Below, piece by piece: positions 1 to 64,000 of a stretch of 64,000 nt of DNA (the stretch's first letter is position 1; every line of letters begins with the position of its first letter). The stretch comes from Actinoplanes missouriensis 431 (GTDB taxonomy: Bacteria > Actinomycetota > Actinomycetes > Mycobacteriales > Micromonosporaceae): contig NC_017093.1 in NCBI RefSeq assembly GCF_000284295.1, positions 5,766,001 through 5,830,000 on the forward strand, written 5' to 3'. The position numbers and the translations under genes are program-made. Under the pieces are notes generated by a model. The model saw nothing but the letters and a program-made list of their open reading frames with translations. It was not told the DNA's origin and did not search any database.

Positions 1-304
1 CCCCCGAAATGGTGATCACCGCGTAGGCCGTGAAGGAGCCGCGCTCCGGGTCGTACCTGTCGATCGCCTTCACCAGGCCGAGCCGGGCCACCTGCTCCAG
101 GTCCTCCAGGTACTCGCCGCGGCCGCGGTAACGGCGGGCGAGCCGGCCGGCGAACGGCAGGCAGTACCGGATCAGGGTCTCCCGCAGGGAGTCCCGCTCC
201 GCAGAGGTCGCCGTGTCACGGCACTCCGCGTACCGCGCCGCGGCGGCGTCGAGATCCTCGAGCGTGTTGTCCGCGGCTTCGCCGACGATATTGCGCGAGG
301 TCAT
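1..304 (-). CDS. SigB/SigF-family RNA polymerase sigma factor (partial, N-terminal part)
   Basis: The gene runs off the left edge of the window, so only about the first 101 residues are visible. They contain the region 2.1-2.2 core typical of group 3 SigB/SigF sigma factors: a helical stretch ending LARRYRGRGEYLEDLEQVA, then GLVKAIDRYDPERGSFTAYA. The ATG at 304-302 is preceded by a GGAAAGG ribosome site, which supports this start. Family members direct RNA polymerase to stress or developmental promoters and are usually held inactive by an anti-sigma kinase. Regions 2.4, 3 and 4 lie outside the window, so promoter specificity cannot be judged. A second sigma factor of the same family lies at 33583-34350. 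Confidence 0.9.
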   Translation of the reverse strand, partial: MTSRNIVGEAADNTLEDLDAAAARYAECRDTATSAERDSLRETLIRYCLPFAGRLARRYRGRGEYLEDLEQVARLGLVKAIDRYDPERGSFTAYAVITISG

Positions 305-433
305 ATCAGGCCTTTCCAGGACATAATCCGGGGCAGCGCGGCGTGCGTCTCCTCATCGGCACGCTAGTGCCCTGCCCATATGCGATCCAAACACCATCCG
401 CCGACGGTGCGCCGCAGGTCGTCCACCGGCGTG

Positions 434-2584
434 TCATCGCTGCCGGTTCCGCCGGGAGGGCAGCCCGGACGGCGCCTCGTCCGGGCCCTCGTCACCCGGG
501 CCGGCACCCGCGGCGTCCGGTCCCGGTCCGGGGCCCGCAGCGTCTCGTCCCGGCCCGGGGCCCGCAGCGTCCCGCCCCGGCCCGGGACTCGCAGCGCCCC
601 GTCCCGGTCCGGCGTTCCCGACCGGCGCGGCGGCCCGGCCCGGCAGCCCGGACGGGGATTCCGGGGCCGACGGGGGGTTGTGCTGCCCCATGTCGGGCGC
701 CTGCAGCGGCGGGCGGCCGGCGGGGTTGTGCTGGCCCATGTCGGGAGCTTGAAGCGGGGGCCGCTTAGCGGAAGCACCGGCGCCGGCGCCGAGCCCGGCA
801 GGCGGTCCGGGAACGGCGGGTGCTCCAGGCCCGGCAGCGGGCGACGGCAAACCCTGGGAGGCCGCGGCCGGCGCTGGGGATGCGGCCGGAGGTGCGCCTG
901 GCGGCTGGTGCTGGCCCATGTCAGGGGCCTGCAGCGGCGGACGCTTGGGGGTGGTCGCCGGGGAGCCGGGGGTTGTGGAGCTCCGAGGGAGGCCAGCAAC
1001 CGGCAAACCGGACGGCGGCACATCGGGCGCCGAGGGCTTGGCCGGCGTTGCAGGGATCTGTGGGTCGCCGGCCATGGGCGCGCGGCCCGGCAAAGGGGCC
1101 GGGCCAGACAAAGGCGCTGCGCCCGGCAAAGGGGGCGGGCCGGACAAAGGGGCTGGGCCGGGCATGGGGGCGGCACCGGGGTGCTGGCGGTCGGCTTCGC
1201 GGCCCAGTATGGCGGCGGAGGGGAGGAAGGATGAGGGTTCGGGTTCGGCGAAGGGGGCGGACCCTGCCGCGGCCGGGATGCCGCGCGGTTCGGCAGGGAG
1301 GCCGACGCCGGACTGGCCGGCCGGTAACGCGCCTGCCGGCCGGGGCGAGCGCGGGAATCTCGGGGCGTCGAGAGGGCTGTTCTGCTGACTGTAGAGCGGG
1401 GGCTGCCGCATCAGCTCATCCAGGTCGTCGAGCGGAGGCACGGCGGCGGGGGCGGTTTCGGGAGCCGGGTGGGCGGCGGGGACGTTCGCGGGCTCCCGCA
1501 GCTGATTGCCGCCGGCCCCGGTGCTGATGCCGGACCCCAGGATCGGACCACCCGCAGACATGGCCGGACCCGGCACGCCAGGCCCGGACTGGGCGGGACC
1601 CGCCACGGAAGAGCCGGACAGCGACGGACCGGACGAGGATTCACCCGGCAGGGATACACCGGACGGCGAGATGACCGGCGGCAGGCCGGAGAGGGAGGAC
1701 TCGGTCTCCGAAATGCCGGAATAGGACGCGGAGACGCCCACGTGATGGCTGGGCTGCGCCTGCGATGGGCCGACCGGCGTCCGGGGCAGCGAGACTCCAG
1801 CGTCGAACCGGCCCCCGGCAGCGGATTCGGTTGAACCGGCCTGAGCGGCGGATCCGGGCGGGACCGCTGGGCTGGGCGGTGAGGCCGGCTCACTGTGGCC
1901 GACCACCGTGCCCGAGGGCTCGTTCTCCGAGGCGGGGAGGCGCTCGGGTGAGTCGGCTGCCGGGTTCCACGGGGGGCGGCTGGTGGTGTTCTCCCCCGTA
2001 CCCTCCGTGGTGGTTTGCGGAAGCCACGGCGGGGACGCCGGATTCGGCGCGGGCGCAATGATGCCGGACGACGACGGCGGGGCGGGCGGGGGCCAGGTGA
2101 GGCCCGGACCGGCGGCGGCCGGGGAGGTGGGCGGACTCCAGACCGGGGGCTCCGCGAGGCCGGGCACCGCCCAGGGCGGCGTCACCGACGCTCCGAGATC
2201 CGGCGACGGGGGCACGAACGAGGGGGACAGGAGCGACGAAGGCACCGGCGACTGAGGCACGGGCGACGGGGAGGGCGGCGACGGCGCGGGCACCGGGGAA
2301 GATGCCGGCACCGGCGCGGGGCCCGGCGTCGGCAGCGGACCCGGCATCGGTGCGGGCGCGGACGACAATGTGACCGGGCGGGCCGCCGCGGACAGACCCG
2401 ACTCCTCGGCCAGCCCGGCGGCCACCAGCACCTCGGCTGCCGACTGGGCGGTCCGGCAGGGCAGGCGCTCGCCGCAGGCCGGGCATTCCGTGGCGCCCGG
2501 ATCGCCGGTGTGCGCCTCGACCATCTCGCGCGCGGTGCGTGCCAGCACGCTCTCCGGTTTCACGTACGCCTTCGTGGTCGCCAC
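434..2584 (-). CDS. Proline-rich, mostly disordered protein with N-terminal CxxC motif and RPPLQAPDMGQH repeats
   Basis: A 716-residue protein of unknown function. The GTG start at 2584 has a GGAG ribosome site. Residues 1-70 look folded and hold a possible zinc-binding CPACGERLPC motif (Cys34, Cys37, Cys43). The rest is low-complexity Pro/Ala/Gly/Ser and is probably disordered. Near the C-terminus the same motif, RPPLQAPDMGQH, recurs at about residues 547-560, 606-619 and 621-634, always followed by Q/N-P. The flanking sequence has drifted but the motif has not, which suggests a short binding element. Periodic PGP and GPGRDAA units lie near the end. There is no signal peptide or membrane segment. 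It is divergent from the membrane protein at 2811. The N-terminal composition supports a real gene; the exact role is open. Confidence 0.7.
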   Translation of the reverse strand: MATTKAYVKPESVLARTAREMVEAHTGDPGATECPACGERLPCRTAQSAAEVLVAAGLAEESGLSAAARPVTLSSAPAPMPGPLPTPGPAPVPASSPVPAPSPPSPSPVPQSPVPSSLLSPSFVPPSPDLGASVTPPWAVPGLAEPPVWSPPTSPAAAGPGLTWPPPAPPSSSGIIAPAPNPASPPWLPQTTTEGTGENTTSRPPWNPAADSPERLPASENEPSGTVVGHSEPASPPSPAVPPGSAAQAGSTESAAGGRFDAGVSLPRTPVGPSQAQPSHHVGVSASYSGISETESSLSGLPPVISPSGVSLPGESSSGPSLSGSSVAGPAQSGPGVPGPAMSAGGPILGSGISTGAGGNQLREPANVPAAHPAPETAPAAVPPLDDLDELMRQPPLYSQQNSPLDAPRFPRSPRPAGALPAGQSGVGLPAEPRGIPAAAGSAPFAEPEPSSFLPSAAILGREADRQHPGAAPMPGPAPLSGPPPLPGAAPLSGPAPLPGRAPMAGDPQIPATPAKPSAPDVPPSGLPVAGLPRSSTTPGSPATTPKRPPLQAPDMGQHQPPGAPPAASPAPAAASQGLPSPAAGPGAPAVPGPPAGLGAGAGASAKRPPLQAPDMGQHNPAGRPPLQAPDMGQHNPPSAPESPSGLPGRAAAPVGNAGPGRGAASPGPGRDAAGPGPGRDAAGPGPGPDAAGAGPGDEGPDEAPSGLPSRRNRQR

Positions 2585-2810
2585 TGGACTCCGCCCCCCA
2601 TCGGCGGGTCGCGCCGGGGTGCACGCGGCCCGAAGTCCAGTTCACCCCGCCGGGCGTCGCGGCAGGGCCGGTTTCCGCAGATCGCCGCAAATCGCAGCGA
2701 AGTACCTCGTACCGGAGGTAAGCAGAGGTGTTGAGGAATCCGGCATTCACTCACGGTGCTTAAGCGCGCTCTCTCCGTAACATGAAGGAATATCCAGGAG
2801 GTGACCCCCC
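2585..2810. promoter_or_regulatory. Divergent intergenic region
   Basis: This gene-free stretch separates the proline-rich gene (minus) from the small membrane protein gene (plus) and should hold promoters for both. No clear -35/-10 pair was recognised. At 2796-2804 lies AGGAGGTGA, a full complement to the 16S rRNA 3' end, six bases before the ATG at 2811. This implies strong translation of that gene. Confidence 0.55.
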
Positions 2811-3332
2811 ATGGACGACACCGAACTGCACCGTGAGCGAATCCTCCGGCACGTCAGCCCGATCATCACCGGCCGCTTCGTCGGCTTCCAGGCCTCGTAC
2901 ACCCGCGAGGTACGGGTGGGCCGAGCCCTCGCCATCGCCGTCTTCGTCACCGCGGGGATCGCGCAGATGATCGGCTCGCTGATGCGGATGCGGCCCGCCC
3001 GGCGCTCACTGAAGGACCTCCGCAAGGGTCCGGAGTTCCTGGTGACCCCGGTCCGGCTGCGGGACGACCTCGGGCAGACCTACGAGATCGAGATGCACGG
3101 GCAGCTCCCGCAGTCGGCGCTGCACCGCGGCGACCTGGTCCAGGTGCGCACCCAGCCGCAGGCCGACCCGACGCTGCCGGTGAAGCTGATGCAGGTGGTG
3201 AACCTGACGACGATGCAGCCGCTCACCCCGCGCATCCCGACCCGCTGGTCACACCTCGGCCCGGCGATGCTGCTGCAGGCCGCGGCCGGGTTGACGATCT
3301 TCGGCGTGGTCCTGGCCGCGCTGCTGCGGTGA
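2811..3332 (+). CDS. Small membrane protein of unknown function
   Basis: A 173-residue protein starting from an ATG with a perfect AGGAGGTGA ribosome site. Hydrophobic segments lie at about residues 36-58 and 149-172. The roughly 90 residues between them are soluble, beta-rich in character, and include TPVRLRDDLGQTYEIEMHG and GDLVQVRTQPQ. This arrangement suggests two membrane anchors holding a small extracytoplasmic or cytoplasmic domain. I do not recognise the family. The unusually strong ribosome site suggests an abundant product. Confidence 0.75.
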   Translation: MDDTELHRERILRHVSPIITGRFVGFQASYTREVRVGRALAIAVFVTAGIAQMIGSLMRMRPARRSLKDLRKGPEFLVTPVRLRDDLGQTYEIEMHGQLPQSALHRGDLVQVRTQPQADPTLPVKLMQVVNLTTMQPLTPRIPTRWSHLGPAMLLQAAAGLTIFGVVLAALLR

Positions 3333-3517
3333 GGCCCAGGTGAGAATTCCGCGCTGAACGGGTAACGCTCCGTCCATGCTCGTCGGAACTTCATCCTCGT
3401 CAATGTCAGTGGACACCTTGGCCATCTGGCGACAATGCCCGGCTCTCCCGATGAGAACGTCGATAGACAACCGTCATCATGAGGCCGACGCCGTCATCGG
3501 CTGAAGGGTGGTGCGCC

Positions 3518-4996
3518 ATGGGCGAGAAAGTCGAACAGACCGAATTCTCCCGTGAGGACCGGACCCGCTATCGGCAGAAGATCCGCCGAAGCCTGGACGT
3601 CTTCGCGACGATGCTGCGGGAGGCCCGGTTCGAGTTCGAACGGCCACTGACCGGGATGGAGATCGAGCTCAATCTCATCGACGACAACGCCGACCCGGCG
3701 ATGCGCAACGCCGAGGTTCTCGGCGCGATCGCCGATCCGGACTTCCAGACCGAGCTGGGCCAGTTCAACATCGAGATAAACCTCCCGCCGCGCCGGCTCG
3801 CCGGTGACGACTTCGCCGAGCTGGAACGGGGCTTGCGGGCCAGCCTCAACCAGGCCGAGCGGCGGGCCCGGGCGGCCGGCGCGCACATGGTGACGATCGG
3901 GATCCTGCCCACCCTGCGGCGCGAGCACCTCACCGGCGAGGCGCTCACCGTCAACCCGCGGTATCAGCTGCTCAACGAGCAGATCTTCGCGGCCCGCGGC
4001 GAGGACCTGGACATCCGCATCGACGGGGTGGACCGGCTCGCCGTCACCACCGACACGATCGCGCCCGAGGCGGCGTGCACCAGCACCCAGTTCCATCTCC
4101 AGGTCAGCCCGGCGGAGTTCGCCGCGTACTGGAACGCCGCGCAGGCGATCGCCGGCGTGCAGCTCGCGCTCGGCGCCAACTCGCCCCTGCTGCTCGGCCG
4201 GGAGCTGTGGCGGGAAACCCGGATCCCGCTCTTCGAGCAGGCCACCGACACCAGGTCGGAGGAGATCCAGGCCCAGGGCGTACGGCCGCGTGTCTGGTTC
4301 GGGGAACGCTGGATCACCAGCGTCTTCGACCTGTTCGAGGAGAACGTCCGCTACTTCCCGGCCCTGCTGCCGATCTGCGACGTCGACGACCCGGCCGACA
4401 TCCTGGAGCGCGGCGACATCCCCGAGCTCTCCGAGCTGCGGCTGCACAACGGCACGGTGTACCGCTGGAACCGGCCGATCTACGCGGTGGTCAACGGGCG
4501 CCCGCACCTGCGGGTGGAGAACCGGGTGCTGCCGGCCGGCCCGACGGTCGCCGACACGATGGCGAACGCGGCGTTCTATTACGGTCTGACCCGCTCGCTC
4601 GCCGAGGCGGAACGCCCGTTGTGGACCCAGATGAGTTTCCGCGCGGCCGAGGAGAACTTCCACAATTGCGCCCGGCACGGGATCGACGCCACCGTTTTCT
4701 GGCCGGGGCACGGCACGCTGCCGGTCACCGAGCTGGTGCTGCGCCGGTTGTTGCCGCAGGCGTCCGAGGGGCTGGACCGGTGGGGTGTCTCACCGGCACA
4801 GCGGGACCGGCTTCTCGGCATCATCGAGCAACGCTGCCTGACCCATCGCAACGGCGCGTCGTGGCAGGTGAACACGCTGCACGGGCTGGAGGCGCAGGGT
4901 CACGACCGGCAGCACGCCCTGCACGAGATGCTTCGCAGATACCTTCCGCTGATGCACGAGAACATTCCCGTTCACGAATGGCCCGTGACGAAATAG
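3518..4996 (+). CDS. Glutamate-cysteine ligase family (GCS2) protein
   Basis: A 492-residue protein of the GCS2 carboxylate-amine ligase family. It begins MGEKVEQTEFSRED, followed by the ATP/metal-site segment TGMEIELNLID and the conserved QTELGQFNIEINLPPR. The family forms gamma-glutamyl or other carboxylate-amine bonds using ATP. Actinobacteria normally lack glutathione, so the substrate is unknown. An in-frame ATG lies 13 codons upstream, but the ATG at 3518 with GAAGGGTGG in front is the better start. The gene converges on the cobE-like gene and the two coding regions overlap by 25 bp. No partner gene indicates the pathway. Confidence 0.88.
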   Translation: MGEKVEQTEFSREDRTRYRQKIRRSLDVFATMLREARFEFERPLTGMEIELNLIDDNADPAMRNAEVLGAIADPDFQTELGQFNIEINLPPRRLAGDDFAELERGLRASLNQAERRARAAGAHMVTIGILPTLRREHLTGEALTVNPRYQLLNEQIFAARGEDLDIRIDGVDRLAVTTDTIAPEAACTSTQFHLQVSPAEFAAYWNAAQAIAGVQLALGANSPLLLGRELWRETRIPLFEQATDTRSEEIQAQGVRPRVWFGERWITSVFDLFEENVRYFPALLPICDVDDPADILERGDIPELSELRLHNGTVYRWNRPIYAVVNGRPHLRVENRVLPAGPTVADTMANAAFYYGLTRSLAEAERPLWTQMSFRAAEENFHNCARHGIDATVFWPGHGTLPVTELVLRRLLPQASEGLDRWGVSPAQRDRLLGIIEQRCLTHRNGASWQVNTLHGLEAQGHDRQHALHEMLRRYLPLMHENIPVHEWPVTK

Positions 4997-5391
4997 GCGG
5001 CCCCGCCGGCGAGTCGCCCGGTGGGCGACTCGGCGAGCGCCACCGTGGTCCTGCCGCGGATCCGCTTCGGCGCCAGCAGCACGCCGCCCGGACCGGCGGC
5101 CAGCAGCGCCGCCGCCTCCGCCACACCCGCCGTGCCGGTGGCCGCCTCGGCCGCCGCACTGGGGTTCGGCACCGGCACCGCGGCCAGCGCGGCGGCCGGG
5201 AACCCGAGCAGCCGCCACCCGGCCGACGCGGCCAGCTCCTGAGCAGCGCGTTCGGCAACCCGCCGGTCCAGGGAGGCGAGCACGCCGACCCGGTCCGGCG
5301 GGATGCCGCAGGCGGCCAGCACCGACCGCACCGCGGCCGACAGCTCCGGCGCGCCCACCCCGGACCGGGCGCCGAATCCCACGACGATCAC
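4972..5391 (-). CDS. CobE/CbiG C-terminal-like cobalamin biosynthesis protein
   Basis: A 139-residue protein starting at the GTG at 5391, which overlaps the cobB stop codon by four bases (GTGA), so the two are translationally coupled. The N-terminus VIVVGFGARSGVGAPELSA matches the glycine-rich opening of the CobE/CbiG C-terminal domain family. ALLAAGPGGVLLAPKRIRG is the conserved middle block. Members act around ring contraction and deacylation in corrin synthesis, but their exact role is not firmly established. It is the last gene of the riboswitch-headed cobalamin operon. Its 3' end overlaps the GCS2 gene and contains a hairpin. Confidence 0.8.
   Translation of the reverse strand: MIVVGFGARSGVGAPELSAAVRSVLAACGIPPDRVGVLASLDRRVAERAAQELAASAGWRLLGFPAAALAAVPVPNPSAAAEAATGTAGVAEAAALLAAGPGGVLLAPKRIRGRTTVALAESPTGRLAGGAAYFVTGHS
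5010..5032. terminator. Hairpin after the GCS2 gene, inside the cobE-like coding end
   Basis: A perfect inverted repeat, GAGTCGCCC-ggt-GGGCGACTC (10 bp including the outer C-G pair, 3-nt loop). It begins 14 bases after the GCS2 stop codon at 4996. It has no U tract, as is common for actinobacterial terminators. It also encodes residues of the convergent cobE-like protein. Confidence 0.55.
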
Positions 5392-6734
5392 GCCGCCGCC
5401 CGCACCAGCCGCTCCGCGATCCCCCGGTGCCCGGCCCAGTGCAGGTGCAGGTACGACGCGTGCAACGCCGGCCCGGCGAACCCCTCCGGGTCCGCGCCCC
5501 GCCACGCCCACGCCGCTCCCCCGGCCGGCGACAGCAGCACCCCGGATCGCGGATGCACCACGGTCCGGTGGAACTCGTGCCCGGTGACCCGCGTCCCGGC
5601 CGCCGCCAGAGGGCTGTCCGACAGCGCGACAGCGTCCCGGTAGCCCAGCGTCAGCGACGGCGTCATCGCGGCCTCGGCGTCGATCACCCCGCACATCGGC
5701 TTGCCGTCCAGCGACTCGCACAGCCACAGCAGACCCGCGCACTCGGCGGCGATCGGCCCCCCGGCGGCGGCCAGCGCGGCGACCGAGGCGCGCAGCGGGG
5801 CGTTCGCGGACAGCTCGGCCGCGTACACCTCGGGGAACCCGCCGCCGACCACGAGGGCCCGGGTCCCGGCCGGCAGCGACTCGTCGCGCAACGGGTCGAC
5901 GGTCACCACCTCGGCGCCGGCCCCGGCCAGCAGCTCGGTCGTCTCCGTGTACCCGAAGGAGAAAGCCGGACCACCGGCGACCGCGACGATCGGACGGCCC
6001 GGAACCGGATCCGCGGCGAGCGGGCTCCACGCGGGGACCGTGAGCGGCGGCGCGGAACGGGCGACCGCCGCGACCGCGTCCAGGTCGACCGAGGCGGCGA
6101 TCAGCGTGGCGAGCGCGTCGACCGAGGCCAGGGCCTCCGCGCGGCGTTCCGCGGCGGGGACCAGCCCGAGGTGCCGGGACGGTGCGGCGACCGCCTCGGC
6201 ACGGCGCAACGCGCCCAGCACCGGCGTGCCGACCTCCTCGCAGGCGTCCCGGAGGATCTGCTCGTGCCGGTCCGAGCCGACCCGGTTGAGGATCACCCCG
6301 GCCAGCCGTACCGTCCCGAAGCTGCGGAAACCGTGCACCAGCGCGGCCACCGAACGGCCCTGCGCGGCGGCGTCCACGACCAGGATCACCGGGGCTTGCA
6401 GCAGTTCCGCGACCTGGGCGGTGGATCCGGTCTCGCCGGCGCCGATCCGGCCGTCGTAGAGACCCATCACCCCCTCCACGATCGCGATCTCGGCGCCCGC
6501 CGACCCGTGCGCGAAGAGCGGCCCGATCATGTCCTCGCCGACCAGGACCGGGTCCAGGTTGCGCCCCGGACGCCCGGCCGCGAGCGCGTGATAGCCCGGA
6601 TCGATGTAGTCCGGGCCGACCTTGAACGGCGCCGTCGTGAGGCCACGCTTGCGGAACGCCGCCAGCAGCCCGGTCGCCACGGTCGTCTTGCCGTGCCCGG
6701 ACGCCGGCGCCGCGATCACGACCCGGTTCACCAT
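5388..6734 (-). CDS. cobB: Cobyrinate/hydrogenobyrinate a,c-diamide synthase
   Basis: A 448-residue protein that amidates the a and c side chains of the corrin ring using glutamine and ATP. The N-terminal dethiobiotin-synthetase-like domain has a P-loop (ASGHGKTT, residues 11-18) and KVGPDYIDPGYH. The C-terminal class I glutamine amidotransferase domain has the nucleophile Cys332 in AAECAGLLW and the late histidines of SYLHLHW (about 430-432). Length is normal for the family. The start overlaps the end of cobO by seven bases and the stop overlaps the cobE-like start, so the three genes form one translationally coupled unit. Confidence 0.96.
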   Translation of the reverse strand: MVNRVVIAAPASGHGKTTVATGLLAAFRKRGLTTAPFKVGPDYIDPGYHALAAGRPGRNLDPVLVGEDMIGPLFAHGSAGAEIAIVEGVMGLYDGRIGAGETGSTAQVAELLQAPVILVVDAAAQGRSVAALVHGFRSFGTVRLAGVILNRVGSDRHEQILRDACEEVGTPVLGALRRAEAVAAPSRHLGLVPAAERRAEALASVDALATLIAASVDLDAVAAVARSAPPLTVPAWSPLAADPVPGRPIVAVAGGPAFSFGYTETTELLAGAGAEVVTVDPLRDESLPAGTRALVVGGGFPEVYAAELSANAPLRASVAALAAAGGPIAAECAGLLWLCESLDGKPMCGVIDAEAAMTPSLTLGYRDAVALSDSPLAAAGTRVTGHEFHRTVVHPRSGVLLSPAGGAAWAWRGADPEGFAGPALHASYLHLHWAGHRGIAERLVRAAA

Positions 6735-7327
6735 TCGATGCCCTGCTGTCCCTTGCGTCCCGCGTCCATCGGGTGCTTCACCTTGGTCATCTCGGTGACC
6801 AGGTCAGCCGCGGCGATCAGATCCGGGTGCGCGTCCCGCCCGGTGATCACGATGTGCTGCGTACCGGGGCGGTCCTTGATCGTCGCGATCACGTCGGCCA
6901 CGTCCACCCAGCCCCATTTCATCGGGTAGGTGAACTCGTCCAGCACGTAGAACTTGTAGCTCTCCTTCTCGAGATCGCGCTTGATCTGCGCCCAGCCCTC
7001 GGCGGCCTCGGCGGCGTGGTCACGCTCGGTGCCGGCCCGCTGGATCCAGGACCATCCCTCACCCATTTTGTGCCAGGTCACCGGCGTGCCGTTGACACCG
7101 TCGAGGGCCTTCAGCGCCGACTCCTCGCCGACCTTCCACTTCTGCGACTTCACGAACTGGAACACGCCGATCGGCCATCCCGCGCTCCACGCCCGCAGCG
7201 CCATCCCGAACGCCGCCGTCGACTTCCCCTTGCCCGCCCCGGTGTGCACGGCGAACACCGCCTGCCGCCGCCGCTGCCGCGTGGTCAGCCCGTCGTCCGG
7301 AGTCACCGCGACTTTGCCTTGAGGCAT
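6728..7327 (-). CDS. cobO: Cob(I)yrinic acid a,c-diamide adenosyltransferase
   Basis: A 199-residue ATP:corrinoid adenosyltransferase of the CobA/CobO/BtuR type. It attaches the 5'-deoxyadenosyl group to the reduced cobalt of the corrin. It shows the P-loop HTGAGKGKSTAAFG (about residues 28-41), the conserved VFQFVKSQKWKVGEE, and VLDEFTYPMKWGWV before the C-terminal GRDAHPDL block. The product is adenosylcobalamin, the form required by light-sensing B12 proteins such as the one at 19811. It lies between the chelatase and cobB in the cobalamin operon. The 151-nt gap to the chelatase gene contains only a small 6-bp GC hairpin at 7460-7477. Confidence 0.97.
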   Translation of the reverse strand: MPQGKVAVTPDDGLTTRQRRRQAVFAVHTGAGKGKSTAAFGMALRAWSAGWPIGVFQFVKSQKWKVGEESALKALDGVNGTPVTWHKMGEGWSWIQRAGTERDHAAEAAEGWAQIKRDLEKESYKFYVLDEFTYPMKWGWVDVADVIATIKDRPGTQHIVITGRDAHPDLIAAADLVTEMTKVKHPMDAGRKGQQGIEW

Positions 7328-7478
7328 TCTTCAACCCTTTTCTCTGTACGGGCGACGCCGTCCCGCCACCCCAAGCCGTCCCCGACAACCCGGCGACCCG
7401 GCGCGGGCCGGCTCGCTCCCCTCACCCACCGTCAGTGGTCCCGCTTCCCGCGTGCCGCTCCCCGCCTGCGTGCGGGGT

Positions 7479-9629
7479 TCAGGCCGCCCGGCGATACGCG
7501 CGGTCCGCCGGGGCGGGCGCCGCCGCGGAGCCGGGCACGACCGCTGCCTGCAACCGTTCGAGCGGCATCAGCTCGGCCTTCAGCGCCGTGGCAAGCCGTC
7601 CCGCAAGACCGAGACGGATCGGACCGGACTCGCAGTCGACGACCACGGTCGCGACCCCGTTCAGCATCGGCGCGAGCCGCAGCGGATCCGGGCCGCTGGT
7701 GGCCCGCCCGTCCGTGACAAACACCAGCAACGGCCGCCGGCGCGGATCACGGCGGCGTTCGGTCGCGATGGTCGCCGCCGCGGCGCGCAACCCGGCCGCG
7801 ATCGGGGTCCGCCCACCGGTCCGTAGCGCCGCCAGCCGCATCACGCCGACCTCATGGCTGGACGTGGGCGGCAGCACCACCTCCGCGTCCGCGCCCCGAA
7901 ACGTGATCATCCCGATCCGGTCCCGCCGCTGGTAGGCGTCCCGCAGCAACGACAGCACCGCCGTCTTCACGAGCGTCATCCGCTTCCGGGCCGCCATCGA
8001 TCCGGACGCGTCCACGACGAAGAGCACGAGGTTCGCCTCCCGCCCCACGTGCACCGACTCCCGCAGATCCCGAGGCGCCACCCGGACCCGCTTTCCCGAC
8101 ATTTCGGAGAAGTCGGAGGGCGCCCGGGAGGCCGCCTCCGCGCCGGCTCGGTCCAGGGCGGCACGGAGCGTCGCCGGAAGGTGCGGGGCGCCGGCGAGCT
8201 TGCCGATCGGGGTACGGCTGCCGACCACCCGCCCGCGACGGGCGTAGGCCGGAGAGCGCCGCCCGGCATGACCACCCTCACCCCGGGCCGAGATGCGCAG
8301 TGTCCGCGTTCGGTAGGCCGGCCCAGCGGTCGCCGCCGCGCCCGCTTTGTCCCCCTGCGCGGCCTGCTCCTGCTGCCCTGAGTCGTCCCCTGCCTGCCCG
8401 GAGCCGTCCGCCGCCGCCCCGGAGCCGTCCGCCGCCGCCCCGGAGCCGCTCGCCGGACCGCCGCCGTCCCGCGGGCCCTCCGGTCCGCCACCGCCACCGC
8501 CGCTGGGTGGGCCGTCGCCGTCCGGGTCGTCGCCGTCGTCATCGGCCGGCCCGGAAGCCTCACCGGCGGACGACTCCGCCGCCTGACGCTCGGCCTCGGC
8601 CTCACGGAGGGCCTCCTGCTCGGCCTCGGCCAGGGCCTGTTCGAGCTTCTCCTCGTCGGTGCCCGGCGGGTCGAGCGGATCGGTGCGCCGCCGGTGCGGC
8701 AGGGCCAGCCGGGCAGCGTCGCGGACGTCGTCGGCGGTCACCCGGTCGCGGCCGTGCCAGGCGGCCAGGGCGACGGCGCAGCGGGCCACCACGATGTCGG
8801 CGCGCATGCCGTCCACCCCGTAAGCGAGGCAGACCCGGGCGATCCGGTCCAGCTCCGTGTCGGGGAGCCGCACGCCGGGGAGCTGGGCGCGGGCGGCGGC
8901 GATGCGGGCCGCGTACTCCCGCTCGGCCTCGGCGAACCGGGCGGCGAACCCGTCCGGGCCGGCCTCGTAGGCCAGCCTGCGGCGCACCACCTCGGCCCGC
9001 TGCGCCGCGTCGCGGGGCGCCGCCACGGTGACGACCAGGCCGAAGCGGTCGACCAGCTGCGGGCGCGGCTCACCCTCCTCCGGGTTCATCGTGCCGACCA
9101 GCAGGAACCGTGCCGCGTGCTTCACCGACACGCCGTCGCGCTCGACGTGCGCGCGGCCCATCGCGGCGGCGTCCAGCAGCAGGTCGACCAGGTGGTCCGG
9201 GAGCAGGTTCACCTCGTCGACGTAGAGCACGCCCCGGTGGGCGGCGGCGAGCAGGCCCGGCTCGTACGCCTTCACCCCGTCGCTGAGCGCCCGCTGCAGG
9301 TCCAGCGTGCCCACCACGCGGTCCTCGGTGGCGCCGACCGGCAGCTCGACGAGCCGGGCCGGGCGGGCGTCGGCGGGGCCGCCGATCGGGTGCGGGCCGT
9401 CCGGGCAGCCCGGATCCGGGGCGTCCGGGTCACAGGCGAACCGGCAGCCGCGTACCGTCGCGATGCCCGGCAGCAGGCCGGCCAGCGCACGCACGACGGT
9501 GCTCTTCGCGGTGCCCTTCTCGCCGCGCACCAGCACGCCGCCGACGGCGGGTGAGACCGCTGTCAGCAGCAGCGCGAGGCGCAGGTCATCGAGGCCGACG
9601 ACGGCCGAGAACGGGTAGGGAGTTGTCAC
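7479..9629 (-). CDS. Magnesium/cobalt chelatase, fused ATPase (ChlI-like) and VWA (ChlD-like) protein
   Basis: A 716-residue fusion of the I and D subunits of an AAA+ metal chelatase. Near the N-terminus are a P-loop (GEKGTAKSTV) and Walker B (GVLYVDEVNLLPD). A Gly/Asp/Pro/Glu-rich linker covers roughly the middle 150 residues. The C-terminus is a von Willebrand A domain with the metal-site motif DASGSMAA. In actinobacteria this fusion is taken to work with CobN-type subunits to insert cobalt. I chose the GTG at 9629, in frame and after an AGAAGGGGAC ribosome site, over the ATG at 9674, which lies within the riboswitch. It is the first gene of the riboswitch-controlled operon. No cobN lies in the window. 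Confidence 0.9.
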   Translation of the reverse strand: MTTPYPFSAVVGLDDLRLALLLTAVSPAVGGVLVRGEKGTAKSTVVRALAGLLPGIATVRGCRFACDPDAPDPGCPDGPHPIGGPADARPARLVELPVGATEDRVVGTLDLQRALSDGVKAYEPGLLAAAHRGVLYVDEVNLLPDHLVDLLLDAAAMGRAHVERDGVSVKHAARFLLVGTMNPEEGEPRPQLVDRFGLVVTVAAPRDAAQRAEVVRRRLAYEAGPDGFAARFAEAEREYAARIAAARAQLPGVRLPDTELDRIARVCLAYGVDGMRADIVVARCAVALAAWHGRDRVTADDVRDAARLALPHRRRTDPLDPPGTDEEKLEQALAEAEQEALREAEAERQAAESSAGEASGPADDDGDDPDGDGPPSGGGGGGPEGPRDGGGPASGSGAAADGSGAAADGSGQAGDDSGQQEQAAQGDKAGAAATAGPAYRTRTLRISARGEGGHAGRRSPAYARRGRVVGSRTPIGKLAGAPHLPATLRAALDRAGAEAASRAPSDFSEMSGKRVRVAPRDLRESVHVGREANLVLFVVDASGSMAARKRMTLVKTAVLSLLRDAYQRRDRIGMITFRGADAEVVLPPTSSHEVGVMRLAALRTGGRTPIAAGLRAAAATIATERRRDPRRRPLLVFVTDGRATSGPDPLRLAPMLNGVATVVVDCESGPIRLGLAGRLATALKAELMPLERLQAAVVPGSAAAPAPADRAYRRAA

Positions 9630-9654
9630 GAGGGTCCCCTTCTGCGCGGGTGTC

Positions 9655-9855
9655 CACGCCCGCACGTCAGCCACGAACGAGCGGCCGGAGTCTCCTGACT
9701 CCCGGATCGGCGATCACCGCGCCTTCCGGCCCCTGTCGAAGCCGTGGCTGTGCTGCGGGTCGCTCCCCGGTCACAGTGGCGGGACCGTCCCGGATTCGCA
9801 CCGGGTTCCTCCGCTACCGCTCGCCGGTCACTCTTTCTCACCGGCGGGGTACGCG
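9655..9855 (-). promoter_or_regulatory. Cobalamin (adenosylcobalamin-class) riboswitch
   Basis: On the minus strand the leader carries the conserved cobalamin riboswitch core: GGTGCGAATCCGGGAC (complement of about 9789-9804), the B12 box GCCACTGTGA (complement of 9771-9780), and the downstream GGGAGTCAGGAGACTCCGG (9685-9703). All are in the expected order and spacing. It lies just upstream of the chelatase start at 9629 and should repress the chelatase-cobO-cobB-cobE operon when adenosylcobalamin is plentiful. The outer boundaries are approximate because the P1 stem was not folded computationally. Confidence 0.93.
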
Positions 9856-10004
9856 TCAACGCGAGCACCGGTGACAACGATCGCTCCGGCGTCCCGGGCG
9901 GCCCCGCGGGCAGCGGTCACCGGGGCGATGACGAGCGGCGCGCCGGGCCGGTACGAAAGGATGTCCGCCGGGTAAGGCGAAGGGCAGGACGAGGGAGGCC
10001 ACGC

Positions 10005-11570
10005 ATGGACGTTGTGATCGGCATCGACACCGGTACCACCGCCACCAAGGGCGTCGCCGCCGGGCCGCGCGGGGAGATACGCGCGCTGACCAGCGTGCAC
10101 TACCCGCTGTCGGTGCCCGGGCCGGGTCGCGCCGAGCTCGACCCGGCGCAGCTGGTCGACGCCGCGGTGAAGGCGCTCACCGACGTCGCCGCCGCGTGCC
10201 GGGAAAACGGCGACCGGGTGATCGCGATCGGACTCAGCGCGTTCCTGCACGCGCTCGTGCCGATGTCCGCGGACGGCGAGCCGCTGGGCCCGCTGATCAC
10301 CTGGGCGGACGGGCGCTCGGCCGGGCAGTGCGAGCAGATCGTCGCGGCCGGGCGGGCCAAGGTCCTGCAGGCGCGCACCGGCACCCCGGTGCACCCGATG
10401 TCGCCACTGACCAAACTGGCCTGGTGGGAGGCGACCGACCCGGACACCCTGCGGGGCACGCCCCGGTGGGGCGGGGTGAAGGAGCTGATCGTCGCGGCGC
10501 TCACCGGCGGGCCGTTCCAGGTGGACCTGTCGCTCGCCTCCGGCACCGGCCTCTACGACATCCACTCGCGCAAGTGGGACGACGAGGCGCTCGGGATCGC
10601 CGGGGTGCGCGCGGAGCAGCTCGCCGAGGTGGTGCCGACGACGACCCGGCTGCGGCTGCGGCCCGAGGTGGCGCGGGCGGCCGGGCTCGACGAGGCCGTT
10701 CCGCTGATCATCGGGGCCGCCGACGGTCCGCTCGCCAACCTCGGCGTGGGCGCAACCCCGGCCGGGATCGCGGCCGTCTCGCTCGGCACCAGCGGCGCGC
10801 TGCGCACGGTCGTCGACCGGCCGGCCAGCGACGAGGCGGGCCGGCTGTTCTGCTACGCGCTCACCGAGGACCGCTGGGTGATCGGCGGCGCGGTGAACAA
10901 CGCCGGCTCGGTGGTCCGGTGGGCCGGCGAGAGTTTCGCGGCCGGGTTCGAGCGGCCGGGCGCCGAGGGCGAGGACGCCGACGAACGGGACGCGGCGCTG
11001 CTGGAGGAGGCGGCCGGGGTCCGGGCCGGCAGCGAGGGCCTGCTCTGCCTGCCCTACCTGCTGGGTGAGCGGGCGCCGTGGTGGCGTCCCGGTCTGCGCG
11101 GCGCGTACCTGGGGCTGCGCCGCGAGCACAAGCGCCCGCATCTGGTCCGCGCCGCCGTGGAGGGGGTGTGCCAGCAGCTCGCGCTGGTGCGGGACTCGTT
11201 CGAGGCGGAGGGGTACCCGGTCACCGAGATCCGGGCCACCGGCGGGGCGGCCGCGTCCGAGCTGTGGGTGAGCGTGCTGGCCTCGGCGCTCGATCTGCCG
11301 GTCGCGGTCGCGGACACCCCGGAGGGCACCGCGCTCGGGGCCTGCCTGCTGGCCCGGCACGCCCTCGGCGAGTTCCCCGACCTGGCCGAGGCGGCCGCTC
11401 TGGTCCCGATCAGCCGGCACACCCGGCCGGAGCCGGAGGACGCGGAGCTCTACCGGCGGCTGCGTCCGCTCGTGGAGGAGTCGGCCCTGGCCGTGCTCGA
11501 CGTGGTGGCCGAGCTGGACCGGCTCGCGCCGGAGCCGCTGCCGGGCACGGAGAAGGCGGTCGGCGCCTGA
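10005..11570 (+). CDS. FGGY-family carbohydrate kinase (gluconokinase-like)
   Basis: A 521-residue FGGY kinase. The N-terminal phosphate-binding motif is GIDTGTTATKG, followed by LITWADGRS (about residue 95-105) and the C-terminal ATP-site motifs SLGTSGALRTV and RATGGAAASELWV. The YDIHSRKWDDEAL segment is typical of gluconokinases, so 6-phosphogluconate formation is the best guess. Xylulokinase or another sugar kinase remains possible. The ATG at 10005 has a GAGGGAGG ribosome site; the open frame extends further upstream but lacks family sequence. No transporter or regulator flanks it. Confidence 0.88.
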   Translation: MDVVIGIDTGTTATKGVAAGPRGEIRALTSVHYPLSVPGPGRAELDPAQLVDAAVKALTDVAAACRENGDRVIAIGLSAFLHALVPMSADGEPLGPLITWADGRSAGQCEQIVAAGRAKVLQARTGTPVHPMSPLTKLAWWEATDPDTLRGTPRWGGVKELIVAALTGGPFQVDLSLASGTGLYDIHSRKWDDEALGIAGVRAEQLAEVVPTTTRLRLRPEVARAAGLDEAVPLIIGAADGPLANLGVGATPAGIAAVSLGTSGALRTVVDRPASDEAGRLFCYALTEDRWVIGGAVNNAGSVVRWAGESFAAGFERPGAEGEDADERDAALLEEAAGVRAGSEGLLCLPYLLGERAPWWRPGLRGAYLGLRREHKRPHLVRAAVEGVCQQLALVRDSFEAEGYPVTEIRATGGAAASELWVSVLASALDLPVAVADTPEGTALGACLLARHALGEFPDLAEAAALVPISRHTRPEPEDAELYRRLRPLVEESALAVLDVVAELDRLAPEPLPGTEKAVGA

Positions 11571-11703
11571 CCCGGCGGGCGGTCGCGGGGTGACCACGCG
11601 GCCGTAGCGAAAGACGCCGGACGGCCGGGAGCGGGCAGACGGCCGCGCGGCCTGCCGGGGACCGTCGGCGTGCGGGGAGCCCGAACGCGTACCGGGAAGG
11701 AGA

Positions 11704-11735
11704 AACGCCCTGCCGGAAGGGACCGGCAGGGCGTT
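11704..11735. terminator. Bidirectional terminator hairpin between the FGGY kinase and gltA
   Basis: A perfect 13-bp stem, AACGCCCTGCCGG, with a six-base AAGGGA loop. It lies between two convergent genes, 13 bases beyond the gltA stop and about 130 beyond the kinase stop. The AA/TT ends give it short A and T tracts in each direction. Confidence 0.85.
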
Positions 11736-11748
11736 GTCGCTCGGTGGG

Positions 11749-13032
<1,284 letters not shown>

Positions 13033-13205
13033 GTATTTCCCTCACTTCACCGGCAGATGTCCCAAAGATTTTGCCGTTCACCGTAAACCCTCAACCTGAA
13101 TGGGTCATCAGGTAGCCATCTGTTGAGGCATTGGTCACCAGTACGTATGGGTCGTTGCACCATAGACAATGGTCGGTATATTGCGGCTTTGTTACGGGAG
13201 GACCG

Positions 13206-14015
13206 ATGCCAGATCCTGTCGTGGTAGGCGTCGACGGCACCGCGTCCGGTCGCGCCGCGGTCCGGCTGGCCGCGCGGGAGGCCGTCTCCCGCGGGTGCCT
13301 GCTGAAGGTCGTCCATGCTTTCACCTGGGCCGATCCGGGCGGCGGTTACGCCTCGGCTCGTGGCGCCGCCTCCCGCTTCGTCGAGGAGGCGGTCGCTTTC
13401 GCCAAGCGTTCCACACCCGGCCTCGACGCGCGGGGACAACTGCTGGATGGACCACCCGGACGCGTGCTGATCACGCAGAGCCGCGCCGCCCGCCTGCTGG
13501 TGGCCGGCGGTGACGGGCTGGACCGACTGGGCGCCGGCTCGGTGGTGCGTGACCTGGTCACGCGCTCCTGGTGCCCGGTGGCCCTGGCCCGCGGGCACCG
13601 GCCGCCGACCGGGCCGGTGGTCGCGGCCGTCGACGGCTCGGAGTTCTCCCTGCTGGGGCTGCGGTTCGCGATCGAGGAGGCGGAGCTGCGCGGCTGTCCG
13701 CTGCGGGTGGTGCACGTGGTCGGCGCGCTCGGGCTGCGGGAGCGGGCCGACCGGCTGCTCGCGGCGGTGCCCGCGGAGCAGCGGCGGGTTCTGATCGGCC
13801 CGCCCGGGGCCGCCCTGGTCCGGGCCACCCGCCGGGCCGGGCTGCTGGTGCTCGCCCCGCGCGGCGCGGGTGGCGCCCGGCGGATCGGCGCGGTCGCCGG
13901 CGAGGTGCTGCGCCGCGGCGGCTGCCCGGTGGTCTTCGCGCACGGTCTCCGGGCGAAGGCTCCGGCACCGTCTCCGGAGCCGCCGGCAGTTCAGCAAACC
14001 TTGGTTGGCGAATAG
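13206..14015 (+). CDS. Universal stress protein with two UspA domains
   Basis: A 269-residue protein with two Usp folds in tandem. The first domain opens VVVGVDGTASGRAAVRLA and the second (about residue 135 on) opens GPVVAAVDGSEFSLLGLRFA. Tandem Usp proteins in actinobacteria are often ATP-binding and linked to dormancy or hypoxia. The ATP-binding GxxGxxxxG loop of the second domain is only partly recognisable (APRGAGGARRIGAVAG). The start at 13206 follows a GGGAGGAC site; the longer open frame upstream has no Usp sequence. It is divergent from gltA. Confidence 0.9.
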   Translation: MPDPVVVGVDGTASGRAAVRLAAREAVSRGCLLKVVHAFTWADPGGGYASARGAASRFVEEAVAFAKRSTPGLDARGQLLDGPPGRVLITQSRAARLLVAGGDGLDRLGAGSVVRDLVTRSWCPVALARGHRPPTGPVVAAVDGSEFSLLGLRFAIEEAELRGCPLRVVHVVGALGLRERADRLLAAVPAEQRRVLIGPPGAALVRATRRAGLLVLAPRGAGGARRIGAVAGEVLRRGGCPVVFAHGLRAKAPAPSPEPPAVQQTLVGE

Positions 14016-14048
14016 CCCGGATTGCTACCGTTGATCCCAACATTGGTC

Positions 14049-14092
14049 TTCGGGAGGAACGCCCGGTGCTCTTCGGGAGGAATGCCCGGTGC
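14049..14092 (+). repeat. 22-bp tandem duplication carrying the ribosome-binding site
   Basis: Two adjacent 22-base copies of cttcgggaggaaYgcccggt plus two bases, differing at only two positions, lie at 14049-14070 and 14071-14092. Each has a GGGAGG ribosome site and a GTG. Only the second GTG (14089) is in frame with the GGDEF-EAL gene. The first GTG (14067) is shifted by one base, so a ribosome starting there would read out of frame. Confidence 0.85.
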
Positions 14093-16416
14093 AACCCGCA
14101 CTCCCGCCCCTGATCGTCCGGCGGCTCTGGCAGGTGATGGCCGCCTTCGGCATCCTCGCCACGGCGCTCTACGCGCTCTTCCCCGACACGCTGATCAGCG
14201 TCCTCAGCTTCATCCTGCTCGGCATCGGGAGCCTCGCGGCCTGCTTCTTCGGCCCGCGCCGCTGGGGCGCCGAGCCGCGCATCGCCTGGCTGCTGATGGG
14301 CACGGCCGCGATCACCTTCCTGATCGGGGTGCTGATCCGGCCCACGGTCACCGAATGGCACATGCCGTGGCCGCTGCTCGCCGACGTCTTCAGCTTCAGC
14401 GGATACGTGCTGCTCGGCATCTTCCTGGCGATGCTGCTGCGCCAGCGGCAGAGCGTCGACCGGCACGCCGTGCTGGACGGCCTGATCGTCACGCTCTCGG
14501 TCGGCATGACCACGACGCTGCTCCTGGCCCTGCCCGCCGCGGCGATCACCGACCGGTCCGCCGTGCTCTCGGTGATCCAGGGGACCTATCCGCTCTTCGA
14601 CGTGATGATCCTGCTGCTGATCATCAACCTGACCTTCACCGCGAAGACGTGGCCGTTCAGCCTGGTCGCGATCACGGTCACGATGCTGGGGATGTTCGTC
14701 GGCGACGCCGCGTACGCGATCGTCGGGGTGAGCGGGCAGATCTACGCCTCGCCGCTGTTCAACGTGCCGTTCCTGATCGCCTACACCGCGCTCGGCGTCG
14801 CCGCCCTGCACCCCTCGGTGGTCGAGCTGAGCCGGGCCGCGAAGGCGCCGGTCCAGGAGTGGGGCTGGCAGCGCCTCACCATGCTGGCGCCCGCCCTGCT
14901 GCTGCCGTCGGTGATGCTGCTGACCAACCGGACCCGCGACCCGGAGGCGCGGATCCTGGTCGCCGTGATCGGGGCGGCCGTCTTCGGGCTGCTGCTGTTC
15001 CGGGCCACCTCCGCGGTGGAGGCCCAGGTCGCGGCCCAGCTGCGCTCCGAGCACCAGGCCAGCCACGACCCGCTCACCTCGCTGCCGAACCGGGTCTCCA
15101 TCTCGGCCGAGATCGAGCGCCTGGTCACCGTCGTCGACCCGGAGGGCCACGACCGGGTCTGGGTCTACATGCTCGACCTGGACGGCTTCAAGTGGGTCAA
15201 CGACTCCTGGGGGCACGACACCGGCGACCAGCTGGTCATCGAGGTCGGCCGGCGGCTCCGGGCCGCGGTGGCGGCCGGGGTCCCGGTGGCCCGGGTCGGC
15301 GGCGACGAGTTCCTGCTCGCCTACGTCGGTGAGAAGGGCGGCGCCCTGCACCTGGTCGACGACATCCGCGGCTGCTTCGCCCGGCCGTTCCCGGTTCGCG
15401 ACACCGAGGTGGTGATCAGCGCGTCGATCGGCATCTCGCACGCCGCCGGGGACGCCGCCCGCGCCGCGGTCACCGCCGAGGCGCTGATGCGCGACGCGGA
15501 CACCGCGATGTACCGCGCGAAGAGCGAGGGGCCGGGCCGCTCCTCCATCTTCGACACCTCGATGCACGACCAGGTCCGGGAGCGGATCGAGCTGGAGGTG
15601 GCGCTGCGACAGGCGCTCGCCGAGGACCAGCTGCGCGTGCACTACCAGCCGCTGGTCCGGCTGGAGACCGGCGTCCCGGTCGGCGCCGAGGCGCTGGTCC
15701 GCTGGGAGCACCCGGAGCGCGGCGCGATCCCGCCGATGACGTTCATCCCGATCGCCGAGGACGCCGGCCTGATCGGCAGCATCGGCACCTGGGTACGCCA
15801 GGAGGCGCTGCGCCAGCTCGGCGTGTGGCGGTCCGAGGGCGTGGTCGGCGAGGACTTCTACCTCTCCATCAACGTGTCGCCGCGCCAGCTCAGCGAGCCG
15901 GAGCTGCCGCTCATCGTCTCCGGCGAGATGCTCCGGTACGGAGTGCCGGCGCACTGCGTCGCCCTGGAGATGACCGAGTCGGTGATGGTGGACGGCTCCA
16001 GCGTCACCGCGCGGGTGCTGTTCGAGCTGCGCGAGCTCGGCGTCAAGCTGCTCATCGACGACTTCGGCACCGGCTTCTCGGCGCTCGGCTACCTGCGCCG
16101 CTTCCCGGTCACCGGCGTCAAGATCGACCGCTCGTTCGTGATCGGTCTGGGCGCCAACGTGGAGGACGACGAGATCGTCCGGGCCGTGGTGGCGATGAGC
16201 CACGCGCTCGGCCTCAGCGTGATCGCCGAGGGCGTGGAGACCCCGCTGCAGCGCGAGGCCCTCTACGCGATCGGCGTGGTCAACGGCCAGGGCTGGCTCT
16301 GGGGCGCGGCGGTGCCGGCCGCCGAGTTCGCCGAGCGCTGGCACCACGCCGCGGTCGCCACACCGGAGATGCCGGCCATGGCGGCCCTGTACGGCCGCCA
16401 CCGCCGGACGGAGTGA
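14089..16416 (+). CDS. Membrane-bound GGDEF-EAL protein (cyclic di-GMP synthase/phosphodiesterase)
   Basis: A 775-residue protein. The first roughly 310 residues have about eight or nine hydrophobic segments and probably form a membrane sensor. They are followed by a diguanylate cyclase domain with an intact GGDEF motif (RVGGDEFLLAY, about residue 403) and an EAL phosphodiesterase domain with intact EALVRW (about 535), plus the later DDFGTGFSALGYL and KIDRSFV motifs. Both catalytic signatures are preserved, so it may make and break cyclic di-GMP under different conditions. The GTG start follows a duplicated ribosome-site unit. It converges with the GNAT-like gene, leaving only seven bases between stops. 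Confidence 0.94.
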   Translation: MQPALPPLIVRRLWQVMAAFGILATALYALFPDTLISVLSFILLGIGSLAACFFGPRRWGAEPRIAWLLMGTAAITFLIGVLIRPTVTEWHMPWPLLADVFSFSGYVLLGIFLAMLLRQRQSVDRHAVLDGLIVTLSVGMTTTLLLALPAAAITDRSAVLSVIQGTYPLFDVMILLLIINLTFTAKTWPFSLVAITVTMLGMFVGDAAYAIVGVSGQIYASPLFNVPFLIAYTALGVAALHPSVVELSRAAKAPVQEWGWQRLTMLAPALLLPSVMLLTNRTRDPEARILVAVIGAAVFGLLLFRATSAVEAQVAAQLRSEHQASHDPLTSLPNRVSISAEIERLVTVVDPEGHDRVWVYMLDLDGFKWVNDSWGHDTGDQLVIEVGRRLRAAVAAGVPVARVGGDEFLLAYVGEKGGALHLVDDIRGCFARPFPVRDTEVVISASIGISHAAGDAARAAVTAEALMRDADTAMYRAKSEGPGRSSIFDTSMHDQVRERIELEVALRQALAEDQLRVHYQPLVRLETGVPVGAEALVRWEHPERGAIPPMTFIPIAEDAGLIGSIGTWVRQEALRQLGVWRSEGVVGEDFYLSINVSPRQLSEPELPLIVSGEMLRYGVPAHCVALEMTESVMVDGSSVTARVLFELRELGVKLLIDDFGTGFSALGYLRRFPVTGVKIDRSFVIGLGANVEDDEIVRAVVAMSHALGLSVIAEGVETPLQREALYAIGVVNGQGWLWGAAVPAAEFAERWHHAAVATPEMPAMAALYGRHRRTE

Positions 16417-16423
16417 GGGCCTC

Positions 16424-17047
16424 CTAGCCCCGCCCGCCGCGGCGTTCCGGCAGGTTGCCGCGCTCGCGGAAGCCGCTGCGGCGCTCCGGGCGGACCGGGG
16501 TGCCGGGCGGCGGGAACTCGTACATCCAGAACGACTGGGAGTCCAGGCGGGTCGGCTGGGCCCGCCCGGCGACCCGGCCCAGGATCATCGAGATCATCCG
16601 GGGCAGCGAGTTGCGCTCCTCGTTGAAGGCGCAGATGTCGACGAAAACCTTGCCGTCGACCGCGCCGATCGCGCCGTACATCGACCGCAGCAGGCTGATG
16701 AAGACCCCGGTGCCCCGGGCGCCCGCCTTGGCGCCGACGAAGACCACGTAGAAGAGCCGGCGCTGCTCGAACAGGTCCGGCCAGTGGTACTCGAAGTAGT
16801 CCGGCGAGATCAGCGAGACCGCGTCCAGCTCGTTGGTCATCACGCCCAGCCCGACGATGCCGCCGTCGGCGTCGACCGCCACGTACTTGTCGGCGCGCTT
16901 GTCGGCCATCAGGGCGTCGAACTCGCCGCGGTACATCAGGTGCCGGTTGACCGCGAGAACCGCGAGGTCGGCGAAGGTGTCCCGGTAGAAGTCCCAGGCC
17001 TCGTCGGACATCTCCGCCGGTAACTCCGGCAACACGCGCACTTCCAT
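16424..17047 (-). CDS. Probable GNAT-fold protein of unknown substrate
   Basis: A 207-residue protein. YVAVDADGGIVGLGVMTNELD followed by FYVVFVGAKAGARGTGVFISLLRSMY resembles the beta4-turn-alpha acetyl-CoA region of GNAT acyltransferases. The rest does not match a family I can name. The C-terminal 30 residues are Arg/Pro/Gly-rich and probably disordered. The assignment rests on pattern only. It is transcribed away from the xthA region and converges with the GGDEF-EAL gene. Confidence 0.7.
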   Translation of the reverse strand: MEVRVLPELPAEMSDEAWDFYRDTFADLAVLAVNRHLMYRGEFDALMADKRADKYVAVDADGGIVGLGVMTNELDAVSLISPDYFEYHWPDLFEQRRLFYVVFVGAKAGARGTGVFISLLRSMYGAIGAVDGKVFVDICAFNEERNSLPRMISMILGRVAGRAQPTRLDSQSFWMYEFPPPGTPVRPERRSGFRERGNLPERRGGRG

Positions 17048-17207
17048 GATCTCCCCCGTCGTCGGCAGATGCCTCTTCCGATGACAAACCTGTCAGGAGG
17101 ACTGGTGCCGTGCGGGCAACTCCGGCATTATTCGCCTGCGGAAATCTGATGTGCGCCAGGTCACTGCCGATCTTCCGGGCACATGCTTCGGTCGCCGGGG
17201 AGGGGAC

Positions 17208-17291
17208 ATGCTCGCTGTGCTGCTGCTCGTGCTGATGGCCGGGCTCGCCGCCGCTCTGTTCACCGCGACGCGCGGACGGACCCTGGAATAG
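17208..17291 (+). CDS. Possible 27-residue single-pass membrane peptide
   Basis: The open frame MLAVLLLVLMAGLAAALFTA then TRGRTLE has a strong GGGGAGGGGAC ribosome site directly before the ATG and ends 14 bases before the xthA start. The hydrophobic core of about 18 residues followed by Arg-rich residues fits a small inner-membrane peptide. Very short membrane peptides of this type (for example KdpF) are often missed by gene callers. No homologue is recognised. Confidence 0.45.
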   Translation: MLAVLLLVLMAGLAAALFTATRGRTLE

Positions 17292-17305
17292 GGCAGGCTG
17301 GGTGG

Positions 17306-18082
17306 ATGCGCTTCGCCACCTGGAACGTGAACTCGGTCAAGGCCCGCCTTCCCCGCCTGCTCGACTGGCTCGGCACCACCGCCCCGGACGTCGTCTGCCT
17401 CCAGGAGACCAAGGTCGCCGGCGACGGGTTCCCGGCCGGCGAGGTCGCCGAACTGGGGTACGAGACCGCGGCGTACGGGCAGGGCCGATGGAACGGCGTC
17501 GCCCTGCTCTCCCGGATCGGGCTGGACGGTGTGCGCCGCGGGTTCGACGGCGAGCCGCAGTTCGGGGGCGTGGCCGAGGCCCGGGCGATCAGCGCGGTCT
17601 GCGGCGGCATCCGGTTCACCTCGGTGTACGTGCCGAACGGGCGCACCCCGGACGACCCGCACTACGCGTACAAGCTGGAGTGGCTGGCCGCGCTGCGCCA
17701 AGCGCTCGTGCCGGACCTGGCGGCCGGGCCGGTCGTGGTGGCCGGCGACTACAACGTTGCGCCGACCGACGCGGACGTCTGGGACATCGGGGTCTTCGCC
17801 GGCTCGACCCACGTGACAGCGCCGGAACGGGCCGCCCTGGCGCGGTTGCGGGAGCTGGGGCTCACCGACGTGCCGGCGCGGGCCCTCAAGGGTGATCACC
17901 CGTTCACCTACTGGGACTACCGCGCCGGTATGTTTCATCAGAACAAAGGCATGCGGATCGACCTCGTCTACGCGAGCGCCGACGTCGCCGGGCGCGTCGA
18001 GGATGCCCTGGTGGACCGGGATGCGCGCAAGGGCAAGGGACCTTCCGACCATGCCCCGATCGTGGTCGACCTGAAGGACTGA
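17306..18082 (+). CDS. xthA: Exodeoxyribonuclease III (AP endonuclease)
   Basis: A 258-residue exonuclease III/EEP-fold nuclease that cuts at abasic sites and removes 3' blocking groups in base excision repair. Family motifs are all present: RFATWNVNSVKARL at the start, CLQETKV with the metal-binding Glu, VVAGDYNVAPTDADVWD, the YWDYRAG segment, MRIDLVYAS and the closing GPSDHAPIVVDL with catalytic Asp-His. The ATG at 17306 begins exactly at the conserved N-terminus; the longer open frame upstream is not family sequence. It may be co-transcribed with the small peptide just upstream. Confidence 0.96.
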   Translation: MRFATWNVNSVKARLPRLLDWLGTTAPDVVCLQETKVAGDGFPAGEVAELGYETAAYGQGRWNGVALLSRIGLDGVRRGFDGEPQFGGVAEARAISAVCGGIRFTSVYVPNGRTPDDPHYAYKLEWLAALRQALVPDLAAGPVVVAGDYNVAPTDADVWDIGVFAGSTHVTAPERAALARLRELGLTDVPARALKGDHPFTYWDYRAGMFHQNKGMRIDLVYASADVAGRVEDALVDRDARKGKGPSDHAPIVVDLKD

Positions 18083-18146
18083 GCCGGGAAGCACGTAGGC
18101 TGGAGTCGATACTGCGAGGCTCAACGGGGAGAGACGGGAGGGATGG

Positions 18147-19814
18147 ATGTCAGCGCTCACGCCGGCCGGGACCGGTGAATCGCTGCAGATTCCGGCCCCG
18201 GTTCTGATCCGGGCGGCCCTGGAGGCCACGACCGAGGGCGTGGTGCTCTGCACCGCCGCGGACGGCATCGTGCTGTTCGCCAACGCCGCGGCCCGCGACC
18301 TGGCACCGGAGCTCACGCCGGGGCAGGCCGTCCCGTTCACCGGCGACTCGTTCCGCACCACGGCCGGCGGCCGTCATGTGTACGGGATGCGGCGCCGGCT
18401 GGACGACGGCCACGACGCCTGGTTCCTGCGCGACCACACCGAGGAGACCGAGCACGCGGCGGCGCTGGAGGTGGAGCGGGCCCGGTCGGCGTTCCTCGCC
18501 GAGGCGGGACAGCGGCTCTCCGCGTCACTGCACGTGCGGCGGTGTGCGCGGACCACGGCGGAGCTGGCGGTGACCCACCTGGCCGACGCCGCGATCGTGG
18601 TCATGCCCGGCGGGACCGGCGGGCAGTGCTCCTGGATCCGCCTCTCCCCCGGCCACGCGCCCGAGGAGGGCACGCTCGCCGCCCGGATGCTCACCGAGGT
18701 GCCCGGCCTCTCCGAGGCGCTCGACGGGTTCCCGCCGATCCCGAGCCGCTGGCTCGACCCCGGCCAGACGCCCGGCTGGCTCTTCCCGGCCGACCTGGGG
18801 CCGGTCGGCGCGCTGCTGGTCACGCCGCTGCCCGGCAACGCCGAGACGGCCGGCGCGCTGATCCTGGCCCGGCTGGGGCCGCAGAGCGCGTTCGACGCCG
18901 GCGACGAGTTGCTCGCCCGGGTCTTCGCGGCACGGGCCGGCGCCGCGCTCGCCGCCGCCATGCTCTACCAGGAGCAGGTCGACACCACCGCGGTCCTGCA
19001 GGCCGACCTGCTGCCGCCGGAGCTGCCCCAGCCCGAGGGCTTCGAGCTGGCCGCCTCCTACCAGGCCGCCCGTGACTCGCTGCGGGTCGGCGGCGACTTC
19101 TACGACGTGCTCGGACCGACGCCCGGTGGCAGCGACACCGTGATCGCGCTCGGCGACGTCTGCGGCACCGGCCCGGAGGCCGCGGTGCTGACCGGCAAGG
19201 TGCGCCAGACGCTGCGCGCGCTGCGGCTGGTCGACGTCGCCCCCGAGTCGATGCTGACCGTGCTCAACCAGGCGCTGCTGCAGTCCGGGCGCCGCTCCCG
19301 TTTCGTCACGCTGGTGGTCGGCTCGGTCCAGCGGGTCGAGCACGGCCGGGTGCGGCTCCGGCTGGCGAGCGGCGGTCACCCTCCGCCGCTGGTCCTGCGC
19401 ACCGACGGTACGGTCGACGTCGTGCCCACCAGGGGGACGCTGATCGGCGTCCTCCCGGAAACGGTCGTCACCCCGGCCACGGTCGAGCTCTCGCCGGGCG
19501 AGCTGTGCCTGCTCTACAGCGACGGCCTCACCGAGGCGCGCGGCGGTCCGAGCGGCGACGAGCAGTTCGGCGAGGAGCGGCTGCACCGGCAGCTCGCCGG
19601 TTGCCTCGGCATGCCCGGCGCGGTGGTGGTGGAGCGGCTGCGCCAGCTGGTCTCCGACTGGCTGCACGGCGGGCCCAGCGACGACATCGCGATCATGGCC
19701 GTCCGCGCGCACACCCGGCCACCGCTGAGCCTGCGGGGCGGCGGGGCGCCGAACGCGTCGCCGTACCTGGTCTCCGCGCGGCGCGGCGACCGGCGCAGCC
19801 GGGCCCGGTCATGA
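18147..19814 (+). CDS. PAS-GAF-SpoIIE (PP2C-type) serine phosphatase
   Basis: A 555-residue cytoplasmic sensor phosphatase. Residues about 15-105 form a PAS-like domain (EATTEGVVLCTAADGIVLFANAA), about 115-275 a GAF-like domain, and about 290-520 a SpoIIE/RsbU-type PP2C domain. The metal-binding acidic residues are present in VGGDFYDVL (about 314-322), ALGDVCGTG (about 334-342), LLYSDGLTEAR and GPSDDIAIMAV, so it is probably active. Relatives dephosphorylate STAS anti-anti-sigma proteins and so release SigB/SigF-type sigma factors. The stop codon overlaps the start of the B12-binding protein by four bases (ATGA), which strongly suggests a shared function. Confidence 0.93.
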   Translation: MSALTPAGTGESLQIPAPVLIRAALEATTEGVVLCTAADGIVLFANAAARDLAPELTPGQAVPFTGDSFRTTAGGRHVYGMRRRLDDGHDAWFLRDHTEETEHAAALEVERARSAFLAEAGQRLSASLHVRRCARTTAELAVTHLADAAIVVMPGGTGGQCSWIRLSPGHAPEEGTLAARMLTEVPGLSEALDGFPPIPSRWLDPGQTPGWLFPADLGPVGALLVTPLPGNAETAGALILARLGPQSAFDAGDELLARVFAARAGAALAAAMLYQEQVDTTAVLQADLLPPELPQPEGFELAASYQAARDSLRVGGDFYDVLGPTPGGSDTVIALGDVCGTGPEAAVLTGKVRQTLRALRLVDVAPESMLTVLNQALLQSGRRSRFVTLVVGSVQRVEHGRVRLRLASGGHPPPLVLRTDGTVDVVPTRGTLIGVLPETVVTPATVELSPGELCLLYSDGLTEARGGPSGDEQFGEERLHRQLAGCLGMPGAVVVERLRQLVSDWLHGGPSDDIAIMAVRAHTRPPLSLRGGGAPNASPYLVSARRGDRRSRARS

Positions 19815-20830
19815 GCGGGGTCGCCGTGCACGTGGCGCTCGACCACTACCTGGAGCTGATCGGCGACGGCGACGAGCAGGGCGCCATCGACGTCGCCGCC
19901 GCGCTGCTGGACTCCGGCATGCCCGCCCAGCAGGTGATCAGCGATCTGATCGGCGCGGCTCAGCGGCGGGTCGGCGAGCTCTGGGCGTCCAACGAGTGGG
20001 GCGTGGCGCGGGAGCACGCCGCGACGGCGGTGAGCGAGCGGGTGCTGGCCGCCGTCGGCGCCCGCACCGCCGTGCCGGCGACCCGCGGCCGGATCACCCT
20101 GGCCTGCGTGGACGGCGAGTGGCACGGGCTGCCCGCCCGGATGCTCGCCGAGATGCTGCGCCTCGACGGCTGGCGGGTCGACTTCCTCGGCGCCAGCGTC
20201 CCCGGCCGTCATCTGATCACCCACCTGCACCAGACCGGGCCGGACGCGGTCGCGCTGAGCTGCATGATCCCGACCCGGCTGCCCCGCGCGCACGCCGCGA
20301 TCACCGCGTGCCGCGCCGCCGGGATCCCGGTGATCGCCGGGGGCCGGGGCTTCGGTCCGGACGGGCGGTACGCGCGACTGCTCGGCGCGGACGCGTGGGC
20401 CGCCACCGGGGAGGAGGCGGTGGCCCGACTGGCCGACGACTGGCCGCCGCCGTACGTCGCGGATCACCCGGGCACGTTCCTCGGTGACGAGGAGTACACC
20501 CATCTGGTCCGCTCCCGCCCTCAGCTGATCACCTGCGCGATGGACCGGCTGCCGGCGGTCTACCCGGAGGCCCACCACTACGACCAGGCCCAGATCGACG
20601 CCACCGCCGAGGACATCGGCCACATCGCGGACTTCCTGGCCGCCGCCCTCTACGTCGGCGACGAGGCGATCTTCACGGACTTCGTGGAGTGGACGGCCGA
20701 GGTGCTCTCCAGCCGGGGTGTCCCGCCGGGCGCGTTGCGGGTCGGGTTGCGGCTGGTCCGGGACCAGCTCGTGGACTTCCCGATGGCGATCAAGATGATC
20801 GATTCCGCGGTGGCGGGCCTCCCGCGATAA
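19811..20830 (+). CDS. B12-binding protein with CarH/LitR-type photoreceptor signature, no DNA-binding domain
   Basis: A 339-residue protein. Residues 1-90 are a cobalamin-binding helical bundle with the W-x9-EH signature (Trp58, Glu68, His69) typical of adenosylcobalamin photoreceptors of the CarH/LitR class. Residues 93-210 form a Rossmann B12-binding domain with the axial-ligand segment DGEWHG (His105), the SxL-type ALSCMI (Ser150) and IAGGRG (177-178). There is no MerR helix-turn-helix. Instead a C-terminal helical extension (about 220-339) of unknown family is present. Translational coupling to the SpoIIE phosphatase suggests it relays a light or cobalamin signal to that enzyme. A methyltransferase activator role is less likely, as no such genes are nearby. 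Confidence 0.88.
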   Translation: MSGVAVHVALDHYLELIGDGDEQGAIDVAAALLDSGMPAQQVISDLIGAAQRRVGELWASNEWGVAREHAATAVSERVLAAVGARTAVPATRGRITLACVDGEWHGLPARMLAEMLRLDGWRVDFLGASVPGRHLITHLHQTGPDAVALSCMIPTRLPRAHAAITACRAAGIPVIAGGRGFGPDGRYARLLGADAWAATGEEAVARLADDWPPPYVADHPGTFLGDEEYTHLVRSRPQLITCAMDRLPAVYPEAHHYDQAQIDATAEDIGHIADFLAAALYVGDEAIFTDFVEWTAEVLSSRGVPPGALRVGLRLVRDQLVDFPMAIKMIDSAVAGLPR

Positions 20831-20879
20831 ATCGATTGCGGCGGCGCGGCCGGGCGGATTACCGTCGGCGCATGCTGTG

Positions 20880-20930
20880 ATGAGAACCGGTCAGCCCCTG
20901 TCGCGCCCTCTGTGTGCGCGGGCTGCCTGA
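20880..20930 (+). CDS. Possible 16-residue leader peptide
   Basis: A short open frame, MRTGQPLSRPLCARAA, begins at the ATG at 20880 and ends 76 bases before the 78-residue gene. Its ribosome site is weak. Short Arg/Cys-containing leaders occur upstream of some actinobacterial genes, but this one does not match a known class. It is listed only as a candidate. Confidence 0.2.
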   Translation: MRTGQPLSRPLCARAA

Positions 20931-21006
20931 AGTCCGGAGCCCCGGCCGGCCACAGCGTTGCCGACTGCGGCTTGACGTCTTCTCTTCTTTCTCCAGGAGC
21001 CGCTTC

Positions 21007-21243
21007 ATGCCTGCAAAGCCCTTTTCTGTATCGATGAATGTCGATGAGCTAGCCCACGCGGAGATCGCCGCCGCGGTGCAGCGGACGACGACTGCCGCCG
21101 GGGAGGACCACTCCGCCGCGGAGATCGCGCACCACGGCGCCCGGGATCCGCGTCAGGCCGCCCGCGACAGGTCCGGCCGGGACCGCGCCGGCCGTGCCGC
21201 CGGCGCGTCCGGTGGCCGCAGCTACGCCTTCCGGCGCAGCTAG
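21007..21243 (+). CDS. Small Ala/Arg-rich hypothetical protein
   Basis: A 78-residue protein starting at the ATG at 21007 with an AGGAG site eight bases upstream. The N-terminal half (FSVSMNVDELAHAEIAAAVQ) may be helical; the C-terminal half is Arg/Gly/Ala-rich and probably disordered. No family is recognised. A strong terminator hairpin begins 15 bases after the stop, which supports this being a real transcription unit. Confidence 0.55.
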   Translation: MPAKPFSVSMNVDELAHAEIAAAVQRTTTAAGEDHSAAEIAHHGARDPRQAARDRSGRDRAGRAAGASGGRSYAFRRS

Positions 21244-21257
21244 GAAACACGCGAACA

Positions 21258-21293
21258 AAAAGGCGAAGGCGGCCTCGGCTGCCTTCGCCTTTT
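21258..21293 (+). terminator. Strong hairpin terminator
   Basis: A perfect 13-bp stem, AAAAGGCGAAGGC paired with GCCTTCGCCTTTT, with a ten-base loop. The terminal T run on the plus strand marks it as the terminator of the 78-residue gene. The A run on the other side lets it serve the opposite strand as well. Confidence 0.9.
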
Positions 21294-21329
21294 CCGTGCC
21301 GGACCCCGCGCCGGACGCCGTGCCGGACC

Positions 21330-21431
21330 CGGGCGGGTCGCCGCTCACGCCATCCAAACGGGCGGGTCGCCGCTCACGCCATCCAAACGGGCGGGCCGCC
21401 GCTCACGCCATCCAAACGGGCGGGCCGCCGC
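21330..21431. repeat. 29-bp tandem repeat, three full copies and a partial fourth
   Basis: Consecutive 29-base units start at 21330, 21359 and 21388, and a partial copy starts at 21417. Each unit begins CGGGCGGG and ends CACGCCATCCAAA; copies one and two are identical and copy three differs at one base. There are no spacers, so it is not a CRISPR array. It lies between the terminator and the stop codon of the LamG-like gene. Confidence 0.95.
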
Positions 21432-21435
21432 ACGC

Positions 21436-22185
21436 TCAGCCCAGCTGGACGTACACGTCGTCGATCTGGCCGTGGTACATGTCGCCGCCGTTCTGCAGGT
21501 TCGGCCCGCCGATCCGCAGCGGCATCGCGTTGTCCACGGCGAGGGTCGACGGCACCGTCACCCGAGTGCCCGCCGCGCCGTCCACCGACACGCTCAGCGC
21601 GGTCCCGGACCGCTCACACACAACGCGGTGCCAGTTGCCGTCCGCGACCGGCCGCGCCGACGTCGCGGTGAACTTCTGCCCGGTGCCCTGCGCCACCATC
21701 ACGCACTGCGCCCGGCCGGCCTTGCCGCTGATCTGCATCTTCCACTGGCTAGCCGAGCTGGCGACGCCCTTCTGCATGACGTTGGCGTTGCCGCTGAGCT
21801 GGGCCTGCGTGATCCGCACGCTGGCCGCCCACTTGAAGTTACGGGCCCCCGGGTCGAGGTCGGCGTCGTCGGCGGCCTCGAGGAGCGCCTTCGGGCAGGT
21901 GGGGGACGTGGCCGCGCAGGTGCCCGGGAACGAGGCGACCCGTCCCGCGCCGATCGTGGTGAACGCGACGAGCCCGTTGTTGGCGCCGCGCACGGTCAGC
22001 GGGCCGCCACGCCCGGACAGGTCGGAGACCCGGCCGCCGGTGGCGCCGCCGTCGAAGTTGTACCGGGCCACCAGGCCGGCCGGGGGCACCTCACCCGGCG
22101 CGGCGACCGCGGCCGGGGCGGCGAGGGCCGCGACGGAAGCCGGCACGGCCAGCAGGGCCAGAATCGAGTAGTTGAGGATCCTCAT
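21436..22185 (-). CDS. Secreted LamG/concanavalin A-like protein
   Basis: A 249-residue protein with an N-terminal signal peptide (MRILNYSILALLAVPASVAA, cleavage near APAAVAA at about 29). The mature part fits a LamG-type jelly-roll: ARYNFDGGATGGRVSDLSGRG at the front and VADGNWHRVVCERSGTALSVSVDG near the C-terminus. Four cysteines could form two disulphides. LamG domains bind glycans or proteins outside the cell. No catalytic residues are apparent. It stands alone, convergent with the 78-residue gene. Confidence 0.85.
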   Translation of the reverse strand: MRILNYSILALLAVPASVAALAAPAAVAAPGEVPPAGLVARYNFDGGATGGRVSDLSGRGGPLTVRGANNGLVAFTTIGAGRVASFPGTCAATSPTCPKALLEAADDADLDPGARNFKWAASVRITQAQLSGNANVMQKGVASSASQWKMQISGKAGRAQCVMVAQGTGQKFTATSARPVADGNWHRVVCERSGTALSVSVDGAAGTRVTVPSTLAVDNAMPLRIGGPNLQNGGDMYHGQIDDVYVQLG

Positions 22186-22253
22186 GCAGAAAAAGATCGC
22201 TCATTCCCACCGGAATACGGCATAACACCCCGGTGAAGTCGACCGTTCGGGGG

Positions 22254-22634
22254 TCAGAGCACTGCGGCCTCGACCGCGATCAGGCAGACGCCGAGCAGCC
22301 GCAGCAGCGACCACTCCGCGTCCAGCCACGCGGCGGCGGTGACCGGGGCCTCCCCCGGCGCCGGCAGGGTCCGGCCCATCCGGGCGACGCCGGCCGCGAT
22401 CGACCGGGCGTACGCGGCCAGCCCCTCCGCGTCCACCTCCCGGTCGGCGCCGGCGAGGGCGTCGCGGACCGCGGCGGCGTGCTGGTCGACCCGGGCCAGC
22501 AGGGCAGGCGAGGCGAACGCGGCGGCAAGGCCGTCGACACCGATCCGGGCCATCATCTCGTCGAGGTGGACACCGGCCGGGCGGACGGCGACAGCGGCGG
22601 CGAGCGGGGCGACAGCGAGGTTCTCGTTCGTCAT
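22254..22634 (-). CDS. Small helical hypothetical protein
   Basis: A 126-residue Ala-rich protein, probably mostly helical, with no signal peptide and one hydrophobic C-terminal stretch (SLLRLLGVCLIAVEAAVL) that could be a membrane anchor or buried helix. I do not recognise the family with confidence. It lies between the LamG protein gene and hrpA on the same strand but has short gaps on both sides. Confidence 0.65.
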   Translation of the reverse strand: MTNENLAVAPLAAAVAVRPAGVHLDEMMARIGVDGLAAAFASPALLARVDQHAAAVRDALAGADREVDAEGLAAYARSIAAGVARMGRTLPAPGEAPVTAAAWLDAEWSLLRLLGVCLIAVEAAVL

Positions 22635-22709
22635 GCGGAGGACACTAGGGCCCCGTGACCAGCAAGGACAGGTGGGTAACCGAACCGCACCCGGTGCGCA
22701 CCGACCCTG

Positions 22710-25700
22710 CTAGAGAGGCAGCGCGTCCATCGCCTTGTAGATCCGTTTGTCCGATATCGGGTACGCGGTGCCGAGCGTCTGCGCGAAGTAGTTGATCCGC
22801 AGCTCCTCGATCATCCAGCGGATCTCGCGCAGCCCCTCCTCGGCCGGTCCACCCGGATGCGCCTCGGCCCGCAGCTCGCGGTACTCCGACTCGATCTCGT
22901 GGATCTGCGTGGTCAGCTGCCGGTCCCGCCCGAGCCCGCCGCCGAGCCGGTCCAGCCGGTAGACGATGCCCCGCAGGTACCGCGGCATGTGGTGCAGCTG
23001 CCGCCACCCGGTCTCGGTCACGAACCCCGGATGCACCAGGCCCTTGAGCTGCTGCCGGATGTCGGCGAGCGCGGGCAGCAGGGCCGGGTCGCGCAGCGTG
23101 CGCACCCGCTGCTCGACGTCGTACGCGGTGGCCAGCACCGCCTGCACCTGGGTCACCACGTTGGCGACCGCGTCGACCAGGTCCTGCCGGACGTGGTCGC
23201 GCAGCGACGCGAACTCGACCGACGACCAGACCGGGCCGCCGTTGTCGGCGACCAGCCGGTCGACGGCGGCGCCCGCGCAGTCGTCGAGCAGATCCGCGAT
23301 CGACCGGTACGGGTTGGCGCGGGACAGCTCCAGCTTCGCCTTGTTGTCGAGCCGGCCGCCCAGGTACTTCGCGGCCGGGGGCAGCGTGAGCAGCAGCAGG
23401 CGGCGGGTGCCGGCGATCATCGCGACGCGCTGTTCCGGCTCGGTCTCGAAAACCTTCACGGCGATCGAGGTGCCCTCGTCGACGAGCGCCGGCCAGACGT
23501 TCACCTCGTACCCGCCGCGGGTCTGCGCGACCTTGCGGGGCAGCGCGCCGAAGTCGTTCGTGGTGATGCCGCGGCGTTCCAGGTTGCCGGCCGCCCGGGA
23601 GATGGTGGCCTGCACCTTGGGGGCGAGTTGCCGGCGCAGCACGTCGACGTCACGGCCCTCGGCGACCACCTCGCCGGCCTCGTTCACCACCCGGAAGTTC
23701 ATCCGCAGGTGCTCGGGCACCTGGTCGGGGCGCCACGCGTCGGCGGGCACCACGGTCCCGCTGAGCCGGCGCAGCTCGGCGCCGATCGCGTCGGGCAGCG
23801 GGCCGCGCCGGGCCGGCACCCGGTCGAGGACCGCTTCGGCCCAGTCCGGCACCGGGACGAACGACGTGCGCAGCTGCTTGGGCAGCGCCCGGATCAGCGC
23901 GATCACGACGTCCTTGCGGAAGCCCGGCACCGACCAGCCGAAGTCGTCGGCGTCGATCTTGTTGATCAGGTCGAGCGGCACCTTCACCGTGACGCCGTCG
24001 GCGTGCGAGTCGGGATTGAACTCGTAGTGCAGCGGGAGTTTCACCCCGCCGGCCAGCCAGGCGTCCGGGAACGCGTTCGGGTCGACGGTGTCCCGGCCCG
24101 CGTTGACGACGTCCTCGCGGGTGAACGTCAGCAGATCGGGATCGTCCCGCCGCGCCTTCTTCCACCAGCCGTCGAAATGGCGCGACGACACCACGTCGGC
24201 CGGGATACGCGCGTCGTACAGCGCGTAGACCGTCTCGTCGTCGACCGCGATGTCCCGCCGCCGGGCGCGATTCTCGATCTCGGTGATCTGTTTCAGCAGC
24301 CGGTTGTTCTCGGCGTAGAACTTGTGGTGGGTCTCCCAGTCGCCCTCGACCAGGGCGTGCCTGATGAACAGTTCCCGGGAGACGACCGGATCCACTTTTC
24401 CGTAACCGACGCGGCGGCGCGGCACGATCGGCAACCCGTAGAGGGTCACCTTCTCGAAGGCCATCACCGCGCCCATCTTGCGGTCCCAGTGCGGTTCCGA
24501 ATAGGTGCGCTTGACCAGGTGCGGAGCGAGTTTCTCGGCCCATTCCGGCTCGATCCGCGCGTTCACCCGGCCCCAGAGCCGGCTGGTCTCCACGAGCTCC
24601 GCGGACATCACCCAGCGCGGCTGCCGCTTGAACAGCGCCGATCCCGGGAAGACGGCGAACTTGGCGCCCCGGGCACCGAGGTACTCCCGTTTCTCCGGAT
24701 CCTTGAATCCGATATGGCTGAGCAGGCCCGCGAGCAGGGCGGTGTGCACCGGCTGTGCCGCGACCCCCGCTTCCCAGTCCTCTTTCACCGACAATCCGAG
24801 GGTACGGGTGACCTGCTTCAGCTGCGCGTAGATGTCCTGCCATTCCCGGACCCGCAGATAGTTCAGGAATTCGCTGCGACAGAGCCGCCGGAACTGATTG
24901 CCGGACAGTTCCTGCTGTTTCTCGCGCAGATAACGCCACAGGTTCAGGTAGCTGAAGAAGTCCGATTCCTTGTCGGTGAACCGGGCGTGTTTCTCGTCGG
25001 CCTGCTGCTGTTTGTCGGCCGGGCGCTCACGCGGATCCTGGATCGACAGGGCGGCGGCGATCACCATCACCTCGGCGACGCACTCCTGCCGGTCCGCCTC
25101 GATCACCATGCGGGCCAGCCGGGGGTCGACCGGCAGCTGGGCGAGCTGGCGGCCCAGCGGGGTGAGTTTGCGGTCGGTGAGGGCGCCGAGCTCCTCGAGG
25201 AGTTTCACGCCGTCGGTGATGTTGCGCCGGTCCGGCGGGTCGATGAACGGGAACTTGGCGAGGTCACCGAGACCGAGATTGGTCATCTGCAGGATGACGC
25301 TGGCCAGGTTGGTCCGCAGGATCTCCGGCTCGGTGAACTCCGGGCGCTGCTCGAAGTCCTCCTCGGAGTAGAGCCGGATGCAGATGCCGTCGGAGGTCCG
25401 CCCGCAGCGGCCCTTCCGCTGGTTCGCCGACGCCTGGGAGACCGGCTCGATCGGCAGCCGCTGCACCTTGAGCCGGTTCGAGTACCGGCTGATCCGGGCG
25501 GTGCCGGGGTCGATCACGTATCGGATGCCGGGAACGGTCAGCGACGTCTCGGCGACGTTGGTGGCGAGCACCACCCGGCGCCCGGTGTGCCGCTCGAAGA
25601 CCTTGTGCTGCTCGGCCGCGGAGAGCCGGCCGTAGAGCGGGACGATCTCGGTGTTGCGCAGGTCCCGCTTGGTCAGCGCGTCCGCGGTGTCCCGGATGTC

Positions 25701-26639
25701 GCGCTCGCCGGAGAGGAAGACCAGGATGTCGCCGTCGGTGGGGAGCTCGTCGACGGCCGCCGCGATGCCGTCGATCTGGTCGATCGGCTCTTCGCGGATC
25801 TCCTCGTCGTCCCCGATCAGCCGGGTGGTGACCAGCGGCCGGTACCGCACCTCGACCGGGTAGGTGCGGCCGGAAACCTCGATGACCGGGGCCGGCGTCC
25901 CCGCGGCGTCCGCGAAGTGCGCGGCGAACCGCTCGGTCTCGATCGTCGCCGAGGTGATGATCAGCTTGAGGTCGGGGCGCTTCGGGAGCAGCTCCCGCAG
26001 GTACCCGAGGATGAAGTCGATGTTGAGGCTACGCTCGTGCGCCTCGTCGATGATGAGCGTGTCGTAGCGGCGCAGCATCCGGTCGTTCTGGATCTCGGCG
26101 AGCAGGATGCCGTCGGTCATCACCTTGATCATGGTGTCGTCGCTCACCTGGTCGGTGAACCGCACCTTGTAACCGACGGTGGCGCCGAGCGGCCGGTCCA
26201 GCTCCTCGGCGATCCGCTCGGCCACGGTGCGCGCCGCGATCCGGCGCGGCTGGGTGTGGCCGATCTGCCCGCGCAGGCCCCGGCCCAGCTCCAGGCAGAT
26301 CTTGGGGATCTGCGTGGTCTTGCCGGAGCCGGTCTCACCGGCCACCACCACGACCTGGTGGTCGCGGATCGCCGCGGCGATGTCGTCCTTGCGGCCGCTG
26401 ACCGGCAGCGCCTCCGGGTACGTCACCCGGGGCACCCGCGCGATCCGGGCCTCCAGGCGCAGCCGGGCCTGATCCACCTCGGCGGCGATCTCGGCGAGCG
26501 CGCCGGATCGGGCGGCGTCGTCGCGGATCCGCCTGGTCCCCTCCAGCCGGCGCCCAAGGCGGTGTTCGTCGCGGGGAAGGAGCTCGGAGATCCGGGAACG
26601 CAGCTCGGCTACGGCCGGAGTGGCAGGCGAAATCGACAT
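22710..26639 (-). CDS. hrpA: ATP-dependent DEAH-box RNA helicase HrpA
   Basis: A 1309-residue helicase, full length for the HrpA family. Motifs are in order: GETGSGKTTQ (about residue 98-107), the DEAH box (IIDEAHERSLN), SAT (IITSATIE), TNVAETSLTVPGI and QRKGRCGRT. These are followed by the ratchet, OB-fold and long C-terminal DUF3418 region typical of HrpA. It remodels RNA or ribosomes; bacterial HrpA has been linked to rescue of stalled or collided ribosomes. No clear ribosome site precedes the ATG. A 1303-codon open frame on the opposite strand is an antisense shadow. Confidence 0.96.
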   Translation of the reverse strand: MSISPATPAVAELRSRISELLPRDEHRLGRRLEGTRRIRDDAARSGALAEIAAEVDQARLRLEARIARVPRVTYPEALPVSGRKDDIAAAIRDHQVVVVAGETGSGKTTQIPKICLELGRGLRGQIGHTQPRRIAARTVAERIAEELDRPLGATVGYKVRFTDQVSDDTMIKVMTDGILLAEIQNDRMLRRYDTLIIDEAHERSLNIDFILGYLRELLPKRPDLKLIITSATIETERFAAHFADAAGTPAPVIEVSGRTYPVEVRYRPLVTTRLIGDDEEIREEPIDQIDGIAAAVDELPTDGDILVFLSGERDIRDTADALTKRDLRNTEIVPLYGRLSAAEQHKVFERHTGRRVVLATNVAETSLTVPGIRYVIDPGTARISRYSNRLKVQRLPIEPVSQASANQRKGRCGRTSDGICIRLYSEEDFEQRPEFTEPEILRTNLASVILQMTNLGLGDLAKFPFIDPPDRRNITDGVKLLEELGALTDRKLTPLGRQLAQLPVDPRLARMVIEADRQECVAEVMVIAAALSIQDPRERPADKQQQADEKHARFTDKESDFFSYLNLWRYLREKQQELSGNQFRRLCRSEFLNYLRVREWQDIYAQLKQVTRTLGLSVKEDWEAGVAAQPVHTALLAGLLSHIGFKDPEKREYLGARGAKFAVFPGSALFKRQPRWVMSAELVETSRLWGRVNARIEPEWAEKLAPHLVKRTYSEPHWDRKMGAVMAFEKVTLYGLPIVPRRRVGYGKVDPVVSRELFIRHALVEGDWETHHKFYAENNRLLKQITEIENRARRRDIAVDDETVYALYDARIPADVVSSRHFDGWWKKARRDDPDLLTFTREDVVNAGRDTVDPNAFPDAWLAGGVKLPLHYEFNPDSHADGVTVKVPLDLINKIDADDFGWSVPGFRKDVVIALIRALPKQLRTSFVPVPDWAEAVLDRVPARRGPLPDAIGAELRRLSGTVVPADAWRPDQVPEHLRMNFRVVNEAGEVVAEGRDVDVLRRQLAPKVQATISRAAGNLERRGITTNDFGALPRKVAQTRGGYEVNVWPALVDEGTSIAVKVFETEPEQRVAMIAGTRRLLLLTLPPAAKYLGGRLDNKAKLELSRANPYRSIADLLDDCAGAAVDRLVADNGGPVWSSVEFASLRDHVRQDLVDAVANVVTQVQAVLATAYDVEQRVRTLRDPALLPALADIRQQLKGLVHPGFVTETGWRQLHHMPRYLRGIVYRLDRLGGGLGRDRQLTTQIHEIESEYRELRAEAHPGGPAEEGLREIRWMIEELRINYFAQTLGTAYPISDKRIYKAMDALPL

Positions 26640-26694
26640 GGCGTGGCAAGAATAGGCGGTACCGGTGCCGAACGCCCGGTGATTAACGCCGCCT

Positions 26695-27771
26695 TCAGGA
26701 GCCCGGCGCCGCCTGTCCGGGGTTCTCGGCCAGCCACTGCTGCACGGTGTCGTCGGCGACCGCCTTGAACAGCGACACCGACAGGTCCGGGTCGAGCTCG
26801 ACCGCGCTGCCGGCCGGGGTGTCCAGGCTCGCGCCGGTGTCCGGGACGGTCAGGTAGTCGATGTTGTCCGGCCGCAGGTCGCGGACCTTGAAGGCCAGGT
26901 CCCGCAGGTCGAGGCGGTCGTCCACGGTGAGCGCCTCGGCCGCGATGCCGAGCAGGCTGTCCAGCTTGAGCGGGTTGGTCATCGCACCGCTGGACTGCAC
27001 CTTGGCGACCAGCGCCTTCACCACGAGCTGCTGGTTGCGCATCCGGCCGAAGTCGCCGCCCTCGACGCTGTAACGCTGGCGGACGAAGTCGAGGGCCACC
27101 TCGCCGTTCATGTCGTGGCAGCCCGGCTCCCAGACCCGGCCGGTGTGCAGCGACGTCACCTTGGCGTAGGTGCAGACGTTCACCCCGTTCACGGCGTCGA
27201 CCATCTCGCGGATGCTGGCGAAGTCGGCGATCATCGCGCCGTCCAGCGTGATGCCGGTCAGCTTCGTCACCGTCTCCGCGGTGAGCGGCGCCCCGCCGAA
27301 GGCGAACGCAGAGTTGATCTTGTTCTTGCCGCCCTTCCACGAGCCGCCGGCCGGCACCTCCACGTAGCTGTCCCGCGGGATCGACATGAGCGTCGCGTGG
27401 TCCCGGTTCTTCGAGATGTGCAGCAGCATGATGGTGTCCGAGCGCTCGCCGATCGGGCTGGTCTCGTCCGGCTCCTCGGCCCGCGAGTCGGAGCCGAGCA
27501 GCAGCAGGTTGAGCGGGCCGGAGTCCCAGTTCTCCTCGGACCTGGCGACGTCCTCGGCCGACCGGGAGGGCAGCAGCGACTCACGGGAGACCTTGTTGTC
27601 GTACCGCTCGTAGAGGTAGAAGCCGGTGCCGGTCAGGCCGCCGGCGATCACGAGCAGCAGCACCCCCAGAACGATCAGCGCCTTCTGCCAGCCGGCCAGC
27701 TTGCGGAAACCCGCGAATCGGCGGGGCTTCACCGGCTCAAGATCGTTCTCTGCGTCCACCAGGACACCCAA
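26695..27771 (-). CDS. LytR-CpsA-Psr (LCP) family protein
   Basis: A 358-residue membrane-anchored protein: a short basic cytoplasmic N-terminus, one membrane segment at about 29-51, and an extracytoplasmic LCP domain. Conserved active-site blocks are ERSDTIMLLHI, LMSIPRDSYVEVP with the pyrophosphate-binding Arg, and ALDFVRQRYSVEGGDFGRM. LCP enzymes transfer undecaprenyl-linked glycopolymers (teichoic acid, arabinogalactan-like polymers) onto peptidoglycan. The gene is separated from hrpA by about 55 bases and is divergent from the response regulator gene. Confidence 0.93.
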   Translation of the reverse strand: MGVLVDAENDLEPVKPRRFAGFRKLAGWQKALIVLGVLLLVIAGGLTGTGFYLYERYDNKVSRESLLPSRSAEDVARSEENWDSGPLNLLLLGSDSRAEEPDETSPIGERSDTIMLLHISKNRDHATLMSIPRDSYVEVPAGGSWKGGKNKINSAFAFGGAPLTAETVTKLTGITLDGAMIADFASIREMVDAVNGVNVCTYAKVTSLHTGRVWEPGCHDMNGEVALDFVRQRYSVEGGDFGRMRNQQLVVKALVAKVQSSGAMTNPLKLDSLLGIAAEALTVDDRLDLRDLAFKVRDLRPDNIDYLTVPDTGASLDTPAGSAVELDPDLSVSLFKAVADDTVQQWLAENPGQAAPGS

Positions 27772-27919
27772 CCGAAGGGCTGAGCGAAGGTCATCAACCG
27801 TTCAGGTGGAACTCGCCAAGAAGCGGTGGAAATCGCCGTTTCCCGGCGCGCCCTGGCTCGGTATCCCCACCGACAACGAAGTCGGCCCCTACGCGGGTGA
27901 ACAGGGAACGAGGCGCGCT

Positions 27920-28288
27920 GTGATCGTAGTCGCGGAGGATCACGAGGACATCCGGTACGTGCTCAAACGGTCCCTGGAGCGTGCCGGTCACCGGGTCGTC
28001 GCGGCCGCCGACGGCGCCGCCGCCCTGGAAGCGGTCCGCGAGCATCGGCCCGACCTGGTCGTCACCGACGTGGACATGCCCCGGATGACCGGCCTCGACC
28101 TGTGCCGGGCGATCCGGGCCGACGACGACCTGCGGCACATCCCGGTGGTGGTGGCCAGCGGGTCGCTGCTGCCCGGCGACGAGTCCGCCGAGGCCGCGGG
28201 CGCTTCGGCGACGCTGCTCAAGCCGTTCGTGCCGGCCCAGCTGCTCGCCCTGATCGCCAGGCTGCTCGATCCCGCCCCGAGGGCCTGA
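27920..28288 (+). CDS. Single-domain response regulator
   Basis: A 122-residue receiver domain with no output domain. The acidic pocket (AEDHED), the phospho-acceptor Asp50 in LVVTDVDMPRM and the conserved lysine in TLLKPF are present. The GTG at 27920 begins the domain; the open frame extends far upstream without receiver sequence. It faces the CHASE histidine kinase across the repeat array, so the two may form a pair, with output through protein-protein contact. Orphan signalling is the alternative. Confidence 0.9.
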   Translation: MIVVAEDHEDIRYVLKRSLERAGHRVVAAADGAAALEAVREHRPDLVVTDVDMPRMTGLDLCRAIRADDDLRHIPVVVASGSLLPGDESAEAAGASATLLKPFVPAQLLALIARLLDPAPRA

Positions 28289-28291
28289 CCC

Positions 28292-28404
28292 CGCGCGACC
28301 TGAGCACCACCGCGCGACCTGAGCACCACCGCGCGACCTGAGCGCTGCCGCGCAACCCGGGACCGCCGAGCGACCTGAGCACCACCGCGCGACCTGAGCG
28401 CTGC
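28292..28404. repeat. 19-bp tandem repeat array, about six copies
   Basis: Units of CGCGCGACCTGAGCACCAC lie head to tail from 28292. Copies one and two are identical, copies three and six end in GCGCTGC, copy four is degenerate and one base shorter, and copy five has one change. The array fills the whole gap between the response regulator stop (28288) and the kinase stop (28408). There are no spacers. Confidence 0.93.
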
Positions 28405-28407
28405 CGT

Positions 28408-30699
28408 TCAGTCCTGGTGCTGGCGCTCCTGGCGCGGGGCGCGCCGCGGGCGTTCCTCAGCCGGGTGCGGCGCCAGTCCGAGGCCGGGCAGCTGCGCGGC
28501 CTCGATGATCGCGGCGCGTTCGGCGAGAGCCCGCTCCAGAGCCGCGCGCACGGCGGCGTCATCGCCGTCGTCGTGGTGAGATGTATCGGTCATGTCCGCC
28601 TCCTCGGCGTGCGGCAGGGTGAAGTAGAAACGACTCCCCCCGCCCGGGTTGTCGGTGACACCGATCTCGCCGCCGTGCCGCTCCACGATGCGGCGGCAGA
28701 TCGCCAGGCCGAGGCCGGTGCCGGCGTATCCGGCCGCCTCCTCGGTCCGGTGGAACGTCTCGAAGACCTCCGCCCGGTCCTCCTCCGGGATGCCGATGCC
28801 GTCGTCGGCGACCTCCACCCGTACCCAATGGCCGGGGGTGAGGGAACCGGTGACGTCGACGCGCGGCACCGTGCCGGGACGGACGTACTTGATCGCGTTG
28901 CCCACCAGGTTGTCCAGCACGTGCCGGACCATCCGGGCGTCGGCCCGGACGCACGGCAGCGATCCGACCGACCAGCGCACCTCCCGATTCCCGGCCCGTT
29001 CCTCGATCACCTCGCGGGCCAGCGGCTCGAGGTCGACGGCGGCGAGCCGCAGTGGCGCGTTGCGGGCCGTGGTGTACGCGAGCAGCGTCTCGATCATGGT
29101 GTCCATCCGGTCCGCGGCCTGCACCATGCGTTCCAGGCGGGACCGGGCCGGGCTGTCGGCGGGCAGCTCGTCGAGCGCCAGCTCGGCGTGCCCGCGAGCC
29201 GCCGCCAGCGGCGCCTTCAGGTCGTGCGCCACCACGCCGGCGAAGACCCGCAGATCCGTCTCGTAGCGGCGCAGATCGGTGATGTCCCGGAACACGGCGA
29301 CCGCGCCGCGCAGACCGGCGCTCGGGTCGAGCGGCCGACCGTCCACGCTGATCAGCACCCCTTCGGGCCGCTGGGCGTTCCGGATGACGATCTCCACGCC
29401 GTCGGAGGACTCGCCGTTCAGGGCGCGGATCAGCGGCATCTCCTCGACCGGCAGCGGCGTGGTCCCGTCCGGCCGGAAGGCGCCGTAGTGCTGCTGCCAC
29501 TGCTGCGGATGGTCGTTCGCCTCGGTGGTGCCCATCAGCCGCTTGCCGGCCGGGTTCTCCAGCAGGTTCCTCCCGTTCTCGTCGACCACGCTGACCCCGT
29601 CGCTGATGCTGGCCAGCACCGCGCCGAGCAGCCCGGCCTGGCGGCGGCTCTCCGCCTCGGCCGCGCTCAGCTCCGCGGTGGCGACCGCGACCTGGTGCCG
29701 GGCCCGGGCACGGCCGGTGGCCAGCACGTGGACCAGCCAGGACAGCAGCGAGGTGAGCACCAGCCCGCCGACCAGGATGAGGACCGGAAGCTGGCCGCCG
29801 GCGCCCGGCAGCCGCCCGTAGTCGGCCCGGGTGACGAGCGTCCACGTCCGGTCGCCGACCGGGAACCCGGAGCTGCGCCGCAGGTCCGGATCGCCCGGCA
29901 CCGACCAGTCGGCGATGGTGACCTGCGATCCGTCGCTGTCGGTGGCGATCAGATCCCCGGAGATCTGGCCCTGGCTGATCGTGTTCAGCACACCGGAGAG
30001 GAAGTTGCGCCCGCGCAGGCCGAGCACCATCCAGCCGCGGAACTCCGGCGTGTTGGCGCGGGTCCAGATCGGGGCCACGAAGACGAACGACTGCTGCTGG
30101 GCGGAGACCGGCTTGTCCCGGTCACGGAGCAGGACGTACGTGTCGGAGACCGTGGTGGCGTGGATGCGGCGCGACTCCTCGAGGGCGTCCATCAGCTCCG
30201 GAGCGTTGCGAAGGTCCACGCCACCCGGCGTCGCCGTGGCGTCCGCGAGAGGGCGTACGAAGATCGAGAAGAAGTGCTCGGGGCCGCCGCTCTCCGGATG
30301 CAGGGTGAGCCCGTCCGCTCCCCGCGCGCGCCAGAGGCGCTGCGCGGTGGCGATGTCGGCGGTGCGGACCGGCGCGACGAACGCCATCGCCGCCGCGCCG
30401 AACAGCTCGGCGTCCTCCAGCGGCGCGCTGGCGACGTCGAAGTCCTCCCAGGTGAGCTCGTTCTGGGTGGCGACGCCGGCGGCGAGCGCCTCCAGCAGCT
30501 GGCGGTACCGCCCGATCTCGGTCCGCACCGCCGCGAGGGCCATCGCGTGCCGCTGATCCATCACGCGTTCGGCCCGGTCCCGCTGCGCCGCGTGGAGCCC
30601 GGCCGCCACCAGCACGGTGACCAGCAGTCCCGTGAGCAGCATGCCGGTGGCGAGGAGCGGGCCGGCCACCCGGCGTTCTGAACCCCAACGTCGCCCCAC
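28408..30699 (-). CDS. CHASE-PAS sensor histidine kinase
   Basis: A 763-residue membrane kinase. A first membrane helix (about 14-36) is followed by an extracytoplasmic CHASE-type sensor (about 75-290), a second helix (about 307-328), a PAS domain (about 355-470), HisKA with His492 in VVAHDLKAPLAAA, and HATPase_c (N box NLVGNAIKYV; G boxes DDGIGIP and GTGLGLAIC). A charged C-terminal tail of about 65 residues is extra. CHASE domains sense small extracellular ligands. The neighbouring receiver protein at 27920 is the likely partner. Both genes end at the 19-bp repeat array. Confidence 0.93.
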   Translation of the reverse strand: MGRRWGSERRVAGPLLATGMLLTGLLVTVLVAAGLHAAQRDRAERVMDQRHAMALAAVRTEIGRYRQLLEALAAGVATQNELTWEDFDVASAPLEDAELFGAAAMAFVAPVRTADIATAQRLWRARGADGLTLHPESGGPEHFFSIFVRPLADATATPGGVDLRNAPELMDALEESRRIHATTVSDTYVLLRDRDKPVSAQQQSFVFVAPIWTRANTPEFRGWMVLGLRGRNFLSGVLNTISQGQISGDLIATDSDGSQVTIADWSVPGDPDLRRSSGFPVGDRTWTLVTRADYGRLPGAGGQLPVLILVGGLVLTSLLSWLVHVLATGRARARHQVAVATAELSAAEAESRRQAGLLGAVLASISDGVSVVDENGRNLLENPAGKRLMGTTEANDHPQQWQQHYGAFRPDGTTPLPVEEMPLIRALNGESSDGVEIVIRNAQRPEGVLISVDGRPLDPSAGLRGAVAVFRDITDLRRYETDLRVFAGVVAHDLKAPLAAARGHAELALDELPADSPARSRLERMVQAADRMDTMIETLLAYTTARNAPLRLAAVDLEPLAREVIEERAGNREVRWSVGSLPCVRADARMVRHVLDNLVGNAIKYVRPGTVPRVDVTGSLTPGHWVRVEVADDGIGIPEEDRAEVFETFHRTEEAAGYAGTGLGLAICRRIVERHGGEIGVTDNPGGGSRFYFTLPHAEEADMTDTSHHDDGDDAAVRAALERALAERAAIIEAAQLPGLGLAPHPAEERPRRAPRQERQHQD

Positions 30700-30735
30700 C
30701 AGGAAAAGCGTAGGACGCGGGCCGGGGTTCGGTGC

Positions 30736-31842
30736 CTACTTCCAGGTGTCGTACCGGTAGAGGTCGTAGGTCTTCATGATGCCGGTGACCTTGGCGACGT
30801 ACTTCGGGTCGGTCGCGTACCCGGCCTTCCAGATCTGCTCGATGAACTTGTCGGCGTTCCGGGTGTGGGCGAACGCCGGGGTGTACCGCTTGTTGACCTT
30901 CAGGAAGTGGCCGTGGTCGCGGAACGAGCGGGCCATCGTGCTGTAGGTGCGGAACGCGTCGGCGGTCTGGAAGCACTTGCCGGCCTTGGTGCACTCGGTC
31001 GTCGTGTAGACGTGGCAGCCGGTGGCGTGCGGGCCGTACGCGCCGTTCTGGCACTTGATCCCGAAGAAGTTCTTGTCGGCCGACGACAGGCCGCTGCGGC
31101 CCCAGCCGGACTCCAGGATCGACTGCGCGATGGTCACCGACGGCGGCACGCCGTAGTCGCGCCAGCCCTGCTGCGCGCCGGGCGCCGCGGCCGCGATGAA
31201 CTCGGCGGGCGTCAGGATCGGAGCGGGCGCGTCCGGGCACGCCGTCAGCGTTCCGGACAGCATGTACGCATGCGAGATGTACCGCCCGTCGGACAGCCTG
31301 TCCCACTGCGCGGTGGTCCGGACCGTCCCGGTGACCTGGGTGCCCTGCGCGGAGCAGACCAGCTGCACGACGGTGTTGTTGGCCAGCATGCCGGCCGTGG
31401 CGTACGAGGTGAAGGGGCCGCTGCGGGTGTTCACCGGGCCGTCGGTGGTGCGGACCGTGCCGGTGACGGTCTTCGGCGTCTTCGGCGTCTTCGGCTTTTG
31501 AGCCGACGGCGGGCACGCCGGGATCTTGGCGCTGGTCCGCACGTAGCTGTGCGAGATGTAGGCGCCGCTGGTCAGCCTGTCCCACACCTTGGTGGTGCGG
31601 ACCTTCCCGCGTACGGTCGTCCCGTTCACCGCGCAGGCAACCGAGATCTTCGCGCCGTCCTTGACCGTTCCGACGATCGTCGCGGCGGTGCTCGGTGCCG
31701 ACCGGGTCTTCAGGGTGCTGCTCACGTCGACGGTCGCCGGGAGCCCGCCCGCGTACGCGGCGCCGGGCGCCATGCCGAGCCCGGTCCCGGCGGCGAGCAC
31801 CAGCGCGGCGCCGGTGAGCAGTCGTCGGGTCGTGTGCCTCAT
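30736..31842 (-). CDS. Secreted N-acetylglucosaminidase with SH3-like domains
   Basis: A 368-residue exported peptidoglycan hydrolase. The signal peptide runs to about residue 30 (MRHTTRRLLTGAALVLAAGT, cleavage near AYAG). Two bacterial SH3-like domains (about 33-105 and 125-205) share VRTTxxWDRLxxGxYISHxY and are separated by a KPKTPKTPKT linker. The C-terminal GH73/FlgJ-type glucosaminidase (about 220-368) shows SVTIAQSILESGWGRSGL, with the probable catalytic Glu, and NFFGIKC. The ATG at 31842 has an AAGGAGACG site and gives a proper signal peptide; the longer frame does not. SH3 domains would hold it on the cell wall. Confidence 0.92.
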   Translation of the reverse strand: MRHTTRRLLTGAALVLAAGTGLGMAPGAAYAGGLPATVDVSSTLKTRSAPSTAATIVGTVKDGAKISVACAVNGTTVRGKVRTTKVWDRLTSGAYISHSYVRTSAKIPACPPSAQKPKTPKTPKTVTGTVRTTDGPVNTRSGPFTSYATAGMLANNTVVQLVCSAQGTQVTGTVRTTAQWDRLSDGRYISHAYMLSGTLTACPDAPAPILTPAEFIAAAAPGAQQGWRDYGVPPSVTIAQSILESGWGRSGLSSADKNFFGIKCQNGAYGPHATGCHVYTTTECTKAGKCFQTADAFRTYSTMARSFRDHGHFLKVNKRYTPAFAHTRNADKFIEQIWKAGYATDPKYVAKVTGIMKTYDLYRYDTWK

Positions 31843-32038
31843 GGAAACGTCTCCTTCGTAGCGGGCGGCGTCCGTACGAAGGTCCCGGCCTCGTGGTGCG
31901 GGCCCGGATTCCATCAGGGTGCGGCTGCGTTGCCGTGATGTGCCGTGAGTCCTCTGTGGCCGGGGTGACAGGTGTGCTTGAGAACCCGCGCGACGGGGAA
32001 AGCCGTGTCGGCATCACCCGCCGCACTTGGAGGTCCCG

Positions 32039-32953
32039 TTGACGACCGTCGCGCCGCAGCCGGCACGGACCGCCGTGGCCGCGCCCTCCCGCAGCCTCCG
32101 GCACACGGTCACGCCGCTGCTCGTCAGCGTGCTCGCCGCCGCCGGGGTCGCGGTCACCTACTACACGTTCGTCCGGACCCCGCTCGGCCAGGCCGTCGAC
32201 ACCGCCGTGATGTCCGGCGGCGACGTCGACCACCCGCGGGTGGCCGACGTGCTGAGCAAGGCCCTGCAGTACACCCACCTCACGCTGCTCGCCCTGGTCT
32301 GCGTGCTGGCCGCCGCGTTCGGTGTGCTCCGGCGCCGCCTCGACCTGTCGATCGGCGCCGCGTTCGTGGTGGGTGCCGCGAATCTGACGACCCAGTACCT
32401 CAAGTCGCACCTGACCCGGCCCGACCTGGACGGCCTGGCGATGCCGAACTCGTTCCCCAGCGGCCACGTCACCGCCGCCGCCTCGGTCGCGTTCGTGCTG
32501 GTGCTGGTCTTCCCCCGGGCGCTGCGCGGCACCATCGGCCTGATCGGCGCCGGCTACGTCACGCTCGTCGCGATCGCCACCGTCTGGGCCGAGTGGCACC
32601 GCCCGAGCGACGCCGTCGCCGCGCTGCTGATCGTCCTCGCCTGCGGCGGCGTGGCCGTCTGGGCCGTCCGGATGCGGCGGGCCGGCGCGCCCCGCCCGCT
32701 CCAGCTGCCGAACATGCTGGTCATGGCGGTCCTCGCGGTGACCGGAGCGGTGACCGCCGCGGCCGGCCTCCTCGGCCTGCTCGCCGTGGCCCTGGCCGAA
32801 CGCGGCTCCCCCGGCTTCGTGTCCGAGCGGTTCGCGTTTCTCACCGGCAGTGCGGGCATCGTGGCCTGCGTCGCCGGTACGTTCATTCTCTGGGTGCGGC
32901 TCACGGCGGACGAACCGCCGGCCGGCCGGCCCAACCTGGGAGGCACCAAATGA
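32039..32953 (+). CDS. PAP2-family membrane phosphatase
   Basis: A 304-residue protein with about seven membrane segments and all three PAP2 phosphatase motifs: K-x6-RP as LKSHLTRP, PSGH as FPSGHVTAAA, and the His of AEWHRPSD. Substrates in the family include undecaprenyl pyrophosphate and phosphatidic acid. The TTG at 32039 follows GGAGGT at a short distance; a TTG at 32027 in the same frame is an alternative but overlaps that ribosome site. The stop overlaps the start of the next gene by four bases (ATGA), so they are co-translated. Confidence 0.88.
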   Translation: MTTVAPQPARTAVAAPSRSLRHTVTPLLVSVLAAAGVAVTYYTFVRTPLGQAVDTAVMSGGDVDHPRVADVLSKALQYTHLTLLALVCVLAAAFGVLRRRLDLSIGAAFVVGAANLTTQYLKSHLTRPDLDGLAMPNSFPSGHVTAAASVAFVLVLVFPRALRGTIGLIGAGYVTLVAIATVWAEWHRPSDAVAALLIVLACGGVAVWAVRMRRAGAPRPLQLPNMLVMAVLAVTGAVTAAAGLLGLLAVALAERGSPGFVSERFAFLTGSAGIVACVAGTFILWVRLTADEPPAGRPNLGGTK

Positions 32954-33546
32954 CACTGCCGTCGAACGATCCGACCACACCCGCACCCGGCGTTCCCGGT
33001 CCGGGCGCGCCCGCCGGCGGCTCGGTTCCGCCCGGGCCGGCCGGTGTGCCGACGCTGCCCGCACAGACCCCGGCCGCCGCGGCGCCGGCCGGTCCCACCG
33101 TGGTGGTCGGCACCTACCCGGAGTACGCGCAGGCCCAGCAGGCCGTCGACCACCTGTCGGACAACAAGTTCCCGGTCGAGCGGGTCTCCATCGTCGGCAC
33201 CGACCTGCGCCTCGTCGAGACCGTGCTGGGACGGCTCACCACGGCCCGGGCGGCGGCGGCCGGCGCGGCCAGCGGCGCCTGGTTCGGCCTCTTCATCGGC
33301 CTGCTCTTCGGGATCTTCAGCGACAGCGGCTGGCTGGGCGTCATCCTCACCACGGTGATCATCGGCGCGATCTGGGGCGCGATCTTCGGCGCCATCGCGC
33401 ACGCGGCCACCGGTGGGCGGCGCGACTTCTCGTCGCGGAGCTCGCTGCAGGCGGCGCAGTACGCGGTGATCGCCGACGCCGAGGTGGCGGACGAGGCACG
33501 GCACCTGCTGGTGCAGCTGAACTGGCGGGCCAGCGGGGCGCAGTGA
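32950..33546 (+). CDS. General stress protein 17M-like membrane-associated protein
   Basis: A 198-residue protein. The first 47 residues are a Pro/Gly/Ala-rich disordered lead. Residues about 50-85 form the YflT/GSP17M-like domain (VVVGTYPEYAQAQQAVDHLSD). Two closely spaced hydrophobic, Gly-rich helices follow (about 105-150), and then a further soluble part. Such proteins are induced by general stress in Bacillus and are common in actinobacteria, but their mechanism is unknown. It is translationally coupled to the PAP2 gene and ends at a terminator shared with the sigma factor gene. Confidence 0.82.
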   Translation: MTLPSNDPTTPAPGVPGPGAPAGGSVPPGPAGVPTLPAQTPAAAAPAGPTVVVGTYPEYAQAQQAVDHLSDNKFPVERVSIVGTDLRLVETVLGRLTTARAAAAGAASGAWFGLFIGLLFGIFSDSGWLGVILTTVIIGAIWGAIFGAIAHAATGGRRDFSSRSSLQAAQYAVIADAEVADEARHLLVQLNWRASGAQ

Positions 33547-33557
33547 GTCATCGGGGT

Positions 33558-33580
33558 TGCCGGGCCTGAGCGGCCCGGCA
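33558..33580. terminator. Bidirectional hairpin between the stress protein and sigma factor genes
   Basis: A perfect 9-bp stem, TGCCGGGCC-tgagc-GGCCCGGCA. It sits 12 bases after one stop codon and two bases beyond the other, between convergent genes. No U tract is present. Confidence 0.75.
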
Positions 33581-33582
33581 CA

Positions 33583-34350
33583 CTAGATCTCGCCGTCCAG
33601 CTGACGCCGCAGCTTCGTCAGCGCCTTGGTCAGCAACCGCGACACGTGCATCTGCGAGATCCCCACCTGGTCGGCGATCTGCGACTGGGTGAGATTGCCG
33701 TAGAACCGCAGCGTCAGGATCCGCTGCTCCCGCTCGTCAAGCATCGCCAGCGCCGGCCCGAGCGCGACCCGCGTCTCCGCGATCTCGTACTCGTGGTCCT
33801 CGCACCCGAGGGTGTCCCCCAGCTCGGTGTTCCCGTCGGCGGAGATCGGCGTGGACAGGCTGGTGGCGTTGTAGGCGCGGGCGCCCTCCAGCCCTTCGAG
33901 CACGTCCTCCTCGCTGATCCCGAGATGGCCGGCTATGTCCGGCACGGTCGGCGAGCGTCCGAGAGTGTGGGTGAGCGTGCTGTTCGCCTCGGTTATCGCC
34001 AGCCGCAGCTCCTGCAACCGGCGCGGCACCCGCACGGACCAGGTCCGGTCCCGGAAGTGCCGCTTGATCTCCCCGATGATCGTCGGGATCGCGTAGCCGG
34101 CGAAGTCGACCCCACGCTCCGGGTCGAACTTGTCGACCGCCTTGATCAGGCCGACGGTCGCGGTCTGGATCAGGTCGTCGGTGGGCTCGCCGCGACCGGA
34201 GTACCGATGGGCGAGATGGCGGGCGAGCGGAAGCCAGGCCTCGATGGCCCGGTCCCGCAGAGCCGCTCGGGCCGGATCGCCGGCCGGCACGGCCGCGAGG
34301 GCGGCGAGCCGGTCGGCCGCGCTGGTCGGCGCGGTGTCCAGAACTGTCAT
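33583..34350 (-). CDS. SigB/SigF-family RNA polymerase sigma factor
   Basis: A complete 255-residue group 3 sigma factor. Region 2 (about 35-105) includes HRYSGRGEPTDDLIQTATVGLIKAVDKFDPERG and RHFRDRTWSVRVPRRLQEL. Region 3 (about 115-165) includes GRSPTVPDIAGHLGISEEDVLEGLE. Region 4 (about 200-250) includes LTQSQIADQVGISQMHVSRLL. This is the stress/sporulation sigma class usually controlled by an anti-sigma kinase and a SpoIIE-type phosphatase. No anti-sigma gene is adjacent, so its regulator lies elsewhere. The ATG at 34350 is preceded by a GGAGGACCT site. Confidence 0.95.
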   Translation of the reverse strand: MTVLDTAPTSAADRLAALAAVPAGDPARAALRDRAIEAWLPLARHLAHRYSGRGEPTDDLIQTATVGLIKAVDKFDPERGVDFAGYAIPTIIGEIKRHFRDRTWSVRVPRRLQELRLAITEANSTLTHTLGRSPTVPDIAGHLGISEEDVLEGLEGARAYNATSLSTPISADGNTELGDTLGCEDHEYEIAETRVALGPALAMLDEREQRILTLRFYGNLTQSQIADQVGISQMHVSRLLTKALTKLRRQLDGEI

Positions 34351-34577
34351 GTCAGGTCCTCCATCACAGCGGGCAGAGAGCCGTGCCCGCGAGCGGCGAC
34401 CGTTCTGAAGTGCAACGCTATCCGAGAAGCCTACTCGCGCCTAGCCGAAAGGATGAGTGACGTTGCGTGAATGCGGGAACACCGGAACGAATTCATCCGG
34501 ACGAGCCCGGAAAGCTCACCCGGAATCCGCGTGGTAGACACGCAACGGCAAGCACCTGAGCGGGAGAAGGAAGACGG
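34351..34577. promoter_or_regulatory. Divergent region between the sigma factor and polyphosphate glucokinase genes
   Basis: This gene-free stretch should hold promoters for both flanking genes. No convincing -35/-10 or SigF-type (GTTT...GGGTAT) pair was identified by eye. A GGGAGAAGGAAG ribosome site precedes the ATG at 34578. Confidence 0.4.
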
Positions 34578-35381
34578 ATGACCATCCTCGGCATCGACAT
34601 CGGCGGCTCCGGCGTGAAAGGCGCCCCGGTCGACACGGTGCGCGGTGAGCTGCTCGCTGAGCGGTTCCGCGTGCCCACCCCCCAGCCGGCGACCGTGGAG
34701 AGCGTCGTGGAAGCGGTGGCCGAGGTCGCCGAGAGGTTCGGCGACTTCGAGCGGGTCGGCATCACCTTCCCCGGCGTCGTCGTCGACGGGGTGACCCGCA
34801 GCGCGGCGAACGTGGACAAGTCGTGGCTCGACGCGCCCGCCGCCAAGCTCTTCACCGAGCGGCTGGGCAAGCCGGCCACCGTGCTCAACGACGCGGACGC
34901 GGCGGGCGCCGCCGAGGTGGCGTTCGGCGCGGGGCGTGACCAGTCCGGCCTGATCATGATGGTCACGCTGGGCACCGGCATCGGCAGCGCGCTGTTCCTG
35001 GACGGCGTGCTGATCCCGAACACCGAGCTGGGCCACCTGGAGATCGACGGCAAGGACGCGGAGCTGCTCGCCTCGGACCGGATCCGGGAGCAGAAGGAGC
35101 TGTCCTGGGAGCACTGGGCGCCGCGGGTGGAGAAGTACCTGCGGCACGTCGAGATGCTGCTCTCGCCCCGGCTCTTCGTGATCGGCGGCGGCGTGAGCAA
35201 GAAGTCGGAGAAGTTCTTCCCGCTGATCGACATCCGGACCCCGATGGTCGCGGCCACCCTGCTGAACAACGCCGGCATCATCGGCGCGGCGGTCAGCGCC
35301 GAGCAGGCCGCAGCCGGTCCCGGCGGGCAGGACCCCGGTGCGATCCAGGTGGATGCGGCGGCGCAGGCCGCCAAGAGCTGA
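34578..35381 (+). CDS. ppgK: Polyphosphate glucokinase (ROK family)
   Basis: A 267-residue enzyme that phosphorylates glucose to glucose-6-phosphate using inorganic polyphosphate or ATP. Conserved blocks: the phosphate motif [26 protein letters not shown] with the catalytic Asp, [26 protein letters not shown] and [15 protein letters not shown]. The final about 25 residues are Ala/Gly/Gln-rich. The enzyme is typical of actinobacteria and fits the polyglucan metabolism encoded 3 kb downstream. It is followed 22 bases later by the FMN-binding protein gene, with which it is probably co-transcribed. Confidence 0.95.
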
Positions 35382-35403
35382 CAAACCGAGGGGGTACGGG
35401 GTA

Positions 35404-35871
35404 ATGGCGCGCACCATCGCGACGAACAACCGGGTCGGCCGGGACGAGCTGCTCGCATTTCTGCGGCATCGGCACCACGCGATCCTGATGACCACCCGCA
35501 AGGACGGCCGCCCACAGTCGTCGCCGAACACGTGCGGCGTGGACACCGAGGGCCGGATCGTCATCTCCAGCTACCCGGAGCGGGCCAAGGTGGCGAACGT
35601 CCGCCGCGACCCGCGGGTCAGCGTCTGCGTGCTGTCGGACGAGTGGAACGGCGCGTGGGTGCAGGTCGACGGGGTGGCCGAGGTGATCGACCTGCCGGAC
35701 GCGGTCGAGCCGCTGGTGGAGTACTTCCGGGTCATCTCCGGCGAGCACCCGGATTGGGACGAGTACCGCCAGGCCATGCGCGACCAGGGCAAGTGCCTGA
35801 TCCGCGTGACGATCGAGTCGTGGGGCCCGATCGCCACCGGCGGCTTCCCGCCCCGCCTGGCCGACGACTGA
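35404..35871 (+). CDS. PPOX-class FMN/F420-binding oxidoreductase-fold protein
   Basis: A 155-residue split-barrel protein of the pyridoxamine-phosphate-oxidase/F420-dependent reductase class. Signature segments are LRHRHHAILMTTRKDGRPQSSP near the start and ANVRRDPRVSVCVLSDEWNGAWVQVDGVAEV. Actinobacterial members mostly bind F420 or FMN and reduce small molecules. The cofactor and substrate cannot be read from sequence. The ATG at 35404 follows GAGGGGGTACGGGG. The gene ends at a strong hairpin. Confidence 0.85.
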   Translation: MARTIATNNRVGRDELLAFLRHRHHAILMTTRKDGRPQSSPNTCGVDTEGRIVISSYPERAKVANVRRDPRVSVCVLSDEWNGAWVQVDGVAEVIDLPDAVEPLVEYFRVISGEHPDWDEYRQAMRDQGKCLIRVTIESWGPIATGGFPPRLADD

Positions 35872-35879
35872 GACAACCA

Positions 35880-35924
35880 AGCAAGGCCGGCACCCCAGGA
35901 GGACAGGAGGATGCCGGCCTTGCT
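35880..35924 (+). terminator. Terminator hairpin after the PPOX-class gene
   Basis: A perfect 13-bp stem, AGCAAGGCCGGCA paired with TGCCGGCCTTGCT, with a 19-base purine-rich loop. It lies nine bases after the stop codon. Confidence 0.85.
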
Positions 35925-35952
35925 CGTTCATGGGGTCAGCGCAACCCGAGTC

Positions 35953-36048
35953 GGATCGCGCCCGCCGGTGTCGAGGGCTCCGAAATCGGCGAGGCGGAGC
36001 CGTGGTCGATTTCGGCGCCCTCGACACCGGCGTCAGAGGGCGCGATCC
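35953..36048. repeat. Very long inverted repeat with 36-base arms
   Basis: The left arm 35953-35988 pairs with the right side 36007-36048 as follows. An inner 25-bp stem (35964-35988 with 36007-36031) has one mismatch and an 18-base loop. An outer perfect 11-bp stem, GGATCGCGCCC with GGGCGCGATCC, is offset by a six-base bulge at 36032-36037. Such length is beyond an ordinary terminator. It overlaps the last five codons or so of the gene ending at 36033. Confidence 0.9.
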
Positions 36049-36632
36049 CCGCCGAGCGGAGCGAGGCCAGCAGGCTCAGCGTCGAGCAGGTACAGCAGCG
36101 AGTCGCGGTGCATCGCCGCGATCGGCTCCAGCAGGTCGGGGTGGCGCAGCAGCACGGCGGCCTCGCGGTCGCGGGCGTCGGGCTGCAGCAACCGGCGGAA
36201 CTCGTTGGGCAGGCCGCCGCCGCGCCGGGCGTGCGGGCGGGGCCGCGGGTCGGGGATGGCGGGCAGCGCGGCGATCACCGAGTCGACGCCGCGGCGGGCC
36301 AGCATCGGGTCGGCGAGCAGGCAGGCGGCCCAGCTGACGACGACCTCGTCGACCCAGGTGCGCCAGCCCTCGCCGTCGGCGTACTCGTCCTCGGGCTCGC
36401 TGCCGGCCTTCCAGTCGAGCAGGGCGGAGCCACCGGGGCCGGCGATCGCGACCAGCGCGGCGTCGATCTCGGTGGGGTAGCGCAGCCACGCGGCGACCGT
36501 GACGGCCTGGCGGGCCTGGAGCTCGGCGAGGGTGCAGGCGACCGTGTTTGACTCACCGCCGGGGTAGGCGCGGGCCAGCCAGTGGGTGCTGGCGGCGATC
36601 ACCGGGGACAGTGCGGTCGACGGTCCGGCCAC
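36033..36632 (-). CDS. Hypothetical protein, helical
   Basis: A 199-residue soluble protein of unknown function. The GTG at 36632 follows GGGAGGAG, and the open frame upstream of it has the character of non-coding sequence. Tryptophan- and Glu-rich helices (LLDWKAGSEPEDEYADGEGW, TWVDEVVVSWAACLLADPML) suggest an all-helical fold. No family or motif is recognised. Its stop codon lies within the large inverted repeat. It is divergent from the methyltransferase gene, and the two genes share a 90-base upstream region. Confidence 0.65.
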   Translation of the reverse strand: MAGPSTALSPVIAASTHWLARAYPGGESNTVACTLAELQARQAVTVAAWLRYPTEIDAALVAIAGPGGSALLDWKAGSEPEDEYADGEGWRTWVDEVVVSWAACLLADPMLARRGVDSVIAALPAIPDPRPRPHARRGGGLPNEFRRLLQPDARDREAAVLLRHPDLLEPIAAMHRDSLLYLLDAEPAGLAPLGGDRAL

Positions 36633-36725
36633 GTGTTGCTCTCCTCCCTCAGGCGCCTGCCGGGTCCGGCTGGCGTCAGGGGTATAGCTCGGGTGCCCGG
36701 GCCCGCTCTTGAGTAAGGTTCCTCG

Positions 36726-37538
36726 ATGGCAACGCACGGCAACCGAGGCGCTCCCCTGGTCGTGACGGTGGCGTCCGGGCAGGCCGAGCTGCGGCCCGAT
36801 CCGGCGCGTCCGCAGGGCTGGACGCTGCTGGTCAACGACGTGCCGCAGTCGTATGTCGATCTTGCTGACCCGGAGCGCCTGGAGTTCCCCTACGTGCGTC
36901 AGATCGGTCGCGCGCTGCGGGCGTGGAGCGCCTCGGGCCGGACTGCTTCCGGCGGGACTGCTTCAGGCGTACCCAATCGGATCCTGCATCTGGGTGGGGG
37001 TGCGCTGACCGTGCCGCGCCTGGCGGCCCGGTGGTGGCCGGGCGTCGCGCAGAAGGTGGTGGAGCTCGATCCCCTGCTCGTCGATCTGGTCCGGCGGGAA
37101 CTTCCGCCGCCTCCAGGGGTGGAGATCGAGGTGGGCGACGCGCGCGCGATCCTGGAGACCGAGGACCCGCGGGGGTACGACCTGATCGTCGCGGACGTGT
37201 TCGACGGCGCCGCCACGCCGGTCTCCGTGGCGACGCTCGGATTCGCGTCCGCGGCGGCCCGCGCGCTGCGCCCCGGCGGACTTCTGATCATGAACGTGAC
37301 GGATGTCCCACCTCTGGCGTGGACGCGGATCCAGGTGGCGACCGTGCGCGCGGCGTTCGACCGGGCCGGACTGCTCGGACCGGCCGCTGTGCTGCGCGGA
37401 CGGCGGGCCGGCAACGTGGTGCTGCTGGCCGGCGCTGTCCCCCGGGTGCCTACCGAGCGTGACGAGCGCCTGTTGCGAGCAGGTGAACTTGTCGTGTTTT
37501 CCGGCGGCGCGCGGCCGCGTCTGGATGCGCCGCGGTAG
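36726..37538 (+). CDS. Spermidine synthase-like class I methyltransferase-fold protein
   Basis: A 270-residue Rossmann-fold protein of the spermidine synthase/SAM methyltransferase group. NRILHLGGGALTVPRLAARW is the nucleotide-binding loop, VVELDPLLVDLVR the acidic second strand, and YDLIVADVFDGAATP the segment that holds the catalytic Asp in aminopropyltransferases. PYVRQIGRAL resembles the N-terminal spermidine synthase region. No speD or other polyamine gene is nearby, so the actual reaction is uncertain. A direct GLY/THR/ALA-rich insert (SGRTASGGTASG) lies just before the fold. Confidence 0.8.
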   Translation: MATHGNRGAPLVVTVASGQAELRPDPARPQGWTLLVNDVPQSYVDLADPERLEFPYVRQIGRALRAWSASGRTASGGTASGVPNRILHLGGGALTVPRLAARWWPGVAQKVVELDPLLVDLVRRELPPPPGVEIEVGDARAILETEDPRGYDLIVADVFDGAATPVSVATLGFASAAARALRPGGLLIMNVTDVPPLAWTRIQVATVRAAFDRAGLLGPAAVLRGRRAGNVVLLAGAVPRVPTERDERLLRAGELVVFSGGARPRLDAPR

Positions 37539-37674
37539 GTGTGCTCCGGTAGGTTGAGACGCATCGGCGATCGGCCGGTTTCATCTCCTCCACTGCGGAG
37601 AAGTCATAGAGACGCCGGCGGTGGTTTTCCCGGTCGCCGAGTCCTCCCGCGCCCCTCTGACTACGGTGGAGATC

Positions 37675-39639
37675 ATGACCGGACGCTTCCCGATCGAAGA
37701 CGTGACACCGGCCGTTTCCGGTGGCCGCTACCCCGCGAAGGCGGTGGTCGGCGAAGTGGTCCCGGTTTCCGCCGTGTCCTATCGGGAAGGACACCACGCG
37801 CTCGGCGTGAACGTGGTATGGCGCGGCCCGGACGGCGAGACCAAGCCGTTCACCCGGATGGCCCCGGGCGCGCCGGGCCTGGACCAGTGGCACGCCACGA
37901 TCCGCCCGGACCAGGTGGGCCGGTGGACGTTCACGGTGGAGGCGTTCGACGATCCGTACCGGACCTGGCGCAACGCCGTGGTCAAGAAGATCGAGGCCGG
38001 GCAGGGCCTGGAGGACCTGGCGAACGACCTGGCCGAGGGCGCCGAGATCCTGGACCTCGCCGTGAAGATCGTGCCGGCCGAGGACGAGGAGCGGGTCCGC
38101 GAGGCGGCCGCCGCGCTCCGTGACGAGCAGCGGTCGCTCTTCGCCCGGGTGACGCCCGGCGTGGAGCTGGAGGAGCTGCTCTGGCACAACCCGGTGCGGC
38201 AGCTGGTCACCACGACCCGCTCGTTCGCGCTCTGGGTGGACCGCAAGCGCGCCCTCTACTCCTCGTGGTACGAGTTCTTCCCGCGCTCCGAAGGCGCCGA
38301 GATCGGCCCGGACGCCACGCCGATCAAGCACGGCACCTTCCGGACCGCGGCCGAGCGCCTGCCGGCGGTCGCGGCGATGGGCTTCAACGTGGTCTACCTG
38401 CCGCCGATCCACCCGATCGGCAAGATCAACCGCAAGGGCCGGAACAACACCCTGGTGGCCCGCCCGGAGGACGTCGGCTCGCCGTGGGCGATCGGCTCGG
38501 ACGAGGGCGGCCACGACGCGATCCACCCGCAGCTCGGCACGCTCGACGACTTCCGGTACTTCCGGGAGCGCACCGAGGAACTGGGCATGGAGGTGGCGCT
38601 CGACCTGGCGCTGCAGGCCGCGCCGGACCACCCGTGGGTCAAGCAGTACCCGCAGTTCTTCACCACCCGCGCCGACGGCACCATCGCGTTCGCCGAGAAC
38701 CCGCCCAAGAAGTACCAGGACATCTACCCGATCAACTGGGACAACGACTACCGCACGCTGCGCGACGAGGTCTACCGCGTGGTGATGCACTGGGTGAACA
38801 ACGGCGTGAAGATCTTCCGCGTCGACAACCCGCACACCAAGGCGGTCAACTTCTGGCAGTGGCTGATCCCCAAGGTCAAGGAGAGCGACCCGGACGTGCT
38901 CTTCCTGGCCGAGGCGTTCACCCGCCCGGCCATGATGAACGGGCTCGGCAAGATCGGCTTCACGCAGTCCTACACGTACTTCACCTGGCGCACCACCGCC
39001 TGGGAGATGCGGGAGTACATGGAGCAGCTGCTCACCACGCTCGACTGGATGCGGCCGAACTTCTGGCCGAACACCCCCGACATCCTGCACGAGTCCCTGC
39101 AGCACGGCGGCCCGCCGATGTTCAAGATCCGCGCGGTGCTGGCGACGATGCTGACCCCGTCCTGGGGCATGTACTCGGGATACGAACTGTTCGAGCACGT
39201 CGCCCGCCCCGGCGCCGAGGAGTACATCGACAACGAGAAGTTCGAGCTGAAGCCCCGCGACTGGGCCGGGGCCGAGCGGGCGGGACGGTCGCTCGCGCCG
39301 TACCTGACCCGGCTCAACCGGATCCGGGACGAGAACCCCGCCCTGCACTGGCTGCGCAACCTGCGCTTCCACGAGGTCGACAACGGCGCGATGCTCTGCT
39401 TCTCGAAGCGGGACGACGAGACCGGGAACACGATTCTGGTGATCGTCTCGTTCGATTCCAGCAACGTGCAATGGGGCAACACCACACTCGACATGGCGGC
39501 GCTCGGCCTCGGCTGGCACGACCGGTTCACCGTGGTCGACCAGATCACCGGGGCGACGTACGAGTGGGGTCAGTTCAACGCGGTCCGGATCGACCCGTAC
39601 GTCGAGCCGGCACACATCTTCGTCGTGCAGACGGGGTAG
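37675..39639 (+). CDS. glgE: Alpha-1,4-glucan:maltose-1-phosphate maltosyltransferase
   Basis: A 654-residue GH13 (subfamily 3) enzyme that adds maltose units from maltose-1-phosphate to alpha-glucan. The catalytic triad is visible: nucleophile Asp in [16 protein letters not shown], acid/base Glu in [11 protein letters not shown], and the transition-state Asp in NTPDILHE. The N-terminal beta domain and the [17 protein letters not shown] insert are typical of GlgE. The ATG at 37675 is the better start; the open frame 18 codons upstream has no family match. It is the first gene of the glgE-treS-mak-glgB operon, with treS starting ten bases after its stop. Confidence 0.97.
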
Positions 39640-39649
39640 GGGGAACACG

Positions 39650-41403
<1,754 letters not shown>

Positions 41404-41407
<4 letters not shown>

Positions 41408-42717
41408 CGCTGCCTTTCGCCGAGTGGTTGCCGAAACAACGCTGGTACGCGGGGCGCAGCCGGGTGCTCGCGTCCGTCAAGGAGGCGTCCGCGACGCCGC
41501 TGGGCGAGGAGCTGGACCTGGTCCTCGTCGACGTGGAGTACACCGACGGCAGCTCCGAGCGCTACCAGGTGATGGTCGGCTGGGGTGACGGCCCGCTGCC
41601 CGAGTACAGCACGATCGCCTCGATCGGCACGGCCGACGACGGCCGGGACGGCTACGACGCGCTCTACGACCCACGGGCCACCCGCCACCTGCTCGGGCTG
41701 GTCGACACCTCGGCCACCGCCGGCGACGTGACGTTCGAGAAGGAGCCCGGCGTCGAGCTGCCCCTGGAGGCGTGGCCGCGGGTCTTCGACGCCGAGCAGA
41801 GCAACACCAGCGTGATCTTCGACGAGGACGCGATCCTCAAGCTGTTCCGGCGGGTCACCTGCGGCGTCAACCCGGACATCGAGCTCAACCGGGTGCTCGG
41901 CCGGGCCGGCAACCCGCACGTGGCCCGGCTGCTCGGCTCGCTGCAGTCGGCCGACGACAGCGGCCCGTGCTCGCTCGGCATGGTCACCGAGTACGCGGCG
42001 AACTCGGCCGAGGGCTGGGCGATGGCGACCGCGTCCGCGCGGGACCTGTTCGCCGACGCGGAGATGCGCGCCGACGAGGTGGGCGGGGACTTCCAGGGCG
42101 AGTCGTACCGGCTCGGCGAGGCGGTCGCCTCGGTGCACCGGACCCTCGCCGAGGAGCTCGGCACCGGTCCAGCGCCGTTCCCGCTGGACGCCGTCCTGGC
42201 CCGGCTGCGCACCGCCGCCGCCGCGGTGCCGGAGCTGCAGCAGTTCGTCCCGGCGATCACCGCGCGGTTCGAGGCGCTGACCGGCGCGGAGGTGGTCGTC
42301 CAGCGGGTGCACGGCGACCTGCACCTCGGCCAGGTGCTGCGCACCCCGGAGGCCTGGCTGCTGATCGACTTCGAGGGCGAGCCGGGCCAGCCGCTCGACG
42401 AGCGCCGGATGCCGGACTCGCCGCTGCGCGACGTCGCCGGCGTGCTGCGCTCCTACGAGTACGCGGCCTACCAGTTGCTCGTCGACCAGGACGACGACGA
42501 GCACCTGGCGGCCCGCGCCCGCGAGTGGGTGGACCGCAACCGGGCCGCGTTCTGCGACGGGTACACCAACGTGGCCGGCGCCGACCCCCGCGAGCAGGGG
42601 GCGCTGCTGTCGGCGTACGAGCTGGACAAGGCGGTCTACGAGGCCGCTTACGAAGCCCGGCACCGCCCGGGATGGCTGCGGATCCCCCTGCGCTCCATCA
42701 CCCGGCTCGTCGGATGA
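41404..42717 (+). CDS. mak: Maltokinase
   Basis: A 437-residue kinase that makes maltose-1-phosphate from maltose and ATP. It has the aminoglycoside-phosphotransferase-like fold: the catalytic loop is [12 protein letters not shown] and the metal-binding motif [17 protein letters not shown]. The N-terminal cap opens [18 protein letters not shown], typical of actinobacterial Mak. The start overlaps the treS stop and the stop overlaps a possible glgB start, so all three are tightly coupled. Length is normal for the family. Confidence 0.95.
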
Positions 42718-42740
42718 CCACCCCGGAGGACAGAACCACC

Positions 42741-44891
42741 ATGATCGGGAACACCACCTCGCGCCTCGCCGCCGACCAGCGCGCCATGGACAGCGTGATC
42801 TCCGGGGCGACCCACGATCCGCACGCCATCCTCGGCGCCCACCCGCACGGCGGGCACACCGTGATCCGGGCCCTGCGCAAGGGAGCGACGACGGTGGCGG
42901 TCCTGCACGACGGCGAGCGCACCGAGATGACCGCGGTGCACCCGGACGGCATCTTCGCGGCCGAGCTGGCCGGCACCGTGCTGGACTACCGGCTGGACGT
43001 GGACGGGACCCAGTGCGACGACCCGTACCGGCACCTGCCCACCCTCGGTGAGCTGGACCTGCACCTGATCGGCGAGGGCCGGCACGAGAAGCTCTGGAAG
43101 GTGCTCGGCGCGCAGCCGCGCGGCACCGGCGTGGCGTTCGCGGTCTGGGCGCCGAGCGCGCAGGGCGTCCAGGTGATCGGTGACTTCTCCGGCTGGGGGC
43201 CGTACGACGGGTGGCCGATGCGCTCGCTCGGCTCCAGCGGCGTCTGGGAGCTGTACGTCCCGAGCGCGCACATCGGCTCCAAGTACAAGTTCAAGATCCT
43301 CGGCCGGGACGGGGTGTGGCGCGAGCACGCCGACCCGGTCGCCCAGCACACCGAGGTGCCGCCGGCCACCGCGTCGGTGGTCTACCAGTCGTCCTACTCC
43401 TGGCACGACGAGCAGTGGATGCGCGAGCGCGCCCGCAAGTCCTGGCACCAGGAGCCGATCAGCTGCTACGAGGTGCACCTGGGCTCGTGGCGGCCCGGCC
43501 TGACCTACACCGAGCTGGCCGAGCAGCTGGTGGAGTACGTGCTGGAGATCGGCTTCACGCACGTCGAGCTGATGCCCGTCATGGAACACCCGTTCGGCGG
43601 CTCGTGGGGTTACCAGGTCACCGGCTACTACGCGCCGACGTCGCGCTTCGGCAGCCCGGATGAATTCCGGTTCTTGGTGGATAAATTGCACCAGGCCGGC
43701 ATCGGCGTGATCCTCGACTGGGTGCCGGCGCACTTCCCGAAAGACGAGTGGGCGCTGGCCCGCTTCGACGGCACCCCGCTCTACGAGCACGGCGACTGGC
43801 GGCGCGGCGAGCAGCCGGACTGGGGCACCTACGTCTTCGACTTCGGCCGCAAGGAGGTCCGCAACTTCCTGGTGGCGAACGCCCTCTACTGGTGCGAGGA
43901 GTTCCACGCCGACGGCCTGCGGGTCGACGCGGTCGCCTCGATGCTCTACCTGGACTACTCCCGCAAGGACGGCGAGTGGACCCCGAACCAGTACGGCGGC
44001 CGGGAGAACCTGGACGCGATCAGCTTCCTGCAGGAGATGAACGCGACCGTCTACAAGCACCACCCCGGGGTCATGACGATCGCCGAGGAGTCCACCGCGT
44101 GGCCGGGCGTCACCCGCCCCACCCACCTGGGCGGCCTCGGGTTCGGCTTCAAGTGGAACATGGGCTGGATGAACGACACCCTCTCGTACATCGAGAAGGA
44201 GCCGATCTACCGGCAGTGGCACCACCACCAGATGACGTTCGCGACGGTCTACGCGTGGAGCGAGAACTACATCCTGCCGATCAGCCACGACGAGGTGGTG
44301 CACGGCAAGGGCTCGCTCACCGGCAAGATGCCCGGCGACACCTGGCAGAAGCTGGCCAACACCCGCGCCCTGCTCGGCTTCATGTGGGCGTTCACCGGCA
44401 AGCAGCTGCTCTTCATGGGCGCCGAGATGGGCGACGAGAAGGAGTGGAACGAGAGCGGCGGCCTGCACTGGGACCTGCTCGAGGACCCGCAGCGGGCCGG
44501 CGTGAAGACGCTGGTGAGCGACCTGAACCGGGTCTACCGTGAGTCGCCCGCGCTGTGGAGCCAGGACACCAACCCGGCCGGCTTCCGGTGGATCACCAGC
44601 GAGGACTCACAGCACAACACGTTCTCGTTCGTCCGCTTCACGCCGAACGGCGACACCCTGGCCTGCATCGTCAACTTCGCCGCGGTCCCGCACGAGGGCT
44701 ACCGGATCGGCCTGCCCCGGGCCGGCCGCTGGACCGAGGTGATCAACACGGACAGTGAGATCTACGGCGGCTCCGGCGTCGGCAACATGGGCGCCGTGGA
44801 GGCCGAGCACGTGCCGTGGCACGGCTTCGACGCCTCGGCCGCGCTGCGCGTGCCGCCGCTCGGCGCGCTCTGGCTGCGCTACGAGGGCTGA
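42741..44891 (+). CDS. glgB: 1,4-alpha-glucan branching enzyme
   Basis: A 716-residue GH13 branching enzyme that makes alpha-1,6 branches in glucan. An N-terminal CBM48 domain precedes the barrel. Active-site residues are in [17 protein letters not shown] (nucleophile Asp), [12 protein letters not shown] (Glu) and [14 protein letters not shown] (His-Asp). I chose the ATG at 42741 because GGAGGA lies ten bases upstream. An in-frame ATG at 42714 overlaps the mak stop (ATGA) and would add nine residues; it lacks a ribosome site but would be coupled. The 3' end overlaps the convergent acetyltransferase gene by 13 bp. Confidence 0.96.
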
Positions 44892-45433
44892 GGTTCCTTC
44901 TGCTCGCCCCCGAGCCACTCGGGGGCGAGCAGGCCGTAGAGCAGGTCGTCGGTCCACTCCCCCTTGATGAACGTCTGCTGGCGCAGCCGCCCCTCCCGCT
45001 GGAAACCCAGCCGCTCCAGCAGCGCCGCCGACGCCGTGTTCCGCGCGTCGCACTCCCCCATCACCCGGTGCAGGCCCTGCTGCCGGAAGAGCCGGTCCAG
45101 CACCGCGCTGACGGCCTCAACACCGAAACCCCTCCTCTGGTACGGGGTGTCGACCGTGAAGCCGATCTCGGCCTGTCTGAGGTTGTCGTGCAGGCGCACG
45201 TAGACGTCCCCGATGAGCACCCGTTCGGCGGTGAGCTCCACCGCGTACTGGAAATGGCCGGCCTCGTCCGGTGAGCCGGCGGCGAAGTTGCGCACCGCGA
45301 CCTCCGCCCGGTCGAGGGGGAACGGCGCGTCCCACGACTGATAGCGGGCCACGAGCGGATCCGACCGGTACTCCGCCAGCCGCGGCGCGTCGGACGCCCG
45401 GAAACGCCGCAGGGTGAGCCGTTCCGTCGCCAT
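44879..45433 (-). CDS. GNAT-family N-acetyltransferase
   Basis: A 184-residue acetyltransferase of the RimJ/RimL type. It opens [22 protein letters not shown] and has the acetyl-CoA motif [23 protein letters not shown] (about residues 91-113), followed by [29 protein letters not shown]. Such enzymes acetylate proteins or small amines; the substrate is not predictable. The ATG at 45431-45433 gives a proper N-terminus, though its ribosome site is weak. Its final codons contain a hairpin that may terminate glgB. Confidence 0.9.
44901..44931. terminator. Hairpin after glgB, inside the acetyltransferase coding end
   Basis: A perfect 14-bp inverted repeat, TGCTCGCCCCCGAG with CTCGGGGGCGAGCA, and a three-base loop. 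It starts ten bases after the glgB stop. It encodes part of the conserved-looking C-terminus of the convergent acetyltransferase, so one sequence serves as both protein code and terminator. Confidence 0.7.
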
Positions 45434-45457
45434 CAGCACGGGCACGACAATAGCGGC

Positions 45458-45832
45458 ATGCCGACAGTGACCGACCGGGTGCGGGCGATCTGCCTGCGCC
45501 TGCCCGAGGCCGCCGAGCGCCCCAGCCACGGCGCCCCGGCCTTCTTCGTCCGCGACCGCAGGCAGTTCGTCATGCTCTGGCCGGACGGCCACCACGACCA
45601 CGACTTCCCCCACCTGTGGTGCGCGGCCCCGCCCGGCGCCCAGGAGGAGCTGATCGCCGCCGACCCGGCCCGCTTCTTCCGCCCGCCCTACGTCGGCCAC
45701 CGCGGCTGGCTCGGCGTCCGCCTCGACGCCGGCCCGGACTGGACCGAGATCGCCGAGCTCTGCACCGACGCCTTCCGCACCGTGGCCCCGAAGTCCCTGG
45801 TCACCCGCCTGGAGGAGACCTCGCAGCAGTGA
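45458..45832 (+). CDS. MmcQ/YjbR-family protein
   Basis: A 124-residue protein of the MmcQ/YjbR family, small alpha/beta proteins with a fold like the double-wing DNA-binding domain. It opens VRAICLRLPEAAERPSHGAPAF and continues with RDRRQFVMLWPD and the closing GWLGVRLDAGPDWTEIAELCTDAFRTVAPKSL, all characteristic. The biochemical role is unknown. It is divergent from the acetyltransferase and ends one base before the convergent PP2C gene. Confidence 0.85.
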   Translation: MPTVTDRVRAICLRLPEAAERPSHGAPAFFVRDRRQFVMLWPDGHHDHDFPHLWCAAPPGAQEELIAADPARFFRPPYVGHRGWLGVRLDAGPDWTEIAELCTDAFRTVAPKSLVTRLEETSQQ

Positions 45833-45833
45833 G

Positions 45834-46553
45834 TCAGGCCTCGACGACGTCGGCGACGATGACCGTCACGTTGTCCGGGGCGCCGTTGTCCAGCGTCCGC
45901 TGCACCAGCCGGCCCGCGCACTCCTTGCGGTCGGCCACCTCGCGCAGCGTCTGGGCGATCACCGCGTCCTCCACGTAATCGGACAGGCCGTCGCTGCAGA
46001 GCAGATAGCGGTCACCCACCCGGGCCGGGATCATCCGGCCGGCCGGGCGGAACGGACCGCCCTGCACGGCCTGCGTCACGAGGGCGCGCTGCGGGTGGCG
46101 GCGGGCGTCGTCCGGGGTGAGCACGCCCTGGTCGACAAGCGCCTGGACGTAGGTGTCGTCCCGGGTGAGCTGCTGGAATTCGCCGTCGCGCAGCAGGTAG
46201 CAGCGGGAGTCGCCGACGTTCAGGGCGGCCAGGCGGTCGCCGGAGAGCAGCAGGGCGGTCACCGTCGTACCCATGCCGTCGCGCGCGTCGTCGTCGGCGA
46301 CGGCGGCCTCGATGCGCTGGTTCGCGGTCTGCAGCGCGGCGATCAGATCCTGCAGCGGCTCGCCGGTGTCCGGCGAGGTGTCGACGGTGCTGAGCGTCTG
46401 CACGAGGATGTCGCTCGCCAGCTCGCCGGCGGGGAGCCCGCCCATGCCGTCCGCCACCACGAAGAGTCGATTACCGACGAAGACGGCGTCTTCGTTGTTG
46501 GACCGGACCAGGCCCTGATCAGTGGCGGCGACCGCCCGGACAGCAAGCGTCAT
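45834..46553 (-). CDS. PP2C-family serine/threonine phosphatase (PstP-like)
   Basis: A 239-residue soluble phosphatase with the PP2C metal-site motifs ATDQGLVRSNNEDA, FVVADGMGG, GMGTTVTALLL, LLCSDGLSDYV and GAPDNVTVIVADV. All are intact. No membrane anchor is present, unlike classic PstP. It may counter Ser/Thr kinases such as the one at 49566. The ATG at 46553 begins eight codons into the longest open frame and lacks an obvious ribosome site; a TTG at 46577 is the alternative start. Confidence 0.92.
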   Translation of the reverse strand: MTLAVRAVAATDQGLVRSNNEDAVFVGNRLFVVADGMGGLPAGELASDILVQTLSTVDTSPDTGEPLQDLIAALQTANQRIEAAVADDDARDGMGTTVTALLLSGDRLAALNVGDSRCYLLRDGEFQQLTRDDTYVQALVDQGVLTPDDARRHPQRALVTQAVQGGPFRPAGRMIPARVGDRYLLCSDGLSDYVEDAVIAQTLREVADRKECAGRLVQRTLDNGAPDNVTVIVADVVEA

Positions 46554-47113
46554 GGTGCTAAGAGTGCCAAAGCCCAATTCCGTTGTCTCTAGTACCTCCT
46601 ACGTAGTGTGCGCTGATGACGGCGGTGACACTGGTGGGTCGCGCACCGCCGCCGGACGGGCGCCGGCGCGCCGGTGCCCGCGTGCGCACCCGGGTGACAC
46701 CGGTGATCGTGCTGGTCAGAGGCGATCAGGGGACCGGGAGTAGCGCGTCGGCGGGGGCTTTCCCGCGCGCCGGGGAGCCGATCGGGCCGCTGTCCGGCGG
46801 GGCACGGGCGCGTCCACCGGCGCCCGGCGACGGGGCCGGGCGCGGCCCCGGCCGATCGTGACATTCGCGACATCGGGGTACGCGAGGACGCTCCCGCCCG
46901 GTTCGAACCCGATCCCGGCGTCCCCCGCGAGCGGTACACGCCGGTGCGGCCGCGCACCGGGGTGGCGCCCCGCGCGATCCGCCACGACGCTCTACCACAT
47001 CCGGGCGCGCCGGGCTCCCGGACCCTGGCGGCGTCGTCCGCGCGGTGACCCTCGAGAGCCCTCCGCGCGGGGCGGCGCGACAACGCACAGCGGCCTCGGT
47101 AACAATCGTCGGC
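46554..47113. other. Gene-poor 560-bp region between the PP2C gene and tex
   Basis: No convincing gene is present. An 81-codon plus-strand frame at 46616-46861 is Arg/Gly/Pro-rich, has no ribosome site and no family character. A possible weak promoter for tex, with GCGACA at 47077-47082 and AT-rich TAACAAT at 47100-47106, would place transcription start at or near the GTG at 47114. The region should also hold the PP2C promoter. Confidence 0.4.
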
Positions 47114-49543
47114 GTGACGACAGCTATCCATCAGCGCATCGCCTCGGAACTCGGGGTCCGGGAAGGACAGGTCACCGCGGCCGTCGAGCTGCTCGACGGC
47201 GGCGCCACGGTGCCGTTCATCGCCCGCTACCGCAAGGAGGTGACCGGCACCCTCGACGACGCGCAGCTGCGCACGCTCGAGGAGCGCCTCGGTTACCTGC
47301 GGGAGCTGGAGGACCGGCGGGCCGCGGTGCTGGAGTCGATCCGCTCCCAGGGCAAGCTCGACGACGCGCTCGAGCAGCAGATCCTCGAGGCCGACACGAA
47401 GGCCCGCCTGGAGGACATCTACCTGCCGTTCAAGCCGAAGCGGCGGACCAAGGCGCAGATCGCCCGGGAGGCCGGCCTGGAGCCGCTCGCCGAGGGCCTG
47501 CTGGGCGACCCCTCGGTCGACCCGCGCGCGGCCGCCGCGGCGTTCGTGGACGCCGAGAAGGGCGTCGCCGACGCACAGGCCGCCCTGGACGGCGCCCGGG
47601 CCATCCTGATCGAGCGGTTCGCCGAGGACGCCGACCTGATCGGTGACCTGCGCGAGCAGATGTGGCGACGCGGCCGCCTGGTCGCCAAGGTGCGGGCCGG
47701 CAAGGAGACCGACGGCGCGAAGTTCTCCGACTACTTCGACTTCGCCGAGCCGTACGCGAAGCTTCCCTCGCACCGCATCCTGGCGATGCTGCGCGGCGAG
47801 AAGGAGGACGTCCTCGAGCTCACCATGGAGCCGCACCCGGAGGAGGACGAGGGCTACTTCGAGGGCCGCATCGCCGGCCGCAACGGCATCAGCGACCACG
47901 GCCGGCCCGGCGACAAGTGGCTGGTCGACACGGTGCGGTGGGCGTGGCGTACCCGGATCCTGATCCACCTCGGCGCCGACCTGCGGGTGCGGCTGCGCGA
48001 GGCGGCCGAGGACGAGGCGGTCCGGGTCTTCGCGGCGAACCTGCGGGACCTGCTGCTCGCCGCACCGGCCGGCACCCGCGCCACGATGGGCCTGGACCCG
48101 GGCTTCCGGACCGGCGTGAAGGTGGCCGTGGTCGACGCGACAGGCAAGGTGGTCGCCACCGACACGATCTACCCGCACGTGCCGCAGAACAAGTGGGACG
48201 AGTCGATCCACCGGCTGGCCGCGCTCGCCTCGAAGCACAACGTCGAGCTGATCGCGATCGGCAACGGCACCGCGTCCCGGGAGACCGACAAGCTCGCCGC
48301 CGACCTGATCAAGCGGCACCCGGAGGCGAACCTGACCAAGGTGGTCGTCTCCGAGGCCGGCGCGTCGGTCTACTCGGCGTCGGCGTACGCCTCGCAGGAG
48401 CTGCCCGGCATGGACGTGTCGCTGCGCGGCGCCGTCTCGATCGCCCGCCGCCTGCAGGACCCGCTGGCCGAGCTCGTCAAGATCGACCCGAAGTCGATCG
48501 GCGTCGGGCAGTACCAGCACGACATCTCCGAGGTGAAGCTGGCCCGGTCGCTGGACGCGGTCGTCGAGGACTGTGTGAACGGCGTCGGCGTGGACGTCAA
48601 CACCGCCTCCGCGCCACTGCTCACCCGGGTCTCCGGGATCACCGCGGGCCTCGCCGAGAACATCGTGCTGCACCGCGACCAGAACGGGCCCTTCAAGAGC
48701 CGCCAGGAGATCCGCAAGGTGCAGCGGCTCGGCCCGAAGGCGTTCGAGCAGTGCGCGGGCTTCCTGCGGATCTCGGGCGGCGAGGACCCGCTCGACTTCT
48801 CCAGCGTGCACCCGGAGTCGTACCCGGTGGTCCGGACCATCGCGGCCGACGCCGGCGCCGACATCGCGACGCTGATCGGCAACAGCCCGCTGCTGAAGGC
48901 GATCCGGCCGGAGAAGTTCGTGACCGACACCGTCGGCCTGCCGACCGTCACGGACATCCTCAAGGAGCTGGAGAAGCCCGGCCGCGACCCGCGCCCGGCG
49001 TTCACCACGGCGACCTTCGCCGAGGGCGTCGAGAAGATCGCGGATCTTTCACCCGGCATGATCCTGGAGGGTCAGGTCACCAACGTGGCGGCGTTCGGCG
49101 CGTTCGTCGACATCGGCGTGCACCAGGACGGTCTCGTGCACGTCTCGGCGCTCTCCGACAAGTTCGTCCAGGACCCGCGCGAGGTGGTCAAGTCCGGTGA
49201 CGTGGTGAAGGTCCGCGTCCTGGAGGTCGACCCGGTCCGCAAGCGGATCTCGCTCTCCATGCGTCTGCAGGACGACCCGGCGAAGGCCCGGGGCCCGCGC
49301 GAGGACCGGGGCGGCCAGCGCGGCGGCCAGGGCAGCCGAGGTGACCGGCAGGGCGGTCAGGGTGGTCAGGGTGACCGGCAGGGCGGTCAGGGCGGCCGTC
49401 AGGGCGGTCAGCAGCGTGGTGGGCAGCCACGCCAGCAGGGCGGCCAGCGCGGCGGTCAGGGTGGACGTCAGGGCGGCGGGAACAGCTTCGGCAACAGCGC
49501 CATGGCCGACGCGCTGCGCCGGGCCGGGCTGACCCGCGACTAG
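47114..49543 (+). CDS. tex: Tex-family S1 RNA-binding protein with Gly/Gln/Arg-rich tail
   Basis: An 809-residue Tex protein involved in transcript binding and transcription tolerance. Domains in order: N-terminal Tex helical region, the YqgF/RNase H-like fold ([18 protein letters not shown]), the helix-hairpin-helix region ([19 protein letters not shown]), and an S1 domain at about 644-716 ([21 protein letters not shown]). The last about 85 residues include a low-complexity tail of GGQ, GGR and DRQ units. The GTG at 47114 gives the usual N-terminus. No ribosome site precedes it, so it may be leaderless. Length is slightly greater than typical because of the tail. Confidence 0.96.
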
Positions 49544-49565
49544 GAAGCGGTGACGATCGGGGCCG

Positions 49566-51320
49566 TCAGCCGGCGGCCCAGATCTTCACATCGGTGAACG
49601 CCACCTCGTAGGGGCCCTTCCGCGCGGCGTCGCGCTCGGTGAAGATGCCCAGCACCACCTGACCGCCGGTGATCTTCTTGTCGGTCAGCGTGGCCGAGCC
49701 GAGCAGCGTGCCGTCGCGGAACACCTCGAAGTAGTCCCCGGTGTAGGAGATCCCGATCCGGGTCGGCGCGGCGCCCAGCTGGATCCGCGCGTCCGCGATC
49801 GGGAACGTCTTCAGCACCTTGATCTTGCCGTCCCGGTGCACCCCGAGATAGACGTTCCGCTCGCAGATCCGCAGCTGGTACCCCACGTAGTCCTGGAAGC
49901 GGAACCAGATCGCCGCGCAGCTGTCCTTGGTGACCAGCCGCACCCCCACCTCGGCGCGCAGGTCGGCGGGCATCGCGTCGAGCGGGCCGCTGCACCGGTA
50001 GGTGCCCTCGATCTCCCGGTGCACCACCAGGGCGTCGTCGAACGAGCAGCTCGCCGTCTCGCTCGGCATCGTGGTCGGCCGCCAGAACAGCTGGCTGCGC
50101 AACCCGTCGTCGATCAGCGCCTGCCCCGGCGTGATCCCGCCGCCCGGGGTGGCGCCGTCGCCGTCGCCGCCCGGGTGGCGCAGCGACAGGGCCAGCATCA
50201 CCGCGCCGGCCACCACCGCGGCGACCAGCACGGCGACACCGACGGGCAGCGCCCAGCGGCGGCCGGCCCGCGGCGGCGGCTTCGGCCCGGCCGGCGCGCC
50301 CACCATGGTCGGCGCCTCCGAGATCGGCACCGTGACGATCGAGTTCTCGTCGTAGCCGACCATCCCGGGCGGGATGCTGAGCAGCGGCGCGTACCCGGTC
50401 ACCGACTGCGCCTCGACCGCCGCGGCCTTCAGGTCCGGCTGGTCGGCGAAGGCGGCCGCGGTGGCGGCCGGCCGCTCACCGGAGGAGACCAGCAGGTCCA
50501 GCAGCTCCCGGGCGCTCGGCCGGTTCGCCGGATCCTTCTCCAGGGCGTGTGCCACCAGGTCCCGCAGGGGTCCGCTGAGGCCGTCCAGCCGCGGCGGCTG
50601 GGTGAGGATCCGGGCCGCGGTGGCCGGCGGCGAGTCCGCGGAGAACGGCGTCCGCCCGGTGCCCGCGTACGCCACCACGCTCCCCCACGCGAACACGTCC
50701 GCGGCCGGGGTGACCGGGGCGTCCGCGTCGGTGCCGAACCGCTCCGGCGCCATGTACGCCACCGTGCCCACCATCTGGTCGGTACGGGTGTTCGCGCTCG
50801 TCGCCTCCATGGCCCGGGCGATCCCGAAGTCGATCACCTTGGGGCTGCCCGGCGCCAGCAGCACGTTGCGCGGCTTCAGGTCCCGGTGGATCACCCCGGC
50901 GCCGTGGATGGCGGTCAGCGCGGTGGCCACCCCGATCGCGACGCCGTGCAGGTTGGCGCTGGTCAGCGGCCCGCGCTCCTCGACCACCTCGGCCAGGGTG
51001 GGACCGTCCACATACTCCACGACGAGATAGGGGTGCTCGTGGTCGGGGTCGGCGTCGAGCACCTCGGCGGTGCAGAACGGCGGCACCTGCCGGGCCCGGT
51101 TCACCTCGCTGCGGAACCGGCGCCGGAACTCGTCGTCGTGCGCCAGGTCGGCACGCACCATCTTGACCGCGACGAGCACACCGGCGGCGGTCTTCGCCAG
51201 GTAGACCGTGCCCATCCCGCCCTCGCCCAGGCGACCCACCAGCTGGTAGTCGCCGAGGCTTTTCGGATCCCTCGGCCGCAGCGGCGCGGTCCGTTCCCCC
51301 GGCAGTGTTCCATCGACCAT
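49566..51320 (-). CDS. Transmembrane Ser/Thr protein kinase with extracellular jelly-roll-like domain
   Basis: A 584-residue PknB-type kinase. Kinase domain about 22-285: P-loop GEGGMGTVYLA, VAVKMV lysine, catalytic HRDLKPRN, DFG as VIDFGIA, and GTVAYMAPERF. A juxtamembrane segment is followed by a single membrane helix at about 360-385. The extracellular part (about 400-584) resembles a concanavalin-like fold (KITGGQVVLGIF, YFEVFRDGTLLGS) rather than PASTA repeats. The substrate and ligand are unknown. The ATG at 51320 is supported by a GGGGGG-rich region and by the kinase N-terminus. The longer open frame upstream is not family sequence. Confidence 0.93.
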   Translation of the reverse strand: MVDGTLPGERTAPLRPRDPKSLGDYQLVGRLGEGGMGTVYLAKTAAGVLVAVKMVRADLAHDDEFRRRFRSEVNRARQVPPFCTAEVLDADPDHEHPYLVVEYVDGPTLAEVVEERGPLTSANLHGVAIGVATALTAIHGAGVIHRDLKPRNVLLAPGSPKVIDFGIARAMEATSANTRTDQMVGTVAYMAPERFGTDADAPVTPAADVFAWGSVVAYAGTGRTPFSADSPPATAARILTQPPRLDGLSGPLRDLVAHALEKDPANRPSARELLDLLVSSGERPAATAAAFADQPDLKAAAVEAQSVTGYAPLLSIPPGMVGYDENSIVTVPISEAPTMVGAPAGPKPPPRAGRRWALPVGVAVLVAAVVAGAVMLALSLRHPGGDGDGATPGGGITPGQALIDDGLRSQLFWRPTTMPSETASCSFDDALVVHREIEGTYRCSGPLDAMPADLRAEVGVRLVTKDSCAAIWFRFQDYVGYQLRICERNVYLGVHRDGKIKVLKTFPIADARIQLGAAPTRIGISYTGDYFEVFRDGTLLGSATLTDKKITGGQVVLGIFTERDAARKGPYEVAFTDVKIWAAG

Positions 51321-51515
51321 CGCAAACGCCCCCCGGCCGCTCTTTGTCGCCGGCTGCACTGTATAGGGCGGGATCTCCCGCGTTCCTCCCGGAGCCCTCT
51401 CCCCGGTGTCCCGGAGCAGTCTCTCAGGGTCGGATCCGGGCATCGCCGGATGGTTACGGCGGCCGGCGGGGCGCACGCTTGGTGCACAAGCCACTACCGG
51501 AAAGCGAGACCCACC

Positions 51516-51767
51516 ATGAACGCCGTGCACGACTCGATGGCCCGCCAGGGCCTGGTCCGCCCGCAGGACGGCCGGATGATCGGCGGTGTCTGCGCAGGTC
51601 TGGCCCGCCGGTTCGGCCTGGACCCGTGGATCGCCCGGCTCCTCTTCGTACTGATCCTCTTCGTGATCCCGGGCAGCCAGATCCTGATCTACCCGGTCCT
51701 CTGGCTCCTGATGCCGGCCGAGAAGCCCGCCTGGTCCCCCACACCCACCCCGCCCGCCTCCTTCTGA
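51516..51767 (+). CDS. PspC-domain membrane protein
   Basis: An 83-residue protein with a PspC domain: RPQDGRMIGGVCAGLARRFGLDPWIARLLFV followed by a hydrophobic helix (LFVLILFVIPGSQILIYPVLWLLM). PspC proteins are membrane stress sensors related to the phage-shock response. In actinobacteria small PspC proteins occur alone or fused to histidine kinases. The Pro/Thr-rich C-terminus (SPTPTPPASF) is probably disordered. It is divergent from the Ser/Thr kinase gene. Confidence 0.9.
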   Translation: MNAVHDSMARQGLVRPQDGRMIGGVCAGLARRFGLDPWIARLLFVLILFVIPGSQILIYPVLWLLMPAEKPAWSPTPTPPASF

Positions 51768-51989
51768 CCCCAGGCCCGACGTTGCCCGGCCCGCCCCCAG
51801 CGGCGGCCGGGCGAACCCGAGCGCCCGATATCCAGGCATCCGGCGCTGCCACGAGACGGCGAGGATCGGAGCTCCGGGTCGTGGTAGTCGTGTACCTCCG
51901 CGATCTCCTTGCCGGGCGCAGCGCGGACGACCCGCCCGGCACATCGGATCAGCAGGGCCGGCAGCGGCAGGCGGAGGAATGAGCCGCCG

Positions 51990-52259
51990 CTAGCGGTCCC
52001 CGTAGTGGTGACGACAGGACAGGATCTCGATCTGGCCGCGGGAGTCGGTCACGCGATACACGAGCCGGTGCTCATCGGTGATACGCCGTGACGCCCAGCC
52101 GGACAGGTCCCCCTCGATCAGCTCCGGCTTGCCGATGCCACCGCCATCACCCCGCTGGATGTCCCTGATCAGCGTGTTGATCCTTTTGAGGACCTTCCGG
52201 TCGCCGGACTGCCAGCCCACGTACTCGTCCCGCGCATCCGGGTGCCAGACGAGCTTCAC
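51990..52259 (-). CDS. yoeB: YoeB-type mRNA interferase toxin
   Basis: An 89-residue toxin of the YoeB/RelE family that cuts mRNA on the ribosome. Family residues are present: the WHPDARDEYVGWQ opening, the SGWASRRITDEHRLVYRV core with the catalytic Arg, and the C-terminal CRHHY with the catalytic His-Tyr. The GTG at 52259 overlaps the antitoxin stop by four bases (GTGA). Antitoxin-first order is the usual one for this system. It looks intact. Confidence 0.95.
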   Translation of the reverse strand: MKLVWHPDARDEYVGWQSGDRKVLKRINTLIRDIQRGDGGGIGKPELIEGDLSGWASRRITDEHRLVYRVTDSRGQIEILSCRHHYGDR

Positions 52260-52525
52260 GCGGCGCCTTGCTCTTCCGGTTCCACCAGATCGTGCTGGAC
52301 GTGCGTGCCCTCCTCCATCTCCGTGATGCGGCGGCGTAGTTCTCGGCCGTTGGCGCCGCGGGAGAGATACTCCGTCTCGCGCCATGCGTCGTAGTCGCTC
52401 TTGGGCATCACGACCATCGGTTCGTGTCCGCTGCGTGTGACGACCAGGTGTTCCGCGTCATTCTCGATGGCGTCGAACACGTTCGCGAGGTTCGCCCGCA
52501 GGTCAGAAGCGGTGATCACCTTCAT
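52256..52525 (-). CDS. yefM: YefM-type antitoxin
   Basis: An 89-residue Phd/YefM antitoxin. The N-terminal DNA-binding region MKVITASDLRANLANVFDAI and the conserved RSGHEPMVVMPKSDYDAW are typical. The acidic C-terminus (EMEEGTHVQHDLVEPEEQ) would wrap the toxin. The ATG at 52525 has a GGGGAGGGG site. It is co-translated with yoeB and would autoregulate the pair. The pair is divergent from the PfpI gene. Confidence 0.95.
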   Translation of the reverse strand: MKVITASDLRANLANVFDAIENDAEHLVVTRSGHEPMVVMPKSDYDAWRETEYLSRGANGRELRRRITEMEEGTHVQHDLVEPEEQGAA

Positions 52526-52652
52526 GGCCCCTCCCCATTTGTACGTCATATCGCACAACGGCTCCGCCGAGGCTGAATCGCTCGCCGAGTCTCGCCGATC
52601 CCGGAGCCGCCGCATCAGAATGACGGGAAAGACCGGACGCACGGAGGCGGCG

Positions 52653-53234
52653 ATGGCCAAGATTCTGATTCTGACCGGTGACGCGGCGGAGGACCTGGAG
52701 GTGATGTACCCCTACCAGCGGCTCCTCGAGGAGGGGTACGAGGTGGACATCGCCGCGCCGGCGGCCCGGAAACTGCAGTTCGTGGTGCACGACTTCGTGG
52801 ACGGCTTCGACACGTACACGGAGAAGCCGGGACACACCTGGCCCGCCGACGTCGCGTTCGCGGACGTCGACCCGGCCTCCTACGCCGCGCTGGTGCTGCC
52901 CGGCGGGCGCGCCCCGGAGTACATCCGCAACGACGAGCACTGCCGGCGGATCGTGCGGCACTTCTTCGACGGCGACAAACCGGTGGCGGCGCTCTGCCAC
53001 GGTCCGCTGGTGCTGGCCGCCTCGGGGGTGCTGGCGGGACGCACCGTGAGCGCGTACCCGGCCTGTGCCCCTGATGTGCGTGCCGCCGGCGCCACGTTCG
53101 CGGACAGCGAGGCGCAGGTGGACGGCGTCCTGGTCACCGGGCGCGCCTGGCCGGACCACCCGGCGTGGATGCGCGAGTTCCTGACCGTGCTGCGGGCGAA
53201 GGCGCCGGGTGCCCTCAGCCGGGAAGACCAGTGA
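52653..53234 (+). CDS. DJ-1/PfpI-family protein
   Basis: A 193-residue class I glutamine amidotransferase-like protein. It shows the DJ-1/PfpI nucleophile elbow in VAALCHGPLVLAASG (Cys at about 112) and the acidic residue in DAAEDLEVMYPYQRL near the N-terminus. Related proteins act as glyoxalase/deglycase, protease or chaperone; the function cannot be assigned from sequence. The ATG at 52653 has a GGAGGCGG site. Its 3' end overlaps the convergent thioredoxin-like gene by 20 bp. Confidence 0.9.
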   Translation: MAKILILTGDAAEDLEVMYPYQRLLEEGYEVDIAAPAARKLQFVVHDFVDGFDTYTEKPGHTWPADVAFADVDPASYAALVLPGGRAPEYIRNDEHCRRIVRHFFDGDKPVAALCHGPLVLAASGVLAGRTVSAYPACAPDVRAAGATFADSEAQVDGVLVTGRAWPDHPAWMREFLTVLRAKAPGALSREDQ

Positions 53235-53766
53235 TCTCGCGGACCTTCGCGGTGAGCTGCAGGTCGTCGAGGTAACCGCGGTGCACGATGGTGCCGTCCG
53301 GGTCGACGAAGACGTACCAGCTCTGCTGCGCGATCCCGAACCGCTGCCAGATCTTCCCGGCCGGGTCGCTGAGGTGGGTCACCGCCCCGACCTGCATCTC
53401 GTCCACGAACTCCTGCATCGCCTCGGTCGTGCCGAGCCCGCCGATGCCGAGCATGCCCAGCCGGTCGCCGTACTCCTCGTGCAGGTCGGCGACCGACTGG
53501 GCCTCACTCGCGCAGGTGGCGCACCAGGGCGCCCAGAACCAGAGCAGCGCGGGCTTGCCGGCCAGGCTCGCGGCGTCGAACGCGACGCCGCCGAGCGTGG
53601 TTCCGGTGAAGGCCAGCGCCTGCGGGACGCTCGCGGCGGCGGACGGCGCCGGCGCGCCCGCCTTCGGCAACGCGGTCTTCGCGGTGGAACAGCCGGCCGC
53701 GGCGGCAAGCGCCACGATCATGGCAAGAACCAGCGTGGGTACGCGCAAAGCCCGCTCCCGTCTCAC
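53215..53766 (-). CDS. Thioredoxin-like (TlpA-type) lipoprotein
   Basis: A 183-residue exported thiol oxidoreductase. The N-terminus has an Arg-rich start, a hydrophobic core and a lipobox (IVALAAAAGCST), so it should be lipid-anchored outside the membrane. The thioredoxin fold follows with an intact CxxC active site (WFWAPWCATCAS), GFGIAQQSWYVFVDPDGTIVHRG-like segment and the cis-Pro region replaced by SWYVF. The GTG at 53766 overlaps the stop of the NuoF-like gene (GTGA). In-frame TTG 53748 is an alternative. Coupling to the redox genes suggests it receives electrons from that pathway. Confidence 0.88.
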   Translation of the reverse strand: MRRERALRVPTLVLAMIVALAAAAGCSTAKTALPKAGAPAPSAAASVPQALAFTGTTLGGVAFDAASLAGKPALLWFWAPWCATCASEAQSVADLHEEYGDRLGMLGIGGLGTTEAMQEFVDEMQVGAVTHLSDPAGKIWQRFGIAQQSWYVFVDPDGTIVHRGYLDDLQLTAKVREITGLPG

Positions 53767-55238
53767 TTGACAGCTGTCGGCTCGGTCAGTCGCAGCGCCA
53801 GTGCCGGGCAGACGTTGACGGCCTTGCGGGCGCCGTCCTCGAGCCACGGCGGCAGCGGTGTCTGCGGGAACGCCGGGAAACCGTTGTGGTCCAACCGGAT
53901 GATCTCCGGGGCGACCGCGGAGCAGAGCCCGTGCCCGTCGCACCGGGACCAGTCGAGCGCCAGTTTCCGGGCGCCCTTCTCGGCCGTGTACGGCAGCGGC
54001 AGGATGCCCCGTACCTGTTTGCCGCAGCCCTCGCCGTTGGTGTGCGCCCGCACGTCCTCGGCGAAGACCTCCAGCGCGGAGAGCGCGAACCGGGAGGTGC
54101 CGTCCGGGTGGCTGCACGCGCCCCGGCCCTTGACCAGGCCGGCCGCCTGGCGCACGTTCTCCACCGCGTTGCCGCCGAGCGACACCAGGGTGACCGCGCG
54201 GGCCAGGTCCGGCAGGCCGATCCGGCACGGGCCGCACTGACCGGCGGACTCGCCGGCCAGGTACTGCACGACCTGGGCGACCTCGCCGAGAGGGCAGGTC
54301 TTGGAGCCGATCGGGATCAGCATGCCGGCGCCCAGGGTGCCGCCGACCTTGGCGAACCCCTTGCGGGAGATGGTGATGTTCTGCGCGGCCTCGGCGCTCA
54401 CCCACTTGCCGTGGTAACCGCCGACCAGCAGGCCGGGGCCGAGGTCGGCGCCGCACATGTTCAGCACGTCCATGAGCGGGGTGCCGCTCGGCGCCTCCAC
54501 CACGGCGGGCGCGGTGGCCGAGCCGCCGACGGTGAGCATGACCGTGCCGGGCTCCTCCGGGATGCCGACCGAGTTGTACTCCCACGGCCCGATCCGGGCG
54601 GCGATCGCCAGCTGCGAATAGGTCTCGGCGTTGGAGAGCAGGGTGGGCAGGCCCATCACGCCGTTGTCGCTGGACCGGACCTTGCGCCCGGGCGGGATGT
54701 GCGCCTCGCCGTTGATGCCGCGGACCAGCGCGCCGCCCTCACCGGAGATGAACCGGTGCGGCACCGTGACGATCCGGGTGGGGCACGGCATCTTCCGCTC
54801 GGCCAGCGCCTCGGTGATCGAGTTCAGGCCGACGCCGTCGTCGGCGACGCCGATCACGATCTCCTCGGCGTCCAGGGCGGCCGCCGCGAGCGCCGCGCCG
54901 TCGAGGATGAGGTGCGGGCCGCGGGTGAGCACGGCCTTGTCCTTCCAGGACGGCGGCTCACCCTCGGTCGCGTTGACCACGATGACCGGCGGCAGCTCCT
55001 GCCGGCGGCAGGAGTCGATCACCGCGCGGACCTTGCGGGCGAACGGGAAGCCCGCGCCGCCCCGGCCGCGGAGCTCGATCCGGTCGGCGAGCCCGACCAG
55101 CTCACCGGAGGAGAGCGCGGCGAATCCGCCGTGCACCTCCTGATGCGCGATGAGGTCGAGGCGGCCGTACTCGTCGAACCCCGCCGTGATGCGTGGCGTT
55201 CCGATCGCCGTGACCGGTGGAACCTGTGCGGTACTCAA
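53763..55238 (-). CDS. NuoF-like flavoprotein fused to a ferredoxin domain
   Basis: A 491-residue NADH-dehydrogenase F-subunit-like protein. The FMN/NADH part shows LRGRGGAGFPFARK, VVNATEGEPPSWKD and FISGEGGALVRG. The iron-sulphur region reads ESAGQCGPCRIG and later GACSHPDG: the first of the four Cys ligands of canonical NuoF (ESCGxCxPCR) is Ala here. The C-terminal about 65 residues are a [3Fe-4S]-type ferredoxin, with C-x5-C in RCDGHGLC and a last Cys in VNVCPALAL. It probably moves electrons between NAD(P)H and the diheme membrane protein encoded just upstream, whose stop it overlaps by four bases. Confidence 0.9.
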   Translation of the reverse strand: MSTAQVPPVTAIGTPRITAGFDEYGRLDLIAHQEVHGGFAALSSGELVGLADRIELRGRGGAGFPFARKVRAVIDSCRRQELPPVIVVNATEGEPPSWKDKAVLTRGPHLILDGAALAAAALDAEEIVIGVADDGVGLNSITEALAERKMPCPTRIVTVPHRFISGEGGALVRGINGEAHIPPGRKVRSSDNGVMGLPTLLSNAETYSQLAIAARIGPWEYNSVGIPEEPGTVMLTVGGSATAPAVVEAPSGTPLMDVLNMCGADLGPGLLVGGYHGKWVSAEAAQNITISRKGFAKVGGTLGAGMLIPIGSKTCPLGEVAQVVQYLAGESAGQCGPCRIGLPDLARAVTLVSLGGNAVENVRQAAGLVKGRGACSHPDGTSRFALSALEVFAEDVRAHTNGEGCGKQVRGILPLPYTAEKGARKLALDWSRCDGHGLCSAVAPEIIRLDHNGFPAFPQTPLPPWLEDGARKAVNVCPALALRLTEPTAVK

Positions 55239-57028
55239 TTCGCTTCCCTGACGTCACCACGGAGCTGGGAGAAGTAGGACTCGTCGTCGTCGCGTCCCCG
55301 GCGGCTGCCACGGCTCTCCCGCTCCAGCGGGGCGGCGCGGCGGGACCGGCGGGACGCCATGTCGACGAGGGTGGGCGAGTCGTCGGGCTCGCCCCACTCG
55401 CCGTCGGCGACGTCGACGAATCCGCTGCGGCTGCTGTGCCGGCCGTCGGCGCGGCGGCGCGGCGGCTCCTCGTCGGCGTACCGGCCGCGCGGCTCCTCCT
55501 CGTAGCGGGCGGAGCGCTGACGGGGCACCTCGTCGTAGTCGTCGTCGCGGCGGCGGCGCGGACGGTCGTCGTACTCGGGCTCGCGGCGGCGCACCGGCGG
55601 CTCGTCGTCGGCGTGACGCCGCATCCGGGTTCCGGTGTCCTCCAGGTCGTCCCGCCGCATCCGGGTCCCGGTCGAGGCCGGGTCGTCGCGGCGCATCCGC
55701 GTGCCCGTGGACTCGATGTCGTCGCGGCGCATCCGCGTGCCGGTGGACTCAAGCTCGTCGCGGCGCATCCGCGTGCCGGTCGCGGCCGGGTCGTCGCGGC
55801 GGGAGCGGGGCGCCGGCTCGTCGTCCTCGAACCGGCGGCCACGGCGCGGGCTCTCGTCGTAGATCTCCTGCGACCGTCCACCCCGGGAGCGCGGGGCGGG
55901 CTCGTCGTCGTACCGGTAACGCTCGTCCTCGATGTCGCGCCGCGACATCGCCCGTGTCGACGTGTCGTAGCGGTCGTCGTCCTCGACGGCGCGCCGCTGC
56001 CGCGGGGCCGGGGCCTCCAGCTCGGCCTGCGGGTATCCCATCGGCGCCGGGCTGACCGGGTAACCGGTCGGCGCCGGGCTCACCGGGTAACCGGCCGGGG
56101 CCGGGCTCACCGGAGCGGCCGGGGCCGGGCTGACCGGGCGGGACACCGGCGGGGCGGGCGGCGCCGGCGGAGCGGCCGGCGTCCAGGACTGGGTGACCGG
56201 GGCGGCCGGGGCCATCAGGTCCACGGCGGGCTCACCACGCCGGCCGGGACGCCGCTTGGGCGCCGGCGAGCCGGTGGGCACCAGCTGGCCGACCGGCTTC
56301 AGGCCGGTGCCGGCCGCCGACGAGAAGTCCTTCTTGCGGTTGAGGCTGACCGTGAGGCGCACGGCCAGGCCGACCAGCACGCCGAGCACGCAGACGACGT
56401 AGCTGACGGTGACCCAGGTGGCCGCCGGGCGGCCCGCCGACAGGCCGTGGACCAGGGCGATCGGCCACATCAGGTACGAGATCGAGTGGATACCGCGCCA
56501 CATCCACGGCTTGCCGCGGCCGATGAACTTCGACCGGGCGATGCCGGTCCACATCACCAGCATCATGATCCAGCCGGAGATGGTGCCGAGGCCGACGTAG
56601 AGGTTGTTCCCGGGCAGCAGGAACGGGATCGCGATGTCGATGAGCCGGATGTGCTCCTCGGCGTACTTCGTCCAGACGTGCACGACGAGAGCGGTCACCG
56701 CGATCAGGCCGGTGGTCCGGTGGGTGGACTGGAGCAGAACCCGCTGGCGGATGCTGAGCACCAGCCGGTCGGTCGCCACCAGGCCGACCATGATCGTGAC
56801 CGAGAGCGACACCAGGCTGATCACGCCCATGTAGAACTCGGCGTAGATGAAGAAGTAGTAGTAGCCGACTCGGCCGGGCTTCGTCATCATGGCGACGGAC
56901 CAGAGTGCGGCCAGGACGCTGAGGACGAGCAAGACGATCGCGGTTCTCGAGGCCGGTCGCGTGCCGGTGGATCCGACGTCGACCGCCACCCGACTGGCAG
57001 CTCGCTGATTGTTCTTCGACCGGGCCAT
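55235..57028 (-). CDS. Ferric reductase-like diheme membrane protein with long repeat tail
   Basis: A 597-residue protein. Residues about 28-250 hold six membrane segments. Two pairs of histidines, HRTTGLIAVTALVVHVW and WRGIHSISYLMWPIALVH, suggest two b-type hemes, as in ferric reductase/NOX-like proteins. The rest is a disordered, Pro-rich then Arg/Asp/Glu-rich tail with about five copies of TGTRMRRD at roughly 12-residue spacing. The ATG at 57028 has a GAGGAG site. It heads a coupled operon with the NuoF-ferredoxin fusion and the thioredoxin-like lipoprotein. Confidence 0.85.
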   Translation of the reverse strand: MARSKNNQRAASRVAVDVGSTGTRPASRTAIVLLVLSVLAALWSVAMMTKPGRVGYYYFFIYAEFYMGVISLVSLSVTIMVGLVATDRLVLSIRQRVLLQSTHRTTGLIAVTALVVHVWTKYAEEHIRLIDIAIPFLLPGNNLYVGLGTISGWIMMLVMWTGIARSKFIGRGKPWMWRGIHSISYLMWPIALVHGLSAGRPAATWVTVSYVVCVLGVLVGLAVRLTVSLNRKKDFSSAAGTGLKPVGQLVPTGSPAPKRRPGRRGEPAVDLMAPAAPVTQSWTPAAPPAPPAPPVSRPVSPAPAAPVSPAPAGYPVSPAPTGYPVSPAPMGYPQAELEAPAPRQRRAVEDDDRYDTSTRAMSRRDIEDERYRYDDEPAPRSRGGRSQEIYDESPRRGRRFEDDEPAPRSRRDDPAATGTRMRRDELESTGTRMRRDDIESTGTRMRRDDPASTGTRMRRDDLEDTGTRMRRHADDEPPVRRREPEYDDRPRRRRDDDYDEVPRQRSARYEEEPRGRYADEEPPRRRADGRHSSRSGFVDVADGEWGEPDDSPTLVDMASRRSRRAAPLERESRGSRRGRDDDESYFSQLRGDVREAN

Positions 57029-57407
57029 TGACTCCTCGTTTTCCTTGCGTGCGGGCACGTCCCGTGGGCGGTGGGACGCGGCGTCCGTGGGGGACGCCCC
57101 GCGCTCAAGCTCTGCCGGACCCGATCCGTGGCCGTGCTTTCCCCTGCCGTGCCCCGGTCCGTGTCCTCCCCGGATTACGTGGGCGGCCAGGGTTCGGATG
57201 AACACCGTCGGAATTTTTTCCGTAGTCACCCCGCTACCCTTCGCACACGGCAGCTGAGCTGCCGAAACGGCGAGAAGGTTGCTCTGTTAAGGAAGATTTA
57301 AGGAATCTCGTGCGGGTGACCCGGGACACCGGATGAACCATTCCGGCGCCGCGGGCGAACTAAGTAGTGCGGGCGCGGAGCCCGCCCTGCCGGGAAAGGG
57401 GTCACCC
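57029..57407. promoter_or_regulatory. Divergent region upstream of the redox operon
   Basis: A 379-base gene-free stretch. It contains a 17-base palindrome, CGGCAGCT-G-AGCTGCCG, at 57248-57264, a good candidate operator. AT-rich TTAAGGAAGATTTAAGG at 57287-57303 suits a promoter for the plus-strand gene. No clear -35/-10 pair was assigned. Confidence 0.5.
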
Positions 57408-58226
57408 ATGCGTCACTGGACTGCACGGAGAGGTGCCAGCCTCGTCGGTGCGGTGCTGGCCGGCGCCGCGCTGAGTACCAGCCTCGAAGCGCCGGTCCGC
57501 GCCGACGAGCCGGGATTCAGCGTACGGGTGACAGCGCCGGACACGTTCACCGCCGGGCGCTCGGCGCAGACCGTCACCGCCGTCGTCACCTCGGAGAACC
57601 GCCGCTGCCGGAAGGTCCGCTGGGCGCTGCTCGTGCACTCCGGCCTGCAGGACGACCAGCTCCGGGTGGTCCGGGTCGAGGAGGACGGCGCGTTCCGGAC
57701 GACCACCAGCACCGAGGGCGTCACCACCACGATCCTCGACGCCCAGCTCGACCCCGGCACGCTGTGCCGGGGGCGGACCGTCACCGGCCGCTGGCAGATC
57801 GCCTTCACCGGCCCGGACGCCGGCCCGGTGCAGTTCGAGGCGCGGGCCTTCGACGCCCGGGACACCCTGCTCACCGCCGGTGGCGCCACCACGCAGGTGG
57901 AGAGCGACACGCCCGAGTCGCCCGCACCGCCACCGTCGCGATCCGCGTCCCCGGCGCCGCAGCCGGAACAGGACGAGGAGTCCACCGAAGCGCCGGTCAC
58001 CGAGGCCCCGGCCGCCGGCGCGGACGGCACCGAGTCCGGCGATCCGCAGGCCGCCCTGGTCTCCGAGGACTCGTTCCTGCTCGGCCCCGGCCTGATCGTC
58101 GGCGGCGTCTTCGTCTTCCTCGGCGTGCTCCTGCTCCTGCGCATCCGGTCCCGGTCGCGGGCCGCCCGGCTGCGGGCCCAGCAGGTGCCGACCGGCTTCT
58201 ACACGATGCCCGGATCGCCCCGGTAG
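57408..58226 (+). CDS. Secreted cell-surface protein with C-terminal membrane anchor
   Basis: A 272-residue protein of unknown function. An N-terminal signal peptide (MRHWTARRGASLVGAVLAGA) precedes an extracellular beta-rich domain (about 32-160) with two cysteines. A Pro/Glu/Ala-rich disordered stalk follows (about 163-215), then one membrane helix (LGPGLIVGGVFVFLGVLLLLRI) and a short Arg-rich cytoplasmic tail. It is built like an anchored adhesin or binding protein. The ATG at 57408 follows GGAAAGGGG. No sortase motif is seen. Confidence 0.78.
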   Translation: MRHWTARRGASLVGAVLAGAALSTSLEAPVRADEPGFSVRVTAPDTFTAGRSAQTVTAVVTSENRRCRKVRWALLVHSGLQDDQLRVVRVEEDGAFRTTTSTEGVTTTILDAQLDPGTLCRGRTVTGRWQIAFTGPDAGPVQFEARAFDARDTLLTAGGATTQVESDTPESPAPPPSRSASPAPQPEQDEESTEAPVTEAPAAGADGTESGDPQAALVSEDSFLLGPGLIVGGVFVFLGVLLLLRIRSRSRAARLRAQQVPTGFYTMPGSPR

Positions 58227-58324
58227 GTGACTTCCTGCGGGTGATTTCCCGACTGAACGGGCCGGTACCCGCAGGCGGCCCGTTACGGTGAGGCCCGGTG
58301 ACACCGTCCACTGGGGAGGGCCTC

Positions 58325-58942
58325 GTGACCAGCCGTTCTGTGAAAATCTTCGGCGCGTTCGGCGCCATCGCGCTCGTCGCGGTAGCGGCGCCGGCCAGCG
58401 TCTCGTTCGCCGCGACCGAGGGCCTGCCCGCGGCGGCGCCGGCCACGGCCGTCCGGGCCGGTCAGGTCTCCGCCGGTGGCGTTCCCGCCGCGCCACGGGT
58501 CCCGCCCGAGCTGGCACCGCCGGCCGGCCACGTCGTCAACGCGGTCCTCAAGGCCCGGGGCGTGCAGATCTACGGGTGTACGGCGGGAGCGTGGACGCTC
58601 ATCGAACCGGCCGCCACGCTGACCGGGATGCGGCTGCAGCCGCAGAAGAAGGTGACCGCCCTGCACTACCGCGGGCCGAGCTGGCAGTCGGACCAGGACG
58701 GCTCGCTCGTCGAGGGTGACGGCGCGTCCGCGGTCCGGGCGCCGTCGACGCACCCGGACAGCATCCCGCAGCTGCGGATCACCGCGAAGTCGACCCGCGG
58801 CGACGGCGTGTTCGGCGCGGTGACCTACATCCAGCGGCTGGACACCGTCGGCGGGATCGCGCCGGCCGGCTCCTGCTCCGGCAGCGCGACCACGGCCGTA
58901 CCGTACCGGGCGGTCTATCGGTTCTTCGTCGCGAGAAAGTAG
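58325..58942 (+). CDS. Secreted DUF3455-family protein
   Basis: A 205-residue exported protein. The signal peptide (about 1-30) is followed by the DUF3455 pattern: GHVVNAVLKARGVQIYGCTAGAWTLIEPAATLTG in the first half, VTALHYRGPSWQSDQDGS and IPQLRITAKSTRGDGVFGAVTYIQRLDTVGGIAP after. The family has no established function; it occurs in bacteria and fungi as a secreted protein. The GTG at 58325 has a GGGGAGGG site and gives a good signal peptide; an upstream ATG (58298) is possible. It ends at a shared terminator. Confidence 0.85.
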   Translation: MTSRSVKIFGAFGAIALVAVAAPASVSFAATEGLPAAAPATAVRAGQVSAGGVPAAPRVPPELAPPAGHVVNAVLKARGVQIYGCTAGAWTLIEPAATLTGMRLQPQKKVTALHYRGPSWQSDQDGSLVEGDGASAVRAPSTHPDSIPQLRITAKSTRGDGVFGAVTYIQRLDTVGGIAPAGSCSGSATTAVPYRAVYRFFVARK

Positions 58943-58959
58943 AACCCGGCGGACACAGA

Positions 58960-58997
58960 GCAACCGGCCGGCGCCCGAGATGACGCCGGCCGGTTGC
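58960..58997. terminator. Bidirectional terminator between the DUF3455 and cellulase genes
   Basis: A perfect 14-bp stem, GCAACCGGCCGGCG with CGCCGGCCGGTTGC, and a ten-base loop. It is centred between the two convergent genes, 17 bases from each stop. Confidence 0.85.
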
Positions 58998-59014
58998 CGG
59001 ATGGGGAACGTGGA

Positions 59015-60781
59015 TCAGAGAGCCGGGTAGGCGTTCGCCATCAGCTCGGCGAACTGCGCCGGGAACCAGGCGCCGGAGATCGGCGCGCCGGCCAGCGCAC
59101 CCGACATGCTGTTGCCGTTACGGGCGTTGCCCGTGTAGGTCGGGTCGCACATCCGGTCGAAGCCCTTGCCCTCGTCGTTCGGGATCAGCGTGGACGAGCC
59201 GTCCGACTCGCCCGGGGGCTTCACCCAGACGTAGGCGTCGATACCGGAGGCCGGAGCCGCGGTCGGACGCTCACCGAGGCCGGCGCCGGCCTGGTTGCAC
59301 CAGTTGCCGGCGTGGATCCGCCGGTCGACGCGGGACTGGTTGACGAAGGTGTTGACGTCGGTCGAGGTGCTCGCCGCGGTGGGCCGGGCCGAGCCGCCCC
59401 AGCCGTTGCGGGAGGTGTCGATCAGCATGCCGATGCCGGAGTCGAAGCCGATCGAGACCAGCTTGTTCCGGAACGCCTGAGCGAAGGAGAGCTCATCGGT
59501 GTACTGGTTCCAGTCCACCCACTTCGACTGCCGCACGCTCTGGCCGCCCACCGTGGTGGTCGGCTGCACGAACGGCTCCCGCAGCGCCGAGTAGTTCGCG
59601 GTGTTGGTGATGAAGCCGTGCACGTTCTTCACGTTGCCGGACGCCTTGGCGGCCTCCAGCATGATGTCCGCGGACGGGCCGAAGTTGGAGTCCCAGCCGA
59701 TCCAGCCGTGGTGCGCCGCGTCCACGTAGTTGTAGACGTTGCCGAGCGCGCCCAGCTTCTGCAGCGCGTACCCGATGCCCTGGACGTATCCGCCGTTGGC
59801 CTTCATCGTGTCGCACATCGCGGTGCCGCCGGCCTGGCCGGAGGTGTTGGTGACCAGGTTCGGCAGCGAGTCGATCTCGACGATGTTGATGATCCGCAGG
59901 CTGGCGTACTTCGGGTCGCCCTGGATCGCCGCGATCGGGTCGATGTAGTCGGTCTTGTACTTCGGCAGGTCGTTCGGGCCGAGCTCACCGTTGGAGGCGA
60001 GCGCGGCGCAGTCCCGGCCGGGCAGGTTGTAGACGACGAACTGGATGTAACCGGCGCCCTGCGCGAGAGCCGCGTCCAGGTGGTCACGCACGCCCATGGA
60101 ACCGTTCGAGCTGCTGCCCGTGGTGCCGTTGATGGCGGCGATCCGGTCGATCCAGACGGCGGTCGGGTTGTTGGAGACCCGGCTGCCACCGGTCACCGAC
60201 TCGGCCTTCGCCTTCCACTCCGGGTTCACGTAGCCCTTCGCCCCGGCGTACGGGTTGTCGGCCTTGGTGCCCGGCTGCTGCGGGGACTGGGAGGTCGACG
60301 GGGACGTGGACGGGGAGCTGGACGGCGACGACGACGGGCTGCTCGACGGGCTGGTCGGCACGTTGCCGGTGCAGACCGTGCCGTTCAGGGCGAAGGAGGC
60401 AGGCGCGGTGTTCGTACCCGAGTAGTTGGCGTTGAAGCCGAAGTTGGCGGTGCCGTTCGTGGCGAGCGACGCGGCCCACGTCGGGTTGGTGGCCGTGACG
60501 TTCTGCCCGGACTGGGTGATCGTCGCGCTCCAGCCCTGGGTGACCGTCTGGTTGCCGGCGTAGGCCCACTTCAGGTTCCAGCCGCCGCTGATCGGGTCGC
60601 CCAGGTTGGTGACGGTGACGTTGGCGGTGAACCCGGAGTTCCACTGGTTCACCGAATAATCGACGCGACAACCGGCCGCCGCACTGGCGCTACCGGCCAC
60701 TGCGACGGCACCGGCGCCGGCCACGATGCTCACGGCAGCGGCCGCCGTGAGAGCCCGGGCACGGGTGGGGATGGGTCTCAT
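59015..60781 (-). CDS. Secreted GH6 cellulase with CBM2
   Basis: A 588-residue exported cellobiohydrolase/endoglucanase. Signal peptide about 1-36; CBM2 cellulose-binding module about 37-138 (CRVDYSVNQWNSGFTANVTVTNLG...FALNGTVC) with its terminal disulphide; Ser/Pro/Thr linker about 140-170; GH6 catalytic domain about 175-588. GH6 signatures present: VVYNLPGRDCAALASNGEL with the catalytic Asp and IDTSRNGWGGSARP. It cuts beta-1,4-glucan and releases cellobiose. The ATG at 60781 has a GAGGAG site. A CebR-type operator lies 94 bases upstream, so it should be induced by cellobiose. Confidence 0.97.
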   Translation of the reverse strand: MRPIPTRARALTAAAAVSIVAGAGAVAVAGSASAAAGCRVDYSVNQWNSGFTANVTVTNLGDPISGGWNLKWAYAGNQTVTQGWSATITQSGQNVTATNPTWAASLATNGTANFGFNANYSGTNTAPASFALNGTVCTGNVPTSPSSSPSSSPSSSPSTSPSTSQSPQQPGTKADNPYAGAKGYVNPEWKAKAESVTGGSRVSNNPTAVWIDRIAAINGTTGSSSNGSMGVRDHLDAALAQGAGYIQFVVYNLPGRDCAALASNGELGPNDLPKYKTDYIDPIAAIQGDPKYASLRIINIVEIDSLPNLVTNTSGQAGGTAMCDTMKANGGYVQGIGYALQKLGALGNVYNYVDAAHHGWIGWDSNFGPSADIMLEAAKASGNVKNVHGFITNTANYSALREPFVQPTTTVGGQSVRQSKWVDWNQYTDELSFAQAFRNKLVSIGFDSGIGMLIDTSRNGWGGSARPTAASTSTDVNTFVNQSRVDRRIHAGNWCNQAGAGLGERPTAAPASGIDAYVWVKPPGESDGSSTLIPNDEGKGFDRMCDPTYTGNARNGNSMSGALAGAPISGAWFPAQFAELMANAYPAL

Positions 60782-60874
60782 GAGGACTCCTCGAGACGGG
60801 GGCGGCGCAAGCGCGCCAGGGAACGGCGGCCAACACATCGGTGGGGATCGCTGGCCGATGGGGACAGCATTACA

Positions 60875-60888
60875 TGGGAGCGCTCCCA
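60875..60888. promoter_or_regulatory. CebR-type operator
   Basis: A perfect 14-bp palindrome, TGGGAGCGCTCCCA, identical to the known binding site of the LacI-family repressor CebR that controls cellulases in Streptomyces and Thermobifida. It is upstream of the minus-strand cellulase gene. No cebR gene lies in the window. Confidence 0.93.
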
Positions 60889-61066
60889 GCGCAATGATCC
60901 GGAAACAGAGCGGCAATAGGCAGTTCACGCCGGATTTCGCGGCCGTCATCACCGCCCCGCCGACGGCCCGGGGTCGCGGGAAACATCAACCGGGCCGCAC
61001 CTGAATTGCGACCCCGCGGCGCGGCCGGCGGCTCAACCGGCGCGGCGCGGTGCCGACCCTAGGACC

Positions 61067-62593
61067 ATGACCGCAGGCAGCGCAGTGGACACAGCCGGAC
61101 TCCCGATGGGGATCCCCGGCGAAGCGGCCATGACCCCGGACCGGCAGAGCCTCCTGCTCGCCGAACTCGTCGCGTTCATGACCAGGGACACCCCCTCGGT
61201 CCAGCACGTGCTCGACCTGACCGAACCGCACCTGCGGGAGATCGCCGGGCTGACCGCGGCCACCGTCTACGAGCTGGACTCGGAGACCGGCATGATGACC
61301 GCGACCGCGCAGGTCGGCGAGCCCGGCCGGCGTGACCAGATGGTCGCCGGCAAGGTGTTCCGCACCCCGGCCGGCGGCAAGCCGGTGGTCAGCGGCGAGC
61401 AGATGGCGATCCGGCTGCGCATCGGCGGCCAGACCGTGGGCGTCCTGCTGCTCACCGGTTCGGCACTCGGCGAGCTGCAGCAGGACACCATCGCGACGAT
61501 GGCGCTGCACTTCGCCACCACCCTGCAGGGACTGGCCGCGGAGAAGGAGCGGCAGTTCGTCGCGCACAGCAGCGCCACCATCCAGGGGCTGTTCGAGCAG
61601 GGCATGACGGCCGGCAGCGTGGAGGCCGCCGCCGAGCTGCTGGCCCGCGCCGCCACGGCCGCGTTCCGCACCGAGCACGCCGGGATGCACCTGATCGACG
61701 GCGAGGGCCGGATCCGGTACGTGCACGGCGTCGGCTTCACGCCCGAGATCCGCGAGGGCCTGGTCGACAGCCTGCTCGGCAAGGCGGCCACCGACTCCCC
61801 GCTGTGGCGCGCGGCCGCCGAGGCGGGCGAGCCGCTGCTGGTCGCCGACGCAGCCGGTTCCAAGACCCGGTCCAACGGGTTCGTGCAGTCGATCGGCATC
61901 CGGTCGTTCATCGCGATGCCGCTGATGTCACGGACCGGCGCGGTCGGCATCGTGGTGTGCGGCGACTCCAGCACCAGCCGGGAGTGGAGCGCCCGGGACC
62001 GGATCCTCGCGCAGCAGCTGGCCGCCGAAGGCGCACTGATCATGGACAGCGCCCGGATGCGGCAGGCCGCCCAGGTGCACGTCGACGAGCTCACCCACCA
62101 CGCCTTCCACGACTCGCTGACCGGCCTGCCCAACCGCAAGCACCTGCTGGACCGGGCCGAGCAGGCGGTGGAGGCCGCCTGCACGACGGGCACCCGGATC
62201 GCACTGCTGCTGCTCGACCTGAACGGCTTCAAACAGGTCAACGACACCGTCGGGCACCACGCCGGCGACGTGCTGCTGCAGCTGGTCGGCAAGCGGCTGC
62301 AGGACTCCGTCCGCGGTCCGGACCTGGTGGCGCGCCTCGGCGGCGACGAGTTCGCGGTCCTGCTCACCGGCGGCCCGGACGAGCACGCCGCGGTCGCCGC
62401 CGGTGAGCGGATCTGCGAGCGGCTGCGCGAGCCGTTCGACATCGAGGGCCAGGAGGTGCGCATCGGGGCGAGCCTCGGGGTGGCCCTCTGCCCGGACCAC
62501 GCGACCGATTTCGGGGCCCTGATGCGCGACGCCGACGCGGCCATGTACGAGGCCAAGCGCGGCGGCGGCGGGGTGCGCGTCGCGGCCCGGTGA
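61067..62593 (+). CDS. Two-GAF diguanylate cyclase (GGDEF)
   Basis: A 508-residue soluble protein. Two GAF-like sensor domains (about 20-165 and 180-325; SIGIRSFIAMPLMSRTGAVGIVV in the second) precede a GGDEF domain (about 345-505) with intact active site (ARLGGDEFAVLL, about 421-432). There is an FHDSLTGLPNRKHLL opening and KQVNDTVGHHAGDVLL as conserved elements. It probably makes cyclic di-GMP in response to a cytoplasmic ligand. No EAL domain or membrane segment is present. The start ATG lacks a strong ribosome site; later in-frame ATGs (61106 and 61130) are alternatives. Confidence 0.9.
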   Translation: MTAGSAVDTAGLPMGIPGEAAMTPDRQSLLLAELVAFMTRDTPSVQHVLDLTEPHLREIAGLTAATVYELDSETGMMTATAQVGEPGRRDQMVAGKVFRTPAGGKPVVSGEQMAIRLRIGGQTVGVLLLTGSALGELQQDTIATMALHFATTLQGLAAEKERQFVAHSSATIQGLFEQGMTAGSVEAAAELLARAATAAFRTEHAGMHLIDGEGRIRYVHGVGFTPEIREGLVDSLLGKAATDSPLWRAAAEAGEPLLVADAAGSKTRSNGFVQSIGIRSFIAMPLMSRTGAVGIVVCGDSSTSREWSARDRILAQQLAAEGALIMDSARMRQAAQVHVDELTHHAFHDSLTGLPNRKHLLDRAEQAVEAACTTGTRIALLLLDLNGFKQVNDTVGHHAGDVLLQLVGKRLQDSVRGPDLVARLGGDEFAVLLTGGPDEHAAVAAGERICERLREPFDIEGQEVRIGASLGVALCPDHATDFGALMRDADAAMYEAKRGGGGVRVAAR

Positions 62594-62677
62594 CGCGCCG
62601 ATCATGACCAACAAATCCGGATAAATCAGGTTGAGGGTGATAACTTCGGGCGGCAACCGACCCGGAAGGACCGCGAG

Positions 62678-63505
62678 ATGTTCGGGACCCACCTGTTAGT
62701 GGCCGCCACCGTGCTGGCCACCGGAGCGCCGGCCCCGGCACCGCGCGGCCCACTGACCGCCCCGGCGCCGCTGGGCCCACTGACCGCCCCGGCGCCGCTG
62801 GGCCCGCTGACGGCTCCGGCGTCGCGCGGGCCGCTCACCGAGATCGCCTTCGCGATCTCGCCGGATCAGGTCACCCAGGGGTCCCGGGTCGTCCTTGCCG
62901 GTTACGCCGGCTCCGGGGACAGCGGCAACGCGGCCCCGGTCGACGTCTACTTCCGCAAGACCGAGAACGATCCGTACGTCCGGATCGCGCGCACGGCCGC
63001 GGCCAGTTCGGGACGGTTCAGCACCACGGTGACGGCGGTGGCGTCCGGTGACTACGAGGTGCTCTACCGGGGCAACAAGCGGCGCGGCCCGGCCTCCGCG
63101 AGCGACTACCTGGCGGTCTACACGACCCGTACCGTGACGCGGCTGGTCTATGCCTGGACCGCTACCCGGCTGCAGTGCCACCCGGTCTGCCGGACGCACG
63201 GCCCGGAGCTGACGCTCGGCACCGGGCCGGTGCATCTCAGCTTCCAGCGGGACTGCGGGCCGACCCGGTCCGGCGGCAGCCTCGGCTTCACCCGGGACCC
63301 GTGGAACAAGCACGCGGCCGGTGACCCGGGCTGGCGCGACTTCAAGGACGGCGCCGGGCCGGTCGAGTTCGACCTGGCGCCGCCCGAGCGGAACGGGCAC
63401 TTCTATCTGACCTGGTCCAGCGTGCAGCGCGCGCGCGGGCAGGCCACCCTCTGCGACCTCAGGTTCACCGCCACGCAGACGGCCAACGAGATCACCTACG
63501 TCTGA
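62678..63505 (+). CDS. Secreted protein with a Pro/Ala repeat region, function unknown
   Basis: A 275-residue protein. A short hydrophobic N-terminus (MFGTHLLVAATVLATGA) could be a signal peptide. Residues about 18-55 contain three to four copies of a Pro-Leu-Thr-Ala-Pro unit. The rest looks beta-rich (VVLAGYAGSGDSG, GRFSTTVTAVASGDYEVLYRG) with four cysteines and no recognised family. Ig-like bacterial surface domains are a possible comparison. It is convergent with the acyl-CoA dehydrogenase gene and the two stop codons share one hairpin. Confidence 0.7.
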   Translation: MFGTHLLVAATVLATGAPAPAPRGPLTAPAPLGPLTAPAPLGPLTAPASRGPLTEIAFAISPDQVTQGSRVVLAGYAGSGDSGNAAPVDVYFRKTENDPYVRIARTAAASSGRFSTTVTAVASGDYEVLYRGNKRRGPASASDYLAVYTTRTVTRLVYAWTATRLQCHPVCRTHGPELTLGTGPVHLSFQRDCGPTRSGGSLGFTRDPWNKHAAGDPGWRDFKDGAGPVEFDLAPPERNGHFYLTWSSVQRARGQATLCDLRFTATQTANEITYV

Positions 63506-63518
63506 GCGGGCTCAGACG
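63499..63518. terminator. Hairpin containing both convergent stop codons
   Basis: A perfect 8-bp stem, CGTCTGAG-CGGG-CTCAGACG. The stop codon of the secreted protein (63503-63505) and that of the acyl-CoA dehydrogenase (63512-63514) both fall within it. It can end transcription from either side. Confidence 0.7.
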
Positions 63519-64000
63519 AACGCGCCGTGGCCGGTCACCGCCCGGCCCACGATCAGCGAGTTGATCTCGCGGGTGCCCTCGTACGAGTAGAGCGCCTCGG
63601 CGTCCGCGACGAACCGGCCGATGTCGTAGTCGAGGACGATGCCGTTGCCGGCGAGCAGCTCCCGCGCCCAGCCGACGACCTCGCGCATCCGGGTGGTGCA
63701 GTACGCCTTCGCCAGCGCCGAGTGCTCGTCCTTGTAGACGCCCTCGTCCTGCAGCTGGGCCAGCCGCACGCACATCCCGAGCGACGCGGTCACGTTGCCG
63801 ACCATGCGCACCAGCAGGTCCTGGACCAGCTGGAACTTGGCGATCGGGCGGCCGAACTGCTCCCGTTCCTTGGCGTAGTCGAGGGCGATCTCGTAGGCCG
63901 CCAGCATCACGCCGACCGCCTGCCACGCGACGCCCGCGCGGGTCTGCCGGAGGACCTTCGCGGTGTCCTTGAACGAGTTCGCCCGCTGCAGACGGTCGGC
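63512..64000 (-). CDS. Acyl-CoA dehydrogenase (partial, C-terminal part)
   Basis: The gene enters from the right edge; about 162 C-terminal residues are visible. They show the acyl-CoA dehydrogenase C-terminal helical domain: ALDYAKEREQFGRPIAKFQLVQ, then ARELLAGNGIVLDYDIGRFVADAEALYSYEGTREINSLIVGRA. The ANSFKDTAKVLRQTR segment and the YSYEGTREIN catalytic-region end resemble glutaryl-CoA dehydrogenases, which also decarboxylate, but this cannot be settled without the rest. The catalytic Glu is probably that in YEGT. It would act in acyl-CoA catabolism with an electron-transfer flavoprotein. Confidence 0.9.
   Translation of the reverse strand, partial: ADRLQRANSFKDTAKVLRQTRAGVAWQAVGVMLAAYEIALDYAKEREQFGRPIAKFQLVQDLLVRMVGNVTASLGMCVRLAQLQDEGVYKDEHSALAKAYCTTRMREVVGWARELLAGNGIVLDYDIGRFVADAEALYSYEGTREINSLIVGRAVTGHGAFV

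Follow-up and report, generated by a model that had tools for sequence, protein, structure and literature searches.

A SpoIIE-type phosphatase gene coupled to a predicted photocobilin gene in Actinoplanes missouriensis: a probable light input to partner switching

The window analysed here is a stretch of 64,000 nucleotides from the soil actinobacterium Actinoplanes missouriensis 431 (contig NC_017093.1, positions 5,766,001 to 5,830,000). It holds a gene for a SpoIIE/PPM-type serine phosphatase followed on the same strand by a gene for a protein that we assign to the photocobilins, and the stop of the first overlaps the start of the second in a shared ATGA (Table 1), as had been read in a preliminary description of the sequence. 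Upstream lies an exonuclease-III-like gene, whose end is separated from the phosphatase gene by 64 bases on the same strand, and 3' of the pair is a laminin-G-like gene on the opposite strand. An open reading frame at the place of the exonuclease-III-like gene is kept in ~42 related loci and is perhaps the same gene. A promoter scan returned no sigma-70-like site, such a scan being uninformative for A. missouriensis.

Table 1. Features of the phosphatase-photocobilin locus (coordinates are those of the window)
Feature	Coordinates	Strand	Basis
Exonuclease-III-like gene	17183..18082	+	Pfam, PF03372
SpoIIE/PPM-type serine phosphatase gene, 555 aa (PAS-helix-GAF-helix-PPM)	18147..19814	+	PF07228, AlphaFold
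PAS-like domain, residues 18-96	18198..18434	+	Weak Pfam PAS match, predicted alpha/beta fold
GAF domain, residues 130-250	18534..18896	+	Family profile against DevS GAF, E about 1e-8; model
Long GAF-to-phosphatase helix, residues 251-288	18897..19010	+	One helix in AlphaFold; many conserved positions in alignment
PPM/SpoIIE catalytic domain, residues 299-521, five Asp	19041..19709	+	Pfam, alignment, AlphaFold
ATGA, phosphatase stop overlapping photocobilin start	19811..19814	+	ORF coordinates
Predicted standalone photocobilin gene, 339 aa	19811..20830	+	phmmer to 8j2w/8j2x, AlphaFold, Foldseek
Four-helix cap, Trp58 (19982-19984), Glu68-His69 (20012-20017)	19814..20062	+	PF02607
Rossmann-type B12-binding domain, axial His105 (20123-20125), His134 (20210-20212)	20090..20437	+	PF02310
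Predicted globin-like bilin (biliverdin) domain, Asp268 (20612-20614), Trp294 (20690-20692)	20489..20815	+	Sequence and fold match to SasPcob

The phosphatase has the PPM fold and the metal-binding aspartates of SpoIIE/RsbU-type enzymes. PF07228 matches residues 329-521 (E=1.8e-41), and the five catalytic or metal-binding aspartates (Asp317, Asp337, Asp459, Asp512 and Asp513) are invariant in the 12 aligned homologues, which bears out the earlier statement that the metal-binding residues are intact. The PAS and GAF-like sensors that had also been proposed score below the Pfam cut-offs but are seen in the AlphaFold model (pLDDT 83.5), which has the order PAS-helix-GAF-helix-PPM, and a phosphatase-family profile matches DevS GAF structures over about residues 160-293. 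The nearest solved fold, and also the best match of the family profile, is the RsbU domain of Rv1364c (3ke6). Partner-switching phosphatases of the RsbU/RsbP/Rv1364c type likewise combine PAS/GAF sensors, a helical linker and a PPM domain, and the usual layout among general-stress-response phosphatases is one of sensor domains acting via a helical linker (PMC12143880); what sets the 555-aa phosphatase apart is that its gene has a separate photoreceptor gene as partner. The A. missouriensis genome holds 22 SpoIIE domains in all.

When the PDB was searched with phmmer, the 339-aa protein matched SasPcob from Saccharothrix syringae (8j2w/8j2x) over residues 13-331 with E=5e-93, with CarH far behind, and its AlphaFold model (pLDDT 90.9) was aligned by Foldseek to the same structures along the whole chain (TM 0.88-0.90). 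The CarH-like B12 module that characterises photocobilins, a four-helix cap and a Rossmann domain, is present, both parts scoring above the Pfam cut-offs (PF02607, E=9.7e-15; PF02310, E=2.9e-19). In the phmmer alignment, W58, E68, H69, H105, H134, D268 and W294 align exactly with W61, E71, H72, H108, H137, D270 and W296 of SasPcob, which are the published AdoCbl and biliverdin contacts (numbering of SasPcob after PMC10979010). The protein thus has, in sequence, the features of a photocobilin: the adenosyl pocket with its axial His, a globin-like bilin domain, and the biliverdin contacts D268, W294 and H134. The four B12 residues that the preliminary description had pointed out, Trp58, Glu68, His69 and His105, are all there, and each is invariant in 138/138 homologues; Asp268 is kept in 78 and Trp294 in 79 of the 80 named loci described below.

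No DNA-binding domain was found in the 339-aa protein. The only Pfam matches above cut-off are the B12 domains, and the NCBIfam CarH model covers residues 38-193 only, scoring 41.8 bits where the cut-off is 400; these results agree with the earlier claim that a MerR-type domain is lacking and support the proposal that the protein acts by protein-protein contact rather than through DNA. The C-terminal helical extension had been described as of unknown type, and this part of the description has to be replaced. Searched in isolation, the extension finds SasPcob (8j2w, E=1e-18), with phycocyanin beta as a weaker match (E=0.0096), and the full-chain superposition on 8j2w/8j2x identifies it as the globin-like bilin domain, which places the 339-aa protein in a known, structurally solved family (PMC10979010). 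Judged by sequence and predicted fold, the protein is a standalone photocobilin and not an unclassified CarH relative and, by analogy with the solved members, it is probably a two-chromophore sensor of B12 and biliverdin.

Its known relatives differ from it in instructive ways. SasPcob (PDB 8J2W dark, 8J2X light; PMC10979010) has an equal three-part fold and length at ~50% identity, and all its B12- and biliverdin-contact residues are shared. AbDPcob, a photocobilin-diguanylate cyclase fusion that is activated by light (PDB 8J2Y for the domain), likewise combines a photocobilin module with a signalling enzyme, although that enzyme is of another type and is fused in cis, and it has a His in place of the biliverdin Asp that the window protein retains as Asp268. 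The AdoCbl photoreceptors of the CarH/LitR class share the B12 domain with W-x9-EH and the axial His; CarH, however, carries a DNA-binding domain of the MerR type where the window protein has none, and lacks the bilin domain that the window protein has, and a CarH-type regulator was rejected on these grounds. In AerR-type cobalamin photoreceptors the B12 domain acts on partner proteins rather than DNA, the target being a repressor as against the phosphatase in the pair proposed here. These photoreceptors, which also have no DNA-binding domain (PDB 7te2), match the 339-aa protein weakly in sequence and fold and, unlike it, are without a globin-like bilin domain. A corrinoid carrier of a methyltransferase system (MtgC/MtaC type) instead of a sensor is very improbable: the B12 domains do give matches to the NCBIfam models MtgC and pyl_corrinoid, with scores far short of the cut-offs, but the best NCBIfam profile is CarH, the W/E/H adenosyl pocket and the bilin domain are present, and neither ORFs nor Pfam revealed a methyltransferase gene adjoining the pair. 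A methyltransferase corrinoid protein was thus rejected on domain matches and conserved residues.

A scan of GTDB genomes yielded 80 named loci from the Micromonosporaceae, Streptosporangiaceae, Mycobacteriaceae, Pseudonocardiaceae and Streptomycetaceae. A SpoIIE-type phosphatase gene lies directly upstream of the photocobilin gene in every one of these loci, across all five families, and in 68 of them the two genes overlap by 4 or 1 nt, which supports translational coupling and with it the co-translation that had been assumed for the window pair. Conservation of the pair as a unit in other actinobacteria, a check called for earlier, is also evident from the 30/30 nearest genomic loci, where the SpoIIE gene is immediately upstream, and from further loci of the family, where it is upstream in 37/40 (one of the three exceptions is cut off by the end of its contig). 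Across a sample of the whole phylum, SpoIIE was upstream in 8/8 loci of the same class and in 0/10 of other classes, photocobilins outside the class Actinomycetes having other neighbours (GGDEF, ABM monooxygenase). When the PAS-GAF half of the phosphatase and the photocobilin were scored in 151 family genomes, 61 had both, 5 and 2 had one only, and 83 had neither; the presence of a partner-type phosphatase and of a photocobilin agrees in 144/151 genomes (Fisher p=1.4e-33), a p-value that overstates the number of events because related species are not independent; the occurrence in five families carries more weight. Within the class Actinomycetes the two genes form a near-obligate unit, and their pairing in the window is no chance arrangement. 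No natural photocobilin-SpoIIE fusion was found in >130 loci.

A STAS gene immediately follows the photocobilin gene, often with a 4-nt overlap, in 29 of the 80 named loci. The encoded proteins nearly always contain DSxG, the phospho-site motif, and fall into three clades in a tree. A STAS target and partner switching had been considered the likely output of the window pair, and the sight of a STAS gene in third place in these relatives strengthens that expectation. The downstream STAS gene is absent at the window locus and in the Actinoplanes group. In Microbispora triticiradicis (L083), two tandem photocobilin genes are located between the phosphatase gene and the STAS gene.

The gene of the crystallised SasPcob in S. 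syringae (L234/L242, 100% match) has a STAS gene upstream and no adjacent SpoIIE gene, in contrast to the window photocobilin, which is coupled to SpoIIE and has no neighbouring STAS gene; a phosphatase is therefore not obligatory for every photocobilin. The second photocobilin of S. syringae (L244) belongs to a full SpoIIE-photocobilin-STAS operon, and in sister species close relatives of SasPcob have the phosphatase gene upstream with a 4-nt overlap. These Saccharothrix operons fit the proposal, made in 2024 from STRING, of an interaction of SasPcob with STAS and SpoIIE proteins (PMC10979010, section 9), and they ground it in genome structure. The arrangement around SasPcob, the lack of any fusion, and the GGDEF and ABM monooxygenase neighbours outside the class would all fit a photocobilin and a phosphatase that are co-expressed as separate inputs and make no contact, the photocobilin acting elsewhere, for instance on a STAS protein or a kinase. 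We nevertheless consider this improbable, as no other neighbour accompanies the photocobilin as constantly as the phosphatase, which overlaps and is co-inherited with it; STAS is found less constantly.

With respect to chromophore supply, we found two genes for heme oxygenase and one for a cobalamin adenosyltransferase in the A. missouriensis genome. Of the 66 family genomes with a photocobilin, 16 have no recognisable PF01126 heme oxygenase, so that not all of them can be assumed to use biliverdin, and the co-occurrence of heme oxygenase and photocobilin is weak (50/66 against 49/85, p=0.025); biliverdin may be optional for photocobilins. In one Micromonosporaceae genus, a second photocobilin (L171-L176) has lost Asp268 and kept the upstream SpoIIE gene, with a further SpoIIE gene ~2 kb downstream, and these paralogues may be B12-only sensors. 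In other classes (L219:2454-3622, L220:1139-2487), the photocobilin gene overlaps or directly follows a gene for an ABM-type monooxygenase, with a GGDEF gene also present in L219; the superfamily includes IsdG-like heme-degrading enzymes, and a role in chromophore supply is possible.

Alternatively, the pair could report cobalamin status, the photocobilin signalling AdoCbl as against other cobalamins (or the apo form) to the phosphatase and light having no physiological role: the B12 residues alone never vary among the homologues, several phosphatase-coupled paralogues (L171-L176) are without the biliverdin aspartate, and another paralogue (L183:2304-4808) lies in a B12-salvage setting, between CbiZ (adenosylcobinamide amidohydrolase) and a histidine phosphatase. 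We regard such a sensor as unlikely, however, since the main lineage keeps both Asp268/Trp294 and the Trp-x9-Glu-His signature of the light-sensitive adenosyl pocket, and SasPcob, with equal residues, is photoactive (PMC10979010).

Family membership, conserved residues and fold, the near-obligate pairing, and the STAS genes in the operons of many relatives point instead to a photocobilin-controlled phosphatase that feeds a partner-switching pathway, which we consider likely. In SasPcob and AbDPcob, the dark AdoCbl form is converted to the light form by green light, or by red light via biliverdin, and SasPcob is a dimer in the dark and monomeric in its light form (PMC10979010). From this biochemistry we infer the chromophores and photochemistry of the window photocobilin: AdoCbl would be held via His105, with Trp58 and Glu68-His69 around its adenosyl group, and biliverdin would probably occupy the C-terminal globin-like domain. 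The dark state would be a head-to-tail dimer, and green light via B12, or red light via biliverdin, would lead to breakage of the Co-C bond, release of the adenosyl group and separation of the dimer.

By analogy, this change would be passed to the PAS-GAF-PPM phosphatase by protein contact, most simply via its sensor domains or linker helix, and the phosphatase would then dephosphorylate a STAS anti-anti-sigma factor, such that a sigma factor is freed from its kinase/anti-sigma partner. Photocobilin domains are reported to act on an enzyme also in trans, and the fused protein is activated by light more than 10-fold (PMC10979010). The contact, the direction of control and the sigma-factor output are all modelled on such systems, and light probably activates the phosphatase, as it does AbDPcob. 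As the phosphatase has PAS/GAF sensors of its own, its main input may be something other than light.

The A. missouriensis genome has ~37 STAS protein matches, 33 rows of which were placed in the tree, and none of these 33 is a clear orthologue of the operon STAS proteins; the best profile match for a cognate STAS protein, G000:C1:3309824, is without tree support. We also note that window positions 1-304 on the minus strand (L230:4361-6304) hold the 5' end of a gene for a sigma-70 factor of 379 aa with a C-terminal STAS domain, adjoined just outside the window by a gene for an RsbW-like protein of 243 aa. In length and domains the two correspond to sigma-SsdA/SipA of A. missouriensis (PMC10733313). 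As a target of the pair, ~18 kb away, they found no support, the STAS domain of SsdA being without the usual serine (DAAG) and the distance being large. It is an evenly balanced question, in our judgement, whether SpoIIE-photocobilin-STAS forms a two-chromophore green/red partner switch acting in trans that, in A. missouriensis, has been redirected to a STAS/sigma pathway encoded elsewhere, possibly one of sporangium/zoospore development.

The receptor family, a B12 photoreceptor without a DNA-binding domain that acts by protein contact, and a predicted SpoIIE/STAS link have already been published; what is added here is the operon evidence, namely the coupled phosphatase (80/80 loci) and STAS as third gene (29/80). 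The coupled operon with STAS as its third gene was not found in the literature searched, which comprised neither the supplements of PMC10979010 nor the photoglobin paper of Schneider et al. (2022), and an earlier mention is possible. Photocobilins are defined in structure and photochemistry, and standalone ones have so far been without a shown output. The pair and its probable STAS substrate provide a testable one, the control of sigma-factor partner switching by light, in actinobacteria that are not phototrophic, among them Streptomyces, Micromonospora, Actinoplanes and environmental mycobacteria. The unit appears to be a widespread switch by which light enters the regulation of stress or developmental genes and, if this is true, would be a natural optogenetic phosphatase system. 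A. missouriensis is genetically tractable. Finally, a small ORF 3' of the photocobilin gene (21007-21243, plus strand; 78 aa, without a Pfam match) ends in GRSYAFRRS, and ORFs sharing this C-terminus are found 3' of the photocobilin gene in many loci of the Actinoplanes group.
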